Part shown: piece after piece, positions 1-63,804 of the stretch
How positions within the stretch are numbered: position 1 is the stretch's first letter
Layout: every line of letters starts with the position of its first letter
Assembly (NCBI GenBank): GCA_017460915.1
Contig: JAFUAA010000012.1
Span: 1-63,804, forward strand
Length of the DNA stretch: 63,804 bases
From: Bacteroidales bacterium
Lineage (GTDB): Bacteria; Bacteroidota; Bacteroidia; Bacteroidales; F082
Reading direction: 5' to 3'
The notes under the pieces: model-generated
What the model was told of the DNA's origin: nothing
What the model saw: the letters and a program-made list of their open reading frames with translations, nothing else
The model's database searches: none
Position numbers and translations under genes: made by a program

Positions 1-185
1 ATATGTCTCCATTGTAGGCTGGCAATCATTGGTACACCACTTTGATACCGTGGTAGGGGCACAACCCAATTGCTCTGCCAGCCACTTATTGACTCTCTGG
101 TATCCCTCCACGAGACACTCAATAGTCTCGCGGCACCTCCTTTTTCTGCAAGCACTGCCTTGATGCGATTGATGTCCTTGTCCAT
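1..185 (-). pseudogene. Decayed XRE-type helix-turn-helix regulator fragment (runs off left edge)
   Basis: The ATG at 183-185 begins MDKDINRIKAVLAEK, the usual opening of small Bacteroidota XRE regulators. The helix-turn-helix core NKWLAEQLGCAPTTVSKW is present just downstream but in another frame. About 50 nt separate the two parts where intact relatives, as I remember them, have only a few residues. The start frame stays open to the window edge but encodes nothing recognisable after residue 15. I infer an insertion or duplication with a frameshift. A TAACTTTG -7 box lies at 210-217. The C-terminal part is outside the window, so a rescue further left cannot be excluded. Confidence 0.5.
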
Positions 186-218
186 AATGGATTTCTTTTG
201 TTAATGCTACAAAGTTAC

Positions 219-449
219 TCATTTTTGTCCAAACAGAGCACAATAAGCTAAGATATTTAGCAAATAATCACATTTTAATATCATTTTCCCCATTATTCCG
301 ACAACTTTTTCTGATATTCGTCTATTAACTCCACCACTTTGGTCATTATCTGTACCAACTTGTAGGAGCGTTACCTGTCCGTTGACGCTGCCCTGCACCA
401 TTGAATTGTTGAGGGTGATTTTCATACGCTTCTGAGTTTCTGGGTGCAA
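219..449 (-). pseudogene. Small decayed coding region, probably frameshifted
   Basis: A 76-codon frame starts MKITLNNSMVQGSVNGQ (third M of the open frame upstream of it) but becomes non-protein-like halfway. From the middle, the +1 frame reads LVQIMTKVVELIDEYQKKL followed by a stop near 302, a typical short helical C-terminus. The simplest reading is one small protein of roughly 45 residues split by a frameshift, with the rest of the listed frame spurious. It lies 34 nt upstream of the decayed HTH gene on the same strand, so both may be remains of one small accessory operon. I do not recognise the family. Confidence 0.3.
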
Positions 450-930
450 AATTAAACTATCTCAGAGCGTCCCCTGCCGTGCAAAATATGCCAGAATATG
501 TATGTTTTTCCGGGTCTATGGGAATCTCGTACAGACTTCCACATTTTCACCAACTGTTACCAGTTACCAAACGTAGTAACCGAGGTAACACTTAGGTAAC
601 GGAACAGGCTCAACATTCTTTCCAATCCGAAAGAATTTCAAAAGTGTAAATGACCACAAACTAATGCAATATCAACGCTTTACACTATATCGCCCGTAAT
701 AACCTCATCATTCCCTACTACCTTGATATCCGTAAAAATAGAACGGTTTCCGAGCCATTGGCACGCTTTTTTCTTTCCCTTTGCATCGGGCGCAACCACC
801 TATGAATTATCCCTTTATTTTTCAGTTGTCAGTTTGAAGTTGGTAGTTGTCAGTTTGAAGTTGGCAGTTGTTTGGGTATTGGGCTGCCGTCTGAATTTCG
901 GGGATTGAAATCGCCCGATGAATTATGGTC
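450..930. other. Long non-coding stretch left of the DGR-like accessory gene
   Basis: No gene could be recognised here on either strand. It holds a short tandem repeat at about 822-872 (unit beginning TTGTCAGTTTGAAGTTGG) and a GTTACC-rich patch at 556-605. I looked here for a DGR template repeat, meaning an AAC-rich copy of the end of the 1763-3832 gene, and for reverse transcriptase motifs, and saw neither. A short open stretch at about 680-800 (plus) looks vaguely protein-like but has no start and no recognisable motif. Confidence 0.5.
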
Positions 931-1656
931 GCCCCTTCAGGGCTTTTGTCTACAGGAGCTTGGCCAGGTCTTGCTTGAGCTCGGCGACGAAAGCCATGCA
1001 CTCCATGGGTGTTTTCTGCTCGACAGGGAAGGCGAGGATGCGCAGCATCACTTCCGACATGCGATGGGGTTGGTCGTCGCGCATGTTTTTCAGTTCCTCT
1101 TTGACAGAGCCTCTGCGCGGTGCGACCAAAGGCACCGATGTTTTCCACTCCTCGAAACCTTGCTTAGGCAAATCTTGTTCCTGGGCAACGCTCATGAGCA
1201 AAGTGATTGTGACGCTCTTGTCGTCGTTGGCCACCATTTGCGCATCCTCGGGCAGAAACTTGCCGAGACTAGTGACGGGAAAGCCGATAAACACCACCGT
1301 CTCGCCCATTTCTCCTTTCACTTCCCGCCTTGTGGGTTTGAACTGGTTGATGAATCGGCAACACAGCCACGCGCTCCATTCGTAAGCGCGATAGAATGTG
1401 CCTTCTGGGAATAGTTGGATGGTACCCCAAGGTCCCTCTTCCATCCGTTTCCTTTCGATTTCCAGTATTTCTTTCAGTTGTGCCATATTCCTTTCGCCCC
1501 TATGGGGCTTTGTTTTTGTATTGCTTATCTGTTTGGCAGGGGTTGCGCTGCGCTTCACCGCCTGCTTAGTATCCTGTCGCCCCTACGGGGCTGGCGGCCT
1601 GCTGGGCTACCGCCGTAGACCTCAACCTACGGTTACTATAGTCTCACCCCTCGGGG
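931..1656. repeat. Series of short GCCCC-TA-GGGGC palindromes around the accessory gene
   Basis: Four related palindromes are visible: GCCCCTTCAGGGC (931-943), GCCCCTATGGGGC (1496-1508), GCCCCTACGGGGC (1579-1591) and CCCCTCGGGG (1647-1656). On the minus strand three are followed by GCGA or GCGAAA. One sits directly after the stop codon of the 950-1486 gene and one ends about 9 nt before its start codon. A further CCGTAG/CTACGG hairpin lies at about 1613-1632. They look like REP-type units of Bacteroidota intergenic regions. Confidence 0.7.
950..1486 (-). CDS. Probable DGR-associated conserved protein
   Basis: 178 residues from MAQLKEILEIERKRM; the open frame extends 24 codons further upstream, but only through a palindromic repeat, so I chose the internal ATG. 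The core FYRAYEWSAWLCCRFI, a VVFIGFP segment and a C-terminal LAFPVEQKTPMECMAFVAELK are features I associate with a Bacteroidota family found beside DGR target genes. The family has no established activity that I can cite. It lies 276 nt downstream of, and co-directional with, the lectin-like gene whose 3' end resembles a DGR variable region, which supports a functional link. No signal peptide or membrane segment is seen, so it is cytoplasmic. The DGR link rests on remembered family resemblance plus context. Confidence 0.7.
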   Translation of the reverse strand: MAQLKEILEIERKRMEEGPWGTIQLFPEGTFYRAYEWSAWLCCRFINQFKPTRREVKGEMGETVVFIGFPVTSLGKFLPEDAQMVANDDKSVTITLLMSVAQEQDLPKQGFEEWKTSVPLVAPRRGSVKEELKNMRDDQPHRMSEVMLRILAFPVEQKTPMECMAFVAELKQDLAKLL

Positions 1657-1673
1657 CGAAGCCTTTTCGCCTC

Positions 1674-1739
1674 GTTTGGCGGCAGTGGGGCTGGCTGTGA
1701 GCGCCCTGCGGGGGCGCCCCAGCCCCACTGCCGCCAAAC
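1674..1739. repeat. 66-bp hairpin just downstream of the variable-region gene
   Basis: Perfect 21-bp inverted arms at 1674-1694 and 1719-1739 (left arm begins GTTTGGCGGCAGTGGGG) enclose a 24-nt loop. The loop itself holds a second stem, GCGCCC/GGGCGC (1701-1706 with 1712-1717). It starts 23 nt after the stop codon of the 1763-3832 gene. No T-run follows on either strand, so it is not a standard intrinsic terminator. DGR targets carry a hairpin just after the variable region, so this position is suggestive, but the neighbouring REP-type palindromes offer a simpler alternative. Confidence 0.75.
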
Positions 1740-1762
1740 GCCTTGCCCGTGCCAAGGGATAA

Positions 1763-3832
1763 TTACTCGGCAGGGCAAACGAGGCGGACGGATCGACCGA
1801 GGTAACGGCCGTCGGCGCCGTCAGCGTAGAGGTAGCCATCGTCGAAGTTCACGCCCCACGCGTAGTAGCTACCGTAGTACGAAGCCGACCAGTAGTAGCC
1901 GTAGCCGCCCACATCGTAGACCGAAGACCCGTAGCGGTAGCCAGCGGCAGGCAGGAAGACTGCGCCGTGCGACTGCAAGCTGTTCTCCCATGTGGAAGAG
2001 CTAATCACGTTGCTGCTGAAGCTGGCACCACCGCTGTTGGTGCTATACAGGTTGTAGTAACTCGTACTCCAGTCATCCGGCAACAGTATCACACCATTCA
2101 CGCCCGCCACCTGGGCCTTGGCATAACGAATGCCACTGCTCGTGTTGCGAATGTTGAAGACATAGTCCCATTCGCCTTGCGTCAGCGTGCGCCACTGGTG
2201 CGACGCATTGCCACCGTTGCTTATCGCGTTGTAATAGCCCCAGTCCGAGTTCGCATAGTTGCCCGTCAAGTTATAGTTTCCGGGAGGGCCATACAAGCTG
2301 CCATTGCTGTTGTTGGAATCCCAAGGGCGATAGTAGGTGTTGCCACAGTTCCAGCCGCTCGTGCCCCAACCAAAGAGGTCTATCCATCCGCTGTAGCTTT
2401 GAGAGATGTTGCTGTTGGCATCACCTATGTAATCGTATTGGTTCGTGGCGAAACGCCATTGGGCGGTCGAGGCCTTGTATTGCAGGTTGCCTTGTGAGAA
2501 ATACACACGCTGGCTTGCGCTCACCGAGAAACGACCATTGATTGCACCTGTGGGGACCGAAGGAACCGAGGCGGTCGTAAACGTCCTCGTCTCGCCGTAT
2601 CCTGTACCAGCGCTGTTGGTGGCGTAGGCGCGCACGTAATAAGTCGTGCCCGAGCTAAGATTGGTGATGCCGCTGGTGAAGCTGCCCGTGCCTGTGCCAT
2701 TCGTCGTATGATTGCTGTTAATCGTCGGGTTGGAGCTGGTGCTCCAGCAAACGCCGCGCGCTGTCACCGTGCCGTTGCCTGCATTCACCACGTTGCCGCC
2801 GCAAGTGGCGGAGTTCTGGGTGATGTTGGTCACGCTGTTGGTGGTCACTGTGGGTAAGTAGACTTGTGCACTTGTTGTGAACGTCCTTTGGTTGCCGTAA
2901 GCCGTTCCAGCGCTGTTGGTGGCGTAGGCGCGCACATAATAGGTCGTGTTGGGCGACAGCCCAGTGATGCTGCTGGTAAAGCTACCCGTGCCTGTGCCAT
3001 TCGTCGTATGGCTATTGCTGATGGTCGGGTTAGAACTTGTGCTCCAGCACACGCCGCGCGCCGTCACCGTACCGCCACCGGCATTGGTCACGTTGCCGCC
3101 ACAAGTGGCCGTGTTCATGGCAATGTTGGTCACATTTGCCGTCGTCACCGTGGGCATCCCGACGGCATTAGTGGTGAAGTTCACCTCTTCGCCGTAGGCC
3201 GTGCCTTGGCTGTTGATGGCGTAGGCGCGCACATAATAGGTGGTGCTGAGAGACAGCCCTGTCATGTTTACCGTGAACTCTCCCGTTCCCGTGCCGCTGT
3301 TGGCATGGCTTCCGCTGATGGTCGGGTTATGGCTCGTGCCCCAGCAGATGCCGCGTTCGCTGACGCTGCCGCCGCCATCGTTAGTCACCTTGCCGCCGCA
3401 AATGGCCGAGTTAGTGGTGATGTCGGTCACCTCGTAGGTCTCCACTGACGGCAGCATATAGTCGCGCGTGGTGAAGGTTACCTTGCCGCTGGAACCTATG
3501 CCGCCCGCATTGCGTGCGAAAGCTTCGTAGACATAGTTTGAGTTAGGCTGAAGATTGTTTAGCGTGGCAGAAAACACGCCGATACCATCGCCGCAATAGA
3601 TGGTGTCGAGGCTACCACCTGAGAGGCCATAGACGAAGCCGCGCGACTTAACTTCCGCACCGCCTTGGTCGGTCACCTCTGCCGAAACGTCAGCAGAAGT
3701 ATAGTAAACCGTAATGGCACCATCAAAGGCCTTCACCGTGGGCGGTGCCACAGTTTCCTTTTTACAGGAAGAAACAAAGAACATTAGCCCTCCAAAAAGG
3801 AATAATATTCTGAATATTTGCAAGTTATTCAT
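1763..3832 (-). CDS. Lipoprotein with four Ig-like repeats and C-terminal lectin/FGE-like domain (DGR variable protein)
   Basis: 689 residues. The signal peptide has lipobox VSSC with C23, predicting a lipid-anchored and probably surface protein. Residues 30-425 hold four modules of about 95 residues with the pattern GGNVTNxGGGTVTARGVCWS ... YYVRAYATNSAGTxYG, a fibronectin-like bacterial surface repeat. Residues 428-689 form a C-type-lectin/formylglycine-enzyme-like domain (GWIDLFGWGT, WRTLTQGEWDY, GVILLPDDW, GAVFLPAAGYRYG, YYWSAS ... GRSVRLV). The last variable codons, 1796-1885, are almost all NNC or NNT with Y, G, D, S, L, A and N, exactly what adenine mutagenesis of AAC/AAT codons gives. 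The domain should bind a ligand that varies between lineages. It is third in a minus-strand run after the 8322-7120 and 7107-3925 genes. Confidence 0.85.
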   Translation of the reverse strand: MNNLQIFRILFLFGGLMFFVSSCKKETVAPPTVKAFDGAITVYYTSADVSAEVTDQGGAEVKSRGFVYGLSGGSLDTIYCGDGIGVFSATLNNLQPNSNYVYEAFARNAGGIGSSGKVTFTTRDYMLPSVETYEVTDITTNSAICGGKVTNDGGGSVSERGICWGTSHNPTISGSHANSGTGTGEFTVNMTGLSLSTTYYVRAYAINSQGTAYGEEVNFTTNAVGMPTVTTANVTNIAMNTATCGGNVTNAGGGTVTARGVCWSTSSNPTISNSHTTNGTGTGSFTSSITGLSPNTTYYVRAYATNSAGTAYGNQRTFTTSAQVYLPTVTTNSVTNITQNSATCGGNVVNAGNGTVTARGVCWSTSSNPTINSNHTTNGTGTGSFTSGITNLSSGTTYYVRAYATNSAGTGYGETRTFTTASVPSVPTGAINGRFSVSASQRVYFSQGNLQYKASTAQWRFATNQYDYIGDANSNISQSYSGWIDLFGWGTSGWNCGNTYYRPWDSNNSNGSLYGPPGNYNLTGNYANSDWGYYNAISNGGNASHQWRTLTQGEWDYVFNIRNTSSGIRYAKAQVAGVNGVILLPDDWSTSYYNLYSTNSGGASFSSNVISSSTWENSLQSHGAVFLPAAGYRYGSSVYDVGGYGYYWSASYYGSYYAWGVNFDDGYLYADGADGRYLGRSVRLVCPAE
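1781..1890 (-). other. Candidate DGR variable region (VR)
   Basis: Of the 27 codons from the S before YYGSYY to the G before RSVRLV, about 23 end in C or T, and their first two positions differ freely, while framework residues (AW, NF) stay fixed. The segment ends in a GC-rich stretch encoding RSVRLVCPAE, where the initiation-of-mutagenic-homing site would lie. This is the standard position of a VR at the 3' end of a lectin-fold gene. The matching template was not found in the window. Confidence 0.65.
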
Positions 3833-3924
3833 TATTGATTGGCTTTACTGTAGCTCGATTAACAAACTGGTTGACTATATTCTCAATTCTTCCGCATTGC
3901 AAAGGCGGAAAAGCGGGATTGCAA

Positions 3925-6900
3925 TCATCGTATTGACCATGCACATTGTTCACCCGTATTGGTTTGGAGAATTGTAACAGATCCGTTATTGGGATTGATT
4001 GTGGCAATAATACCATACCATTCTGCTCTATACTTACCATCTGCAAGTCCACATGAAGGTTCAACGGCAGAAGACCTAGTGTCGGAAACATATCCAGCCC
4101 AATACAGCGTTCCCGTGTCTCTATCAAAGCCTCCGCTTTGTGCATAATTAATGAAATAGTTTAAAGCAGAAACCCATGTTGCCGAACCCGTGGATTTGTT
4201 GATACGGTAGAAATTACCATAATCACTAGCAGTCCCTTGCACGCCATAAAGCTGTCCCGAGCTGCTACAAAAGAGAGCCAACATATTTCCCTCTATTCCA
4301 AATGACCCCACATACGTTTGCGCTCCTGTACTCATATTAATGATGTACAAATCATTTCCTTTGCTTCCATAGAGTCGGCCCGTCGTATAATCATAAGCAC
4401 AATCGGAACAATACACATCTGGACCGACATAATGGCTGGAGACAATTGTGCCCGTCGTAGCATTTATCTTGTAAAAATAATACAAATCCTCCGAATCTGT
4501 AAAACCATAGGCATACAAATAGCCATTATAGTAATCGCCACCAAGCAAATTCAAATCAGCATTTATGGTTGTAATACTGCTATGGTTGCTAATGGGATAT
4601 TTCAAATAACCACTTGTCGAATAAGCATACTGTGAGGCGTATGCGTATTTTGTTGCTGTTGTCGTAAACGTACGCGACTCGCCATACCCCGTACCCACAC
4701 TATTGGTGGCGTAGGCACGCACATAGTAGGTCGTTCCTGGGCTCAGATTGGTAAGGTTGCTCGTGAAACTGCCCGTTCCCGTTCCGTTATTGGTATTGTA
4801 ATTGTTGATGGTTGGGTTGGGACTCGTGCTCCAGCAAACGCCACGCCGCGTCACCGACGAGCCACCATGGTCGGTAACATTACCACCACAAACAGCTGAA
4901 TTTTGCGTGATATTCGACACTTGCGAAGTGGTTACCGTGGGAACGGCAGGGCTGGTCTTGAATTGTTTCTGGTCTCCGTAGGCCGTGCCATGGCTGTTGA
5001 TGGCATAGGCGCGAACGTAATAGACCGTATTTGCCGAAAGCCCTGTAATGCTGCTGGTGAAACTCCCAGTTCCTGTGCCATCATTTGTACATTGGTTGTT
5101 CGTGGTCGGGTTTTGGCTCGTACTCCAGCATACGCCGCGTCGCGTCACCATTGCTCCGCCATCGCTCGTCACGTTGCCCCCACTGGTTGCAGAGGTTTGC
5201 GTGATGTTAGACATGTTGTTTGTCGTCACCGTCGGCATGCCGGCGCCATTGGTTGTGAAGGTCTTTTGCTCCCCATAACTTGTTCCTGCGCTGTTGGTGG
5301 CGTAGGCACGCACGTAATACGTAGTGCTCATCGACAAGCCTGTGATGCTACTCGTGAAGCTGCCCGTACCAGTACCATCATTTGTACATTGGTTGTTCGT
5401 GGTCGGGTTGGGACTAGTGCTCCAGCATACGCCACGCGCTGTCACCGTCGCACCGCCATCGGCGGTCACTTTGCCGCCACAAGTGGCCGTGTTCATGGCA
5501 ATGTTGGTCACATTTGCCGTCGTCACCGTGGGCATCCCGACGGCATTGGTGGTGAAGTTAACCTCTTCGCCGTAGGCCGTGCCTTGGCTGTTGATGGCGT
5601 AGGCGCGCACATAATAGGTGGTGCTGAGAGACAGTCCCGTCATGTTTACCGAGAACTCTCCCGTTCCCGTGCCGCTGTTGGCATGGCTGCCGCTGATGGT
5701 CGGGTTATGGCTGGTGCCCCAACAAATGCCGCGTTCGGTTACCGTTGCACCACCTGTTGAGATGACGTTGCCGCCACCTGTGGCCGTGGTCTGCCCGATA
5801 TTCGTTACCGATGCCGTGGTCACGCCAGGCACGGAGATGGAAAGCGTGGTGAACTCCACCTCCTCGCCATAGCTTGTTCCCGCGCCATTGGTGGCGTAGG
5901 CTCTCACATAATAGGTCGTATTCGTATTCAGTTGGGTCATCAATGCAGTGAACTCACCAGTCCCTTCATCGGCCACCACGTGAGTGCCTGCTATGGACGG
6001 GTTGTGGTTGGTGCTAAAGCAAAGGCCGCGTTCTGTCACTGCACTACCGCCGTCGTCACTCACGTTGCCACTGCCGTTAGCCGTGGAAGTGGTGATGTTG
6101 GTCACATTGCCCGTCGAAACCGTGGGCGGGTTGGCCGAGGTGTTGAAGCTCACTTCCTCGCCGTAGGCAGTGCCTCGGCTGTTGGTGGCGTAGGCACGCA
6201 CATAGTAGGTCGTGTGGGCATTCAAGCCTGGCATATCACAGTTAAAGCTGCCAGTCCCTGTGCCGCTTGTGGCCACTTGGTCACGTATCGTTGGGTTGTG
6301 GTTTGTGTCCCAGCAGATGCCGCGTTCCGTAACGGTGGTGCCACCGTCATCAGTCACGTTGCCACCGCCCTTGGCTGAGGTTTGGGTGATGTCGGTCACG
6401 TTTGCCGTAGTCACCTCGGGTAGGTTGTAGTCTTCTGTCGTGAAGCTTTTCTCTTCACCGTATGCAACCCCTTTGATATTCTTGGCGTAAGCACGCACAT
6501 AATAGACCGTGTTGGCCGACAAGTTATTCAAATTGCAGGCATATTCACCCATGCCACTGCCTGCCGATGCATGGCTTCCCGAAACCACGGGGTTATGGTT
6601 CGTGTCCCAGCACACGCCGCGTTCAGTCACTTCAGCGCCTCCGTCGTTAGTCACGTTGTTGCCAACGCACGATGCCGTAGTCGTGCCTATGCTTTCCACT
6701 TCGCCGGTCTTTACTGTAGCCATGTCGTGGTCGCGAGTGGAAAAAGTCACTTTACCACTTGTGCCGAAGCCTCCTGCGTTGCGGGCAAAGGCTTCGTAGA
6801 CATACACGGTGTTGGCTTGCAGTCCGACAAATTCTGCGGAAAAAGCGCCAATGCCACTTCCGCAATAAATGGTATCCAATGCTCCACCAGAAACACCGTA

Positions 6901-7107
6901 GGCAAAGCCTCGCGATTTCACTTCTGCGCCACCTTGGTCGGTCACCTCTGCCGAAACTCCAGCCGTGGTGATGTTCACACTACTTGGTCCGTCACCAAAC
7001 AACCTCACTGTTGGAGGGGCGATGGTTTCCTTTTTGCATGTGGTTAGGCCCAAAACCAAAACAGTCATCATTACGATGACCATAAATCTATTACGATTCC
7101 TCAGCAT
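3925..7107 (-). CDS. Large repeat lipoprotein with eight Ig-like modules and a propeller-like C-terminus
   Basis: 1060 residues with lipobox LTTC (C24). Eight modules of about 95 residues follow, the same family as in the downstream gene; the first (EVTDQGGAEVKSRGF, TIYCGxGIG) is a distinct N-terminal type shared by both proteins. Residues from about 820 hold repeated units such as GYLYAYG, GRLYGSKGNDLYIINMSTG, GQLYGVQG and GTLYWAGY, which suggest a beta-propeller. Some modules are nearly identical in DNA to those of the 1763-3832 gene. The start is 12 nt after the stop of the VWA lipoprotein gene, so they are probably cotranscribed. Likely a cell-surface adhesin or stalk protein; the ligand is unknown. 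Confidence 0.85.
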   Translation of the reverse strand: MLRNRNRFMVIVMMTVLVLGLTTCKKETIAPPTVRLFGDGPSSVNITTAGVSAEVTDQGGAEVKSRGFAYGVSGGALDTIYCGSGIGAFSAEFVGLQANTVYVYEAFARNAGGFGTSGKVTFSTRDHDMATVKTGEVESIGTTTASCVGNNVTNDGGAEVTERGVCWDTNHNPVVSGSHASAGSGMGEYACNLNNLSANTVYYVRAYAKNIKGVAYGEEKSFTTEDYNLPEVTTANVTDITQTSAKGGGNVTDDGGTTVTERGICWDTNHNPTIRDQVATSGTGTGSFNCDMPGLNAHTTYYVRAYATNSRGTAYGEEVSFNTSANPPTVSTGNVTNITTSTANGSGNVSDDGGSAVTERGLCFSTNHNPSIAGTHVVADEGTGEFTALMTQLNTNTTYYVRAYATNGAGTSYGEEVEFTTLSISVPGVTTASVTNIGQTTATGGGNVISTGGATVTERGICWGTSHNPTISGSHANSGTGTGEFSVNMTGLSLSTTYYVRAYAINSQGTAYGEEVNFTTNAVGMPTVTTANVTNIAMNTATCGGKVTADGGATVTARGVCWSTSPNPTTNNQCTNDGTGTGSFTSSITGLSMSTTYYVRAYATNSAGTSYGEQKTFTTNGAGMPTVTTNNMSNITQTSATSGGNVTSDGGAMVTRRGVCWSTSQNPTTNNQCTNDGTGTGSFTSSITGLSANTVYYVRAYAINSHGTAYGDQKQFKTSPAVPTVTTSQVSNITQNSAVCGGNVTDHGGSSVTRRGVCWSTSPNPTINNYNTNNGTGTGSFTSNLTNLSPGTTYYVRAYATNSVGTGYGESRTFTTTATKYAYASQYAYSTSGYLKYPISNHSSITTINADLNLLGGDYYNGYLYAYGFTDSEDLYYFYKINATTGTIVSSHYVGPDVYCSDCAYDYTTGRLYGSKGNDLYIINMSTGAQTYVGSFGIEGNMLALFCSSSGQLYGVQGTASDYGNFYRINKSTGSATWVSALNYFINYAQSGGFDRDTGTLYWAGYVSDTRSSAVEPSCGLADGKYRAEWYGIIATINPNNGSVTILQTNTGEQCAWSIR

Positions 7108-7119
7108 AGTTTGTCTTAT

Positions 7120-8322
7120 TTAATTGGTTTTCAACACATCCACAAACTCCTTGGCATAATTGCGAAGCTTTCTGAATTGGTCGTTTCCAAGAGATTGCGA
7201 GCAGTCGAGATTCAGCATAATCATGCCACTATAATAGTTGTTGGTGATTTCCGTGTTGCCGGAGTTGGTGAACTCTGTGTTATGAACCCATCCATTCGAG
7301 TTAGTGTTGTATTTCCATTCTTGAAGATGGGCAATAGTATTGCTGTTGAACTCACTTCCATCAGTATTCGCCATGCCTTCGAACTCAAAAATGGCGAAGG
7401 GACGCTCCATCCTAACCGCCTTTACCGTATTGCCGCTTGTGCTAGTCACACCTCTGTATTGGACGTTGGTCAGCACGCCAATGCCATCACTTCCGTTAAC
7501 ATACACTCCTTCAATATATTTCTGTGACTGATTTGCTCCGTTATAATCCGTAGTCGTAATATCAAAAGTGAAGCGGACCTTCGTGTTTGGTTCGGGTGCA
7601 GGCGGATTAAGCGTCATTTTTGCGTTTTCAACAGTTTGATGCAGGCTTCTTGCAATGGCCTCAAATGCTTCACTAACTTCATCGAAACTGGTGACATGAT
7701 GCACATAGCCAGCAGGCCATTCCTCGTCAGCAAGGGAGGAAATGCCATTCAAGTTATCAAGAAACTCGTTCATATCGTAGCTGAACACATCAGTGCCCTG
7801 GATGCCGATGGTGTGTGACTTGATTTCCAGTCCGCCAACCTTTTCCGTACGTATTCTTTGAGTGATGGCTCTCAAATACTCAGCCCCACCGTTGTAATTG
7901 GAGAAAGTATAAGAGCCTTCGTCCAATCCATCAGTGAAATTGACGATAGCCACTTGCTTCAAATCCTTTGGAATACCATTCGCTTCCAGCATGTCCAAGG
8001 AGGTGTTCACCGAGTGGTAAAGCAAGGTGGCTCCGCCCATCGAAAGGTTTTCGATAAACTGTTTCGTTTCTTGGATAGTGTTAGCGTCAAGTCTAGTGAT
8101 AGGCCTTGTGTATAGCTGTTGGTTGAAACCAATAACGCCAAGGTACATGCCTGCAGGAAGTTCGACGCCAGAACCACCGCTTCCACCATTTCCATTGCCT
8201 CCGTTATTTCCTCCATTGTTTCCATTGTTGTCTCCCCCATTCTCGGGGTCTTTCGTGCAGGCGGTACACACCACCGCCACCGTTAGCATTATGGCTGCTA
8301 AAGCCTTCGTGAATCTTTGCAT
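7120..8322 (-). CDS. Lipoprotein with a VWA-like domain whose MIDAS motif lies at the C-terminus
   Basis: 400 residues. Lipobox TAC (C22) is followed by an Asn/Gly linker to about residue 52. Residues 58-240 read like a von Willebrand A fold from its second strand on: LGVIGFNQQLYT, then GGATLLYHS with the MIDAS threonine near T99, then IVNFTDGLDEGS with D131-G132. The DxSxS motif that normally begins a VWA domain is instead at the extreme C-terminus, LDCSQSLG (D373, S375, S377), after a beta-rich region. I read this as a circularly permuted or non-contiguous VWA domain. It is the first gene of the surface operon. A decayed partial copy lies at 45532-45815. Confidence 0.8.
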   Translation of the reverse strand: MQRFTKALAAIMLTVAVVCTACTKDPENGGDNNGNNGGNNGGNGNGGSGGSGVELPAGMYLGVIGFNQQLYTRPITRLDANTIQETKQFIENLSMGGATLLYHSVNTSLDMLEANGIPKDLKQVAIVNFTDGLDEGSYTFSNYNGGAEYLRAITQRIRTEKVGGLEIKSHTIGIQGTDVFSYDMNEFLDNLNGISSLADEEWPAGYVHHVTSFDEVSEAFEAIARSLHQTVENAKMTLNPPAPEPNTKVRFTFDITTTDYNGANQSQKYIEGVYVNGSDGIGVLTNVQYRGVTSTSGNTVKAVRMERPFAIFEFEGMANTDGSEFNSNTIAHLQEWKYNTNSNGWVHNTEFTNSGNTEITNNYYSGMIMLNLDCSQSLGNDQFRKLRNYAKEFVDVLKTN

Positions 8323-8658
8323 AACTAATTAGTATTTAACCTGTTAACAATTTCCATTGAAAAGACATAAAAAAATGCCGCAAGCAACACCTTGTTGCTG
8401 CCACATATTAGAAAACAGATTCCGTAAATAATGGGAAAAATATATTATACTCCTCGGAAAGGCAACAGGATGGGCATCAGTAAGGCGCCTTGCCCCCCCC
8501 CAATAACTCATTAATAATCAATATATTACAATAATAATACATATTTCACGAGTATAATAATGACTGCAAAAATAAGAAAAAATTCGGTCTGCTATGAATT
8601 TTGGGCCCGACATTTGTACTATTTTCAATAATTTTGCAAAAGTAAAAATAAAACCCAA
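8323..8658. other. Divergent intergenic region with a nine-C tract
   Basis: It separates the minus-strand surface operon from the plus-strand NamZ-like gene. A run of nine C residues lies at about 8493-8501. A TAATTTTG box at 8629-8636 fits the -7 element for the 8659 gene. No open frame with recognisable content was seen. Confidence 0.5.
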
Positions 8659-9861
8659 ATGAAACGACAAATCTTTTCTTTCGCCTTGCTGTTTTGCGCT
8701 TTCCTGTCGCAAACCAACGCCCAAATCTTCAAGATGGACGATGAACCACGCTTGCAGTTCGTCGACAAGGAGCACTACATCTCTGCCGCCATGCAACTCG
8801 ATGACTATCTGCCATTTCTGGAAGGCAAACGCATTGGCATCGTCGCCAACCAAACGAGCATCATTGGTGAAACGCATTTGGTCGACACGCTGCTATCGCT
8901 GGGTGTCGACGTGAAGAAAATCTTCACGCCCGAGCACGGTTTTCGCGGTACGGCCGACGCCGGCGCCAAGGTGAAAAGCGGCAAGGACGAGAAAACCGGT
9001 CTTCCCATCGTGTCGCTCTATGGCAAGACCAAGAAGCCCTCGCCTGAGATGCTGCAAGGCATCGACGTCATTCTATTTGATTTACAAGATGTTGGCGTAC
9101 GGTTCTACACCTATATCTCCACGATGAGCTATGTGATGGAAGCCGCCGCCGAAAACCATATCCCCGTCATCGTCCTCGACCGCCCCAATCCGAACGGTTT
9201 CTATGTGGATGGTCCCGTGTTGAAGACAGAGAACAAATCCTTTGTCGGAATGCACCAAGTGCCGGTCGTCTACGGCATGACCATCGGCGAATACGCCCAA
9301 ATGGTGAACGGCGAAGGCTGGCTGAAAAGCGGCTTCACCTGCGACTTGACCGTGATCCCTATCCGCAAATACAACCGAAACGCCATCTATGAGTTGCCCG
9401 TGCGCCCTTCGCCCAACCTGCCCAACTGGGAGTCGGTCTACCTCTACCCTACCTTGTGCTTCTTCGAAGGCAGCATCGTCAGCATGGGACGTGGCACGGA
9501 GACGCCGTTCCAAGTCTACGGTCATCCCAGCATGAGAGGCAGCTACACCTTTACGCCCCAAAGCACAAGCGGTGCCTCAAAGCCTCTACTGGAAGGTCAG
9601 CGATGCCGAGGCGAAAATTTGGTTGAATTCGCGCACGATTACGCTCACAACGCCAACGAGTTACAATTAGATTGGATCATTGATGCCTACCAGCAGTTGA
9701 AAAACAAAGGCTTCTTCAAAGATTACTTCCGTCTGCTTGCAGGCGACAAACAACTCCAACGCGACATAGAAAACGGAAAAAGCGCGGACGAGATCCGCGC
9801 TTCGTGGAAAACCGACCTTGAGGCGTTCAAGGCCGTTAGGGAGAAGTACTTGATGTACTAG
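8659..9861 (+). CDS. DUF1343 / NamZ-family exo-beta-N-acetylmuramidase
   Basis: 400 residues with a signal peptide ending about TNA|Q (residue 21). It shows the DUF1343 core: LEGKRIGIVANQTS, LLSLGVDVKKIFTPEHGFRG, LPIVSLYGKTKKPSPEML, DVILFDLQDVGVRFYTYIST, VIVLDRPNPNG and YGMTIGEYA. Characterised NamZ removes N-acetylmuramic acid from the non-reducing ends of peptidoglycan fragments. The length matches full-length relatives, so a periplasmic cell-wall recycling enzyme is likely. It stands alone, with its own TAATTTTG promoter box 23 nt upstream of the ATG. Confidence 0.88.
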   Translation: MKRQIFSFALLFCAFLSQTNAQIFKMDDEPRLQFVDKEHYISAAMQLDDYLPFLEGKRIGIVANQTSIIGETHLVDTLLSLGVDVKKIFTPEHGFRGTADAGAKVKSGKDEKTGLPIVSLYGKTKKPSPEMLQGIDVILFDLQDVGVRFYTYISTMSYVMEAAAENHIPVIVLDRPNPNGFYVDGPVLKTENKSFVGMHQVPVVYGMTIGEYAQMVNGEGWLKSGFTCDLTVIPIRKYNRNAIYELPVRPSPNLPNWESVYLYPTLCFFEGSIVSMGRGTETPFQVYGHPSMRGSYTFTPQSTSGASKPLLEGQRCRGENLVEFAHDYAHNANELQLDWIIDAYQQLKNKGFFKDYFRLLAGDKQLQRDIENGKSADEIRASWKTDLEAFKAVREKYLMY

Positions 9862-9907
9862 TTGAGCCTATTTTTTCGATTGGCTTTTATTTGTCCAAAC
9901 GAGGAAA

Positions 9908-10999
9908 TCAATCCATTTGCTTCAGTTCATAATAAGTGCCACGGCCTGAGCCTTCCTTAACAAGCATGCCTTTCTGCAAGAGGTCTTCGATGTCACGCAA
10001 GGCCGTGTCGGAGGAGCATTTGACAAGCTTTGCCCATTTTGAACTGGTCAGTTTGCCCGCGAAGCCGTCTAGCAGCCTGTTGATGACTTTCCGTTGCCGC
10101 TCATTGATGGGCGTCTCCTTGTGGGATTCCCAATACTCACCCTTCGATATCACCTTGGCAATGATCTGTTCCGTCTGCTGCAATGCTTCTTCCATGCAAG
10201 CCAAAAACCAAGCAATCCAAGGGGTGATGTCCATGCCTCCATGTTGCGTTTTCTCCAGCATATCGTAATACTCCGAACGGTGGTTACTGAACGTGGCCGA
10301 CATGCTATAGAAACGGTGTATCATGCCGTCAGAGCGGGTCAAGAACATATCCGTCAAAGTACGCGATAGGCGGCCATTGCCATCTGTGAAAGGATGGATG
10401 GTGACAAACCAAAGCGGAACGATAGCGGCTTTGATAATGGGATCAATGGATTCGGCATTATTGGCCCATTGAATGAGTTCTTCCATCAGCCTTGGCACTT
10501 CCGGTGATGGTGGGGCCTCAAAATGCACCTTTTCACGCCCCAAGGCGCCCGACACTACCTGCATCGTCTTCTGGCTCTCGCGCCAAGTGCCTACCTTGAA
10601 CCTTGCGCCATTCGGGAATAATGCAGCATGCCATCCAAACAGGCGTTCTGCAGTCAGTGGCTTGTTGTAGTTTTTCACTGCGTCCACCATCACGTCCACG
10701 ATGCCTTCCACATAGCGGTCGGCAGGCGGAAGTCCTTCGCGCTCCAAGCCTAGTTGTCGCGCCACCGACGAGCGTACCGACTTCCCGTCTAGCATTATGC
10801 CTTCGATTTTAGATGAGTTCATCAAATCTTCGGTCATCACGTCGAGAGTGGTATTTAACTCGGTATCAAAGCCCAGGGTGGTGATGCGGCCAATCAATAC
10901 GCCCTGTCTCATCCTGACTTCAGCCAAAGGTTTTGCCAATTGCCCGGAGTCCCAAATGAAATGCGGCCATTCAGGGTGTTGCCAAATGTAGGTTTCCAT
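9908..10999 (-). CDS. Fic-family protein with N-terminal inhibitory motif and C-terminal winged helix
   Basis: 363 residues. The Fic motif HPFTDGNGRLSR is complete at residues 202-213, with catalytic H202 and the phosphate-binding loop. Upstream, NSSKIEG (S62 to E66) matches the class II inhibitory helix motif S/TxxxE, whose glutamate blocks productive ATP binding. The N-terminus resembles DUF4172 and the C-terminus (NERQRKVINRLLDGF ... SSDTALRDIEDLLQKG) is a winged-helix DNA-binding domain. Fic enzymes usually AMPylate a protein; the target is unknown. The promoter (TATATTTG read on the minus strand, 11022-11029) is overlapped by strong palindromes, which suggests autoregulation. Confidence 0.92.
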   Translation of the reverse strand: METYIWQHPEWPHFIWDSGQLAKPLAEVRMRQGVLIGRITTLGFDTELNTTLDVMTEDLMNSSKIEGIMLDGKSVRSSVARQLGLEREGLPPADRYVEGIVDVMVDAVKNYNKPLTAERLFGWHAALFPNGARFKVGTWRESQKTMQVVSGALGREKVHFEAPPSPEVPRLMEELIQWANNAESIDPIIKAAIVPLWFVTIHPFTDGNGRLSRTLTDMFLTRSDGMIHRFYSMSATFSNHRSEYYDMLEKTQHGGMDITPWIAWFLACMEEALQQTEQIIAKVISKGEYWESHKETPINERQRKVINRLLDGFAGKLTSSKWAKLVKCSSDTALRDIEDLLQKGMLVKEGSGRGTYYELKQMD

Positions 11000-11021
11000 G
11001 TTTCAAAACAGTTTTGCGGTG

Positions 11022-11080
11022 CAAATATACAATTTTCGCCGCAAATTTGCGGCGAAAACGATATTTTTTCGCCGCAAAAC
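11022..11080 (-). promoter_or_regulatory. fic promoter with overlapping palindromic operator
   Basis: A TATATTTG -7 box (minus strand, 11022-11029) is followed upstream by a perfect 26-bp palindrome at 11033-11058 built on TTTTCGCCGC/GCGGCGAAAA. A further half-site, TTTTCGCCGCAAAA, lies at 11067-11080, and a partial TTTGCGG lies at 11013-11019. The palindrome covers the -33 region, the classic place for a repressor site. The encoded Fic protein has its own winged helix. Confidence 0.65.
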
Positions 11081-11328
11081 AACGGAATCATGGACTTGCC
11101 ATTTGATGCCAAGGGCAAATTCCGCTGTATTTATGTCAGAAATCATCAGGTGCAATTCCTTCCCATTCGGAAATGGCAGCGCATACGAATTCATGAGGCT
11201 TTATTGGTATCAGGATATTGTGGGATATTGATTGGGGAACGGGGAAATAATGGAAACATTGCGGCAATCACAATGTGACAGCCCTACACCCGAGCGATGT
11301 AGGGCTGTCATGGCATGGCAGCCGTTGG
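11081..11328. other. Intergenic region with one hairpin
   Basis: No gene was recognised. A hairpin (GACAGCCCTACA ... TGTAGGGCTGTC, 11278-11311) sits just past the stop of the 11329 gene and could end its transcript, although no clear T-run follows. Confidence 0.4.
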
Positions 11329-12219
11329 CTAAAATGACAATGTTAGAAAAACACCATTTCCCGTAAAGCCGTAATCCAATTCAATATCGCCTTGCGAATA
11401 CATCCTGCCGTTATTGTAGAGATTAGCAGCTTTGCGGATTTTGGCATGACCAGATGATACTATTGCTTTTTCCATTAGGTTTTCTGCAACAATCAGAGCA
11501 ATGCCTCCTCCTATCAACCATAATCCATCAATAGCAATATTCTTATATTTAGTAGCTTTTGATAATTCTTCCTCATACAGGTATTTATACTCATCATATG
11601 TATATGTATAGTGATTATAACTGTTCGCATCTAGTTTATGTTTCATTTCTTTAGCACTATTGTTTTTTACACCATATAATGGCCAGAACACACCTTGAAA
11701 AGCGACACCTGTAGTTATCGAAATTATACCAAACACCATTGCCAATGTGTATGACGCATCAAAAGTCATGCCTGCAATCCTCATCCCTTCATCATACAAA
11801 CTATACGAATTGGAATTTGCAAACAATGTCCTAATCTCATGATCACTCAACTTTTTGCCATTTTTTGAAACAATGAATCCATCTGCATATAGTGCCTCAT
11901 CTGCAACATACGTGTTGGCATTTTCATAACACAATGTAAAATCATCAAATTCCACACGGATGTTTCCCGCCTTGGCCACTTGGCAAAGCACATAAACGCG
12001 GCAAGGCGACACCTTATTATCGGTGTATTCGCACACCTTGTTGATGGGAATGTTGTATTGCGAGGAAATCACGTAATACTCTGTTCCCCTTTGCAATGCG
12101 CGATTGATTTCCTCCGAATCAAAAGGCTGCCCGATACGCATGGCCGTAGAACGGAATACTTCGGCAATGGCTCTGTTTCGGGCTTGCAGCTCGGTTTGTC
12201 CTGTTGCCGATTCCACCAC
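11329..12219 (-). CDS. Unrecognised membrane-associated protein; 5' end broken by an in-frame stop
   Basis: The uninterrupted part is 296 codons from a GTG. The same frame continues upstream as LLLALFAFSATAQKLPDWITAKPS, a good signal peptide, back to ATG AAA CAG AAA ACT GTA TAA (12339-12319), so codon 7 is a stop. The ancestral protein was probably 336 residues and exported. The region after the signal (ARNRAIAEVFRSTAMRIG) resembles periplasmic stress-type domains. Two hydrophobic stretches, YTLAMVFGIISITTGVAFQG and IAIDGLWLIGGGIALIVAE, look membrane-inserting. Without the signal peptide any product from the GTG would be mislocalised. I do not recognise the family. Confidence 0.6.
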   Translation of the reverse strand: MVESATGQTELQARNRAIAEVFRSTAMRIGQPFDSEEINRALQRGTEYYVISSQYNIPINKVCEYTDNKVSPCRVYVLCQVAKAGNIRVEFDDFTLCYENANTYVADEALYADGFIVSKNGKKLSDHEIRTLFANSNSYSLYDEGMRIAGMTFDASYTLAMVFGIISITTGVAFQGVFWPLYGVKNNSAKEMKHKLDANSYNHYTYTYDEYKYLYEEELSKATKYKNIAIDGLWLIGGGIALIVAENLMEKAIVSSGHAKIRKAANLYNNGRMYSQGDIELDYGFTGNGVFLTLSF

Positions 12220-12501
12220 ATAAAGATAAGTGTTATTGGTGGGCGACGGCTTGGCTGTAATCCAATCAGGAAGTTTCTGCGCTGTGGCTGAAAAAGCAAA
12301 AAGCGCCAGAAGTAAGGTTTATACAGTTTTCTGTTTCATAACAACGTGTTTATTATTCCGCAGGTTCAAATAGCAAGTGCAAAAATAGGCAAAAGTCATG
12401 AGCAGTTAGGTATTTTCCACAACAATCAAAGAAAAATTCTTACCTTTGTTCCGGATTTTCATTGAAAATCCGACTTCACTATCCTGATTTTACATCAAAA
12501 T

Positions 12502-12697
12502 ATGTACAAAAGAATATTCAACATCGAGAATCAATTGGACGAGGCCATGTTCCTCTTTGGAGCAAGACAAGGAAGAGCATCCTAATTCCCGACTTATCTT
12601 GGTCTCTCTTGACCCTATTACCAGACAGTCAGAGGACAAAGAACTTCTCTATGTGACAGACTTTTTCAAGATGTTGTGGAGCGGAAAGATTTTCTAA
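12502..12697 (+). pseudogene. AAA ATPase (DUF4143 type) reduced to its two ends
   Basis: The first codons read MYKRIFNIENQLDEAMFLFG and then ARQ, the opening of the AAA_14/DUF4143 ATPases up to the start of Walker A. A short frameshifted stretch then leads to LVSLDPITRQSEDKELLYVT and DFFKMLWSG before the TAA, the normal C-terminal end of the same family. Roughly 300 internal residues are missing. A related intact-looking ATPase with a different N-terminus is at 19450-20625. The ATG is at 12502-12504 and the stop at 12695-12697. Confidence 0.6.
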
Positions 12698-12795
12698 TCC
12701 TCTGTGAGCTTGCTGACTAAAAAAGTCCCATAAACAAAAACTGCCGTCGAAATCCCTCGGCGGCAGTTTCCTCATCCTTTTATGGATTGGTTCCG

Positions 12796-14016
12796 TTATC
12801 TATTAATCCTTCCAGGATACACTCTCAATGCTTCCTCAAGGCACTTCATGGCGGCCTTCAGGTCGTCGATGCAGATGCAGTAGGTGATGCGGGCCTGATG
12901 GCGTCCCTTCTCGGGGTCGGCATAGAATCCGGTGGCCGGAGCCAACATCACCGTGGCGCCATTGTAGCTGAAGTCGGTGAGCAGCCACTGGCAGAACTTG
13001 TCGCTGTCGTCAACAGGCAGGTCAATCACCGTGTAGAAAGCGCCCTTGGGCATCGGGCAGAAGCAGCCTGGAATCTTGTTGACACCCTCAACGATGACAT
13101 TGCGGCGGGCCACATACTCCTTCTGCACGGCATCAAAGTATTCCTGAGGCGTATTGACGGCGGCCTCAGCAAAGATTTGGCCGAAGCTCGGAGGCGACAA
13201 CCTGGCCTGAGCCAGTCGCATGGCTATGGCATAAACCTCACTGTTGCGCGTCACCATGCAACCCACACGGGCACCGCACGCGCTGTAGCGCTTCGAGACC
13301 GAGTCGAACAGGATCACGTTGCGTTCCATGCCTTCCAACTGCATCACACTGAAATGCTTGTGACCGTCGTAGCAGAACTCGCGATACACCTCATCGGCGA
13401 AGAGATACAGGTCGTATTTCTTGACCAGACCAGCCACTTTCAGCATTTCCTCATGGGTGTATAGATAACCCGTCGGGTTGTTGGGGTTGCAGATCATAAT
13501 GGCCTTGGTGCGCGGCGTGATAACCTTCTCGAAGTCCTCTATGGGCGGAAGGGCAAAGCCCGATTTGATGTCGCTGGGGATGGTGACGATCTTGGCGTCG
13601 CACAGCTTGGCGAAGGTGTTGTAGTTGGTGTAATAGGGCTCCGGGATGATGATTTCGTCGCCAGGATTCAAGCAGACCGTGAAGGCCATCTGAAGGGCTT
13701 CGCTGCCGCCGTTGGTGACTAACACTTGGTTAGGAGTGACATCGATGCCATGGCGGTGATAGTAGTTACAGAGCGCACGACGATAGGACGGGATACCTGC
13801 CGAATGGCTGTATTCCAACACTCCATGAGTTGCAGGAAGCTCAAGGGCCGTCTCCGACAAAGCCTTCAAGGCGCCCTTGGGGGTTTCGATGTCGGGTTGG
13901 CCGATGTTGAGGTGGTATACATGAACACCGCGTTCTTTGGCTGCGTCGGCAAACGGAACAAGTTTACGGATTGCCGACTGCGGCAATTCCATACCTTTAT
14001 TGGAAATTTGTGGCAT
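12796..14016 (-). CDS. Class I PLP-dependent aminotransferase (aspartate aminotransferase-like)
   Basis: About 406 residues from MPQISNKGMELPQSA. The open frame extends to 14055, but that part runs through a terminator hairpin, so the downstream ATG at 14016 is preferred. Fold type I features are present: LNIGQPDI, VLVTNGGSEALQMAF, GDEIIIPEPYYTNY, ICNPNNPTGYLY, DLYLFADEVYREF, and the lysine region FDSVSKRYSACGARVG with the Schiff-base lysine. The C-terminus (HQARITYCI) carries the substrate-carboxylate arginine. Probably amino-acid biosynthesis in the cytoplasm; exact substrate unresolved. It follows the DUF1573 gene on the same strand but beyond a terminator. Confidence 0.88.
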   Translation of the reverse strand: MPQISNKGMELPQSAIRKLVPFADAAKERGVHVYHLNIGQPDIETPKGALKALSETALELPATHGVLEYSHSAGIPSYRRALCNYYHRHGIDVTPNQVLVTNGGSEALQMAFTVCLNPGDEIIIPEPYYTNYNTFAKLCDAKIVTIPSDIKSGFALPPIEDFEKVITPRTKAIMICNPNNPTGYLYTHEEMLKVAGLVKKYDLYLFADEVYREFCYDGHKHFSVMQLEGMERNVILFDSVSKRYSACGARVGCMVTRNSEVYAIAMRLAQARLSPPSFGQIFAEAAVNTPQEYFDAVQKEYVARRNVIVEGVNKIPGCFCPMPKGAFYTVIDLPVDDSDKFCQWLLTDFSYNGATVMLAPATGFYADPEKGRHQARITYCICIDDLKAAMKCLEEALRVYPGRINR

Positions 14017-14031
14017 AGGGTTTGTTTTGTA

Positions 14032-14066
14032 TAAAAAGCCATCTAACATATGCATTAGACGGCTTT
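14032..14066 (-). terminator. Intrinsic terminator after the DUF1573 gene
   Basis: Read on the minus strand, AAGCCGTCTAA and TTAGATGGCTT (14065-14055 with 14046-14036) form an 11-bp stem with one G-U pair and an 8-nt loop, followed by TTTTAT. It lies about 28 nt after the stop codon at 14094. Confidence 0.7.
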
Positions 14067-14093
14067 TATGATTGATGATTTAATGATTGATAA

Positions 14094-14552
14094 TCAATGA
14101 TTGTTGACGGGTGAACCGCTACCGAAATCGTTTTTCTTCTCGGGCAGTGCCTCGGTAGGTTGGTCGAGCACGCGACCCTTGATGCGCAACACCACGGTGG
14201 AATTCTTGGTGGCGTTCGAGGTCACGGTCACGGTCTTGTTGATGTTGCCGGCACGATTGGTGCGATAAGTCACCTTGATGACATCCGACTCACCAGGAAG
14301 GATGGGTTCGTTGGGCCATGAAGGAATCGTGCAACCACAACTTGATTTGGGTTTCTGGACAATCAGAGGTTCGGTACCAGTGTTGGTGAAGCGGAACTCG
14401 CATTCTCCGTTGCCGTTGTAGGGCACATCACCGTAGTCATGGACCACCTTCTCGAACTCGATTTCAGGTCCCAATTGAACCTTAGCGTCTTGAGCCTTGG
14501 CCACGCCTACCATGAGGAACATGAGGCCAAGCATGTAAATCACTTTCTTCAT
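14094..14552 (-). CDS. Secreted DUF1573 domain protein
   Basis: 152 residues with a clear signal peptide ending AKA|Q (residue 20). The DUF1573 pattern is present: VHDYGDVPYNGNGECEFRFTNTG, LIVQKPKSSCGCTIPSWP, ILPGESDVIKVTYRTNRAG and VVLRIKGRV. It is a single immunoglobulin-like, ASPM/Hydin-type domain common in Bacteroidota exported proteins; no enzymatic role is established. It has a well-formed promoter at 14576-14609 and a terminator at 14032-14066, so it is probably a monocistronic unit. Confidence 0.85.
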   Translation of the reverse strand: MKKVIYMLGLMFLMVGVAKAQDAKVQLGPEIEFEKVVHDYGDVPYNGNGECEFRFTNTGTEPLIVQKPKSSCGCTIPSWPNEPILPGESDVIKVTYRTNRAGNINKTVTVTSNATKNSTVVLRIKGRVLDQPTEALPEKKNDFGSGSPVNNH

Positions 14553-14575
14553 TTTGTAATGTTTTAAAATTGTCG

Positions 14576-14609
14576 CAAAATTAGTAATTATTGTTGTTCG
14601 TTGTTCAAA
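14576..14609 (-). promoter_or_regulatory. Bacteroidota-type promoter of the DUF1573 gene
   Basis: On the minus strand TTTG (14609-14606) and TAATTTTG (14583-14576) are 22 nt apart, 24 nt upstream of the ATG. This matches the TTTG / TAnnTTTG signal of the Bacteroidota primary sigma factor. Confidence 0.55.
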
Positions 14610-14654
14610 TATTCATTTTTTTCCAACTTTTTTCTGCTTTTCAAAAACCGTACC

Positions 14655-14687
14655 AAAAAAAACACCCCTCGGAAATCTTCTCGAGGG
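14655..14687 (-). terminator. Intrinsic terminator after hppA
   Basis: On the minus strand CCCTCG (14687-14682) pairs with CGAGGG (14671-14666), followed by GTG and a run of eight T residues at 14662-14655. It is about 75 nt past the hppA stop. Confidence 0.75.
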
Positions 14688-14762
14688 ATGCCTTGGGAAT
14701 TAACAGCCCTTTCCACCCATAGATTCCCATCGGAATGAGATGGGCCGAATGGACTTTGCGTT

Positions 14763-16964
14763 TTAGAGCAAATGGCAAGTGACCGTCAAACCGGCCATCA
14801 CGATGCTGACCATGCTCATCAGCTTGATGAGGATATTCAGCGAAGGACCTGACGTGTCTTTGAACGGGTCGCCGACGGTGTCGCCAACGACGGTAGCCTT
14901 GTGGTTCTCAGAGCCTTTGCCGCCGAAGTTACCTTCCTCGACGTATTTCTTGGCGTTGTCCCAAGCACCGCCCGAGTTGGCCATGAAGACAGCCAGGACG
15001 AAGCCCGTGCTCAAGCCGCCAATCAACAAGCCCATCACGCCAGGAACGCCGAGGATGACGCCCGTCAGGATCGGGACGAGGATGGCGAGAATGGAAGGCA
15101 CCAGCATTTCGTGCTGGGCACCCTTCGTAGAGATGGCCACGCAACGCTCATAGTCGGGTTCTGCCTCACCTTGCAGGATACCTTTGATGGTGCTGAACTG
15201 ACGGCGGACTTCCTCCACCATCTTCTGCGCGGCGCGACCCACGGCATTCATCGTCATGCCGCAGAACACGAAGGCCATCATGGCACCGATGAACACGCCC
15301 ACGAGGACGATAGGATTCATCAGGTTGACGTTGTAGGCGTTCATGAAGTCCACCAAAGTGGCCTTGGCCGCCTCGACGCCGTTCGGCAGGGCCTGACCCA
15401 CACGGATGAGGGCCAACTTGATTTCCTCAACATACGAAGCCAGCAAAGCCAGAGCCGTCAGAGCGGCGGAACCGATGGCGAAACCCTTACCCGTGGCAGC
15501 GGTGGTGTTGCCGAGAGCATCCAAAGCATCGGTGCGCTGGCGCACTTCGGGGTCGAGGCCGCTCATCTCGGCGTTGCCACCAGCATTGTCGGCGATGGGG
15601 CCGTAAGCGTCGGTGGCCAAGGTGATGCCCAAAGTGGAGAGCATACCCACGGCTGCTATACCGATACCGTAAAGGCCCAACGAAAGGTTCTCAGGGGTGA
15701 AAGCAATGTGGAAACCATTGGCGCAGAGGTAAGCCAAAACGATGGCGACGCCCACGGTCACCACAGGAATAGCAGTGGAGAGCATACCCAATCCCAAACC
15801 AGAGATGATCACCGTGGCAGGGCCCGTCTTCGAGCTTTCGGCCACCTTTTGCGTAGGTTTATAGCTTTGCGAAGTGTAGTATTCTGTTGATTTTCCGATA
15901 ATCACGCCAGCCAGCAGACCAACCACCACAGAGAGTGAAATCTGCCACCACATGTTCGGGTTGGTGGGATTGCTGCCAAACATCAGATACATGATGCCAA
16001 ACGTGGCCAAGCCAATCAAAACGGCGGCGGTATTCGTGCCACGGCTCAGAGCGCCAAGCAGTTGCTTCATGCCCGCGCCTTCCTTTGTCTTGACGAGGAA
16101 AATGCCGATGATGGAGAGCAACACGCCCACGGCAGCAATCAGCATCGGGGCGAACACAGCGCGATATTGCATCCCTTCCACGGCAGAAGTGGCAAAGGCC
16201 GAAGCACCCAAAGCCATAGTGGCAAGGATAGAACCGGCGTAGGATTCATAAAGGTCGGCACCCATGCCAGCCACATCGCCCACGTTGTCACCCACGTTGT
16301 CGGCGATGGTGGCGGGGTTGCGCGGGTCGTCCTCAGGGATGTTGTACTCGGTCTTACCCACCAAGTCGGCACCGACGTCGGCGGCCTTGGTGTAGATACC
16401 ACCACCCACACGGGCAAACAAAGCCTGCGTGGAGGCTCCCATGCCGAAAGTCAGCATGGTCGTTGTGATGACCACCAAGTGGTCTTCAATCCCAATGAAA
16501 TGGTCGAGCACGAGGAACCACACAGAAACGTCAAGCAGGGCGAGGCCCACCACGACGAGACCCATCACAGCTCCTGAGCGGAAAGCCACTTTCAGGCCGC
16601 TGTTCAACGACTTGCGGGCGGCATTGGCGGTACGCGCCGAGGCGTAGGTGGCCGTCTTCATGCCGAAGAAGCCCGCCAAGCCCGAGAAGAAACCGCCCGT
16701 CAGGAAGGCGAACCAAACCCATCCGTTCTGCAAGTCGAACAAGCTCATCACGAAGAAAAGGATGGCCAAGACGATGAACACAATGATCACCACCTTGTAC
16801 TGCTGCTTCAGGTAAGCCATGGCGCCCTTGCGGACGTGTGCTGCGATTTTCTTCATCAGGTCGGTACCTTCGTCTTCTTTCATCATCTGCTTGTAGAAAA
16901 TGAAAGCGAATGTCAGCGCCAGAATGGAGGCGACTAACACAATGTAAGGAATGCTGTTAATCAT
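14763..16964 (-). CDS. hppA: Membrane-bound ion-pumping pyrophosphatase
   Basis: 733 residues with about 16 hydrophobic segments. The pyrophosphate-binding signature [32 protein letters not shown] (given here in part: [11 protein letters not shown] and [11 protein letters not shown]) is intact, as are the mirrored acidic motifs near the C-terminus ([15 protein letters not shown]). The segment [10 protein letters not shown] carries alanine where K+-independent enzymes carry lysine, marking it K+-dependent; such Bacteroidota enzymes pump Na+, or Na+ and H+. It uses pyrophosphate from biosynthesis to energise the inner membrane. It has its own promoter (17021-17050) and terminator. Confidence 0.96.
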
Positions 16965-17020
16965 AGGATTATTATTTAGTTAGACTTAATTATGCTTCAA
17001 AAAGTCGGGTTTTGACGGGA

Positions 17021-17050
17021 CAAAAATAAGGACAAATCCAATCGGAACAA
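17021..17050 (-). promoter_or_regulatory. hppA promoter
   Basis: TTG (17050-17048) and TATTTTTG (17028-17021) are separated by exactly 19 nt on the minus strand, a textbook Bacteroidota promoter, leaving a leader of about 50 nt before the ATG at 16964. Confidence 0.7.
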
Positions 17051-17215
17051 CATTTTTTTGCATGGAATTTTTATCCAACGCAACTTTTTTTGCTCATTTC
17101 CGAAAAAGTCCCTACTTTTGACGATTGAAGGAAAAAGGTGATGGCTTGAAATAGAGACTTCATAATCAGTTTTTTAGCCAAAACGGCATCAGTTCCTTCT
17201 TAAAAACCATGTGAA

Positions 17216-17812
17216 ATGAATAAGGTCAGTTTGGACATCATCGGCTTGACGTACAGCGAATCCTCGACGGGGGCATATGTCCTCATTTTGGGCGACAAGC
17301 ATTCGCGTCGGCGCTTGCCCATCGTCATCGGCGGTGCCGAGGCGGAGTCCATCTCCATCGGCATCGAAGGCACGAAAGGCAACCGTCCCCTCACCCACGA
17401 TTTGTTCTTGAACTTCGCCAACAACTTCAACGTCAGGATTATGGAAGTGGTCATCAATCGTTTTCGCGACGGCGTGTATTACGCCATGATCATTTGTCAG
17501 CAAGGTCCCGACTTGGTGACGATTGACGCGCGTCCATCTGATGCCATCGCCATCGCCGTGCGTGTAGGCTGCGCGATTTATGCCTACGAAAGCGTCATGG
17601 AAGAAGCGGGCATCATCATGGACGACATGGATGAGACGCAACCCGATGACCAAGATGGCGAAGAAGAATATATTAATAAGGTGCAAGGTCGCACCGACTT
17701 GAGCATTTTGAACCTCAACGAGTTGGAAGAATTGCTTCAGGAAGCCATCGACGACGAGGACTATGCGAAGGCGGCGGAGATTCGGGATGAAATCAATGGA
17801 CGCAAACAATGA
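17216..17812 (+). CDS. Bifunctional nuclease family (DUF151) protein with C-terminal UVR motif
   Basis: 198 residues. Residues 1-135 match the bifunctional nuclease fold: YVLILGDKHSRRRLPIVIGGAEAESI, RPLTHDLFLNF, VVINRFRDGVYYAMI and DARPSDAIAIAVR. The C-terminus, ELEELLQEAIDDEDYAKAAE followed by IRDEINGRKQ, is a UVR (UvrB/UvrC interaction) motif. The combination is widespread in Bacteroidota. Nuclease activity has been reported for some relatives; the role here is unproven. Cytoplasmic, single gene. Confidence 0.88.
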   Translation: MNKVSLDIIGLTYSESSTGAYVLILGDKHSRRRLPIVIGGAEAESISIGIEGTKGNRPLTHDLFLNFANNFNVRIMEVVINRFRDGVYYAMIICQQGPDLVTIDARPSDAIAIAVRVGCAIYAYESVMEEAGIIMDDMDETQPDDQDGEEEYINKVQGRTDLSILNLNELEELLQEAIDDEDYAKAAEIRDEINGRKQ

Positions 17813-17816
17813 GCCA

Positions 17817-17988
17817 TTTTAACTACAGATTTTACAGATGAAACAGATATCCGACAATAAGTTTAGAAGTCGCAAGCGACCAATTTGTACAGATTCATTC
17901 TGGCCTCAACCTATCTGTAAGATAGGATGATTGCATCCCGGAAATTTTCGAAATCAAAGCGGTAAAATCTGTGCAACCTGTAGTTAAA
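17817..17988. repeat. MITE-like element with terminal inverted repeats
   Basis: The ends TTTTAACTACAG and CTGTAGTTAAA are inverted repeats, and inside them ATTTTAC pairs with GTAAAAT. The 172-bp segment has no coding content and starts 4 nt after the stop of the bifunctional nuclease gene. It contains further short palindromes (GTCGCAAGCGAC, CTATCTGTAAGATAG). Confidence 0.5.
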
Positions 17989-18031
17989 TACATCTTAAAT
18001 ACTTGAATATCAAATTTTTAAATCAACACAC

Positions 18032-19303
18032 ATGAAAGCAATCAAACTACGCTTAATCGTGATGAACTTCCTCATCTTCGCGGTGTGGGGAGCTTATCTT
18101 TGCTCGTTGGGCATCTATCTGGGCCGCGTCGGCATGGGTGCCAACATCGGAAAGTTTTTCGCCATCCAAGGCATCGTTTCCCTATTCATGCCCGCCTTGA
18201 TGGGCATCGTGGCTGACCGCTGGATTCCCGCACAAAAGCTGCTGGGTATCTGTCATTTCCTCGCCGCTATCTTCATGGCCTTGGCGGGTTACATGGGCTA
18301 CAAATACGGTAGTGCCATCAGTTTCGGTCAACTATTCCCGTTCTACGCTCTCAGCGTGGCTTTCTTTATGCCGACCATCGCGTTGGGTAACTCCGTCTCT
18401 TACAACGCCTTGACCAAAGCTGGCCTCGACACGGTGAAGGACTTCCCTCCTATCCGCGTGTTCGGCACCATCGGCTTCATCCTGTCGATGTGGATTGTGA
18501 ACTTCACGGGCTTTAAGAACGGCTATGAGCAACTATTCGTCTCCGCTGCTTGGGGTATCATCCTTGGTTTTTACGCTTTCACGCTGCCCAATTGCCCCGT
18601 CAATAGGAACGTGGAAAGCAAGTCGTTTGTGGACACCTTCGGTCTGCAGGCATTCTCGCTGTTCAAGGACTCGAAGATGTGCGTGTTTTTCATCTTCTCG
18701 TTCCTGCTGGGTATGTGCCTGCAGGTGACCAACGGCTTCGCCACGCCTTTCCTCGATGCTTTCGGGCAATCGCGGGAATATGCCAACGCCTTTGCCGTGA
18801 AGAACAACGTGTTTTTGTCGTCCATCTCACAAGTGTCTGAAACGCTGTGCATCCTGCTGATTCCGTTCTTCTTGAAGAAGTTCGGCATCAAGAAGGTGAT
18901 GATTATCGCTTTTGTGGCCTGGGCCTTGCGTTTCTTCTTCCTCGGCGCGGGCAGTCCCACGGGCTTCGGCCTCGTGCTGTTCATCCTCTCAATGATTGTC
19001 TATGGCGTGGCTTTCGACTTCTTCAACATCAGCGGCTCGCTCTTCGTTGACCAAAACACCGACGAAAGCATCCGCAGCAGCGCGCAGGGCGTGTTCATGA
19101 TGATGACCAACGGCCTCGGCGCCACGGTGGGTTCGTTCTGCGCCCAAGCCGTCGTCAACCACTTCACCCTCGGCAAGACCAACTTCGCCGAACTGATGGC
19201 TGGCTGGTCGTCGGCTTGGTATGTGTTTGCGGCGTTTGCCTTAATCGTTGGTGTGCTTTTCGCTATTTTGTTCAAGTACAAGCACGAGCCTGAGAAACAA
19301 TAA
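18032..19303 (+). CDS. MFS nucleoside permease (NupG-like, NHS family)
   Basis: 423 residues with 12 predicted membrane helices. The opening MNFLIFAVWGAYLCSLGIYL with the following GRVG and IVSLFMPALMGIVADRWIPA is typical of Bacteroidota nucleoside:H+ symporters, as are PPIRVFGTIGFILSMW and a late DFFNISGSLFVDQNTDESIR. It probably imports purine or pyrimidine nucleosides across the inner membrane for salvage; upp elsewhere in the window serves the same pathway. It is separated from the preceding gene by a MITE-like element and followed by a strong terminator. Confidence 0.9.
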   Translation: MKAIKLRLIVMNFLIFAVWGAYLCSLGIYLGRVGMGANIGKFFAIQGIVSLFMPALMGIVADRWIPAQKLLGICHFLAAIFMALAGYMGYKYGSAISFGQLFPFYALSVAFFMPTIALGNSVSYNALTKAGLDTVKDFPPIRVFGTIGFILSMWIVNFTGFKNGYEQLFVSAAWGIILGFYAFTLPNCPVNRNVESKSFVDTFGLQAFSLFKDSKMCVFFIFSFLLGMCLQVTNGFATPFLDAFGQSREYANAFAVKNNVFLSSISQVSETLCILLIPFFLKKFGIKKVMIIAFVAWALRFFFLGAGSPTGFGLVLFILSMIVYGVAFDFFNISGSLFVDQNTDESIRSSAQGVFMMMTNGLGATVGSFCAQAVVNHFTLGKTNFAELMAGWSSAWYVFAAFALIVGVLFAILFKYKHEPEKQ

Positions 19304-19329
19304 AAGACAGCTAATCCAACTCACGATTG

Positions 19330-19409
19330 CACTTCACAAAGTGAGGTTCTATGGAAAAGTTGCACTTCTCGAAGTGCAACTTTTTATTATTTTTGCACTT
19401 CACGAAGTG
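19330..19409. repeat. Operator-like CACTTC-AC-GAAGTG palindromes upstream of an ATPase gene
   Basis: CACTTCACAAAGTG (19330-19343) and CACTTCACGAAGTG (19396-19409) are near-identical palindromes, each followed by AGGTT. The terminator stem between them (GTTGCACTTC/GAAGTGCAAC) shares the same core. The second copy lies immediately after a TATTTTTG box (19388-19395) and 19 nt before another (19429-19436), so it could be a repressor site for the 19450 gene. Confidence 0.55.
19359..19388 (+). terminator. Intrinsic terminator after the nucleoside permease gene
   Basis: Perfect 10-bp stem GTTGCACTTC (19359-19368) and GAAGTGCAAC (19371-19380), followed by TTTTTATT. Confidence 0.75.
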
Positions 19410-19449
19410 AGGTTTAAAAAATTATTCCTATTTTTGCAAAAAAATCGCC

Positions 19450-20625
19450 ATGGAAGCACTATTCACTTCATTTCATATCCACCTCGACCTCACGCCGATG
19501 GATTATGTCCGTTCGTTTCACGACAAGATCAACTGGAAGAACCGTCTTATCGGCTTGATGGGCCAAAAAGGCGTGGGCAAGTCAACGCTTTTGCTACAGC
19601 ACATCAAGATGTATGACAATTTGGAGGAAACGCTATATGTGCAGGCAGATGACCTCTATTTTGCGGGCCATACACTATATGAAATGGCCTATGACTTCTT
19701 CAAGCGTGGCGGCAAACGGCTTTACATCGACGAGATTCACAAATACAAAAGGTGGTCGACAGAGATCAAGATGATTTACGACCAGCTGCCGCTGCTTTCG
19801 GTGGTATATTCGGGCAGTTCATTATTAGCCTTGCGCAAAGGCAGTTCGGCTGACCTCAGCCGTCGTTCGATTGAATACACCATGTCAGGGCTGTCGTTTC
19901 GCGAATACCTCAACATTGCCAATGGATGGAACCTGCAGCCTGCTTCGCTCGACGACATCCTCAAAGGACGAATCGACTTCCCATACGGCGAGCACCGCCC
20001 GTTGAAGTACTATGCCAAATACTTGAGAGAAGGCTTCTATCCCTATTTCAAAGAAGATGATTTTTTAGTGCGCTTGCGTCAGGCCGTCAATGAGACCGTT
20101 GAGCACGACATTCCCAACTACGCAGACATGCCAGTAGCTTCGGCCGTGAAGCTGAAGAAGCTAATGTATGTGCTGGCCAATAGCGTCCCATTCAAGCCTA
20201 ATCTCACCAAAATGGCAAGTGCGCTGGAGATTGGTCGCAACCAGTTGCCAGATTATGTCGATTATCTTGTCAGTTCGCAGCTTTTCAACACTTTGCGCGA
20301 AAAAGGCACCAGCGATGCCATTTTGCAAAAAGTGGAGAAACTCTACCTCAACAACAGCAACATTGCCTATGCCATTTCCGACAATCCGCCCGATGAAGGC
20401 ACAATACGCGAGACCATGTTCCTCACTTGGATGCAGGAAACCCACAAGGTGACAGCATCAAAAATCTCCGATTTCGAGATTGACGGCATCACCTTCGAGG
20501 TGGGCGGCAAAAACAAGAAAGGCACGCAAGTGAAAGAAGCTGACGAAGCCTATTTGGTGAAAGACAACATTGAGTACGCCTTCGGAAATTCTGTCCCCAT
20601 TTGGATGTTTGGATTTGTGTATTAA
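19450..20625 (+). CDS. AAA_14-family ATPase with DUF4143 C-terminal domain
   Basis: 391 residues. Walker A GQKGVGKST lies near residues 39-47 and a Walker B-like KRLYIDEIHKYKRW near residue 95. SVVYSGSSLLAL (sensor region) and a DUF4143-like C-terminus with DNPPDEGTIRETMFLTWMQ and FEIDGITFEVGGKNK complete the family pattern. These ATPases are abundant in Bacteroidota accessory DNA; their biological role is not established. The gene has a TATTTTTG box 14 nt before its ATG and palindromes upstream. Its stop is only 4 nt from that of the convergent glycosyltransferase. Confidence 0.88.
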   Translation: MEALFTSFHIHLDLTPMDYVRSFHDKINWKNRLIGLMGQKGVGKSTLLLQHIKMYDNLEETLYVQADDLYFAGHTLYEMAYDFFKRGGKRLYIDEIHKYKRWSTEIKMIYDQLPLLSVVYSGSSLLALRKGSSADLSRRSIEYTMSGLSFREYLNIANGWNLQPASLDDILKGRIDFPYGEHRPLKYYAKYLREGFYPYFKEDDFLVRLRQAVNETVEHDIPNYADMPVASAVKLKKLMYVLANSVPFKPNLTKMASALEIGRNQLPDYVDYLVSSQLFNTLREKGTSDAILQKVEKLYLNNSNIAYAISDNPPDEGTIRETMFLTWMQETHKVTASKISDFEIDGITFEVGGKNKKGTQVKEADEAYLVKDNIEYAFGNSVPIWMFGFVY

Positions 20626-20629
20626 GCTA

Positions 20630-21625
20630 TTAATTGCGGCCTCGGATATAACACAAGGCATCTCTATACCCCAAAAATAAGGCTCCAATCGCTTTCCAGT
20701 ATTTCGGATAGCAATTGATTGCAACCGTAAATAATGTATAATTAAAGAATCCATAAATACCACCAACCAAAGCCATTAACTTTTCAGCAAAGCCATCACT
20801 ATACTTCCAAATGAACTTATACCAATAGACCGACCTATTCCTAGCAATAGAATAATACCTAATCCTCTTATCTTCAAGTCTCGTACGAGCAATATGACCA
20901 GCTTGGGCATTCAAATGCCTGTATCTTACACGCAAAGCATAAGCCATTCTCAAACCTTTTTTATTCAATTTACTGAAAAACACAGGTTCATCAAAAGCAG
21001 AGTAACTTGTAAGCCGCCCTTGCTCAAGCCATTTTTCTTCTTCAAAACGAGCCGATTTTGCGACCTCGGTTTTTATGAAAAAACATTGGAAACAAGCTGT
21101 AGTACAAAAATAACAATTATCAAGTTTATTGCTATTGATAAACACCTTATGTCCTGCCGTTGCCGTCAAAACATCAAGATATGCGGATTTTCGTCTACTT
21201 GTGAACATCTGGCCAGTAAATCCGTTCCTAATCCGTACACTCAAAGGATATTTAAGATTGATAGTATTATCTTCAGCTTTGGCGTTTTCACCTTGCATTG
21301 GCAAGCAACAATCAAGATCGTTGTCAACTAGATAACGATAGAGTCTTTCTACCATATCATAGTCAAACTCCAAGTCATCGTCAACCACAAGGATATATTC
21401 TGATGATGCCGCATTAATGCCTTCCGCTCGTTGTGTCACCATTCCTTTTTCGCACCTGATTATTGTTTCATTTCCTAATTGGTAATCAAGGTCATATCCA
21501 TTAGGAATGGCAACAATAATACTTTCAGGTTTCACGGTTTGCCTTGCAATAGATTGTAGAAGTCTCAAATACTTTTCTCCTGAATTTCCAAGAGTCCTGA
21601 TTACAACAGAATACGAAATGTTCAT
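20630..21625 (-). CDS. Family 2 glycosyltransferase
   Basis: About 331 residues from MNISYSVVIRTLGNSGEKYL; seven more codons are open upstream, but this ATG places the first strand of the fold at the N-terminus. GT-A features are present: VAIPNGYDLDY, EGINAASSEYILVVDDDLEFD (the DxD-type metal site), LDCCLPMQGENA and a DEPVFF segment. The C-terminal third has hydrophobic stretches that may touch the membrane. Usual substrates are nucleotide sugars for surface glycans. No other glycan gene is adjacent and the gene is clearly more A+T-rich than its neighbours, suggesting transfer. It converges with the upstream ATPase gene. Confidence 0.85.
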   Translation of the reverse strand: MNISYSVVIRTLGNSGEKYLRLLQSIARQTVKPESIIVAIPNGYDLDYQLGNETIIRCEKGMVTQRAEGINAASSEYILVVDDDLEFDYDMVERLYRYLVDNDLDCCLPMQGENAKAEDNTINLKYPLSVRIRNGFTGQMFTSRRKSAYLDVLTATAGHKVFINSNKLDNCYFCTTACFQCFFIKTEVAKSARFEEEKWLEQGRLTSYSAFDEPVFFSKLNKKGLRMAYALRVRYRHLNAQAGHIARTRLEDKRIRYYSIARNRSVYWYKFIWKYSDGFAEKLMALVGGIYGFFNYTLFTVAINCYPKYWKAIGALFLGYRDALCYIRGRN

Positions 21626-21917
21626 CTGATTGATAGTTTTACGCATCCACTATCAATCACGAAATCAGGAAACAGAAAAGGTGTGAACTTTTCCATTCGC
21701 GTTCACGGGAAGCCTGAGATGAAACCCGCCAATTCTCATAGAATTTGTTCACACCTATAAAGGTGCAAACACAATTATTGAGAATTGCAGATATGTTCCA
21801 AGGCTCACCTTGAACCGCTTTTATTCCGACTTTCTTGAAATCAGTTTCTCAGGCTTTTTCTCGAACGCGAATAATAGCTAATGCTTTGGTTTATAATATG
21901 TTAATTAAATACTCTTT
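21626..21917. other. Intergenic region with inverted GGTGTGAAC motifs
   Basis: No gene seen. GGTGTGAAC (about 21695) and GTTCACACC (about 21750) are inverted copies enclosing about 50 nt, and a further GTTCACG lies between. They may form a hairpin upstream of the glycosyltransferase gene. Confidence 0.4.
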
Positions 21918-23060
21918 CTATAATTGCTTTAGTTCGTTATTTAAGAATTCAACAAATTTCTCTTTGGGCGGCAGTTGGAGCAAGTACTTGGAAACAAACA
22001 GGTTCTCATCCATCCCTGCCGTGGCATATTTCACCATTTCGGTTGTGACATCGGTGCACAACAGAATGCCTATCGGGGCATTGTCGCCCATAGCCATCAT
22101 GTTCTCGCGATAATAGGCCACATACATATTCAGTTGCGCCATGTCGGCATAGTTGAACTTCCTGGTTTTCAGTTCAACCAACACATGGCATTTCAATATT
22201 CGATGATAAAACACCAAATCAACGAAGAAATACTCATCGTCAATCAGGATTCGCTTTTGGCGACCTTCAAAACAAAAGCCCTCACCCAATTCCAAGATAA
22301 ACTCTTGAATGTGGCTAATCAACAGGGTTTCAAGGTCGCTTTCTTCAACCACATCGGCACTCTTCAATCCCAAGAAGTCAAAGACGTATGGCGATTTGAC
22401 TATGGCTATCGGTGAGAACACATCCGCTTTCTCATTAACAAGAGTCAGCAACTTCTCGGGTTTTTTGCTTAACCCTGCCCGCTCATAACAAAGCGTATCG
22501 ATTTGCCGGCGCAATTCTTTCACACTCCAGCACCCCTTGATAGTCTCAATTTCGTAAAACACGCGCTTCAAAGGATCATCTATGTATATCAATTCTGCAA
22601 AATGGGTGAAAGAAATAGCGTTGAACAATCTATTTGGTTCCACCTCTAGTAATTTTTCAGTCGGCGACTGAAATATTTTCACATCCTTCTCTTTTACATT
22701 AAACTGATGGTTCTCAGACAATTGTAATTTTTCAGTCAACGACTGAAAAATTGGAAGGTCAAACGAGTGTTGCAAATAGGAAGCTACTCCTATCTCTAAC
22801 TGTGGATAAACTAAGTAAAACTTTCTGCATTGATTCAACACCGTCGTTCCGAGGCCTTTAATTTTCAATGATTTTGACAATGAAGCAATCAGCTTATCCC
22901 CATATTTCGCCCTGTCCTCACCATTTTGCTCAAACTCCACAATCCAATACCCCACCAACCAATTGCGGGCAGTGATGTTTTGGTTGATGGCTCTCATGGC
23001 ATTGTTCTGCAATGCATTATGGGTAACCAAAATGTTCGATGTCAGTTGCGGAAAATCCAT
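21918..23060 (-). CDS. DUF1016 (YhcG-type) PDDEXK nuclease-domain protein
   Basis: 380 residues. The N-terminal DUF1016 part contains [20 protein letters not shown] and [14 protein letters not shown]; the C-terminal PDDEXK-like core has [20 protein letters not shown] followed by [12 protein letters not shown], giving the D...ExK metal-site residues. Between them is a linker of about 40 residues with two related motifs, IFQSLTEKL and IFQSPTEKL, each encoded by a palindromic repeat. The promoter is the TATTTTTG box at 23088-23081, divergent from thyA. Family members occur with restriction and mobile loci; the function is uncertain. Confidence 0.88.
22655..22752. repeat. Two coding palindromes TTTCAGTC-NNN-GACTGAAA
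   Basis: Copy one is 22655-22673 (TTTCAGTC/GACTGAAA around GGC). Copy two is 22726-22752, with 12-bp perfect arms (AATTTTTCAGTC) around AAC. Both are read in the same frame of the DUF1016 gene and encode FQS(L/P)TEKL. Confidence 0.8.
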
Positions 23061-23080
23061 CGTAGCAAATTATTTCAGCG

Positions 23081-23131
23081 CAAAAATACAACATTTCTCA
23101 AAAAACCTATGAGCAAAAATGTTTATCTTTG
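23081..23131. promoter_or_regulatory. Divergent promoter region between the DUF1016 gene and thyA
   Basis: TATTTTTG on the minus strand (23088-23081) faces the DUF1016 gene; TATCTTTG on the plus strand (23124-23131) faces thyA and lies 19 nt before its ATG at 23151. Confidence 0.6.
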
Positions 23132-23150
23132 CAAAAATATTGAACGCATA

Positions 23151-23978
23151 ATGAAGCAATACCTCGACCTACTCCAACATATCCTTGACCACGGCGTGCA
23201 GAAGGGTGACCGCACGGGCACAGGCACCATCAGCGTGTTCGGCTACCAGATGCGCTTCGACCTCTCGGAAGGCTTTCCGTTGGTCACGACGAAGAAGGTG
23301 CACCTGAAAAGCATCATCTACGAACTGCTTTGGCTGCTGAAGGGCGACACCAACATCCAATACCTGCACGACCACAAGGTGTCGATTTGGGACGAATGGG
23401 CCGACCCCAACGGCGACCTTGGCCCCGTTTACGGTGCCCAGTGGCGTAATTGGAACAACGAAGGCATCGACCAGATTGTTCAAGTGGTGAAGAGCATCAA
23501 GGAGAATCCCAACAGCCGCCGGCATATCGTGACGGCTTGGAACCCCAGCGTCATGCCCGATGAGCACGAGAAGAACTTTGCGGCTAATGTGGCTGCTGGC
23601 AAGGCCGCTTTGCCACCTTGTCATGCTTTCTTTCAATTCTATGTGGCCAACGACAAGCTGTCGTGCCAGCTATACCAACGCAGTGCCGATGTGTTTCTCG
23701 GCGTGCCGTTCAACATCGCCTCCTACGCCCTCCTCACGATGATGATGGCGCAAGTGTGTGGCCTGCAGCCTGGCGACTTCGTCCACACCTTCGGCGACGT
23801 GCACATCTACAACAACCTCATCGAGCAGGTGAAGACACAACTCAAGCGCCCCCCTCGCCCACTGCCTACCATGCGCCTCAACCCCGAAGTGAAGGACATC
23901 TTCGGTTTCAAATACGAGGACTTCACTTTGGAGAATTACGACCCTTGGCCAGTGATTAAGGGAGAGGTTTCAATTTAG
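23151..23978 (+). CDS. thyA: Thymidylate synthase
   Basis: 275 residues from [15 protein letters not shown]; an upstream extension of the frame crosses the promoter and is rejected. Signature elements: [20 protein letters not shown], the dUMP-binding YGAQWRNW, the catalytic cysteine in [12 protein letters not shown] (C157), [20 protein letters not shown] and [11 protein letters not shown]. It methylates dUMP with methylene-tetrahydrofolate, yielding dTMP and dihydrofolate. folA, which regenerates tetrahydrofolate, starts 40 nt downstream, so the two form a natural operon. Confidence 0.97.
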
Positions 23979-24018
23979 TTATCTGTTTGTAGTTATCAGT
24001 TGAATTAAGAGAAGAATT

Positions 24019-24513
24019 ATGATTTCCATCATCGTGGCCATGGCCGAAAACCGCGCCATCGGCAGAGGCGGCGACCTCATCTGGCACAACTCGCGCGACT
24101 TGAAGCAATTCAAGAAAATCACCACGGGACACACCGTCATCATGGGCTACAAGACCTACCTCTCGCTGCCCAACCACAAGGCCTTGCCCAACCGCCGCAA
24201 CATCATTCTCTCAACGCGATTAGTCGAAGCTCCTGAAGGCTTCGAAATCGTCGATTCCATCGACAAGGCTTTGGCGATGGTCGCAAACGAGGAAGAAGTC
24301 TTCATCATGGGTGGCGGCATGGTCTACGAACAATTCTTGCCCTTGGCCGACAGGCTCTACCTGACTCGCATCGAAAAGAGTTTTGAGGCCGACACCTATT
24401 TCCCCTTCGTCAACTTAAACGAATGGGATTTGGTTGACCTTGAAGTGATTGACGACGACCCGCAGGTGGACTATTCCTATCGTTTCGAGGTGTGGGAACG
24501 GATGGATGTCTGA
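24019..24513 (+). CDS. folA: Dihydrofolate reductase
   Basis: 164 residues, normal length. ISIIVAMAENRAIGRGGDLIWHNSRDLKQFK carries the active-site acidic residue (the D of SRDLKQF); shorter landmarks are TGHTVIMGYKT, LPNRRNIILST, EVFIMGGGMVYEQFLPLAD and LYLTRI. The nucleotide-binding MGRKT position reads MGYKT. It reduces dihydrofolate produced by ThyA and lies 40 nt downstream of thyA on the same strand. An inverted repeat after the stop (about 24522-24590, AATTGTTGTTTG/CAAACAATT) may end the transcript. Confidence 0.95.
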   Translation: MISIIVAMAENRAIGRGGDLIWHNSRDLKQFKKITTGHTVIMGYKTYLSLPNHKALPNRRNIILSTRLVEAPEGFEIVDSIDKALAMVANEEEVFIMGGGMVYEQFLPLADRLYLTRIEKSFEADTYFPFVNLNEWDLVDLEVIDDDPQVDYSYRFEVWERMDV

Positions 24514-24593
24514 TTATTTGTTGAATTGTCTAATTGTTGTTTGGGGGCAAACAATTCAACATTTCAACAAGGCAACAATTCAACAACGGGCAA

Positions 24594-25286
24594 CTACTTC
24601 TCAAAATGCTGATAATCCTTTCCGCTAATCCAATCGCCTCCCCAGCGGAAGCCATGTTGGCGGAACAATCGGTAACACAAGTCCCCTTTTGCAATCTTAT
24701 AGGGGAATTGGGCATCGCGTTGGAGATAATCCGTGCTCCCCGCAGGCTTGACGACAGTTTTCCCCGCAGCACGTATCTTTAAGTAGGGATTGTATCGCGG
24801 ATTAATATCGATAGCCACTCCAAAGCTATGCTTCGAAATCCCGCTTCCTGCCGTAATGAATCTCTGGTTGAAACAAGACGTGTTGTTGTCGCGCATTGAG
24901 GCCTCGTCATCACCGTCATAAAGTTCGATCAATCGCATTTTCTCTATGGGGTAAGCTGCTTGATACAAAGCCTTGAAGATTTCCAACAAATCATTGGCTA
25001 TTAACTTGTTGCAAACCAATTCTCCTACCATTGCATTGCCGTCAAAGTCTCGGTGAAGGACTTGCAAATAGCGCAAATCATCCCATATCACTCCACCCAG
25101 TTTTTTGTAGGAACATTGCTCCATTCGAATCCGCAAATCGTCTGAGATGGGTGAAACGCTGAAAAAAAACTCATAACCATACACCTTCAGATAAGGCTCT
25201 GGCACTGCATCGCCAGGCCGAAACCTTTGCGCCCAAAGCGTCCCCATCATAAGGCTAAGTAGAGCAATAATCCAAATGCGTTTCAT
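24594..25286 (-). CDS. Secreted M15-family peptidoglycan peptidase
   Basis: 230 residues with a signal peptide ending LWA|Q (residue 19). The zinc ligands of the M15 family are present in GISKHSFGVAIDINPRYNP (SxHxxGxAxD) and the C-terminal GKDYQHFEK. Known relatives are D,D- or L,D-carboxypeptidases or endopeptidases acting on cell-wall peptides, so the periplasm or outer face is the likely site. The promoter box TACTTTTG (25301-25294, minus) sits 7 nt upstream of the ATG and next to the terminator of the upstream C10 peptidase gene. Confidence 0.88.
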   Translation of the reverse strand: MKRIWIIALLSLMMGTLWAQRFRPGDAVPEPYLKVYGYEFFFSVSPISDDLRIRMEQCSYKKLGGVIWDDLRYLQVLHRDFDGNAMVGELVCNKLIANDLLEIFKALYQAAYPIEKMRLIELYDGDDEASMRDNNTSCFNQRFITAGSGISKHSFGVAIDINPRYNPYLKIRAAGKTVVKPAGSTDYLQRDAQFPYKIAKGDLCYRLFRQHGFRWGGDWISGKDYQHFEK

Positions 25287-25303
25287 CGGGGCGCAAAAGT
25301 ACG

Positions 25304-25338
25304 AAAAAAATGGTTGCCCCTCGAAGAGGCAACCATTT
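25304..25338 (-). terminator. Intrinsic terminator after the first C10 peptidase gene
   Basis: On the minus strand AAATGGTTGCC (25338-25328 as rendered) and GGCAACCATTT form an 11-bp stem with a 9-nt loop, followed by a T-run at 25307-25304. Confidence 0.7.
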
Positions 25339-25368
25339 CACTTAAAACCATTATATGAAAACAAATTC

Positions 25369-27933
25369 TTACTTGATAACGGTAATGCGCTTGGTGATTT
25401 CGCCATTGGCCGTGAAGACGCGCACCATGTAAATGCCGGCTTCGACGTCCAGGTTGATGTCGGCCGACTCGCCAGAGCAAGGCTTGTCGTAGACGCGTTG
25501 GCCCAAGGCATTGTAAACCGTCACATGGTTGAGGCCTGCGCCTTCCACCGTGAAGCGATTGTTGGTCGGGTTCGGGAACACGGAAACGCTACTCTCTTCC
25601 ACTTCATTGATGCCATCGGTCGAATACGGAGCGTGCAGATAGAACTGGTTGTGGTCGTTGATCCAGTAGGCAGGAGCCGACATGCAGTCCAAGTCTGAAT
25701 AGTAGGCATAAAGCTTGTAGTAGTAGTCACCGTTTTGGTTGGCGGTATTGTCGGTGTAAGTGGTGGCAGAAGCACTAATCAGCTTGATTCTCGTGTATTC
25801 GCCGTCTTCGCCGAACTTTCTGAACAGGTAGTAGCCCGAAAGGCCTTCACCCTCAGCTCTATCCCACTTCAGTTTGATCTTGTAGCTATTGCCAGTGTAT
25901 TCGAAGTCGATATTGGTTGGAGGATAGCAAGCACCCGAAGTGGCGCAGGATTCGTTGGAATACTGGCCATTCTCTCCGCCGTCATACATGTAACCCACAT
26001 AGTAGCAGTGACCACCGACAGGCGTGTTTTCGTCAATGAAGGACGTGCCAGAAGGAATCACGCGATAGAGCAAACCGTCGCGATAGACCGTATAGCCATA
26101 GCCATCCTCGCTAATGGGATCCCATGAAACGTGTATGTCGTTGTTGTTGTCTTCATCGGTGGCGGCAATCAAATTTGACGGAACGCCATCGCCAATGGAA
26201 TTGCCACAGCTGTTGTTGGCTTCGGCGAAGATGCCTTCTTCCAGATCAGCCGAGCTGCCGCTATAGGTATAAACGGTAGCATTTTGTGAATCCTTGATGG
26301 TGAAACCCATACTGAAAGCATCGCCGTAGGTTTGGGCCGACCAGCCGAAGGAAACATGACCCAGGGGCATGTCGACCGGGATGGATTGGACGCTCGAATT
26401 GGAGGTTGTGATTTGGGCGAACTCGGTACCTGCACCATTGTAAATATGGATGATACCTCCACGCCAACCGTTCATGGCGGCTTGGGTGATTTGTACCGTC
26501 CATCCACAGGTGGGGCCGAAAGCAACGGCACTCACTCTGGCCACCTTGCCGTGGGCATTACCAACGACGGCATAAACCACATAGTCGAAAGCATCGAAGC
26601 GCGGGACGCTGTTGTCGGTCACGGTCATTGTTGCACCAGGGGTCACGTTGTCCTCGGAATAGATGATTTGACCGTTACGAGTGACAATGATTTGGTCGAT
26701 TGTCGTAAGGTTGTTGTTGTTCAAGGTCTTGGTAGGATTGATCCACGTCATCGTGGCGGCCAATTCGTTGTTGGGGGCAGGTGTCACCGAGAAGTTGGTC
26801 GGAGCCTGGGCAGTGTTGTTGTAGACATCTGTCGGAACGAAGTTGAAGATGGCACCGTCAGAGGAGTTATAGTCGATGTTGTCGAAGTCGAACCAGCCAT
26901 CGCCGCTGCCGCTCCAGCCCCAGTTGTAGTGGAAGAGGTTGGCATCGGTGTAGCCATCGCAAACGAAAGCGTGGCCACCGTCTGGGCTTTGGCCACTATA
27001 ATAGAGCGGCCAGCCCATGTCGAAAGATTCTTTCAACTTGTTGGCCCAGTTGTCGTAACTGAAATTATCCCTGTTTTGGTACTGGGCTTGGTTGGTGTAA
27101 AGGAAATACTGCGAGATGGCACCAGGCACATCAAAAGAGTAAGCGCCACTACCATCAATAGCCCACATCATATTCACCGACACACCGCAATGGTATATCA
27201 ATGTAGCAACGGCGTCAATCTGCACTTGAGGCGAGCTGGAGTTGATGGAGTTAGGCATGTTGTCCCAATCATACTCGGTATCGCCAAAGTTGGCGCTCCA
27301 AGTGCCACCATAATTGTAGGTATGGCTGCCTTGGCCTTTGAGCGGATGGTTCCAGTACTTCATCACTTGGCTCATTGCCGTTGCCACGCAGCCAGCATAC
27401 ATGTGACCGCCAGGACCACCTTGGGCAACAGGGCAATAGTAGTTGTAAGGATAGTCCTGGTTCCACTTGGTCTGGCAAAGATACGGAACGCCACGACCGC
27501 CATTGAATGACATCTGCTGGCCGTTTCTCATCACCATTTCCCATTCGGCGGCAACTTGAGGAGCGGCTTGGCCGAGGTTTTTGCCCATGCGGCCCGAAAT
27601 CAACTCGTCAAGCATATAGGCCAACTCAGGGTTGATGTTCTGCGCATCGAAGCTGCCTTCATCGGAATATCCGACGATGGGACGATAGACGTCGTCAGCC
27701 GAGACCATGACGAAGCCATTGTGACCGACGTTGAAAACATAGAAGCAGGCTTCGCCACGGTTGGACGAACCCGTGTAGACCAAAGTCAGGTCGTCACTTT
27801 GGCGCGACTGCTCGAAGTTGGCTTGGACAAATTGCTGTCCGACATACTTGGCTTGGCTCACGCTGACTGGGTTGGCTTGTGCCACACCGATTCCGAGAGC
27901 CAAAGCGAGTAAACTCATGAAATACTTCTTCAT
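25369..27933 (-). CDS. Secreted C10-family (streptopain-like) cysteine protease with T9SS sorting domain
   Basis: 854 residues. Signal peptide to about residue 20, then a Spi-like inhibitory propeptide (QAKYVGQQFVQANF ... FYVFNVGHNGFVMVSADD) to about residue 150. The protease domain has the nucleophile C182 in YAGCVATAMSQVMKYW and H321 in GGHAFVCDGY, both intact. Beta-sandwich and fibronectin-like regions (about 395-770) follow. A type A T9SS sorting domain closes the protein (SVSVFPNPTNNRFTVEG ... GIYMVRVFTANGEITKRITV). A propeptide-activated extracellular protease is expected. The neighbour at 28023-30293 is a paralogue. Confidence 0.93.
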   Translation of the reverse strand: MKKYFMSLLALALGIGVAQANPVSVSQAKYVGQQFVQANFEQSRQSDDLTLVYTGSSNRGEACFYVFNVGHNGFVMVSADDVYRPIVGYSDEGSFDAQNINPELAYMLDELISGRMGKNLGQAAPQVAAEWEMVMRNGQQMSFNGGRGVPYLCQTKWNQDYPYNYYCPVAQGGPGGHMYAGCVATAMSQVMKYWNHPLKGQGSHTYNYGGTWSANFGDTEYDWDNMPNSINSSSPQVQIDAVATLIYHCGVSVNMMWAIDGSGAYSFDVPGAISQYFLYTNQAQYQNRDNFSYDNWANKLKESFDMGWPLYYSGQSPDGGHAFVCDGYTDANLFHYNWGWSGSGDGWFDFDNIDYNSSDGAIFNFVPTDVYNNTAQAPTNFSVTPAPNNELAATMTWINPTKTLNNNNLTTIDQIIVTRNGQIIYSEDNVTPGATMTVTDNSVPRFDAFDYVVYAVVGNAHGKVARVSAVAFGPTCGWTVQITQAAMNGWRGGIIHIYNGAGTEFAQITTSNSSVQSIPVDMPLGHVSFGWSAQTYGDAFSMGFTIKDSQNATVYTYSGSSADLEEGIFAEANNSCGNSIGDGVPSNLIAATDEDNNNDIHVSWDPISEDGYGYTVYRDGLLYRVIPSGTSFIDENTPVGGHCYYVGYMYDGGENGQYSNESCATSGACYPPTNIDFEYTGNSYKIKLKWDRAEGEGLSGYYLFRKFGEDGEYTRIKLISASATTYTDNTANQNGDYYYKLYAYYSDLDCMSAPAYWINDHNQFYLHAPYSTDGINEVEESSVSVFPNPTNNRFTVEGAGLNHVTVYNALGQRVYDKPCSGESADINLDVEAGIYMVRVFTANGEITKRITVIK

Positions 27934-27984
27934 TGTTGTAGATTTTTGTTGATTATTTTACTTTTTCAAATTCGATTAAGGCGG

Positions 27985-27992
27985 CAAATATA
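27985..27992 (-). promoter_or_regulatory. -7 box of the first C10 peptidase gene
   Basis: TATATTTG on the minus strand, about 52 nt before the ATG at 27933. Confidence 0.5.
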
Positions 27993-28022
27993 CACAAATT
28001 ACCGAAACAGGGCCGCATTTTT

Positions 28023-30293
28023 TTAATGGCTGACCGTGAATCTTGTGGTCATGGTCTCAGCCGTGCCCTTGATGGCGATCGTGTAAATGCCCGATGCTAA
28101 GCTCGAAGTGTTGACGACAGTGGCATCGCCATTGCAGCTTTGCTGATACACCACTTGGCCCATCATGTTGTACACCGTCACCTCTTGCAGGCCTTCGGCC
28201 TCGACCGTCATGAAGGTGTTGGCAGGATTGGGATAGAGGTTGATGTTTTGCTGGCATTCGTCGACTGAGGTCACTGTCAGGTGAATGTAGTCGGCACCGT
28301 CATTTGCCCAAGCCGGCGTGGATTCGCAATAGCTGCGGAAAGCGGTCACCTTATAATAGTAATCGCCCGATTCGACGATGTCGAAATACTCGCGCAAGGT
28401 CTTGTCAACCGTGGCCACCTCCTCGTAAGTGATGCCATCGGTGCTGCGATACACCTTGAAGGATTGCGGGTCGTTTTCATAGCTCCAGGTCAGCAAGGTG
28501 CCAAAGCCTTCGCCCGTCCATTGGTATTCGCCAGACAAAGCGGTAGGAGGCTCGCAGCCGCCGCAGTCGTTGTTGTCGGAGTGAATCTCGCCGTTCAGTT
28601 GGCTTGAGCTGCCCGTGAAGGTGTAGACCGTGGCATTGGCCGAATTCTTGATGCTGATGGTCATGTTGCTGACAGCCGTTGCAGGAGCCACCCAGCGGAA
28701 CGAAACGTCGCCTTCAGGCATACGGATTTGTTGGCTGATGGGCGTCGAGTTGGTCATGGTGATTTCTTCGACAACCGAGCCGAAGGAGTTGAGCACCTGA
28801 ACCTTACCGCCATTCCAGCCTTGGAAGTTGGCCGTCTGGCCAATCAATTTCCAAGTGCAAGTGGGGCCATATTGGTATTTCACATCCGTGAAACGACCTT
28901 TGGTGCCGTTGGTGACATAGTACAAACGATAGGTATAGCAATCGAAATCGTTGACATTATCGGTGAACGACATGGTCTCGCCAGCCGCGACATTGTTTTG
29001 GCTGAAGATTTGTTGGTCGTCGCGCATCAACACCACTTGTTCGATGTTCTCGATGGTTTCGCCAGCCATGTTGGTGGTCGGGTTGGTCCAAGTGATGATG
29101 CCTGTCTTGGAATTGGCATTTTCGGAAACCACAGTCATGTTGGTAACGGAGGGAATCAAGCCGTCATAGATATAATCGGGAATGAAATCAAAGATGGCCG
29201 ACTGGTTCTCGTTGAAAGATCCGTTATAGCCGCAGTTGAGTGCATCGACGGCGAAGTAGTTGTTCATGTAGCCGCTCCAGCCCCAGTTGAAGTGGAACTT
29301 GTTGTCGCTCGCACGATAGCCGTCGCAGCCGAAAGCGTGGCCGCCGCCATCGCCACTGCCCGAATAATACAGTGGGAAGCCGTATTCCAGATTACGGATG
29401 AGCTTTTCCTCCCATTCGGCCTTGGTGTATTGGTCGCGGCTCAGATGGTCGCAGTGGCTCGTATAGCGGAAATAGTCGCGGATGGCACCAGGCACATCGA
29501 AAGAGTAGGCACCCGAACCTGACGGACTGTATTGCATATCGACAGCCACACCGCAGTGGTACATCAACGTGGCAACAGCCTGGTAATTGGAGTTGTTGCA
29601 CGAATTCGGCATGTTGTCCCAATCGTAATAGGTCGACTCGAAATCGACGCTTTGGGTGGGATAGCCGCTGGGCGTGTAGCTGTGCGAGCCCTGACCATGG
29701 TCGGGCCAGTTCCAACGTTTCATCACCATCGACATGGCCGTGGCCACGCAGCCTGCATAGGCTTTTCCGCCAGGTCCGCCTTGCCCCGTCGGGCAGTAAT
29801 AGTTATAAGGGCTGTCCTGATTCCAAGTGGTGGTAAGAATCGGGGCGACGTCGCCACGAGTGCTACGGTTGTCGTTCTCGAAGCCGTCTTTCACCACGTG
29901 CTCCCATCGGGCGGCCACATCGGCCTCAGGCACGAAGCCATTGGTCACGGCATAGTCGATTTGGCGGGCATAATAACCCAGATAGTAGGCCAAACCGTCA
30001 GGGATGTTGTTGATGTCGAAGGTCTCGCCTTCGCCGAAGGAAAGGATGGGATAGGCCACGTCGTCAGCCGAAACCATGACATAACCATTGTCAAAGTTGA
30101 AGACATAAACAGCGTTGGTGCCGTTCTCCGTCAGTTGGGTATAGGCCAAATCGAGAGTGGCGACTTGTCGGGCAGAATGGCTCTGCACGTACTTCATGCC
30201 AAGGTGGCGTGCTTGCTCCACGCTCACTGGCGAGGCGATAGCTTGACCCACAAACAGAGCCAAAACCGTCATCATGAATAAAGACTTTCTCAT
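28023..30293 (-). CDS. Second secreted C10-family cysteine protease with T9SS sorting domain
   Basis: 756 residues, same layout as its downstream neighbour: signal peptide, Spi-like propeptide (FNFDNGYVMVSADDVAYPIL), protease domain with C182 in YAGCVATAMSMVMKRW and H319 in GGHAFGCDGY, beta-sandwich region, then the sorting domain INLYPNPANTFMTVEAEGLQ with MTTRFTVSH at the end. It lacks about 100 residues of the fibronectin-like region of the first copy. Its own TATTTTTG box lies at 30342-30335 on the minus strand, and a 90-nt gap with a second box separates it from the next gene, so the two are separately promoted. Confidence 0.93.
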   Translation of the reverse strand: MRKSLFMMTVLALFVGQAIASPVSVEQARHLGMKYVQSHSARQVATLDLAYTQLTENGTNAVYVFNFDNGYVMVSADDVAYPILSFGEGETFDINNIPDGLAYYLGYYARQIDYAVTNGFVPEADVAARWEHVVKDGFENDNRSTRGDVAPILTTTWNQDSPYNYYCPTGQGGPGGKAYAGCVATAMSMVMKRWNWPDHGQGSHSYTPSGYPTQSVDFESTYYDWDNMPNSCNNSNYQAVATLMYHCGVAVDMQYSPSGSGAYSFDVPGAIRDYFRYTSHCDHLSRDQYTKAEWEEKLIRNLEYGFPLYYSGSGDGGGHAFGCDGYRASDNKFHFNWGWSGYMNNYFAVDALNCGYNGSFNENQSAIFDFIPDYIYDGLIPSVTNMTVVSENANSKTGIITWTNPTTNMAGETIENIEQVVLMRDDQQIFSQNNVAAGETMSFTDNVNDFDCYTYRLYYVTNGTKGRFTDVKYQYGPTCTWKLIGQTANFQGWNGGKVQVLNSFGSVVEEITMTNSTPISQQIRMPEGDVSFRWVAPATAVSNMTISIKNSANATVYTFTGSSSQLNGEIHSDNNDCGGCEPPTALSGEYQWTGEGFGTLLTWSYENDPQSFKVYRSTDGITYEEVATVDKTLREYFDIVESGDYYYKVTAFRSYCESTPAWANDGADYIHLTVTSVDECQQNINLYPNPANTFMTVEAEGLQEVTVYNMMGQVVYQQSCNGDATVVNTSSLASGIYTIAIKGTAETMTTRFTVSH

Positions 30294-30334
30294 AGTTTTA
30301 AAGTTATGTTATTGTTATCTTTCGTATTAGAGTG

Positions 30335-30342
30335 CAAAAATA
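30335..30342 (-). promoter_or_regulatory. -7 box of the second C10 peptidase gene
   Basis: TATTTTTG on the minus strand, about 42 nt before the ATG at 30293. Confidence 0.5.
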
Positions 30343-30422
30343 AGAATATTGTCGAAACCACCAGACATTTTTCGCCTTTTTTCCTTCAAACCGACTTTTT
30401 TGGCTATGCGAACAACATTTTT

Positions 30423-31697
30423 TCAGGTTTTTTGTTCTTTTTTCTTTGCTGCCGGGAACAAGATATTGTTCAAAATGAGCCGATAGCCTGGTGAATTGGG
30501 ATACATGTCCAACTCGGTGGGCGGGTCGCCGACGATATGTTGGTAGTCCTCGGGGTCGTGGCCGCCGAGGAAGGTCCAGAAGCCGTTGCCAAAATTGCCG
30601 TGGATGTAACGGTCCTCATTGAGCGCCGCATTGTCGCCCAACACCACCACCGACGGCTTGACCACGGACTTATTGAATGCTGTAGTCTGGCCCATAAAAC
30701 CCTTCACAAGCCTTTCGTGGCATTGCGTGAGCATGGTCGGGACGGGGTCCCACTTGGCAGAGAAATCGAACAAAAGGAAATAGTCGTTCTCCTCCCTCAC
30801 CTTTTGCATACGCCCTTGCGTGACGTCGATGTTCGAGATTTCGTATTCCTGCGGATTGGTCGAGACCTTAAAATCCGAGAATGCAAAACATTGGTCATAA
30901 TCAAGGCGTTGCGGGTCGCCGCTGCGGATGGGGTCACCGTCGAACATGTAATCGCAGATGTCGAGGCCATCGGCGGACAAGGCCACATCGAAGCTGTCGG
31001 GCGCGGAGCACATGGCAAACATATAGCCACCGCCCGCCACGAACTCGCGGATTTTCTTGGCCACGGCCAGTTTCAGTTGCGAAACCTTGGTGAAGCCCCA
31101 GCGTTGCGCCGTGGCCTCCTGCACCCGCACGTCCTCCTGATACCAAGGATAGTTGCGGTAGCGCGCCCAGAACTTGCCGTATTGCCCCGTGAAATCCTCG
31201 TGATGCAGGTGCAACCAGTCGTAGGTGGGCAACACGCCTTGCAGAACTTCATCATCGTAAACCACATCGTAAGGGATTCCGGCGTAGGTCAGCACGAGGG
31301 TGACGGCATCGTCCCAAGGCAGGTTGTTCTTGGGCGCATACACGGCCACACGCGGCACTTTTTGGAGCTTCATCTCGTCCATGTTGACGCCTGGGTCGGC
31401 GATTTCGGCCAAGATGGCGTCGGCTTGCGCATCGGCGATGACGTTGTAGGAAACGTTACGCATCTTGCATTCGCGCTCAAACATGTCGTGATAGGGAATC
31501 AGGTAGCTCCCTCCCCTATAGTTGAGCAACCAGCTGATTTCCACCTCGCGTTGCAGCACCCAATAGGCCACGCCATAGGCTTTCAGGTGGTTGGTTTGGG
31601 TGTTGTCCATCGGGATGAGGATGTAGGCGGCTTTCAAAGGGAAAGCTAAGATGGACAACAACATGATTATAAACAACTTAATAAGTAACTTTTTCAT
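30423..31697 (-). CDS. Exported conserved protein of unknown function
   Basis: About 424 residues from MKKLLIKLFIIMLLS; four upstream codons are also open. The signal peptide ends near LKA|A. The body includes NHLKAYGVAYWVLQREVEIS, WLLNYRGGSYLIPYHD, an AGIPYDVVYDDEVL stretch like a class I amidotransferase-type fold, and GGGYMFAMCSAPDSFDVALS. Proteins like this are often labelled asparagine synthetase B in Bacteroidota, but none of the asparagine synthetase motifs is visible and it is exported, so I reject that name. The glutamine-amidotransferase-like core with a possible nucleophile C in AMCSAPD is inference. It starts 16 nt after the stop of the upstream regulator fragment. Confidence 0.7.
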   Translation of the reverse strand: MKKLLIKLFIIMLLSILAFPLKAAYILIPMDNTQTNHLKAYGVAYWVLQREVEISWLLNYRGGSYLIPYHDMFERECKMRNVSYNVIADAQADAILAEIADPGVNMDEMKLQKVPRVAVYAPKNNLPWDDAVTLVLTYAGIPYDVVYDDEVLQGVLPTYDWLHLHHEDFTGQYGKFWARYRNYPWYQEDVRVQEATAQRWGFTKVSQLKLAVAKKIREFVAGGGYMFAMCSAPDSFDVALSADGLDICDYMFDGDPIRSGDPQRLDYDQCFAFSDFKVSTNPQEYEISNIDVTQGRMQKVREENDYFLLFDFSAKWDPVPTMLTQCHERLVKGFMGQTTAFNKSVVKPSVVVLGDNAALNEDRYIHGNFGNGFWTFLGGHDPEDYQHIVGDPPTELDMYPNSPGYRLILNNILFPAAKKKEQKT

Positions 31698-31713
31698 TTT
31701 TGTAATCATCTAA

Positions 31714-32394
31714 CTATTCTTTTTTCAGCACTATCCAAACCCCACCTCTTTCTGACCCCTCTCGCAATAAATATCCTTTGGCTTGGAGTTTTTTGACATG
31801 CTTATATGTATTGTTTCGGGTCAATCTTATTCTCTTTGACATTTCAGAGAGGGAAATCTGAGGATTCCCTTCTATCATATCAAGTAGCATGAGGTCAAAA
31901 TCAGAAAGGCCAAAAGGCTGTAGTCCAATCGTACCCCCTTTCGTACCCCCTTTTTCATCAAAGTCGGTTCTAACAAAAGTAACACGGAAACAGTTCCGTT
32001 CCGCGATAAACTGCGGAGACGGCACACTTGCTTCATCACATTGTTCTTGCATCAACTCGATGCCACGGCCCCAAGTTTCCATATACTTTCCAAAATATAG
32101 CACTTGGGCTATCAACGGGTTGTGTGCGTATGAAGTGTGAGAATTGACCAGTTCCTCAAGAGTGACATCCGAAGGAAGCACTCCCGAGTTTTCGATTTCC
32201 ACTCTATCATCATATATGGCAATACTGACAATACCAAAAACCAACCAGCCACTGGCGGTATTGAGGAAAGCACACGCCGAATGCATACCATCCTTCAACT
32301 CGCCTGTGCTCTGTTTCAGCTCCAAAGTGCGCGTCTCGTCATTGCGAATCAACATCCCAATGTCATGGATTGTCATTGCTGGTGGTGTCTTCAT
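31714..32394 (-). pseudogene. AlbA_2/RecG-like regulator collapsed by an in-frame internal deletion
   Basis: 226 residues, open. Residues 1-54 match the N-terminal part of a Schlafen/AlbA_2 domain (ETRTLELKQSTGELKDGMHS, ACAFLNTASGWLVFGI). The very next residues, VSIAIYDDRVEIENSGVLP, belong to the ATPase-like domain that normally lies more than 200 residues further on. LEELVNSHTSYAHNPLIAQV and a winged helix (ISLSEMSKRIRLTRNNTYKH) follow as in full-length relatives. I infer a deletion of the middle that kept frame. A product could still bind DNA through its winged helix. The TACTTTTG box is at 32439-32432. Confidence 0.6.
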
Positions 32395-32560
32395 CGGTCC
32401 ATTGTTTGAACTTTGTCCTCTTTATCGGGGGCAAAAGTAGCAATTTTTCCGTTTTGCCGCTCAACTGGCTTCAATTCTTTGCCCGAAAAAGCCAAAGCCG
32501 TGCCGACCCAAACTTTGTTGCCAAATGAGATGGGGCTGGAGCTTTAGCTGGTTTTTCTGT

Positions 32561-32653
32561 CGCTTCGCGTCATTGCGAGGAACGAATCAATCCAGGTGGT
32601 AAGTTTTTCCCTGGATTGCTTCAGTCGTGCCTCCTTCGCAATGACGCGAAGCG
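32561..32653. repeat. 93-bp palindromic element, copy 1
   Basis: The ends CGCTTCGCGTCATTGCGA and TCGCAATGACGCGAAGCG are perfect inverted repeats, with CAATCCAGG/CCTGGATTG further in, so nearly the whole element can fold on itself. It has no coding content and lies 21 nt past the stop of the 32674 gene. A same-length copy is at 52862-52954; diverged or partial copies are at 37592-37626 and about 40873-40975. Confidence 0.8.
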
Positions 32654-32673
32654 TGTCCAAGGCCTGACGGTGG

Positions 32674-33616
32674 CTATCTCCTCACCGCTACGCGGTTCGA
32701 ATAGTGTTTCCTCTCCGCATCGGTAATCCGAAACAGGTAAATCCCTTCCGCCAAGTCGCTGACATTAATTTCATTGGTATTTTGCACGGTTTTCATCTTT
32801 TGCCCAAGGGCGTTGTAGACCTGCACTTTGGTGGGTTCAATGCCATCGATTCTTATGAAGTCGTTGGCGGGATTAGGATAAATTTCGATGCCCTTCTCCC
32901 CCGTTTCGGCCAGGCCGTCCACCGACCAATGCACCCTGACGAAATACTCGAACTCGTTGTAGCGCGACTGCGCCGGAGCCGCACAGCAATCCGTGGTTTG
33001 GTAATAGGCCACCACCTTATATAAATATGTAGTCTCGTCCTGCAAGTTGGAATTGTCAGCAACGCTGGTCGCCGAGGCACTTACCGTCTTGATTTTCTGC
33101 CAGTTCATCTCACTTTCTTTCGTGCGATAGACATAATAGCCCGAAAGTTCATCGATGTTTTGTGGTGCCCACCAAAACAGTTTCACTTTGTTGTTCGAGG
33201 TCATCTCAAACCACAGACTCCGAGCAGGTTGGCAGTCGTCGCCCAACGAAGCACGGGCCTCGTTGGTCGACTTGTTGGACAAAAGCCAATAGGTCCAAGC
33301 CTCATAATACTTGTCATCGCCGTCAATGACTTGGTTGCAAGCCACTTGAACCAAAGAATCAAGTTCCGCATCATACCTTTTTTGGTTGTTGATGAGCAAG
33401 GCCCGCAACAAAGAATGATGTGCCTGCTCTTTCTCGGAAAAGCAATGAGACATTCAGTGCGTCAAGGATTTGAATGGCGCTGTCAGGCTTAGTTTGGTGG
33501 AAACACTCCACGCGATAAAGCATGTCTTCTTCGGGCGAAGGCACGGAAACCTCCTTGCGCCCGCACGACAGCAACGCAACGAAAGCCAAAAACAATATGG
33601 GACAAAGCTTTCTCAC
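32674..33616 (-). pseudogene. Lipoprotein with fibronectin-like and T9SS domains, split by a frameshift
   Basis: The ATG at 33616 begins a lipoprotein signal with lipobox LLSC (C18) and continues to KPDSAIQILDALNVSLL. The frame then turns non-protein-like, while the +1 frame continues the natural sequence SEKEQAHHSLLRALLINNQK to the end. Removing one base from the AAAA run at 33438-33441 would give one protein of about 313 residues. The remaining part (259 codons from 33453) has a helical TPR-like region, a fibronectin-like domain and a T9SS sorting domain (IEIYPNPANDFIRIDG). Having both a lipobox and a sorting domain is unusual. It is last in the upp operon. Confidence 0.65.
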
Positions 33617-33626
33617 ATGACAAAAC

Positions 33627-34544
33627 CTAAAACTTCACATAATGTTCCAAAAGCGGGTTCACCTCGCCATCACCCTGAATCAAGCTTTGCAGCTGTGTCC
33701 AGTCCTTGATCATGCCGCGTTTCTCGCGTTGGTTGACGATGCGCTTCACCTGCTCGTAGTTGAGGTAAGGATGATTCACCAAAGTCTTGAAGTCGGCACG
33801 GTTGACATCCATCTTGCGCAGTTCGGTCGCACCTATATTAATATAAGGCTGAATGGTGGCAAAACGCTCGGCATCCATGCCTTTCACATCGCGCAACTGC
33901 TCCTTGTCGATGAAGCCGCCCAACTTTTCGCGGAAAGCGATGATGCGTGCCGCCGTATAGCCCCCAATTTGCAGCAACTCCACCAAAGTCGTGGAATCCA
34001 CTGTGTTGAGGTCAACGATGGGAATAGGTTTCTTTTCAGTAGGTGCGGACGTTGAGCCTGTCGAAACGCCGCTTTGAGACGTGGCTTTCGTATGGGTGTT
34101 TTTACCTCTTGACACTTCGGGCAACACAATGAAAGGCTCCAATTGCGCGAAATCTTCCTCGCTGATGGTGTACAACTTGCCAAGGTCGCTTTTCGAGTAA
34201 AACTTGCCGCCTTTCGCCTGATAATTCATGATGTTGCGAATTTGACGGTCGGTCAGGCCTATCTTCTGCCATTCCTCCTCGGTCAAAGTGTTGGGATTGA
34301 AGGGAAAAGGATGCAACTCGGCCACTTCCTGGCCTTTTTCGGCCTGCTGTTGCTGCTGTGTCTCAAGGGCTTGTTGCCGAAGGGCCAACAACGAATCCAG
34401 ATTGTGCAAACTGCTTTCGCTCAATGATTTCCGCGCAGGTCGGAACAGGCAGGCCAAAATCAAAACGACGATGGCGGCCATGATCGTAATGATGGCGACG
34501 CGCTCCCCTTTGTTGAATGAAAACCATTTGCGAACCGGCTCCAT
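33627..34544 (-). CDS. Helix-hairpin-helix (ComEA-like) membrane-anchored protein
   Basis: 305 residues. One membrane helix (VAIITIMAAIVVLILACLF, residues 17-35) is followed by a Gln-rich coiled region. At least three helix-hairpin-helix units follow: NPNTLTEEEWQKIGLTDRQI, VDLNTVDSTTLVELLQIGGY with TAARIIAFREKLGGF, and VNRADFKTLVNHPYLNYEQV. Such units bind DNA without sequence specificity; ComEA-type proteins act in DNA uptake, but Bacteroidota versions are not well characterised. The product should face the periplasm. It starts 4 nt after the sodium symporter gene and precedes the frameshifted lipoprotein by 10 nt. Confidence 0.82.
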   Translation of the reverse strand: MEPVRKWFSFNKGERVAIITIMAAIVVLILACLFRPARKSLSESSLHNLDSLLALRQQALETQQQQQAEKGQEVAELHPFPFNPNTLTEEEWQKIGLTDRQIRNIMNYQAKGGKFYSKSDLGKLYTISEEDFAQLEPFIVLPEVSRGKNTHTKATSQSGVSTGSTSAPTEKKPIPIVDLNTVDSTTLVELLQIGGYTAARIIAFREKLGGFIDKEQLRDVKGMDAERFATIQPYINIGATELRKMDVNRADFKTLVNHPYLNYEQVKRIVNQREKRGMIKDWTQLQSLIQGDGEVNPLLEHYVKF

Positions 34545-34548
34545 AATG

Positions 34549-35898
34549 TTACTTGATCAATCCACTAATGAAGATGACAATAATGGCCAAAGGCGCCAAA
34601 TATCTGATGATGAACAAGATCATTTTTTTCAAAGGCGATTTCAGCTTGCCGCCGTTGGTCACCTCATCGAAGAAGTGCGAGTTGCCCAGCTTCCAGCCCA
34701 CAAACAGGACAATGAGCACGCCACCCAAAGGCAGCAGGATATTGGACGAAACGAAGTCCATCCAGTCGAAGACGGGCTTACCACCGATGACGAAAGGCGT
34801 GTCGCTCATCAGGCTTAACGAGGCGAAACTGCCGATGAGCATGGTGGCCACACAAGCCAACACAGTGGCCCATTGCCGCTTGATATGCAATTCCTCGGAG
34901 AGATAAGCCACGACCACCTCCAACAACGAAATGGTGGACGTCAGCGCGGCGATGGCCAGCAACACAAAAAAAATGATGCAGAACCAATAGCCGCCCAACA
35001 TCTGGTTGAAAATCATGGGTATCGTATTGAAAACCAAACCCATACCCGCTTGCGGATTGATGCCGAACGAGAAGGCCGCCGGGAAGATGACGATGCCTGC
35101 CAACAACGCTATCAAGGTGTCGGAAAGCACCACTGAAAAGGCGGTGGACGTGAGGTTGTCGTCCTTTTTGATATAAGAACCGTAAGTTATCAAAGCACCC
35201 ATGCCGAGGCTCAACGAGAAGAACCCTTGTCCCAGCGCGCTGATGAGCACTTTCCCCGTAATCTTCGAGAAATCAGGCTTGAAGAGGAAGGTGAGGCCGT
35301 CTTTGGCGCCAGGCAAAGTGGCGGAACGGAGGCCAAGGATAATCAAAATCATTAGCAACACCGGCATCAGGATTTTGGCGTATCTCTCAATGCCGTTCTG
35401 TACGCCTTTGAAGACCACGAAACCCGTCAGGAAAATGAACACGGCCTGCCACATCACGTTGCGCCAGCCCTTGTCATGGAAGTTGGCAAAATCTTGCTCC
35501 ATCGCGGCCAAGTCCTTACCTTGGAACGAGTTGGACACTGCCTTCACGATGTATTCGAGCGTCCAACCCGATATGGTGGTATAGAACGCGAAGATGATGA
35601 AGCCGCACAAAACGCCCATGTAACCCACGATGGGCCAAGCCGTCTTGGGCGCGAGCTTCTTGAACGCCCCAACGGGGTTGCTTTGTCCGCGCCGCCCGAT
35701 GACCAGCTCCGAAAGCATCACCGGGATGCCGAGGAAAATGACGACGGCAAGATAAACCAACAGGAAAGCCGCACCGCCGTTGTTGCCCAACTCGCAGGGG
35801 AAGCGGTAGATATTGCCCAATCCGATGGCCGAACCCGCAGCAACAGCGATGATGCCGATCTTCGAGCCGAAGCCATCGCGTTTTTTCTTTTCTTCCAT
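34549..35898 (-). CDS. Neurotransmitter:sodium symporter (NSS family)
   Basis: 449 residues with about 11-12 membrane helices. TM1 GIIAVAAGSAIGLGNIYRFP with its unwound GNIYRFP centre, then the GGAAFLLVYLAVVIFLGIPV helix, TLEYIV near TM3, and SFGINPQAGMGLVFNTIPMI are typical of bacterial LeuT-type amino acid transporters. It should couple Na+ entry to uptake of an amino acid or related amine. This fits a cell that keeps a Na+ gradient through HppA. Second gene of the run upp, symporter, helix-hairpin-helix protein, lipoprotein, with gaps of 3-10 nt. Confidence 0.92.
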   Translation of the reverse strand: MEEKKKRDGFGSKIGIIAVAAGSAIGLGNIYRFPCELGNNGGAAFLLVYLAVVIFLGIPVMLSELVIGRRGQSNPVGAFKKLAPKTAWPIVGYMGVLCGFIIFAFYTTISGWTLEYIVKAVSNSFQGKDLAAMEQDFANFHDKGWRNVMWQAVFIFLTGFVVFKGVQNGIERYAKILMPVLLMILIILGLRSATLPGAKDGLTFLFKPDFSKITGKVLISALGQGFFSLSLGMGALITYGSYIKKDDNLTSTAFSVVLSDTLIALLAGIVIFPAAFSFGINPQAGMGLVFNTIPMIFNQMLGGYWFCIIFFVLLAIAALTSTISLLEVVVAYLSEELHIKRQWATVLACVATMLIGSFASLSLMSDTPFVIGGKPVFDWMDFVSSNILLPLGGVLIVLFVGWKLGNSHFFDEVTNGGKLKSPLKKMILFIIRYLAPLAIIVIFISGLIK

Positions 35899-35901
35899 GG
35901 C

Positions 35902-36558
35902 TTAGCGTTTTTCTCCGTAAGCCAAATCGCCCGCATCGCCCAGTCCCGGGACGATGTAGGCTTTCGCGGTCAGTTCCTCATCGATGCTACCCACCCAAAT
36001 GGTGACCGGTTGGCGCGACAAGGTACGCTGCACATAATCCAGCCCCTCTTGACTAGCCACCGCCACGGCGATGTGAATATGCTTCGGCATCATGTCGTCG
36101 AGCAAGCCGTGCAAGGTCTTGACGATGCTCTCGCCCGTGGCCAGCATCGGGTCGCAGAGGATGAGCACCTTGCCGTCGAGTTCAGCCGTGGAATAATACT
36201 CCACCTTAATCTCAAAGTCCTCGTTCTTGTCGTATTTGCGGTAGGCAGCGATGAAGGCACTGTCGGCATGGTCGAACATATTGAGCATTCCGTTATGGAA
36301 TGGCAGTCCCGCCCTAAGGATAGTGGCAATGAGGGGTTGTTCCTTCATCGTCCGCATCTCTTTGATACCCAAAGGAGTAGCAATCTCCTCTTCTTCGTAT
36401 TCGAGGGTCTTGCTGATTTCGTAGGCCATCACTTCGCCAATGCGCTCAAGGTTACGGCGAAAACGGAGGCGGTCTTGTTGGATGGTGGCGTCGCGCATCT
36501 CGGCCATGAACTGGTTGAACACGCTGTCGGCGGCACCTAAGTTGTGGATTTCTATCAT
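35902..36558 (-). CDS. upp: Uracil phosphoribosyltransferase
   Basis: 218 residues from MIEIHNLGAADSVFNQFMAE. The frame is open to 36666, but the promoter (TTTG at 36605-36602, TATTTTTG at 36583-36576) lies inside that extension, fixing the start at 36558. The PRPP-binding loop is VLILCDPMLATGESI, and IATILRAGLPFHNGMLNMFD and the C-terminal YIVPGLGDAGDLAYG are conserved uracil-binding segments. The loop reads ATGES where many homologues have ATGGS or ATGSS. It makes UMP from uracil and PRPP for pyrimidine salvage. First gene of a four-gene operon. Confidence 0.93.
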   Translation of the reverse strand: MIEIHNLGAADSVFNQFMAEMRDATIQQDRLRFRRNLERIGEVMAYEISKTLEYEEEEIATPLGIKEMRTMKEQPLIATILRAGLPFHNGMLNMFDHADSAFIAAYRKYDKNEDFEIKVEYYSTAELDGKVLILCDPMLATGESIVKTLHGLLDDMMPKHIHIAVAVASQEGLDYVQRTLSRQPVTIWVGSIDEELTAKAYIVPGLGDAGDLAYGEKR

Positions 36559-36575
36559 AATGTCAGTATTTGGCA

Positions 36576-36605
36576 CAAAAATAGGAAAAAGAAACAAGTC
36601 GCAAA
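36576..36605 (-). promoter_or_regulatory. upp operon promoter
   Basis: TTTG (36605-36602) and TATTTTTG (36583-36576) are 18 nt apart on the minus strand, 17 nt before the ATG at 36558. Confidence 0.65.
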
Positions 36606-36647
36606 CCAATTTTCGAAAAATATTATCAAAAGTCACAGCGCGTCCCG

Positions 36648-37577
36648 CTATTTTCTCTTTTTCCAAATCTTCAGCATGGCTTTTCCGACTGGTGAAAGCC
36701 TGTTGAAAGCAAAGGAAGGGTATTTCACCTCTTGTCCACCAAAACCAAGATAGAAACGGGCCAGGTTGTCGTCGTCAGAGCCTTCAAAATCAAAGGTGAC
36801 GGGCTGATTGGCATATTCTTGTATGACATGATCCAAGAGATAGGTCATCGCCTGACATCGTTTGCCCTCTTCGGTGAGACCAGAAAACAGGAACGTGACA
36901 CGGCCGTTGGCCTTCATAAAAATGGCGGCACAAAGCAACTGCCCCACCCCTTTCTCCGTTACGCCTAAAATGAACGCCGCGTTGCGGTTGACTGCCATTT
37001 TGGTCAACTTGGTCAAACGGGCATATTCGGCCTCGCCCCATTTGTCCAACAAAGCGCCACGGTTGTCGGTGAACAAGGCCACCACATGATAAGGTATGAC
37101 CGTGTCGACAATCTGCAAATTGCTGTTTTCGGCCTTTGCCAAATTGCGCTTTGTGTTGGTATGGTAGTTAGCCTTGATCTTATCGTAATCTCGATTCAAA
37201 TCAAGGATTACATTACAATGGTATCCAATTCCTTGAAAATTGTTACCTAAAGTATTGCTTTCATTCAAACGGATTTCGGCAAAACGGTATTTTTGGGGTA
37301 TGGTTTGCAGAAAAGCCCCGATTTTCTCGTCAGAAAGCGGCGACTTTGAAAAAACGCCTAATTGCTGCACGAAATAGGGCTGAAACAGATATTTGACACC
37401 AAACTTCTTTCCGCCTGTCAGCGGCATAACCGACTGATAATCATCTTCGACAAGAGCTTCCCATCCAGGGTGGACGATGTCGAGATACCAAGAAAAAGCA
37501 TAGATGTTGCCACATTCGGCAATGGTTGCATCCCATTTCTTTTTGTCGATGTCTTTATGTTCGAAGTAATGCATCAT
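36648..37577 (-). CDS. GNAT/FemAB-like acyltransferase
   Basis: 309 residues, no signal peptide. The N-terminal half has WDATIAECGNIYAFSWYLDI and YFVQQLGVFSKSPLSDEKIG; the C-terminal half has a GNAT-type acetyltransferase core with YHTNTKRNLAKAENSNLQI, VGQLLCAAIFMKANGRVTFL and DFEGSDDDNLARFYLGFGGQ. This double-domain layout is that of FemX/FemAB-like enzymes that transfer acyl or aminoacyl groups, often to peptidoglycan precursors or surface glycans. The substrate is unknown. It lies 90 nt downstream of the polysaccharide deacetylase gene on the same strand, an association common in glycan modification loci. Confidence 0.75.
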   Translation of the reverse strand: MMHYFEHKDIDKKKWDATIAECGNIYAFSWYLDIVHPGWEALVEDDYQSVMPLTGGKKFGVKYLFQPYFVQQLGVFSKSPLSDEKIGAFLQTIPQKYRFAEIRLNESNTLGNNFQGIGYHCNVILDLNRDYDKIKANYHTNTKRNLAKAENSNLQIVDTVIPYHVVALFTDNRGALLDKWGEAEYARLTKLTKMAVNRNAAFILGVTEKGVGQLLCAAIFMKANGRVTFLFSGLTEEGKRCQAMTYLLDHVIQEYANQPVTFDFEGSDDDNLARFYLGFGGQEVKYPSFAFNRLSPVGKAMLKIWKKRK

Positions 37578-37591
37578 TATTTTGAGTATTT

Positions 37592-37626
37592 CTGGATTGC
37601 TTCATCGTTCTTCCTCACAATGACGA
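37592..37626. repeat. Partial copy of the 93-bp palindromic element
   Basis: CTGGATTGCTTCATCGTTCT followed by TCCTCACAATGACG matches the right half of the elements at 32561 and 52862 with a few changes. The left half is missing. Confidence 0.6.
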
Positions 37627-37667
37627 CTAAACTGATTCAGGCGTCCTTACGAGCGAAGCGATTCACA

Positions 37668-38978
37668 CTATTGATAAACATATTCTAACAATTGGCGATA
37701 CATCTCGGGCCAGCCGACCCATCGTTGTTCACCGCCAAGGGTTTCATTATGAGTGAGATAGATAAACGTGCCATTCACAGCCTTCACTTCATCGACGAGG
37801 TGTTTGGCCAAGGCAAAAGACGCCTCCGCGTCGAGATTCAGATAATCGCGCATCGTGCCGTCCATGAGAGCGAAAGGATGCACGTTGAGATTGGTAACCA
37901 TGTCGTTTTCAAGGTCATAGAAGCGGAACGTGTCGGCAATGCCTGCGCGAAAACCTGCTTGTGAGGCGAAGCCCATCGTATAGTCGTCACTGATGTCCAA
38001 CTCGATGAGTTTCTGGTAACTGCGCGGCAGGTTCATTCGCAAAAAATGCTGGCGGCTCTTGGTAATGGGACGATGCAACACTTCCGAAAGCCTGTCGATT
38101 TCGGTGTGGAGCTTCTGGATGTCAAGGTAAGACGAGAACGAAGGGTGGATGCCCACATCGGCATAGTCGCCCAAATGCTTGATGAGGCTTTGAAAAGCTG
38201 TTTTCCGAATGGAAATGTTCTTGTCGTTGTTGTCGTAATCGCCACAAAGAACGAAATATATGGGCTTTAACTTAAACCTTTTTTGCAAGTCAAATTGAAA
38301 ATCGAACGAGTCGAAAGGGTCTTTGCGTTTGCCGCGAAGCACTTGATGCCTTTCGCGGATGCGATTGCGGTCGCCAGCGGCCAAATCCTTACAAAATCCC
38401 CCTACCGTACGATAGACTCCCTTGTGCTTGAAAGCCCAGGCCGCATCAATGTCGTAGGTGGGAACAAAAGTAAATCTTTTTTCGATAGTAACAATCTCAG
38501 GATAAATTGATTTCAAGCGTTCACCTAAAGCTTTAGCCCAAATGTTTACCAACGGTTTTTGCAGCATTCCATTTTCGAACATCCACGAAAATTCGGCGCA
38601 AAAACGGCCATAGTGGTCGCGCACCTGCGAGAGATATTCCTCATAACGCGACACCAAGAAAAACGAGGCGGCAAACACGTCGAAAGGCAAGAAATGGCCG
38701 TTGCCGTACACCGCGTAGGGTGCCACGGTATCCTCAAAACCGACAGTGCGGAAACTCTGTTCGTGGATATGACGCTCAAAAAGCAGGTCAACAGCCTTTA
38801 CAAAAGGTTCACTACCAACGCGTTGCATTCCATAATGAAATTTCGGCCCATCGTAAGCCTCAAATTGCGCGGCATCGGTGGTAAAGTCGTAATCAAGCCC
38901 TAGCTGCTGACCGAACAGCAGTTGGAAGACATACATCACGCGCCCCGTGATTTTCGGTACAAGAATCAGCATTTTCAT
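37668..38978 (-). CDS. Polysaccharide deacetylase-family protein
   Basis: 436 residues without an obvious signal peptide. A Bacteroidota-specific N-terminal region (MYVFQLLFGQQLGLDYDFTT, FLVSRYEEYLSQVRDHYGRF) precedes a NodB-like fold: FTFVPTYDIDAAWAFKHKG has the acidic start of the barrel, YADVGIHPSFSS the HxxxS-type metal motif, and FIYLTHNETLGG a late histidine. Enzymes of this type remove acetyl groups from glycans. The next gene on the strand is a FemAB-like acyltransferase, so the pair may modify one polymer. A partial palindromic element lies between them. Confidence 0.85.
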   Translation of the reverse strand: MKMLILVPKITGRVMYVFQLLFGQQLGLDYDFTTDAAQFEAYDGPKFHYGMQRVGSEPFVKAVDLLFERHIHEQSFRTVGFEDTVAPYAVYGNGHFLPFDVFAASFFLVSRYEEYLSQVRDHYGRFCAEFSWMFENGMLQKPLVNIWAKALGERLKSIYPEIVTIEKRFTFVPTYDIDAAWAFKHKGVYRTVGGFCKDLAAGDRNRIRERHQVLRGKRKDPFDSFDFQFDLQKRFKLKPIYFVLCGDYDNNDKNISIRKTAFQSLIKHLGDYADVGIHPSFSSYLDIQKLHTEIDRLSEVLHRPITKSRQHFLRMNLPRSYQKLIELDISDDYTMGFASQAGFRAGIADTFRFYDLENDMVTNLNVHPFALMDGTMRDYLNLDAEASFALAKHLVDEVKAVNGTFIYLTHNETLGGEQRWVGWPEMYRQLLEYVYQ

Positions 38979-39063
38979 AGGGCAAAGATAGGGGGTTTTT
39001 CAATGCCAACGGCAAAAACGGCAAAAAATGTTGCAACTTGTCCGAAGCAACGCTGAAAAGTTG

Positions 39064-39071
39064 TATTTTTG
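39064..39071 (+). promoter_or_regulatory. -7 box of dnaX
   Basis: TATTTTTG, 27 nt before the ATG at 39099. Confidence 0.55.
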
Positions 39072-39098
39072 TCGGTTTAATACAGTAACCCGAAAAAA

Positions 39099-40868
39099 AT
39101 GGAAAATTTCGTCGTATCTGCAAGAAAATATAGGCCCATCACCTTTGACTCGGTTGTAGGCCAAGGTTCCATCACCAACACCTTGAAGAACGCCATCCGC
39201 AACAACACTTTGGCGCAGGCCTTCCTGTTTTGCGGTCCGCGAGGCGTGGGCAAGACCACTTGCGCCCGCATCATGGCCAAGACCATCAACTGCCTCAACC
39301 CCACCGAAACCATGGAGGCCTGCAACGAGTGCGATTCGTGTCGTGCCTTCAACAACAACGCCTCGTTCAACATCTATGAGTTGGATGCTGCGTCCAATAA
39401 TTCGGTGGAAGACATCCGCAGCTTGGTCGACCAGGTGAGGATCCCTCCGCAAATTGGGCAATACAAAGTCTACATCATCGACGAGGTGCACATGCTTTCG
39501 GCGGCGGCTTTCAATGCATTCCTGAAGACGTTGGAGGAGCCTCCTGCGTATGCCAAGTTCATCTTGGCGACGACGGAAAAACACAAGATCATCCCGACCA
39601 TCCTTTCGAGATGCCAAATCTTTGACTTCAAGCGGATTACGGTTGAAGACATTGCCAAGCATTTGGCCTACGTCGCCTCAAGCGAAGCCGTTGCTGCCGA
39701 ACCCGAAGCCTTGAACATCATCGCCCAAAAGGCTGATGGCGCCTTGCGCGACGCGCTTTCCATCTTCGACCAAATGGTCAGTTTCAGCGGCAAGAACATC
39801 ACCTATAAGGATGTCATTGAGAATCTGAACGTTCTAGACTACGATTATTATTTCCAAATCATCGACCACATCCTGCAAGGCAACACGAGCGACATTCTCT
39901 TGCTGCTCAACGACATCATCAGCAAAGGATTTGAGCCACAGCATTTCATCAGCGGAATGGGCAACCACTTGAGGAGCCTTTTGGTGAGCAAAGATCCTGT
40001 GACACTGCAACTTCTGGAAGTCAGCGAACAACTAAGGCAACGCTATATGACCCAATCGCAAACCTGCCCCCTGTCCTTCCTCGTCAAAGCGCTGGAGATC
40101 AACAACCAATGCGACATCGACTACCGCAGCGCGAACAACAAACGGCTGCTTTTGGAGATTGCCTTATTGAAGATGTGCGCCTTGTGCAGCACCGCTTTGG
40201 CAGTGCCGGCGGCACAAACGCAGCCCGTGCAGATGCCGCAAAACAAGCCTGCGCAGCAGCCTGCACTTCAACCTACTCCAGTCCAGCAACCCGTAAAGCC
40301 TGTGCAAACTCCTGTTGTTCAGGAAAGTCCCAAGCCCGCTGCCCAACCGCAACCTGCACAAAGCGCAACTGCACCAGCCACTCCGTCCCCTGTCCCTCAG
40401 CCTCAGCCCGTCATCCGGCCAAGAGGCACCAGCAGCAGCATCTCGGTAAACAAAGCCATGCAACAAGCCGAGCAAAAGGCCGAGAAAAAGGAAGAGGCTT
40501 GGGACACGCCTTTCACACAAGAACAACTGACGGAAACCTGGTCCGATTTCGTCAACCGATACAAGAACATCTCGCCCAGTTTTGCTGCGGCTATTGGCAA
40601 ATACACACCGAAACTGGGTCCGAAATCCGAAATCCATTTCAGTGTGGACAACCTGCTTTTCGAACAAGACACGGAAGGCGTGACCGCATTGAAGCACCAT
40701 TTGAAAAACGCCCTTCACAACAACCAATTCGAGCTGAAGCCCGAACTGATGGAACGTCCCGCCGAGATCGAGGCCTACACCGACAAGGACAAGTTCGAGA
40801 AAATGGTCGAAGAACGGCCCTATTTGCGGACATTACAGACCGAATTGAAACTGGAGGGCGATTTGTAG
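39099..40868 (+). CDS. dnaX: DNA polymerase III subunit gamma/tau
   Basis: 589 residues. Walker A GPRGVGKTT (46-54), zinc-binding cysteines C65, C75, C78 and C81 (INCLNPTETMEACNECDSC), Walker B VYIIDEVHMLS, and FILATTEKHKIIPTILSRCQ (SRC motif) identify the clamp-loader ATPase. Residues 370-450 are a Pro/Gln/Ala-rich linker, followed by a tau-like C-terminal region. It loads the sliding clamp and couples the replisome. I saw no obvious frameshift signal that would make a shorter gamma form. It has a TATTTTTG promoter box and no close operon partner. Confidence 0.95.
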   Translation: MENFVVSARKYRPITFDSVVGQGSITNTLKNAIRNNTLAQAFLFCGPRGVGKTTCARIMAKTINCLNPTETMEACNECDSCRAFNNNASFNIYELDAASNNSVEDIRSLVDQVRIPPQIGQYKVYIIDEVHMLSAAAFNAFLKTLEEPPAYAKFILATTEKHKIIPTILSRCQIFDFKRITVEDIAKHLAYVASSEAVAAEPEALNIIAQKADGALRDALSIFDQMVSFSGKNITYKDVIENLNVLDYDYYFQIIDHILQGNTSDILLLLNDIISKGFEPQHFISGMGNHLRSLLVSKDPVTLQLLEVSEQLRQRYMTQSQTCPLSFLVKALEINNQCDIDYRSANNKRLLLEIALLKMCALCSTALAVPAAQTQPVQMPQNKPAQQPALQPTPVQQPVKPVQTPVVQESPKPAAQPQPAQSATAPATPSPVPQPQPVIRPRGTSSSISVNKAMQQAEQKAEKKEEAWDTPFTQEQLTETWSDFVNRYKNISPSFAAAIGKYTPKLGPKSEIHFSVDNLLFEQDTEGVTALKHHLKNALHNNQFELKPELMERPAEIEAYTDKDKFEKMVEERPYLRTLQTELKLEGDL

Positions 40869-40872
40869 ATTA

Positions 40873-40975
40873 CTTCGGTCGTTCCTCCCTTGCAATAACA
40901 TTAACGACACGCTTCGTACCATCGACTGCGTCGAATCTTTGATGTGCGAGCAAAGCGGAGCAATCCAGAAATAAA
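40873..40975. repeat. Diverged palindromic element after dnaX
   Basis: CTTCGGTCGTTCCTCCCTTGC at the left and GCGAGCAAAGCGGAGCAATCC at the right resemble the two arms of the 93-bp element family but are heavily mutated. It lies between the dnaX stop and the M13 peptidase gene. Confidence 0.45.
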
Positions 40976-41030
40976 GCTTGAATTGTAAACCCTTAAATTT
41001 TGAATCTTAAATCTTTAAATAACCTATATA

Positions 41031-43073
41031 ATGAAAAAAAGAAACTTTATCGCCATGACGATTTTATGCACAATGGCAGCCGGTTGCGCTGAGAAACAGC
41101 CAACCGAACAACCCAAGAAAGAAGTTACTCCAGCCATCGAGCTGAGTAACATGGACACCAACGTCAACCCTGCAGACGATTTCTTCCGCTATTGCAACAA
41201 CAACTGGTTGACCAACAACCCGATTCCGGAAGAATACTCCACCTACGGAGCCTTCACCGAAATCGACCTGCACAACGAGACCCTCATCCAGGACATCATT
41301 AACGAAGCCGCGCAGGATGCCCATGCCGAACAAGGCAGCATGTCGCAGAAAATCCGCGACTTCTACAACGCCGGCATGGACACCGTCGCCATCGACGAAC
41401 GTGGCTACACCGAGCTTATGCCCTACTTCGAGCAAATCGACAACCTGAACGACAAGGCCGCTTTGGCCGCCCTTCTTGGCGACATGCACAAGAACGGCTT
41501 CGGCGGGTTCTTCTATGCCGGTCCCAGCCTCGACCCGAAAAACGCCAGCCAGTACATCATGCACCTCTACCAAGGTGGCTTGAGCCTCACCGACCGCGAC
41601 GACTACCTGAAGGAAGAGACCCAGGAAATGCGCGACAAGTATGTGGAACACGTCGCAAACATGTTTGAACTCACCGGCACCGATGCCGAAACAGCCCAAG
41701 CCAAGGCCAAAGCCATCCTTGCCCTGGAGACACAGCTGGCCAAGAACTCGATGAGCCGTGTGGAACGCCGCGACCCCGACAAGACCTACAACATGAGGAC
41801 GCTTGTCGAGTTGCAGAAAACCACGCCCAACTTCGACTGGAACACCTATTTCAGGAACGCCGGAGCCCCGACGATTGAGAACCTCAACGTGGGTATGCCC
41901 GACTTCATCGCCGCCATGGACAACATCGTCCTCAACACCGATTTGGAGACCATCAAGGACTACCTGCGTTGGAAAGTCATCCACGGCAGCGCCTCGATGC
42001 TGAGCAGCGACCTCGTTGCGGAAAACTTCAACTTCTATGGCAAATACCTCTATGGCCTGGAAGTGCAGCAGCCCCGTTGGCGTCGCGTGCTGAACGCCAC
42101 CTCCGACTGCTTGGGCGAGGCCATCGGCCAGCTGTATGTCGAAAAGCACTTTTCCGCCGAAGCCAAGGCAAGAATGCTCGAACTCGTTGGCAACCTGCGC
42201 GTGGCCTTGGGCGAGCGCATCAAGAACCTGGATTGGATGAGCGACGAGACCAAAGCCAAAGCCCTCCACAAGCTCGACTGCTTCAACGTGAAGATTGGCT
42301 ATCCCAACAAGTGGAAAGACTACACCAAATTTGAAGTCGCCCCCGATTCCTACTTCCAGAATTTCCACAAATATATCGCTTTCGAGAACGCCATCGACAT
42401 GGACCGTCTCGGCAAGCCCATCGACAAGGAAGAATGGTTCATGACCCCTCAAACTGTCAACGCTTACTACAGTCCCGAGATGAACGAAATCGTGTTTCCT
42501 GCCGCCATCCTTCAGCCTCCGTTCTTCAACATGGACGCTGACGACGCCGTCAACTACGGTGGCATCGGCGTGGTGATTGGCCACGAGATGACCCACGGCT
42601 TCGACGACCAAGGCTGCAAATATGACGAAGTGGGCAACCTCAACAACTGGTGGACCGACGAAGACGCCGCCAAGTTCAACGAGCGTACCGCCCAACTCGC
42701 CAAGCTCTTCAGCGAATTTGACGTGAGAGGATACCAAATCAACGGACAGCTGACCCTTGGCGAGAACATTGCCGACCTCGGTGGCCTCAATGTGGCATGG
42801 GATGCCTACCAGATGACCGACGAGGCCAAGGCCAACCAAAGCCGCGACGGCTTCACGCCCGCCCAACGCTTCTTCATCAGCTACGGCACCATCTGGCGCA
42901 ACAACTCGCGCGACAAGTACCTGGAGCGCCAAGTCGTCACCGACGTGCACTCGCCCGCCGAAGCCCGCGTCAACCGCACCCTCGGCTCGATGCCGCACTT
43001 CTACGAAGCCTTCGACATTCCGGAAGGAACGAAGATGTACATTGCGCCTGAAGAACGCGCTGCTATTTGGTAA
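41031..43073 (+). CDS. M13-family (neprilysin-like) zinc metallopeptidase lipoprotein
   Basis: 680 residues, lipobox AAGC with C19. The zinc motif HEMTH is at H518-H522 in VIGHEMTHGFDDQGCKYDEV, and the third ligand and substrate residues follow in ENIADLGGLNVAWDAY. NAYYSPEMNEIVFPAAILQP is the usual M13 substrate-binding segment, and the N-terminal half (NPADDFFRYCNNNWL) is typical. Such enzymes cleave short peptides; here it is anchored in the outer or inner membrane. It stands alone, and a perfect palindrome followed by T residues ends the transcript. Confidence 0.95.
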   Translation: MKKRNFIAMTILCTMAAGCAEKQPTEQPKKEVTPAIELSNMDTNVNPADDFFRYCNNNWLTNNPIPEEYSTYGAFTEIDLHNETLIQDIINEAAQDAHAEQGSMSQKIRDFYNAGMDTVAIDERGYTELMPYFEQIDNLNDKAALAALLGDMHKNGFGGFFYAGPSLDPKNASQYIMHLYQGGLSLTDRDDYLKEETQEMRDKYVEHVANMFELTGTDAETAQAKAKAILALETQLAKNSMSRVERRDPDKTYNMRTLVELQKTTPNFDWNTYFRNAGAPTIENLNVGMPDFIAAMDNIVLNTDLETIKDYLRWKVIHGSASMLSSDLVAENFNFYGKYLYGLEVQQPRWRRVLNATSDCLGEAIGQLYVEKHFSAEAKARMLELVGNLRVALGERIKNLDWMSDETKAKALHKLDCFNVKIGYPNKWKDYTKFEVAPDSYFQNFHKYIAFENAIDMDRLGKPIDKEEWFMTPQTVNAYYSPEMNEIVFPAAILQPPFFNMDADDAVNYGGIGVVIGHEMTHGFDDQGCKYDEVGNLNNWWTDEDAAKFNERTAQLAKLFSEFDVRGYQINGQLTLGENIADLGGLNVAWDAYQMTDEAKANQSRDGFTPAQRFFISYGTIWRNNSRDKYLERQVVTDVHSPAEARVNRTLGSMPHFYEAFDIPEGTKMYIAPEERAAIW

Positions 43074-43089
43074 TCAATTGTTTAACATT

Positions 43090-43124
43090 GTAGAGACGCA
43101 AAATTTTGCGTCTCTACATTTTTT
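43090..43124 (+). terminator. Palindromic repeat acting as likely terminator after the M13 peptidase
   Basis: A perfect 28-bp palindrome (43090-43117) with ends GTAGAGACGC/GCGTCTCTAC is followed by a run of T residues. The same GTAGAGAC/GTCTCTAC ends recur in the repeats at 54838-54865 and, modified, 55023-55087. Confidence 0.65.
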
Positions 43125-43129
43125 CGATT

Positions 43130-43711
43130 ATGGGATTCAAGAAAACAATAGGCAAATTGGGCCTCAAACTGGGCGGTTGGACCACGGTCAACAAGACGCC
43201 TGAAGGTTTGGGCAATGCCGTCTGCCTCGTGGCACCCCACACCGCCATAGCCGATTTCCTCGTCGGGCTGTGCTATTATTGGTACTACGACATGAAATTC
43301 AAGGTGATGATCAAACTCGAGTTCTTCAAGTACCCTGGCCTCGGCTGGCTGCTGAAGAAACTCGGTGGCATCCCAGTCAATCGCGGCCACCAAAACCACC
43401 TTGTGGAGCAGATGGTTGATATGTTCGGCCAAAACCAAGACACTCATCTCATCATTTGTCCAGAAGGCACACGAAAAGCCGTAAAACACTGGAAAAAAGG
43501 CTTCTACGTCATCGCCCAAGGTGCCAACGTGCCCATCATTCTCGGTTTCATCGACTACAAGAAGAAATATTGCGGAATCGAGCGAATCTTCTATCCCACA
43601 GGTGATTACGAAAAAGATTTGACCGAAATCTGGGACTATTACAAAGACGTGAAAGCCAAGCACCCCGAAGGCTTCAACCTCGACGAACAATACAGAAACC
43701 CAGCACCATGA
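43130..43711 (+). CDS. 1-acyl-sn-glycerol-3-phosphate acyltransferase-like (PlsC family)
   Basis: 193 residues from MGFKKTIGKLGLKLGG; eight upstream codons run through a palindromic terminator and are rejected. The PlsC motifs are present: HTAIADF (HX4D), GGIPVNRG and ICPEGTR. It belongs to the shorter Bacteroidota branch of the family and probably acylates a lysophospholipid or related glycerol lipid at the inner membrane. The stop overlaps the start of the next gene by 4 nt (ATGA), so the two are translationally coupled and may work together. Confidence 0.88.
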   Translation: MGFKKTIGKLGLKLGGWTTVNKTPEGLGNAVCLVAPHTAIADFLVGLCYYWYYDMKFKVMIKLEFFKYPGLGWLLKKLGGIPVNRGHQNHLVEQMVDMFGQNQDTHLIICPEGTRKAVKHWKKGFYVIAQGANVPIILGFIDYKKKYCGIERIFYPTGDYEKDLTEIWDYYKDVKAKHPEGFNLDEQYRNPAP

Positions 43712-45165
43712 TAGACCTAAGCACGAAAATCCATGATAAGTTCACCTTGGAATTCAAGGTGGGGTTCAATACCGACGAAGCCATCAAGCCGATGAAAGCC
43801 AACGACTACGTGATGAATACATGGATCTTTGTTCCCAACAGCCTCGACATCAACGCCTCCAAATACAGCAAGGAGAATTTCTACCGCGACTTGAAGTCGG
43901 ACGTGCGACTCATCACGCCAGATTATCCGCTACACGCGCTTGCCAACGATGAAGAGCTGCTGCCCAACAAGACCCTGACCGAAGAGTTTGCCGACCTCTT
44001 CATCGCCCCAAACGACACCACCGACCTCGTACACGCCGTCAAAATGTATTCCGCCATTGCCAAAAGCGCCTTTCGCAACGCCTATCGCGAAGCCACGCAA
44101 TGCCCTGATGCCCAGTCATGCCGTCTCGCTTGCCAAACCTACATGGATGACGTGACCAAGGTGACTGGGCGCTACAGAGATTTTTACAAGAAATTGGAAA
44201 ACAGCGACATAAAAGGAAAAATCATCCAAGACTTCGCCTATGCCGATGAGTTCCTCAGCAACATCATGGCGGTATACACTTATCACCTCCGTGACTATTT
44301 ACGCCTCACCTATCCCGAGGACTACACCCAAATGGAAAACCGTTTCAGGGCGTTGCTTCTTGGTGAACGCGCCTACAAAGAGCAGCAGGGCTACCTCAAC
44401 GTGAAGCACAACGACCCCAACGGCAACGAAGACTTTGTCTTTCGCGCCAGCCTACTGAAAAAATTCGCTGAGAGCGACCTCTACCTCAGCTCCAACAAAC
44501 GCAAGAACACCTTCCTCGTCGAACAGATTCTCTATAGCCTTGCGGCAGGAACCGCCATGGTGGTGGCCACTCTTTCGTCCTTCTTCTTCCAACAACGCTA
44601 CGGCAACTTCACCCTTCCATTCCTTATCGCACTGGTAATCAGTTATATGTTCAAGGATCGACTGAAAGACTGGCTGCGACTCATCTTCGCCAAGCGCGTC
44701 AGCAACAAGGTGTTCGACACGCGTACGGATTTCAGGGTCAAGGGAATGCACATCGGCTGGAGCAAGGACAGCGTCGACTTTATCGATAGCGACAAGGTGT
44801 TGCCCGAGGTGATGCAACTGCGCGACAGGTTGCCCCTCTTCGACGAGGTGAGCGGCAACGACGAGAAGGTTATCCTTTTCCGCAAGAAAGTGCAATTGTG
44901 GTCCGCCGAACTGGCCAAGGCCAGCCCTTTTCCGATGAAGGGCATCAACGACATCATGCGCTACAACATCACGGAATACACGCGCAAGATGGACAACCCG
45001 AGTTTCCCTCTCTCAGGCACATGGGAAGACACCGGTTATCAACCCGTCGAGGGCAAAAAGATCTATCGCCTCACCTTTGTCATCCAATGCGTCTTCGAAG
45101 GCAAGACGGAATACAAGCGCGTGGTGGTGCGCTGCGACAGGGACGGGATTGTCTCGGTGGAATGA
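43708..45165 (+). CDS. Conserved membrane protein of unknown function, coupled to a PlsC-like gene
   Basis: 485 residues. No family recognised. The N-terminal 280 residues are soluble and helix-rich; two close membrane helices follow (ILYSLAAGTAMVVATLSSFF and NFTLPFLIALVISYMF), and a basic segment (KDRLKDWLRLIFAKRVSNKV) faces the cytoplasm. The C-terminal 150 residues are soluble, ending in TFVIQCVFEGKTEYKRVVVR. The start overlaps the plsC-like stop, implying a lipid-related role, but this is inference from context only. Confidence 0.75.
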   Translation: MIDLSTKIHDKFTLEFKVGFNTDEAIKPMKANDYVMNTWIFVPNSLDINASKYSKENFYRDLKSDVRLITPDYPLHALANDEELLPNKTLTEEFADLFIAPNDTTDLVHAVKMYSAIAKSAFRNAYREATQCPDAQSCRLACQTYMDDVTKVTGRYRDFYKKLENSDIKGKIIQDFAYADEFLSNIMAVYTYHLRDYLRLTYPEDYTQMENRFRALLLGERAYKEQQGYLNVKHNDPNGNEDFVFRASLLKKFAESDLYLSSNKRKNTFLVEQILYSLAAGTAMVVATLSSFFFQQRYGNFTLPFLIALVISYMFKDRLKDWLRLIFAKRVSNKVFDTRTDFRVKGMHIGWSKDSVDFIDSDKVLPEVMQLRDRLPLFDEVSGNDEKVILFRKKVQLWSAELAKASPFPMKGINDIMRYNITEYTRKMDNPSFPLSGTWEDTGYQPVEGKKIYRLTFVIQCVFEGKTEYKRVVVRCDRDGIVSVE

Positions 45166-45241
45166 TTTTTCGGATGGGATCCACACCGCACACAATCACA
45201 GCATTTCTTGCCAAAATTCATCTATACATCTCGTCTTCTTC

Positions 45242-45531
45242 TCATCGAATCACATTGTTTTCAATGTATTTGGCCGGCTCAATCATATCACGTTGGTCTC
45301 TAATAATACGGTCGTGAAAACGGGATTGCCATGCAAAATCGATGTTGTTTCCTGTGGCGTAATGCGTCACACGCGCCTTCAAGCCTCGTATTACCGCACC
45401 TAGATTGCTGTATAACATCGGATTGCTTTTTCCCGTGATTCCGCCTTTGGGCTTTTCCAATTCCGTCATTTCGGAGAACGCCTTGTTGATTTCCTCTATC
45501 GTTGGTTTTTCTGAGACGCAATAAATCGATA
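45242..45531 (-). pseudogene. Fragment of a RAYT-type (Y1, IS200-like) transposase
   Basis: The frame reads SEKPTIEEINKAFSEMTELE, KPKGGITGKSNPMLYSNLGA and FAWQSRFHDRIIRD, ending in YIENNVIR and a stop. The GITGKSNPML and F-WQSRFHD-IIR motifs are characteristic of the C-terminal half of REP-associated tyrosine transposases; the catalytic HUH half is absent. The right end is fused to a different decayed gene at about 45532. Palindromic repeats are numerous in the window, fitting past activity of such an enzyme. Confidence 0.7.
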
Positions 45532-45815
45532 TTTGGAAATGCCATTCAAGTTATCCAAGAACTCATTCATATTGTAGCTGAACACATCATTACCCTGAAT
45601 GCCGATGGTATGAGACTTGATTTCAAGTCCGCCAACATTCTCAGTACGAATTCTTTGAGTGATAGCTCTCAAATACTCAGCTCCACTATTGTAAGTTGAA
45701 ACCAATCACGCCGAGATACATGCCTGCTGGGAGTTCGGTACCAGAACCGCCGCTTCCGCCATTTTCATTGCCTCCGTTATTTCCACCATTATTCGGGTCG
45801 TCAGAATAGGAATAA
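45532..45815 (-). pseudogene. Decayed partial copy of the VWA-like lipoprotein gene
   Basis: Reading the minus strand, the Asn/Gly linker and LPAGMYLGVIGFN are followed, after a deletion of about 200 bp, by GAEYLRAITQRIRTENVGGL and FSYNMNEFLDNLNGIS, the same order as in the 7120-8322 gene at roughly 80-85 % DNA similarity by eye. The junction is out of frame, the signal peptide is missing, and the sequence stops where the transposase fragment begins. It is a dead duplicate. Confidence 0.7.
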
Positions 45816-45859
45816 TTTGTAAAAGAAAACAAATAATTGGAAGATTTTTCTCTGAGAGT

Positions 45860-48220
45860 CTATCTTAACGTCAAGGTTTGGCTGATGTGCTCGACCGAAC
45901 TTCCACCCACCATAATGGTGAAGTCGCCAGGCTCAAAGTGCCAGCCTTTTTCTTGTGAATATACCTTCGGTACGACAGTGAAATTGACGGTTTTGGATTC
46001 ACCTTTATTAATATGCACGCGCTGGAAGCCTTTCAACAGATTGGAGGCTGGGGCGATGCTGGCCACTTCATCGCGAACGTATAGCTGGACGACCTCATCG
46101 CCGTCACAAGGACCGACGTTCTTCACGGTGCAAAGGACTTCAAAGCATCCTGGCCTTTCTGTCAACTCGTCAACACGTAAGTCGCTGTATTCGAACTGGG
46201 TATAGCTCAAGCCATAGCCAAACGGATAAAGCGGCTTGGCGGATTCTTCCACATAGTCGCCCGTGGCGGGTTGGGAGTAATAGACTGGGATCTGTCCCAC
46301 CGAACGCGGAATGGAAATGGGCAGACGGCCAGCGGGATTGTAGTCGCCCCAAAGGATGTCGGCCAAGGCCGAACCGCCTTCCATGCCGGGATACCACAAC
46401 GTCAGCAAGGCGTTGGATTGCACGGCGGCAAGGTTCATATCCAAAGGCCGCCCTTGGATGTAAACCGTCACGACGGGCTTGCCCGTAGCGTAAATGCGTT
46501 GTATCAGTTCCTCCTGCTTGCCCAAGAGTTTCAAGGTGGAGCGGTCGTAACCCTCGCCACAGTCCATATCGGAAAGGTGCTCGTCGACGATGGCTGCACC
46601 CATTTCCTCATAACTCGTCTTGAAGTCGCGAGCCGAAGAACCTCCCACCACCATCACCACCACATCGGCGGCTTTGGCGATTTTCACTGCCTCGTCAATG
46701 TTGGCATCGTTTTCGTCGCGCACGGCACACCCTTTGGCATAGGTTACCTCTGCCCTGCCCTTTTCGAGGATACCTTCGAGCATGGTCACGATGCGGTCGG
46801 GGTCCTGTGGCGCAGTGTAGTCGCCGAGTTGGTTGTACATGTTGTCGGCATTCGGCCCGATGACCGCCACCTTTTTAATCTGTTCGCCAAAGGGCAAAAC
46901 GTCATCGTTTTTCAGCAAGACGGCCGATTCCAACGCCACTTGTTTGGCCAATTGGGCGTTTTCTTCGGTGCCCACTTCGGCCTCGGCCAAAGCCTCATCG
47001 ACGTAGGGATTGTCAAAAAGCCCAAGGTTGAATTTCAGTTGCAGCACATGGCGCACGGCGCGGTCAATGTCTTTTTCGGTGACAAGGCCGCATTGCAAAG
47101 CCTCTTTCAGGAAAGCACCATAATTATATCCGCCCAAGTCGATGTCGACACCCGCTTTCAATGCCAATGCAGCGGCCTCGGTGGGGTCGGTGGCCACATG
47201 TTGCGTGGCATAAATCGCGTTGACGGCATTCAAATCCGAAAAGACCACGCCTTTGAAATTCCATGAATTACGCAAAACGCCTTGTAAAAGCCATTTGTTG
47301 GCCGAGCAAGGCACGCCATCGATGGTGTTGTAGGAAGTCATCACAGACTTGGCTAAACCAAATTTTACGGCACGTTCAAAAGCGGGCAAATAATCCATCA
47401 TCAGCCGGTTGGGGCCGACATCCGCCGTGGCGGCATTGTGTCCGCCCTGCGGGATGCCATAGGCGGCGAGATGCTTCAAAGTGGCACAGACGTTTTCCTG
47501 CATTCCTTTCACGATGTGCTCACCCAAAATGCCCGAAAGATAAGGATCCTCACCCAAAGTCTCCTCCACACGCGACCAACGCGGGTCGCGGGCGATGTCG
47601 AGGACGGGACCGTAGCCGACCTGCGCGCCTTGAAGGCGCACCTCGCGTCCCATCACCTCGCCCATTTGTCTCAAAAGTTCCCAATCCCAAGTGGAGGCTT
47701 GGCCGATGCCCGTCGGGAAAACCGTCGTGCCCACGGCCATGTGACCGTGCGGCGTTTCCTCGCAGAACAACAGAGGAATGCCCAAACGGGTGTTCTCAAC
47801 GGCATGGCGCTGCATCATATTCAGCAACCGTGCCGATTCGCGCGGATGCAGACCCGTTTCCACGGTTTTCCGCGACCACGGGTCGGCACGCAGCACCGCC
47901 CAGCACGAACCGAGCGGCATCGTGTCCATCATGCCGATGAAATCCTCCGCGAGCCAAAGCGAATCGCTGTCCTTGCCGTAGAAATTGAAACCTATTGGGC
48001 AGGACAGCTGGCCGCATTTCTCTTCAATGGTCATTTGCGAAAGCAACGATTCAATTGGGTCTTGTTTTTGGGAACAAGAACACAACAAAGCCAATAAAAG
48101 AAAGGCGAAAGTTCGGGCGGATTTGTAATCCGCTCGTTGTGAAGTGGGGATTTGAAATCCCCTTTTCGATTCCAGCGAATTGCAAATCCGCTGGAACAAA
48201 TTGGCAGGCTTCCCGAACAT
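45860..48220 (-). CDS. Glycoside hydrolase family 3 lipoprotein (beta-glucosidase-like)
   Basis: 786 residues. The signal sequence TFAFLLLALLCSC gives lipobox C49. GH3 landmarks: EEKCGQLSCPIG, LLFCEETPHGHMAVGTTVFP, LGEDPYLSGILGEHIVKGMQ, CATLKHLAAYG, the nucleophile aspartate in GVVFSDLNAV, LLKNDDVLPFG, and a C-terminal fibronectin-III-like domain. It should release glucose or xylose from oligosaccharides in the periplasm or at the surface. The first 36 residues are unlike any signal region because residues 10-35 are encoded by a palindromic repeat (48117-48194). It starts 34 nt after ddh on the same strand. Confidence 0.92.
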   Translation of the reverse strand: MFGKPANLFQRICNSLESKRGFQIPTSQRADYKSARTFAFLLLALLCSCSQKQDPIESLLSQMTIEEKCGQLSCPIGFNFYGKDSDSLWLAEDFIGMMDTMPLGSCWAVLRADPWSRKTVETGLHPRESARLLNMMQRHAVENTRLGIPLLFCEETPHGHMAVGTTVFPTGIGQASTWDWELLRQMGEVMGREVRLQGAQVGYGPVLDIARDPRWSRVEETLGEDPYLSGILGEHIVKGMQENVCATLKHLAAYGIPQGGHNAATADVGPNRLMMDYLPAFERAVKFGLAKSVMTSYNTIDGVPCSANKWLLQGVLRNSWNFKGVVFSDLNAVNAIYATQHVATDPTEAAALALKAGVDIDLGGYNYGAFLKEALQCGLVTEKDIDRAVRHVLQLKFNLGLFDNPYVDEALAEAEVGTEENAQLAKQVALESAVLLKNDDVLPFGEQIKKVAVIGPNADNMYNQLGDYTAPQDPDRIVTMLEGILEKGRAEVTYAKGCAVRDENDANIDEAVKIAKAADVVVMVVGGSSARDFKTSYEEMGAAIVDEHLSDMDCGEGYDRSTLKLLGKQEELIQRIYATGKPVVTVYIQGRPLDMNLAAVQSNALLTLWYPGMEGGSALADILWGDYNPAGRLPISIPRSVGQIPVYYSQPATGDYVEESAKPLYPFGYGLSYTQFEYSDLRVDELTERPGCFEVLCTVKNVGPCDGDEVVQLYVRDEVASIAPASNLLKGFQRVHINKGESKTVNFTVVPKVYSQEKGWHFEPGDFTIMVGGSSVEHISQTLTLR
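48117..48194. repeat. Triple palindromic repeat forming the 5' end of the GH3 gene
   Basis: Three adjacent stems: GCGGATTTGTAATCCGC (48117-48133), GGGGATTTGAAATCCCC (48146-48162) and CCAGCG...CGCTGG (48172-48194). They are read through in the GH3 frame as ICNSLESKRGFQIPTSQRAD and a little beyond. Confidence 0.85.
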
Positions 48221-48254
48221 AACAAGAGGTTTTGTTCGATTTGATGGTTTTGTT

Positions 48255-49154
48255 TTATACCAAGTGTTTGATTAATTCCTCGCGGTCACCAGGCAACATG
48301 TCGATGACGGGAATCTCCACCAGCGTATAGCACCCCGGTTGCAGGCGCATCGTGGCGCGGGCCACGTTCACCAGCACCTGACCTGTCAACGCGGGGTTGT
48401 TGATGCTCATGTTGAACTCCAGGCGTTGGTTGACTGTCTTGCCCGAAACGCCTTTGCGCACAAGGTTCACACCATGACCCATGTCGCGCACGGCATCGAC
48501 GCTATCAACGGCAAACACATGCGTCTCGTCGCTGGCGAAATACGGGTCGGCCTTGATGTCGGCGGTCACTTGTTCCAAGGTGGCACCGTCTTCCAGTTCC
48601 ACATACACCATTCGGCGATGGATGCCTTCGCCCAGCGGGATGGTCACCGAGAGGGCGTTTTTCACACCTTTCTTGGAGCGCACACAGACACTGTGGCCCA
48701 TCGACATACCAGGGCCAAAATTAGTGTAAGACAAGCCTTTAGGTGCCAAGCTCTGCATCAAGGTGCGGACAATGGAGTCCGAGCCTGGGTCCCAACCGGC
48801 GGCGATGACACTCACCGTGTTCGTTTCCTTATTAAAAGGCATCAGCTCGCGACGATAATCGAGAATGGACGTGTGGATGTCGAACGAATCCACCGTATTA
48901 ATGCCCAAAGGCAGGATTTGTTTGGCGTAATCAGGGCAGCTGCGCGTGGGGCAAGCCAGAATGGCCACGTCCACGTCTTTCAGTTCCTTGATATCCTTAA
49001 CCACCTCGTATTGAGACAGTTCGATCGGTTTGTTTTCTGCTCCATTGCGGCGGACGACGCCTGCCACTTCAAAATCGGGGGAGGTTTCGAGGGCTTCTAT
49101 CGCGAAGCGACCCACATTGCCGTAACCTACTACGGCGGCTCTGATTTTCTTCAT
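48255..49154 (-). CDS. ddh: meso-Diaminopimelate D-dehydrogenase
   Basis: 299 residues. The NADP-binding GYGNVG (10-15) is followed by VAILACPTRSCPDYAKQILP, VDSFDIHTSILDYRRELMPF, VIAAGWDPGSDSIVRTLMQS, GPGMSMGHSVCVRS and FNMSINNPALTGQVLV, all typical of this enzyme. It converts tetrahydrodipicolinate to meso-DAP in one reductive step, giving lysine and the peptidoglycan cross-linking residue. The promoter TACTTTTG (49181-49174) faces away from the C25 protease gene. Length is normal. Confidence 0.94.
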   Translation of the reverse strand: MKKIRAAVVGYGNVGRFAIEALETSPDFEVAGVVRRNGAENKPIELSQYEVVKDIKELKDVDVAILACPTRSCPDYAKQILPLGINTVDSFDIHTSILDYRRELMPFNKETNTVSVIAAGWDPGSDSIVRTLMQSLAPKGLSYTNFGPGMSMGHSVCVRSKKGVKNALSVTIPLGEGIHRRMVYVELEDGATLEQVTADIKADPYFASDETHVFAVDSVDAVRDMGHGVNLVRKGVSGKTVNQRLEFNMSINNPALTGQVLVNVARATMRLQPGCYTLVEIPVIDMLPGDREELIKHLV

Positions 49155-49173
49155 TTTTCAAAATTTTAAAGCG

Positions 49174-49220
49174 CAAAAGTAGAAAAAAACGAAAATAAAG
49201 ACCTCAATTTTTTATTTTTG
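49174..49220. promoter_or_regulatory. Divergent promoters of ddh and the first C25 protease gene
   Basis: TACTTTTG on the minus strand (49181-49174) serves ddh; TATTTTTG on the plus strand (49213-49220) serves the protease, 21 nt before its ATG. Confidence 0.6.
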
Positions 49221-49241
49221 CGTCCAAATTGAATCTCAAAT

Positions 49242-52200
49242 ATGAAAAAACTGAGTCTTTTCCTCATTTTGATGGTTGCGGCACGGATTGCCCAAGCCCA
49301 AACCATCGAACAAACCTACCATTTCATCCAGCCCGTCGTCAGTGAGCGCGATGGTTATCAACAAATTGGTTTTCAGGGCTGTCTGCCCAACGGAACCGTG
49401 GGCGAACCCACCTTGCCTTGGCAAAGTGTCAGCCTGATTTTGCCTCAAGGTCAGGAGGCGGTTGCCATCAGCGTGGAATTTTCTGATTTCGTGGAACTTG
49501 AAGGCACTTTCAACCTCTATCCTGCGCAGCAGCCGCGTCCAGTTTCGAGTGAAAGAGCGATTCCGTTTGCCAAAAACGAGAGTCTCTACCGTTCCGAAAA
49601 TGCCTATCCGACACGCAGTTACGGACAAGTGAGCACACAATATCTGAATGGCGTTGCTTTTGCGTTCAGTGGGTTCACACCAGTGCAATATGTGCCTGCC
49701 ACGGGAAAAGTCAGCTACGCCAAAACCGTGAAAGTCAGCATCGAGACGCAAGCCAGCCGCGACGACCACAGTCACAAGCTTTGGCTCACACCCGAAAACG
49801 CAGCTTCCGTGCAACGGTTGGCGCAGAATCCAAGTCTGTTAGGCTCTTACAACAAACGCGGTCGCGAAATCGGCGGCTACGACATGCTGGTCATCACCGC
49901 TGAGGAATGGATTCCGCGCTTTGGCGAATACCTTAATCTATACAACGACAAAGGCATCCGCACGCACATCGTCGCACTCGAAGAGATTTACGCCACCATG
50001 GACGGTCGCGACGAGCAAGAGCAAATCCGCAACTACATCATCCGAGAATACGAAAACAATGGTATTCAGATGGTTAGCCTTGGAGGCGATGTCAGCATCG
50101 TGCCTTATCGCAGCCTGTATTGCTTCGCGCAAGAAGGCGATGAGGACAACCTGCCCTCCGACATGTACTATGCCTGCCTCGACGGCACCTTGAACGACGA
50201 CGGTGACGACCGCTGGGGCGAAGTGGGCGAAGACGACCTGCTGCCCGAGCTGGGCATCGGGCGTCTGCCGTTCAACAACGAGGCGCAGTTTGAGACCATC
50301 ATGCACAAGACCTTCAGCTACCTTCTCAACCCTGTTTTGGGTGAGTTCTCCTCCCCCATCCTTGGTGCCGAGCATTTGGGCGACGGCTACTACGGCAGCG
50401 ATGACATGGAACGCCTCATTGGCGAGAACAACGATTTTGACTACACCACCTACGGATACCCAGAGAATTATAGTTTCAAACGCTATTACGCCACACCAAG
50501 CCAAAGCTGGAGCGGAAGCGCTTTCCGCAATGTCATTGGCACTGGCGGACAATATGTGCATCACGTAGGGCACGCCAACACCGAAGTGGTGGCTGGCTGG
50601 GACCTGACGACAGTGAATGACAACTATTTTTCCCAAAACGACGGCATCAACCACAATTACATGCTGTTCCACTCGCATGGCTGCATCTGCGGCAACTTCC
50701 CTTCCAACTGCATCCTTGAAAAGATGATTACCGTCAACACGGGTTTTGTGGTCACCACGGGCAACTCGCGCTACGGCTGGTACGTGCCGTGGGGCGACGG
50801 CATGGCGGCGCATATCCACCGCGAATTTGTAGATGCCTATTGCAACGACCACATCGCCTCTGTAGGCATGGCCTTGCGCGAGGCAAAAATTGCCACGGCA
50901 CCTTGGGTTACCATCCCCTTCGAAGAGAAAGAGGCCGAAAACGGCTACCTGCGTTGGAACCTCTACTGCCTCAACGTATTGGGCGATGCCGCTTTGTGTC
51001 CTTGGTTTGAGGAGCCTTTCACCCCGAATGTGGTCTACGAACAAGGTTTGATGGTGGGAACGACTTCTACCAGCGTGCACGTCAGCCGTTTCGACACGCC
51101 GTTGGACAATTTCCGCGTCAGCCTGTTCGATGGCGAAACATTGCTCGGGTTTGGCGTCACCGACGAAAACGGCAATGTAGAATTGAGTTTTGAGCCGCTT
51201 CAGACCGTTGGAGCATTGCGTCTTGTCGTCATGGGACAAAGTGCTTGGCCACAAGTCCTTGACGTGACGGGAATCAATGGCAACGACCCATTCATTTACG
51301 GCGACATCATCAACTTTGAAGGCGAAGCTTTGAGTGGTACGCAGGGGCTTGGGATGGACGGCAACCTTTACAACAAAAGCAACGCAACAGCTTACAATGT
51401 CCATGCTACAGTGACTTGTGACTGCGAATACATCAACGTTTACAGTGGCAACTTCACCATCGACGAATTTGCACCTAATAGCACCATGCAAGACCATCAT
51501 TTAGGCATGATTGATATAGCCAACAACATCCCTGACCAAGCCCTCTTTACCTTAGGCCTCACCACATATGTAGGAGACGTTACGCACACCACGCAGAAAT
51601 CCTTCCTCGCTTTGGCTCCCAACCTTCAATTTGCTGAAATCGAGGTGGACGATAGCCAAGGCGACGGTTTCATCGACCCGGGTGAGCCTTTTACCTTGCG
51701 AATCCACGGAAAGAATGCCGGACATGCCCTGGCCTCCAACGCTTATCTGACGGTCCATTGCGACAATAGCAATCTTTCGATTGTGGAAAGCTCTTCAACC
51801 ATTGGCGACATTGAGATTGACGAAAGCTTCTCCGCTGAATTTGCCTTCAACACAGACGCCGACCTGCTGAGCGGGACCTTCTTCCACATTGAATTGACCC
51901 TCCACACAGGGGCTTATGCCACCACAATGGACTATCCCCTCACCGTAGGCGTGGCCACCGAGACCTTCGAAAGCGGTGATTTCAGCTTCCTCGATTGGTT
52001 CCACAGCGGCGAATCTCCTTGGTTCATCACAGACGCCGAAGCCCACAGTGGAAGTTTTTGCGCCCGCTCAGGTGCCATCGACGACAACGAATCGAGCCAC
52101 CTCGTCGTTTACGCTGACATCCTCAACGACGGCGAAATCAGCTTCTGGCTCAAGACCTCCACCGAGCTGAGGAGAGACTATTTGGCCTTCTATATCGACA

Positions 52201-52622
52201 ACCAAAGAAAGGGATGGTGGTCGGGCGAAACCGATTGGACATTCGCTAGTTATGAATTAGAGGCCGGCAGCCATCAGTTCATTTGGATCTACGACAAGAG
52301 CCGACAAGGCCAGGATGGCGAAGACTGCGCTTGGATTGACGATATCACCTTCCCGCGCAACTGCGTCATCAGCCAAGTGGAGGAATCCACCGAAAAGAAA
52401 ACAAACATCCTCTATCCCAACCCTACTTCGGGCATCTTCACCATTGAGCTGACCGAAGAAAGCAACATCGGCATTTTCAACGTGTTGGGACAAAACGTGA
52501 TGAGCTTCGACAAGGTCTCGGGCATCCAACAAGTCCACCTTGACAATGTACCAAAGGGACTTTATTTCGTCAGGATCCAAAGCGGAAACACCATGGAGAC
52601 GAAGAAACTCGTTGTCGAATAA
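49242..52622 (+). CDS. Gingipain-like C25 cysteine protease with T9SS sorting domain, copy 1
   Basis: 1126 residues. Signal peptide ends AQA|Q (residue 20). A propeptide-like region (TIEQTYHFIQPVVSERDGYQ to about residue 200) precedes the C25 domain starting near GGYDMLVITAEEW. Catalytic H444 lies in HHVGHANTEVVAGW and C481 in SHGCICGNF. Beta-sandwich domains follow, with a MAM-like jelly roll (FESGDFSFLDWFHSGESPWF), and the sorting domain NILYPNPTSGIFTIEL ends the protein. It should be secreted through T9SS and processed. Two paralogues lie downstream at 55184 and 61111. A strong terminator follows. Confidence 0.93.
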   Translation: MKKLSLFLILMVAARIAQAQTIEQTYHFIQPVVSERDGYQQIGFQGCLPNGTVGEPTLPWQSVSLILPQGQEAVAISVEFSDFVELEGTFNLYPAQQPRPVSSERAIPFAKNESLYRSENAYPTRSYGQVSTQYLNGVAFAFSGFTPVQYVPATGKVSYAKTVKVSIETQASRDDHSHKLWLTPENAASVQRLAQNPSLLGSYNKRGREIGGYDMLVITAEEWIPRFGEYLNLYNDKGIRTHIVALEEIYATMDGRDEQEQIRNYIIREYENNGIQMVSLGGDVSIVPYRSLYCFAQEGDEDNLPSDMYYACLDGTLNDDGDDRWGEVGEDDLLPELGIGRLPFNNEAQFETIMHKTFSYLLNPVLGEFSSPILGAEHLGDGYYGSDDMERLIGENNDFDYTTYGYPENYSFKRYYATPSQSWSGSAFRNVIGTGGQYVHHVGHANTEVVAGWDLTTVNDNYFSQNDGINHNYMLFHSHGCICGNFPSNCILEKMITVNTGFVVTTGNSRYGWYVPWGDGMAAHIHREFVDAYCNDHIASVGMALREAKIATAPWVTIPFEEKEAENGYLRWNLYCLNVLGDAALCPWFEEPFTPNVVYEQGLMVGTTSTSVHVSRFDTPLDNFRVSLFDGETLLGFGVTDENGNVELSFEPLQTVGALRLVVMGQSAWPQVLDVTGINGNDPFIYGDIINFEGEALSGTQGLGMDGNLYNKSNATAYNVHATVTCDCEYINVYSGNFTIDEFAPNSTMQDHHLGMIDIANNIPDQALFTLGLTTYVGDVTHTTQKSFLALAPNLQFAEIEVDDSQGDGFIDPGEPFTLRIHGKNAGHALASNAYLTVHCDNSNLSIVESSSTIGDIEIDESFSAEFAFNTDADLLSGTFFHIELTLHTGAYATTMDYPLTVGVATETFESGDFSFLDWFHSGESPWFITDAEAHSGSFCARSGAIDDNESSHLVVYADILNDGEISFWLKTSTELRRDYLAFYIDNQRKGWWSGETDWTFASYELEAGSHQFIWIYDKSRQGQDGEDCAWIDDITFPRNCVISQVEESTEKKTNILYPNPTSGIFTIELTEESNIGIFNVLGQNVMSFDKVSGIQQVHLDNVPKGLYFVRIQSGNTMETKKLVVE

Positions 52623-52652
52623 AATTGCCACATTTTTGTGGCTCACATACGG

Positions 52653-52697
52653 AAAAACCGCCTGAAAACAGGTGGTTTTTCTGTTCTTTTTTGCCAA
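52653..52697 (+). terminator. Intrinsic terminator after C25 copy 1
   Basis: A 12-bp stem AAAAACCGCCTG / CAGGTGGTTTTT (52653-52664 with 52669-52680, one G-U pair) with an AAAA loop and T-rich tail. Confidence 0.75.
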
Positions 52698-52813
52698 AAA
52701 AAGTAAGGACACGACCTTTGGGAGACGATATTTAGTTTGCTGATTTTCAGCAAAAATCAACAAGAATATTCCGAAAAAGTAGGGACACGCCCCCGTTGTG
52801 CCCCGTTTCCCTC

Positions 52814-52842
52814 TTGACAAACGTTTTTTCTGCCTATTTTTG
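52814..52842 (+). promoter_or_regulatory. Promoter of the broken TPR/T9SS fusion gene
   Basis: TTG (52814-52816) and TATTTTTG (52835-52842) are 18 nt apart. The 93-bp palindromic element then lies between this promoter and the ATG at 52984, in what would be the leader. Confidence 0.5.
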
Positions 52843-52861
52843 CATTGTCGGACTTGTGACG

Positions 52862-52954
52862 CGCTTCGCGTCATTGCGAGGAGGAACGACGAAGCAATCC
52901 AGACATGGAGCTTGTCGTTTCCCTGGATTGCTTCGCTCGCAATGACGCAAAGCG
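52862..52954. repeat. 93-bp palindromic element, copy 2
   Basis: Same length and ends as copy 1 (CGCTTCGCGTCATTGCGA at left; AATGACGCAAAGCG at right), with AAGCAATCCAG/CTGGATTGCTT inside. It sits in the 5' leader of the 52984 gene. Confidence 0.8.
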
Positions 52955-52983
52955 TCCGAAGAGCCCGAATAATAAATTGAGCA

Positions 52984-55020
52984 ATGAATACGAATCTGAA
53001 AACACTCATCCTGATGACGGTTGCCCTTGCGCTGGCGGCCTGCGACAGCACGACGAAACGCATGGAGCAGGCACAAGCCCTATATAAATAAAGTGTGCTA
53101 CTGCGCGAGCAGCGTCGCTCCGAAGAAGCCGCCGAGCGTTTCCTGCAAGGGCTGGCCTTGGTGCAACGCTCCAAGAAGACCACGGAAACAGTCCAGCTGG
53201 AGGGTCAACTTTGCGACAACCTTGGCGCCATGTACCTCAAGCACGGCCTTTTCGACGATGCTTTCAAGCAACACCAGCTGGCATTGCAGTGCTTCCGCCA
53301 AACCGCTGATTCCATAGGCATGATGAATGCCTATCGCAACAGCGGTCGGGCCGTGCGGGCACAAGAGCAATACACCCAAGCCAAGCAATACTACGACTCG
53401 GCTTTCCGCATCGCCACCTTTATTAATGACTAGACCATGCTCGGTGACCTTTATTTGGAGATGGGTCGCGACTACTATATGGAGACGGGCAACTTCGCCA
53501 AAAGCATCGAGAGCGTCAACCAAGCCATGGAAATCGGCCTCAACGACAACGACACTGACATCGCCCACATGACCTTGGGCATCCTTTATTATTACACGCG
53601 CGAGAACGAAAAGGCCAAGTCGCATCTGAACCAAGCCCTCCGCAGCGAGCGCGCCGGACTGAAAATGTCGGTTTATCAGACGCTTTACTCCATCGCCGAA
53701 AGCGAAAAAGACTACCAACAAGTCGTACAATACCATAAATTATTCACCTCCTGTATGATGGAAGCCGATGCGGAACACGCCAACGAGACCTTGCAACGCA
53801 TCAAATCGGAATACGAGCTGAAGACCCAACAAAGCGAACTGGAGAGTCTGCACCGCACCCACGACCTGAAACTCTATCTCATTATCGCCTTGGCAGTCAT
53901 TGCCCTGCTTGTCATCCTCCTGATTGTGAGGAAGAAAAGCAGCGACCACAAGTTGGAAATGGAACGCTTCGATCGGCAGGTGGAACGCGACCAAAACCGC
54001 ATCCACGAGTTGGTGAGCAACATGGAGACGCTCATTCATTATGAACAATGGATTGAAGGCATAGGAAGCACGCGCAGTCTATTGTTTCCCATCCAGTGGG
54101 AGCCTGACAATGGGCCTGAATACCGTTTGGTGGAGGTTTGGCATGACGAGAAACGGCTATACAAGAATCCGCTTTTCGAAAGTAACGACACCATTATTTT
54201 CAATGGCGCCGAATGGTACTACGAAATCGAGAACGAGAACGGCAGCATCACCTACCAATACATGTACCATGCGGGCGACACCATCGTCAACGACGAGCCG
54301 TCGCACATCCTTGTGAAAATCAACACGCTTTACGACAAGGGCGTGCACGAAGAAGTGACGCACGAATATGTCTACGAGCGCGATGGCAAACTGTATTGGT
54401 GGAACAAGACCTTGGAGGAATTCACCGTGCTGTACGACTTTGGTGCCCAAGAAGGCGACAGTTGGGAAATCAAGGTGGGCACGGAAAGCCTCGTGATGCA
54501 TGTGGATGCTGTGGAGGACATCGAATACGAAGGGCGAACCTATCGGATGCTGCATGTCAACGACGCCAACGACCTCTTCAGCGGCAACATCGTGTGCGGC
54601 ATCGGCCACCTCACCATTTTCTTCCCCGAAAGACTGATGGACAATGGCGACGGCATCCGCGTGGAAGGCCTGCGCTGCTATTGGGTGGAGAATGAATTGG
54701 TTTTCAAATATGGAGACGAGGATTGCGATGCGATTCATGACGAATTGCATGGCGTGGACGAAAACAGCCCTTCGACAGGTTCAGGAACCGCAGGGGCCTT
54801 TACGGTTTATCCTAATCCGACCGATGCTGTCCTGTTTGTACAGACGTTGCGCGCAACGTCTCTACATAACAACATCTTCCGCATCACCAACCCGATGGGC
54901 CAAACCTTAAAAACAGGCCAAATCACGGCTGAAACCCAACGGATTGACGTCTCGAATTTGCCCGAAGGCATGTATTTCATTACCTTTGCAGGCAAAACGC
55001 GGAAATTTGTGGTGCGTTAA
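52984..55020 (+). pseudogene. TPR/membrane-sensor fused to a T9SS-secreted domain, with two in-frame stops
   Basis: One frame of 679 codons runs from the ATG at 52984 to 55020, broken by TAA at 53089-53091 (codon 36) and TAG at 53431-53433 (codon 150); the longest intact part is 53437-55020. Parts in order: lipoprotein signal (ALAAC, C20), TPR-like repeats, a membrane helix (LYLIIALAVIALLVILLIV), a coiled coil, then abruptly a secreted-type beta domain (GAEWYYEIENENGSITYQYM ... GLRCYWVENELVFKYGDEDC) and a T9SS sorting domain. TPR-TM-coil proteins normally continue into a cytoplasmic output domain, so the second half probably came from another gene by deletion. A palindromic repeat is embedded in the sorting domain at 54838-54865. 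Confidence 0.6.
54838..54865. repeat. 28-bp palindrome inside a T9SS sorting domain
   Basis: GTACAGACGT ... ACGTCTCTAC matches the ends of the palindrome at 43090-43117 apart from one base and has the same length. It is read in frame as QTLRATSLHN, replacing normal sorting-domain residues. Confidence 0.75.
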
Positions 55021-55022
55021 CC

Positions 55023-55087
55023 TTGTAGGGACACACCGCGTGTGTCCGCAAACGCAACCAGCGGACGCATTCAATGCGTCCCTACAA
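55023..55087. repeat. Two-armed palindromic element between the fusion gene and C25 copy 2
   Basis: Outer arms TTGTAGGGAC/GTCCCTACAA enclose two hairpins, GGACACAC-CGC-GTGTGTCC and GGACGCAT-TCA-ATGCGTCC. It begins 2 nt after the stop at 55020 and could end that transcript. Confidence 0.75.
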
Positions 55088-55152
55088 GCCAGAATTGGTG
55101 CATTCGATTTCGACGTTTTTTCCATTGTGCATAAACAACCGCAAAAAAAATG

Positions 55153-55160
55153 TATCTTTG
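55153..55160 (+). promoter_or_regulatory. -7 box of C25 copy 2
   Basis: TATCTTTG, 23 nt before the ATG at 55184. Confidence 0.55.
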
Positions 55161-55183
55161 CGGCCTAACAATTCGTTTCCGCA

Positions 55184-58100
55184 ATGAAAAAACTCAGTTT
55201 CACCTTGTTGTTGCTCGCCGCAAGCCTTTTTGCCACAGCGCAAAGCATCGAACATGTCTATCATTTTGGTCAGCCCACGATACGGCAAACGGGCGAATAC
55301 CAAACCCTTTCCTTCGAGGGAAGCGTCGCCAACGGCACCGTGGGCGAGCCGCTGTTGCCTTGGCAAAGCGTCAGCCTGATGCTGCCACAAAACACCGAAG
55401 CCACCGCCATCCACGTGACTTTGAGCGACTTCGTGGAACTCGATGGGCAATACCAGCTTTTGCCCGCCCAAGCGATGCGCCCCATCTCAGACGACAGCCC
55501 CTTCGTCTTCGAGAAGAACGAGGCGCTTTACCGCTCGAATGAGGCCTATCCCAACAAGGCCTTCAACAGCGTCAGCACGCAGCTGCTCAACGGCGTATCC
55601 TTTGCTTTTGGCGGATTCACACCCGTGAAGTACAAACCCGCCTCGGGCAAGGTCAGCTATGCCCAGACCGTAACGGTAACCGTTGATTATCAGGCCTCTC
55701 GTGCCGACAACAGCAAGAAACTTTGGCTGCGACCCGAGACGCAGAAATCCATCTCGCGCCTGACGCAAAACGCCGAGATGCTGAGCACCTACGCCCGCCG
55801 CGATGGTGCCTTGCCGACCTACGAAACCCTGATTGTGACGACCGAACAATACGCCAACAGTTTTGAGGATTACATCGCGCTGTATGCCGGACAAGGCCTG
55901 CGCGTGCGCGTGGCGACGACCCAAGACATCTACAGCCAGATGGACGGTCGCGACAACCCTGAGAAGATCCGCAACTACATCATCCAAGAGTACGAAAACA
56001 ATGGCATTTCGATGGTACTCATTGGTGGCGATGTGGATGTGGTGCCCCACCGCAACCTGTGGTGCAACGCCCAACCGGGCTACGAGGACCAAGTGCCGTC
56101 CGACACCTATTACGCCTGCCTCGACGGCACCCTCAACGACGACGGCGACAACAAATGGGGCGAAATCGGCGAGGACGACCTGCTGCCCGAATTGTCCATT
56201 GCCCGCCTGCCGTTCAACAACGCCAACCAACTGCAGACCATTCTCAGCAAGACTTTCAGTTACACCACTGCGCCCGTTTTGGGCGAGTTCCGCAAGCCCA
56301 TCCTCGGGGGCGAGCACCTCGGCGATGGCGTGTATGCCAGCACCGATTTGGAACGCCTCGTGGGCGAATGTAGCTTCAACGGCTACACGACCTACGGCTA
56401 TCCCGAAGACTACGATTTCGTGCGCATTTACGAAACGCCCACCCATGCCTGGGATGCTGCCGAACTTGCACAAGCCATCAACAGCGGATGCCAGTACGTA
56501 AATCATTTTGGCCATGCCAACACGAGCTATGTTTCGGGATGGTATAATTGGGACATCACACCGAGCCTGTTTGCTAGCGCCAATGGCGTTGACCATAACT
56601 ATTTCGTTTTCAAGAGCCAAGGCTGCATCTGCGGTGACTTTGCCGACGATTGCATCTTGGAACGCATGGTCGTCAACACGACGGGCGCCGTGGCCGCCAT
56701 CGGCAACACACGCTATGGCTGGTACAGCCAGACGGGCGACGGCCCCTCCAATCACTACCACCGCGAGCTGATTGACGCCTACAACCACGAACGCATGTCC
56801 AGACTCGGCGATGCCCTGAAAGAGAGCAAGATACAGACCGCGCCTTTCATCACCATGGACGGCGAAATCGGTGTGCTGCGCTGGACCTTCTACGCCCTCA
56901 ACGCCCTGGGCGATGTGGCCTTAAGTTCCTGGTTTGACGAGCCTTTCACGCCCGAAATCGACTGCGCCACTACCCTACCCGTCGGCACCAACCGCATCCC
57001 CGTCACCGTGAAAGACGAAAACGGCAACGGCGTTTACAACTTCGAGTGCCGTCTGTTCAAAGGCGACGAGCTGATTGCCCTCGCTTCGACTGACGAAAAC
57101 GGAGAGGTGGAACTGCGTTTTGCAGCCGTCAACAACACGGATGTGCTCGACCTTTACATCGTGGGCATGAACGGCTGGCCGCAACACCTTGAACTCCGTT
57201 TCGATGACATTTATTGTACCCACGTGCTGATTGACAGCTACACCATCAATGACCCTGACGGGCAGGTGGACTTCGGCAAAAGCCTGAGCCTCAACGTGAC
57301 GTTCCGCAACGTGGGCAACGTGCAAACCGATGACGTGGAAGCTTATTTGCAATCTTCTATGCCAGAATATCTTAGCGTCACGCAAAGCCAAACCATGATA
57401 GAGCACATCGACGCTTACGGCTCGGTGACCATCGACAACGCCTTTGAAATCAGACTGAGCGACAACGTGCCCGACCAAACCGTGATTCCCATGGGACTCG
57501 ATTGTTCCAGTGGCTGCGAATCGTGGACAAGCCAGTTCGAAATCACGGTGAATGCACCCAACTATGGCCCCATCGCTGCCGAACTCGAGGAAGTGGAAGG
57601 CGACGGCAACGGCCACGCCAACTATGGTGAGACCCTCACACTGCACTTTGCGGGCAAGAACACGGGGCACAGCCTCTCGCCCAACACCCAGTTTGCCGTA
57701 TTTTGCTCCGCGCCCGAAATCGTCTTTGATGAAAACATCTTCAGCGTCGGTGACTTGTCCCCCGAGGAAAGTTTCAATGTCGATTTCACCTTCAGCATCG
57801 TTGACCCCGTGCGGTCGGCGACGGCCTACGAGCTCATTTTGGCCACCTATTCCGGCCAATATGTCGTCATGGATTCCTATTTCGTCAATGTCGACAGCGA
57901 AGCGGAAGACTTTGAGACCGGCGACTTCACGAAATACGACTGGCAGATGAGCGGCGAAGGCAGCTGGGAAATCGTCTCAAACGGCGTTTACGAAGGCTCC
58001 TATTGCGCCCACACCACCCCAATGGATCACGGCTGCATGGCCGTGATGAGCCTCGACTACGAGTTTGTCACCGACAACGAAATCAGCTTCATGCTCAAGA

Positions 58101-58561
58101 CCTCCACCGAGACGGGTTACGACTTTCTGGTGTTCTATGTCGATGACGAACGGATGGGGCGTTGGTCAGGCGAAACCGGCTGGACCAAAGTGAGTTATAT
58201 GTTGCCGCAAGGCATCCACACCCTCACCTGGAGCTACGAGAAAGACGGTGGCGCCACAGGCGGACAAGACTGCGTCTGGGTGGATTACATCGTGTTGCCG
58301 CCCACCGAGGTCGTGCTCGATGTGAATGAAGACACCGCCGCCAACGAAACCGAACTCTATCCCAATCCCACCAGTGGCGACTTCACCCTGGCTTTGAGCC
58401 AAACCTCGCAAGTCAGCGTCTTCACCCTGACGGGACAGCGCCTCCTCAATCTCAGCGAAGCCAACGGTCTGCAGCGCCTCCATCTGGACGAAGCGGGCGT
58501 TTATTTCGTCCGCATCAGCAACGAAAGTGGCGTTGAAGTGAAGAAAGTAGTGGTGGACTAA
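55184..58561 (+). CDS. Gingipain-like C25 cysteine protease with T9SS sorting domain, copy 2
   Basis: 1125 residues, built like copy 1. Signal peptide ends ATA|Q (residue 20). The propeptide-like region starts SIEHVYHFGQPTIRQTGEYQ. Catalytic residues H444 (NHFGHANTSYVSGW) and C481 (SQGCICGDF) fall at the same numbers as in copy 1. The C-terminal half has beta-sandwich domains, a MAM-like segment (FETGDFTKYDWQMSGEGSWE) and the sorting domain TELYPNPTSGDFTLAL. Between copies the N-terminal and catalytic regions are clearly more alike than the C-terminal half, suggesting different targets or partners. Its own promoter box is at 55153-55160. Confidence 0.93.
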   Translation: MKKLSFTLLLLAASLFATAQSIEHVYHFGQPTIRQTGEYQTLSFEGSVANGTVGEPLLPWQSVSLMLPQNTEATAIHVTLSDFVELDGQYQLLPAQAMRPISDDSPFVFEKNEALYRSNEAYPNKAFNSVSTQLLNGVSFAFGGFTPVKYKPASGKVSYAQTVTVTVDYQASRADNSKKLWLRPETQKSISRLTQNAEMLSTYARRDGALPTYETLIVTTEQYANSFEDYIALYAGQGLRVRVATTQDIYSQMDGRDNPEKIRNYIIQEYENNGISMVLIGGDVDVVPHRNLWCNAQPGYEDQVPSDTYYACLDGTLNDDGDNKWGEIGEDDLLPELSIARLPFNNANQLQTILSKTFSYTTAPVLGEFRKPILGGEHLGDGVYASTDLERLVGECSFNGYTTYGYPEDYDFVRIYETPTHAWDAAELAQAINSGCQYVNHFGHANTSYVSGWYNWDITPSLFASANGVDHNYFVFKSQGCICGDFADDCILERMVVNTTGAVAAIGNTRYGWYSQTGDGPSNHYHRELIDAYNHERMSRLGDALKESKIQTAPFITMDGEIGVLRWTFYALNALGDVALSSWFDEPFTPEIDCATTLPVGTNRIPVTVKDENGNGVYNFECRLFKGDELIALASTDENGEVELRFAAVNNTDVLDLYIVGMNGWPQHLELRFDDIYCTHVLIDSYTINDPDGQVDFGKSLSLNVTFRNVGNVQTDDVEAYLQSSMPEYLSVTQSQTMIEHIDAYGSVTIDNAFEIRLSDNVPDQTVIPMGLDCSSGCESWTSQFEITVNAPNYGPIAAELEEVEGDGNGHANYGETLTLHFAGKNTGHSLSPNTQFAVFCSAPEIVFDENIFSVGDLSPEESFNVDFTFSIVDPVRSATAYELILATYSGQYVVMDSYFVNVDSEAEDFETGDFTKYDWQMSGEGSWEIVSNGVYEGSYCAHTTPMDHGCMAVMSLDYEFVTDNEISFMLKTSTETGYDFLVFYVDDERMGRWSGETGWTKVSYMLPQGIHTLTWSYEKDGGATGGQDCVWVDYIVLPPTEVVLDVNEDTAANETELYPNPTSGDFTLALSQTSQVSVFTLTGQRLLNLSEANGLQRLHLDEAGVYFVRISNESGVEVKKVVVD

Positions 58562-58598
58562 GCATTTGGGACTATTATTTAAAGAAAAAAGCAATCAA

Positions 58599-59694
58599 AT
58601 GGGAAAAAGCGAAGACAATTCAAGCAGTCGGCACTATCAAAATGCTGTCAGTGCAATAAAGGATGCCATTTTGCATGCCCAATACGAGGCTGCCCGTGGC
58701 GTGAACAACATCCAATTGATGCTGTATTTTGCCATTGGGAAGTTCATTTCCATGAACACCAGAAAGGGGAAATGAGGCACAAATGCGATTGCCACCATCA
58801 GCAAGATGCTTAAGGCCGATTTGCCAGGATTGAGAGGCTATTCGGCGTCAAGTTTGAAACGAATGCGTATTTTTTATGAAGAATGGAATGAATCCCTACG
58901 AGATAAGCATCCTTCCCTTTGATTTTCCAAGCATCGACGCTTTCCCCGCCAATGATTTCCGTAGCATAGGATTCACCCATCACTCCATCATTCTTTCGCA
59001 ATGTAAGCAACGCGAGCAACGCCTATTCTATATCTCCCTTTGTGCCCGCGAGCATCTCTCTCCAGACGGCATCACGAATTGCATCAAGCAAGACTTATAC
59101 TCGCAACGAGGACAAATACCAAACAATTTCTTGCAGAAATTGCCCACCGGCAATCTTGCCAAACGCGCCATCCTCGCTTTCAAAGACCAATATTTGCTGG
59201 ATTTCATCAATGTGGAGGAGTTGGGTGCACGCGACATTGAGGAAGTGAACGAAAGCGTTGTAGAACAAAAGATTGTGGACAACATTAAGAAATTCATTCT
59301 CCGCATGGGGAAGGACTTCCTTTTTGTCGACAACCAATACACTATCACCGTAAGTGGCCACGACCACCGCGTCGATTTGCTGTTCTTTAACCGTGAATTG
59401 GATTGTCTGGTAGCCATTGAGTTAAAAACCGGATCATTCAAGAACATCTATCTTGGAGAGCTGAACGGTTACTTGCGGTTGCTTGATGATTATGTCCGCA
59501 AGCCTCACGAAAATCCAAGCATCGGCATCGTGTTATGCAAAAGTGCCGACCGCAGCTATGTGGAATACATGATTCAAGACTACGACAAGCCCATGGGCGT
59601 TGCCACTTTCAAGACGGCAACCGATATGCTTGAGCGACTACGCAATGCCTTGCCAAGCCAAGACGACCTGCTACAACTGATGGACAAGGCATAA
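58599..59694 (+). pseudogene. Broken DUF1016 (YhcG-type) nuclease gene
   Basis: The ATG at 58599 begins MGKSEDNSSSRHYQNAVSAI and runs to AIGKFISMNTRKGK, then TGA (about 58772) replaces the conserved tryptophan of RKGKWGTNAI. The frame continues well (ISKMLKADLPGLRGYSASSL, RMRIFYEEWN) to a second stop near 58920. Another frame then carries the nuclease part from about 58915: DFRSIGFTHHSIILSQ, VEQKIVDNIKKFILRMGKDF and DHRVDLLFFNRELDCLVAIE with LKTGSF, the PDDEXK core. So there is at least one nonsense change and one frameshift. A different, intact DUF1016 gene is at 21918-23060. Confidence 0.7.
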
Positions 59695-59750
59695 CACCAT
59701 TGGTGTCAAGAGCTTGATGGTGGAATATGCAAAACCCACAAAAACCATTC

Positions 59751-59782
59751 AGCCCGCCTGAAGATCCTTCAAGCGGGCTGGT
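59751..59782. terminator. Hairpin between the broken DUF1016 gene and the 59803 gene
   Basis: CAGCCCGC and GCGGGCTG form an 8-bp GC-rich stem between two convergent genes. No T-run follows, so it is a weak call. Confidence 0.4.
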
Positions 59783-59802
59783 TCATGTCATTGGGAAGGA
59801 GG

Positions 59803-60936
59803 TTAGAAAATCCCAATTGCAACCACATCCATTTTCCATCCATCATCTATCTTTTTTACTACAAATTCCCAAATTCCAGAATCGTCTGCTATGCTAACAA
59901 GATAACTTTCCTCCTCTTCATCAACCTTGAACAATGGAGAAACATTCATTTTTCTCATAGGTTGATAATACTTCCTCATATTTTCATATTCCTCTGCCGA
60001 GAGCATAATAATCCGATTGCTTTTCGGCTGAACAGCATAAATATCAGCGTTATCCGTGACAATCATTACAGTTCTCGTTGTTTCGGATGTATAACACACA
60101 TCTGGTGCAATCGTCAATAGGGTATCTGTGAATTCGTAATTAATAAGATGCTCAAAAATAGCCGTTTTATCAGAACGAAGCCCCGACCTCCTTGGATTCA
60201 TGTCCAAGTCCTCTGTTATCCCATCCCCATCAGTATCGATATCATAAGAATCGGTCATATACCAAGTCTCCACAATATCCGTCATGCCGTCGCCGTCGGA
60301 ATCCTTACGCAAAGACTCCAAGTCTATCGTCAACAGCAGGCCGTCTTTTACAAGTTCATAATCAAGTGGGTATCCTCTCGTTGGTTGCGAAATCTGACGA
60401 AGCAAACAAGCCTCCAACTGCAAGTCACCCTGTTCGTTGAACAAAGGGGTTTTGGATCGTGACTTGAGACATAGTGGCTGGCCATGCGTTATACCCGTAT
60501 AATAAAAAGTCCAACTCTCGCCGCCATTATTCGAATAAGCCACATCAATAGAAGCTTCGTTTGCAAAAGGATACTCATATCTTTTATACACGATGGCTTC
60601 CATCAATCCTTTCTTCTCATACTTAACGATTTGCTTATTATCAACTTTAGAGGCAAGTTCAGGACTAGCTTTAAACTTCGATGTCAAGCTCTTGTGGTAG
60701 TACTTTTGATGTTCTTCCGACCCTTTATATGGTGTATATTTCTTCATCTCCTTGACTTCGAAAAACGGATTCTTATAGGCCTGGATTTCATTAATGTCCA
60801 TGGGCTCCCACGGCTTATAGTTGTTTACCCAGTCATTATGATATTCTTCTTTTTCTTTACTCCTATATGCTTTTTCCACGTCCTGAGCGAACGAAAGCAT
60901 CGGGACCAGCAATAAAAGGCTAACATACTTTTTCAT
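59803..60936 (-). CDS. Exported protein with thrombospondin-3-type calcium motif, function unknown
   Basis: 377 residues from MKKYVSLLLLVPMLSFAQ; the frame is open 11 codons further, but the TAATTTTG box at 60964-60957 lies there, fixing this start. Signal peptide ends SFA|Q. The only recognisable segment is a calcium-binding TSP3-like stretch, DSDGDGMTDIVETWYMTDSY and DIDTDGDGITEDLD, a common spacer in Bacteroidota secreted proteins. The rest is not recognised. There is no sorting domain. The gene is more A+T-rich than the flanking protease genes and runs opposite to them. Confidence 0.75.
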   Translation of the reverse strand: MKKYVSLLLLVPMLSFAQDVEKAYRSKEKEEYHNDWVNNYKPWEPMDINEIQAYKNPFFEVKEMKKYTPYKGSEEHQKYYHKSLTSKFKASPELASKVDNKQIVKYEKKGLMEAIVYKRYEYPFANEASIDVAYSNNGGESWTFYYTGITHGQPLCLKSRSKTPLFNEQGDLQLEACLLRQISQPTRGYPLDYELVKDGLLLTIDLESLRKDSDGDGMTDIVETWYMTDSYDIDTDGDGITEDLDMNPRRSGLRSDKTAIFEHLINYEFTDTLLTIAPDVCYTSETTRTVMIVTDNADIYAVQPKSNRIIMLSAEEYENMRKYYQPMRKMNVSPLFKVDEEEESYLVSIADDSGIWEFVVKKIDDGWKMDVVAIGIF

Positions 60937-61025
60937 GAAATTGAGATTTGTTTTCGCAAAATTAGACATTTTTTCAGAAAAACGAAAAAACAGGACAAAA
61001 AAGCTACTCGTTCACCGAAAATATG

Positions 61026-61033
61026 TACTTTTG
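61026..61033 (+). promoter_or_regulatory. -7 box of C25 copy 3
   Basis: TACTTTTG, leaving a leader of about 70 nt before the ATG at 61111. Confidence 0.5.
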
Positions 61034-61110
61034 CCTTCAAATTTTTTCAAATCGCGTTATCAATCCAAACATTTTTACACCTAATAGAATAAAACCAAAC
61101 ATTTACCAAT

Positions 61111-63405
61111 ATGAAAAAGTATAATCTTATTCTTTTCTTCCTGATGGTCAGCATGTTCGCTTCGGCTCAGACCATCGAAAAGACTTACCATTTCTGTCAG
61201 CCCAATGTGAGTCACATTGAGGGCTACGACCAAATCCAGTTCACCGGCTGCATGCAGAGTGCCTTGGCCGGTCAGCCTTCACTGCCTTGGCAAAGCGTCA
61301 GCTTGATGCTGCCGCAAGGCACCGAGGCCGTCGCCATCGAAGTGGAGCTCTCCGATTTCCAAACGATGGAAGGCCGCTACAGCCTCTATCCTTACCAATC
61401 GGCCCTCACCTACTCCAACCCCGTGCGCAAGCAGTTCGAGAAAGACGAGACCCTCTATGCCTCGAAGAGCGCTTATCCCGCCCAAGCCTACGGCAAACTC
61501 AGCACACAATACCTCAACGGCGTGGGATTCGCTTTTTCGGCTTTTTCGCCTGTGCAGTACGTGCCAAGCACGGGTGAGGTGCGCTATGCCACCAAGGCCA
61601 CCGTGCGCATCTCCACCGCTGCCGCCAAGGCCGACCAAAGCCGCAAACTTTGGCTCACCGGCGACAACGCCCAACGTGCCCAACGCCTTGCGCAAAATCC
61701 CGAGATGCTACAAAGCTACAACACCAGAGGTCGCTCTGTGGGTGGCTATGACCTGCTTGTGGTCACCAAACAGCAATATGTGAGTTCGTTCGACGAATAT
61801 GTGAGCTTCTACCAAGCCCGTGGCCTTCGCACCCGTGTGGTTGATTTGGAGACAATCATCAGCACGGCGGAAGGTAGCGACAACGCAGAAAGGTTGCGCA
61901 ACTACATTATCCAGGAATACGAAGAAAACGGCATCCAAATGGTGAACCTCGGCGGCGATGTACCCAGCATCCCCTATCGCGGCTTCTACTGCGACGTGCT
62001 CTCGCAAGGCGACCACATGACCGACAACGGCATTCCAGCCGACATGTACTACGCCTGCTTGGACGGCACGTGGAATGACAACAACAACAATCGTTGGGGT
62101 GAGATTGGCGAAGACGATCTGTTACCCGAATTGGGTATCGGCCGTATGTGCTTCAGCAACCAAACCGAGCTCGACAATATGCTGCACAAGACCTTCAGCT
62201 ACCAAGCCGAACCCGTCCTGGGCGAGTTCCGCAAGGTCATCATGGGCGGCGAACACCTCTACGACAACCCGATGAGCAACGGCAGCCAATACCTCGAACT
62301 GCTCATTGGCACGCACGACGACAACGGCTACACCACCATCGGCATTCCCGAGGATTACGACTTCACGCGCCTCTACGAAGAAGAAGGCAACTGGAGCGGC
62401 ACCTTGCTGCGCAATGCCATCAACCAAGGCTCGCAATATGTGCACCACGACGGTCACGCCAACACCAACTATGTGGCTGGCTGGGTGAACAGCAACATCA
62501 CCGACAACGCCTTCAGCGGCGTCAACGGCGTTGATCACAATTACACTTTCTTCCACACCTCGGGCTGCATCTGCGGTGACTTCAGCGACGACTGCATCCT
62601 TGAACGTATGACCAAGATTGCCAACTTTGCCGTGGCCACCTTCGGCAACTCGCGTTACGGCTGGTTCAACGAAGGCCAAACAGAAGGTCCTGCCATCCAC
62701 CTGCACCGCGAAACCGAGGATGCCTACTTCAACGACCGCATCCCCTATGGCGGCATGGCCTTGAGAGAGGCTAAAATCGCCACGGCGCCTTGGGTGAACG
62801 CCCCTGGCCAGTGGGAAGAAGGCGCCCTGCGCTGGAACTTCTACGACCTCAACATGATGGGCGATGTGGCCGTCAGCGCTTGGCACGACGAGCCTTTCAC
62901 GCCCAATGTGAATTTCGTGAACAACCCCACCAAGGAAATTCCTTCGCTTGACATCAACGTGACGAATGACGAAGGCCAAGGTCTGAAGAACTTCCGCTGC
63001 GCCCTTTTCGATGGCGACGACATGCTTGGCGTGGCCTACACCGACGAGAACGGCAATGCCACCCTCCTTTTCGACGAACCTGTTGAGCTGACCAGCAGCA
63101 CGAACCTTATCGTGACTGGCTGCGACGCTTGGCCGCAAACCATCAACATGGATCCCACCTCCACTGTCGAAAACGCCATGTGCAACGTGAACATCTACCC
63201 CAACCCCAACAAGGGCCAGTTCAGCATCAGCCTGCCTGAGGAAGATTGCGACATCGTGGTCGTCAACAGCCTCGGCCAAACGGTGCACCACACCACCGCC
63301 CACGGCCTGACCACACTCAGCCTCGAAAGCATGAGCGAGGGCATGTACTTCGTCACTGTGAAGTCGGCCACATCAGTGAGCACCTTGAAGTTCGTGAAGG
63401 AATAA
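61111..63405 (+). CDS. Short gingipain-like C25 cysteine protease with T9SS sorting domain, copy 3
   Basis: 764 residues. Signal peptide ends ASA|Q (residue 20). TIEKTYHFCQPNVSHIEGYD begins the propeptide-like region, and the catalytic residues are H449 (HHDGHANTNYVAGW) and C486 (TSGCICGDF). After one Ig-like domain (TKEIPSLDINVTNDEGQGLK) it goes straight to the sorting domain VNIYPNPNKGQFSISL. It therefore lacks the roughly 360 residues of beta-sandwich and MAM-like modules found in copies 1 and 2. It is the minimal protease of the set. Terminator at 63432-63468. Confidence 0.93.
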   Translation: MKKYNLILFFLMVSMFASAQTIEKTYHFCQPNVSHIEGYDQIQFTGCMQSALAGQPSLPWQSVSLMLPQGTEAVAIEVELSDFQTMEGRYSLYPYQSALTYSNPVRKQFEKDETLYASKSAYPAQAYGKLSTQYLNGVGFAFSAFSPVQYVPSTGEVRYATKATVRISTAAAKADQSRKLWLTGDNAQRAQRLAQNPEMLQSYNTRGRSVGGYDLLVVTKQQYVSSFDEYVSFYQARGLRTRVVDLETIISTAEGSDNAERLRNYIIQEYEENGIQMVNLGGDVPSIPYRGFYCDVLSQGDHMTDNGIPADMYYACLDGTWNDNNNNRWGEIGEDDLLPELGIGRMCFSNQTELDNMLHKTFSYQAEPVLGEFRKVIMGGEHLYDNPMSNGSQYLELLIGTHDDNGYTTIGIPEDYDFTRLYEEEGNWSGTLLRNAINQGSQYVHHDGHANTNYVAGWVNSNITDNAFSGVNGVDHNYTFFHTSGCICGDFSDDCILERMTKIANFAVATFGNSRYGWFNEGQTEGPAIHLHRETEDAYFNDRIPYGGMALREAKIATAPWVNAPGQWEEGALRWNFYDLNMMGDVAVSAWHDEPFTPNVNFVNNPTKEIPSLDINVTNDEGQGLKNFRCALFDGDDMLGVAYTDENGNATLLFDEPVELTSSTNLIVTGCDAWPQTINMDPTSTVENAMCNVNIYPNPNKGQFSISLPEEDCDIVVVNSLGQTVHHTTAHGLTTLSLESMSEGMYFVTVKSATSVSTLKFVKE

Positions 63406-63431
63406 ACAACACCTTTCTTTAATATGTTCGA

Positions 63432-63468
63432 AAAGCCCTGGAGCTGAATGCTCTGGGGCTTTTTTATA
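63432..63468 (+). terminator. Intrinsic terminator after C25 copy 3
   Basis: AAAAGCCC and GGGGCTTTTTT pair, with GAGC/GCTC inside the stem, followed by a T-run and ATAT. Confidence 0.75.
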
Positions 63469-63663
63469 TGCGGATTGAGATTAACCAGCAAAAAGAAAAA
63501 CGAGGAACGAAATCCCCGTTTTGGATGTTTTCACAACGGAATAATCCTTATTGTGAATTGCTTCAAATCTTGCGGTGCAAAAATAGGCATTTTTTTGATA
63601 ACGCAAGAACTTTATGAAGAATTTTGTATTTTTGAAGCGTAAAAATCAAGTTGAAAATATCAT
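63469..63663. other. Intergenic region before the insertion sequence
   Basis: No gene recognised. TATTTTTG boxes occur on both strands (minus 63584-63577, plus 63627-63634). The plus-strand box points directly into the insertion sequence, so a gene formerly driven from here may have been displaced. Confidence 0.4.
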
Positions 63664-63804
63664 AGGGGACTTCTAAAAACAGATAAGATATTGTGTATCA
63701 AACAATAAAGTGTAAAGAATGCCGTTGTTAAGTAAACCTACAAAAGAGACAGTCATGAGAAAGTACAAGACGACAGGCAACACGACATTGTTTGACCAAG
63801 AGGA
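63664..63804 (+). mobile_element. Left end of an IS5-superfamily-like insertion sequence (cut by window edge)
   Basis: GGGGACTTCTAAAAAC at about 63665-63680 looks like the terminal repeat of Bacteroidota IS5/IS1182-type elements. A transposase start follows at 63755: MRKYKTTGNTTLFDQE, an opening I associate with those transposases (…KYKTTG...TLFD). Only 16 codons are visible, so family and completeness are uncertain. Confidence 0.55.
63755..63804 (+). CDS. Transposase, N-terminal 16 codons only
   Basis: ATG at 63755-63757 begins MRKYKTTGNTTLFDQE and runs off the right edge. The motif matches the N-termini of IS5/IS1182-like transposases of Bacteroidota by memory. Catalytic residues lie outside the window. 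Confidence 0.5.
   Translation, partial: MRKYKTTGNTTLFDQE

Follow-up and report, generated by a model that had tools for sequence, protein, structure and literature searches.

Target gene and associated features

The window, meaning the whole stretch of 63,804 nucleotides of Bacteroidales DNA that was analysed, lies on contig C43 of genome G000. The features considered here are found in the window and on a second contig of the same genome, C6; coordinates without a prefix are those of the window.

950..1486, minus strand: MSL (MutS-like) gene; 178 aa, MutS-domain-I-like; follows the variable repeat directly and is the likely accessory gene
1673..1740, minus strand: perfect 22-bp inverted repeat; arms 1719-1740 and 1673-1694, 24-base loop
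1763..3832, minus strand: DGR target gene; ORF of 689 aa with a lipoprotein-type start (FVSSC), ending in the variable repeat
1766..1961, minus strand: variable repeat (VR); 196 bases, ungapped match to the template repeat, altered codons from 1933 down to 1793
8576..8615, no strand assigned: 40-bp repeat identical to C6:27856-27895 (Blast of the window against C6); proposed right island edge
8659..9861, plus strand: NamZ-type gene (exo-beta-N-acetylmuramidase family; PF07075, E 5e-83); right island flank
G000:C6:30076-30271, minus strand: template repeat (TR); 196 bases, matching window 1766-1961
C6, start at 30042, minus strand: reverse transcriptase (RT) gene; 33 bases between the TR and the RT start

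In the translation of the target gene a cysteine directly follows FVSS, as at a lipoprotein-type start, and the VR closes the ORF, as the preliminary description had claimed in placing the variable region at the 3' end of a lipoprotein gene. The N-terminal part of the protein contains several fn3-like repeats (PF00041, E 3e-13), and the C-terminal domain is putatively lectin-like, with the last residues ...GYYWSASYYGSYYAWGVNFDDGYLYADGADGRYLGRSVRLVCPAE. Lcl_C (PF07603), which we take to be the later name of DUF1566, was matched by 12 of 16 aligned members, the window protein itself being without a match. The fold model of the target domain was poor (pLDDT 55), and Foldseek returned 218 matches with a best E of 0.55, a weak comparison. 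We infer that the protein is displayed on the cell surface and binds a ligand. The neighbouring gene (3925-7107, minus strand) encodes a lipoprotein-type protein of 1060 aa with fn3-like repeats as in the target and a different C-terminal part.

The template and variable repeats

The region served as a DNA query against the whole source genome (2.98 Mb, 79 contigs, 95.7% complete). Apart from the region itself, the search returned one strong match, C6:30076-30270 (minus strand, 87% identical), and two weak ones. The TR and VR differ at 26 of 196 ungapped positions, and 25 of these differences fall at TR adenines; the remaining one is at a T. Sorted by TR base, the altered positions are A 25/49, C 0/63, G 0/47 and T 1/37, or 25/49 for A against 1/147 for the other bases (hypergeometric P 5e-17). 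The template that a genome search had been expected to reveal therefore exists, a single difference departing from the expectation that all would lie at adenines, and the proposed footprint of adenine-specific mutagenesis is borne out. A 57-base pattern in which the TR adenines were freed, applied with a tolerance of 3 mismatches, matched nothing in the genome but the TR and the VR. The non-A identity of 146/147 suggests that the rewriting was recent.

The changes fall largely in AAC and AAT codons, where the first position is altered in 17 of 18 and the second in 5 of 18. The 16 AAC codons of the TR became 9 Tyr, 3 Gly, 2 Asp and 1 Leu in the VR, one being unaltered and none becoming Ser, and the two AAT codons became Asp and Gly. 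In a reconstituted DGR, AAC is reported to yield mostly Tyr, Ser and Asp, and AAU leans to Gly/Asp (PMC12875486, in the parts cited here); the context bias is similar, except that Ser, a frequent outcome of AAC in that system, does not occur in the present VR. The altered adenines read G 13, T 11 and C 1 in the VR. In 15 of 20 relative TR/VR pairs, which had been chosen for few non-A differences, the outcomes were G 225, T 142 and C 27.

The region was originally recognized by its codons, about 23 of 27 consecutive ones having been described as NNC or NNT. This count is correct: stretches of 27 codons starting from 1888 to 1846 contain 22-26 C/T-ending codons, and 30 of the 37 codons spanning 1781-1891 end in C or T. 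However, such codons make up 67.5% of the target gene overall, and 38 of its 654 stretches of 37 codons contain at least 30 of them, so the codon pattern alone is within chance for this gene. The observation is confirmed in part, and it stands because a template exists and nearly all TR/VR differences lie at its adenines. The AW and NF residues, described as a fixed framework, are indeed the same in template and VR, the N of NF being an AAC codon in the template that by chance was left unaltered. The variable region was correctly located at 1781..1890, but this extent was somewhat too short; six more adenine-altered codons lie upstream of it, starting at 1933, 1927, 1918, 1915, 1903 and 1897. 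With a template, an RT gene and an accessory gene identified, its assignment as a DGR-type variable region is supported.

The reverse transcriptase and its apparent frame break

The RT encoded close to the TR is of the DGR type. It matches PF00078 and a PHROG RT family (E 1e-84), its GLPIGNLTSQ and YVDD motifs align with those of its relatives, and it is homologous to the RTs adjoining TR/VR pairs in 20 of 24 loci. The best solved match is chain 8ub7_A (E 4.6e-32), listed just as 'Reverse transcriptase'; we take it to be the BPP-1 DGR RT complex.

The RT is not full-length as assembled. Its frame stops at residue 318, with the break near codon 315, and beyond this point the conserved C-terminal part can be read in a different frame only. 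As this part is otherwise open, the break appears to be of recent date, and it may mean either a dead RT or an assembly error. The frame is open for at least 373 residues in 20 of 22 relatives, so the break is not a feature of the family. It bears on the present activity of the DGR, not on the origin of the VR.

The MSL gene and the inverted repeat

The MSL protein gives a sub-threshold match to PF01624 (MutS_I), and its predicted model is MutS-domain-I-like. The gene lies between the VR and the TR in all 18 relatives checked. The genome contains five Avd-like genes (PF05635), none of them on C6 or C43.

The inverted repeat spans 23-90 bases past the target stop codon, and none of 100 dinucleotide shuffles was equally good. 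Comparable repeats, reached by 0-2 of 100 shuffles, occur in 16 of 17 relatives, the exception being L059 (40/100); L056, whose target frame was not resolved, was left out of this count, and L038 and L062 were not included. BPP-1 is reported to require a shorter hairpin/cruciform at the equivalent place (PMC3240598, in the passages concerned), and the repeat is here a candidate target-recognition hairpin/cruciform. MSL is likely to be the accessory protein and the inverted repeat the target-site signal.

A split cassette within a proposed island

The VR and MSL are on one contig and the TR and RT on another. Comparison of the window-contig ends with C6 showed no overlap and no sequence joining the two. 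With as many as 3 mismatches allowed, the genome contains exactly two copies of the 40-bp repeat, both in the same orientation: on C6 an FtsX/MacB-type permease gene begins with it, and the window copy lies just upstream of the NamZ-type gene. We predicted that relatives free of the island would show the permease and NamZ genes divergent and adjacent. The NamZ gene was found in 52 of 60 genus genomes searched (our own included), and the best 30 of these 52 provided 29 relative loci. The permease directly adjoins the NamZ gene, divergently, in 17 of the 29, and 11 of these 17, aligned at the site, match the 40-bp repeat at 39-40 of 40 bases. In another 9 it lies 0.8-5.9 kb away, and in three (G007, G003, G046) the available DNA around the NamZ gene showed no permease. 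Lectin-like matches occur in 3 of the 9 inserts (G036, G065 and G089 (short); loci L206, L207 and L208). In this genus, the stretch between the permease and NamZ genes is thus a hotspot for insertions (L204-L209, L211, L212).

Because the repeat occurs exactly twice and the outer genes are adjacent in most relative loci, the simplest reading is a single island made up of C6:27896-42846 and window 1-8575, together 23.5 kb, with an unassembled gap in addition. That the contigs adjoin is inferred and not read directly; it would put 14.3 kb and the length of the gap, hence at least 14.3 kb, between the VR and the TR. One proposed end carries the RT, the TR and a HATPase/HTH gene beside them, and the other carries MSL, the VR, the target and two further lipoprotein-type genes. 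Genes lying between MSL and the TR encode a Helicase_C protein, Schlafen/AlbA_2 proteins and an Eco57I-type methylase that resembles type IIG restriction enzymes; the products of others gave no Pfam match. This restriction-like cluster would separate the cassette halves within one island. It occupies ~30.7-42.8 kb of C6 (locus L215, C6:26001-42846) and includes AlbA_2/HATPase proteins and a 514-aa protein with a marginal PADLOC match only.

Relatives and other DGR-like loci

Related loci share the order target-VR, MSL, TR, RT, and a TR/VR pair was found in 20 of 24 loci scanned. This kind of DGR is already known; among the loci examined, the split layout occurs in this genome only, and the RT frame break is not common to the relatives. 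Among 99 genus genomes (our own included), MSL is matched in 18 (E 1e-5) and the RT in 16 (E 1e-20), the latter count taking in distant RTs. A short N-terminal MSL piece (34-82 residues aligned, loci L162-L171) directly follows a VR-like gene end in G074, G068, G084, G086, G007, G072, G040, G087, G061 and G069. None of these ten genomes, most of them 73-85% complete (G072 100%, G069 98%), gave an RT match, and so it seems that a VR together with MSL, or with part of MSL, often persists after the RT is gone. The pieces are candidate remnants or a candidate conserved downstream DNA element. At L048 a VR-type target end lies directly before the RT, and a search of that genome for MSL found none.

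The source genome itself contains further DGR-like sequences. A second set on C75 (L144, G000:C75:4000-14092) comprises, at ~9930-12100, an RT with a TR just upstream, and, ~0.7 kb further upstream, a VR at the end of a phage-like ORF of more than 2000 residues; past the first 25 of 135 aligned positions this pair has 14 differences, at 14/38 A and 0/72 other positions. Two orphan VR-like gene ends, L030 (G000:C19:112198-114255, minus strand), a Ser/Thr kinase-lectin fusion, and L231 (G000:C2:17476-17674, minus strand), match the template of a relative (L046/G023) at 138-139 of 152 non-A positions and at 25 and 29 of 51 A positions. No copy of a template turned up when the source genome was searched with the C19 sequence.

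A +1 frame change at one and the same place, after codon 58 (TGCTTTCGT), is common to 4 of 13 virus-assigned RT relatives, which represent three distinct sequences. The carriers are L223/L224 (identical over the 960 bases compared), L225 and L226, with 74-84% nucleotide identity; the change is absent in L217-L221. Downstream of the site, the differences by codon position (37/24/104 for L223 vs L225, 31/24/101 and 18/13/77) suggest purifying selection on the shifted RT frame, making this a candidate site of programmed +1 frameshifting in a DGR RT. A literature search on DGRs with ribosomal frameshifts turned up only phage-annotation work.

Discussion

We are highly confident that window 1766-1961 is a DGR VR that was rewritten from the C6 TR by mutagenic retrohoming via a DGR RT, and past rewriting of the target 3' end is well supported. 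An RNA copy of the TR would have been reverse transcribed by the RT, with misincorporation opposite template adenines, and the mutated cDNA would then have replaced the 3' end of the lipoprotein gene. Such rewriting would have hit AAC/AAT codons for the most part, at what is presumably a surface-exposed lectin-like site. The genome contains several lectin-like paralogues, and ordinary gene conversion or selection among them might generate variation with no retroelement involved. This is extremely improbable, given that the differences are confined to template adenines but for one, that an RT and MSL are present, and that eight paralogue stretches match the TR (ungapped) at only 62-67 (seven) or 76 (L030) of 147 non-A positions. 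It is also conceivable that the two halves sit at unlinked chromosomal sites and that the TR-RT acts or acted strictly in trans, with no single island. The different contigs and their lack of overlap would fit such an arrangement, and remote and trans targets are described elsewhere (PMC7517822, PMC10907252, in the sections cited), but the 40-bp repeat at the two proposed island edges only and the adjacency of the outer genes in relatives make it unlikely.

Given that the RT now ends early near codon 315, the DGR probably ceased to work not long ago; this would not hold if the frame break came from faulty assembly or were bypassed. That the DGR is still live, through an error in the assembly, bypass in translation, or activity supplied by another RT such as that of C75, is a possibility of some weight, although we consider it the less probable state. 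The C-terminal RT part remains open in its other frame, the near-perfect identity outside adenines suggests recent rewriting, and C75 does carry another DGR-like RT, accompanied by a TR and a VR of its own. On the other hand, 20 of 22 relatives keep the RT frame open, and the C75 RT is just 31-35% identical and has its own pair of repeats. A more elaborate proposal appears quite improbable: recoding would throttle RT production across this DGR family, through a +1 shift after codon 58 that the virus-borne relatives would require and, in the present genome, through low-rate read-through near codon 315, where the frame change would then be no lesion, and a split, slow but live DGR would go on varying the surface protein from inside a restriction-bearing island.

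Our analysis shows that a genome-wide search can tie an adenine footprint without nearby machinery to a template and RT on another contig. A large metagenome survey states that its own approach would miss such remote targets (PMC8144416). The work also describes a concrete DGR family, with MSL in place of Avd and a compact, conserved layout in Bacteroidales MAGs, which is suited to asking what role a MutS-like protein has in mutagenic homing. In addition, it suggests a route of decay in which the target, the VR and MSL, or a piece of it, remain after the TR-RT has been separated or lost.

As in the DGR of Bordetella phage BPP-1, where the RT lies beside the TR, the RT of the C6 locus is found next to the template. 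The BPP-1 DGR (mtd, avd, brt) likewise has an adenine-restricted TR/VR pair, a VR at the 3' end of its target and an inverted repeat just past the VR (PMC3240598, in the portions cited). The inverted repeat is 8 bp there and 22 bp with a 24-base loop here, and Avd is replaced by MSL. BPP-1 is moreover a phage, whereas the present DGR lies on a bacterial chromosome, with a split cassette and a broken RT frame.

MSL (MutS-like, PF01624) is reported as a DGR accessory in the relevant part of PMC10053308, and the accessory type is probably the same here, as judged by the sub-threshold match and the model. In 18 relatives, 0.96-1.31 kb separates the start of the VR from that of the TR, MSL lying in this interval; in the present genome the TR-RT occupies a different contig and is at least 14 kb distant. 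DUF1566 is given as the commonest target domain in a human-microbiome survey, which also reports lipoprotein targets (PMC4159848, in the text cited). In contrast to those gut targets, the present one has fn3-like repeats in its N-terminal part, and its relatives are mostly from ruminants (17 of 25 record titles). Finally, the remote or trans targets and the degenerate loci with broken or missing parts in cyanobacteria and Thiohalocapsa (PMC7517822, PMC10907252, as far as the cited sections describe them) share with our locus a VR distant from the TR-RT and degenerate parts. Our locus differs from them in that a restriction-like cluster apparently lies inside one cassette and that the TR has only one matching VR.
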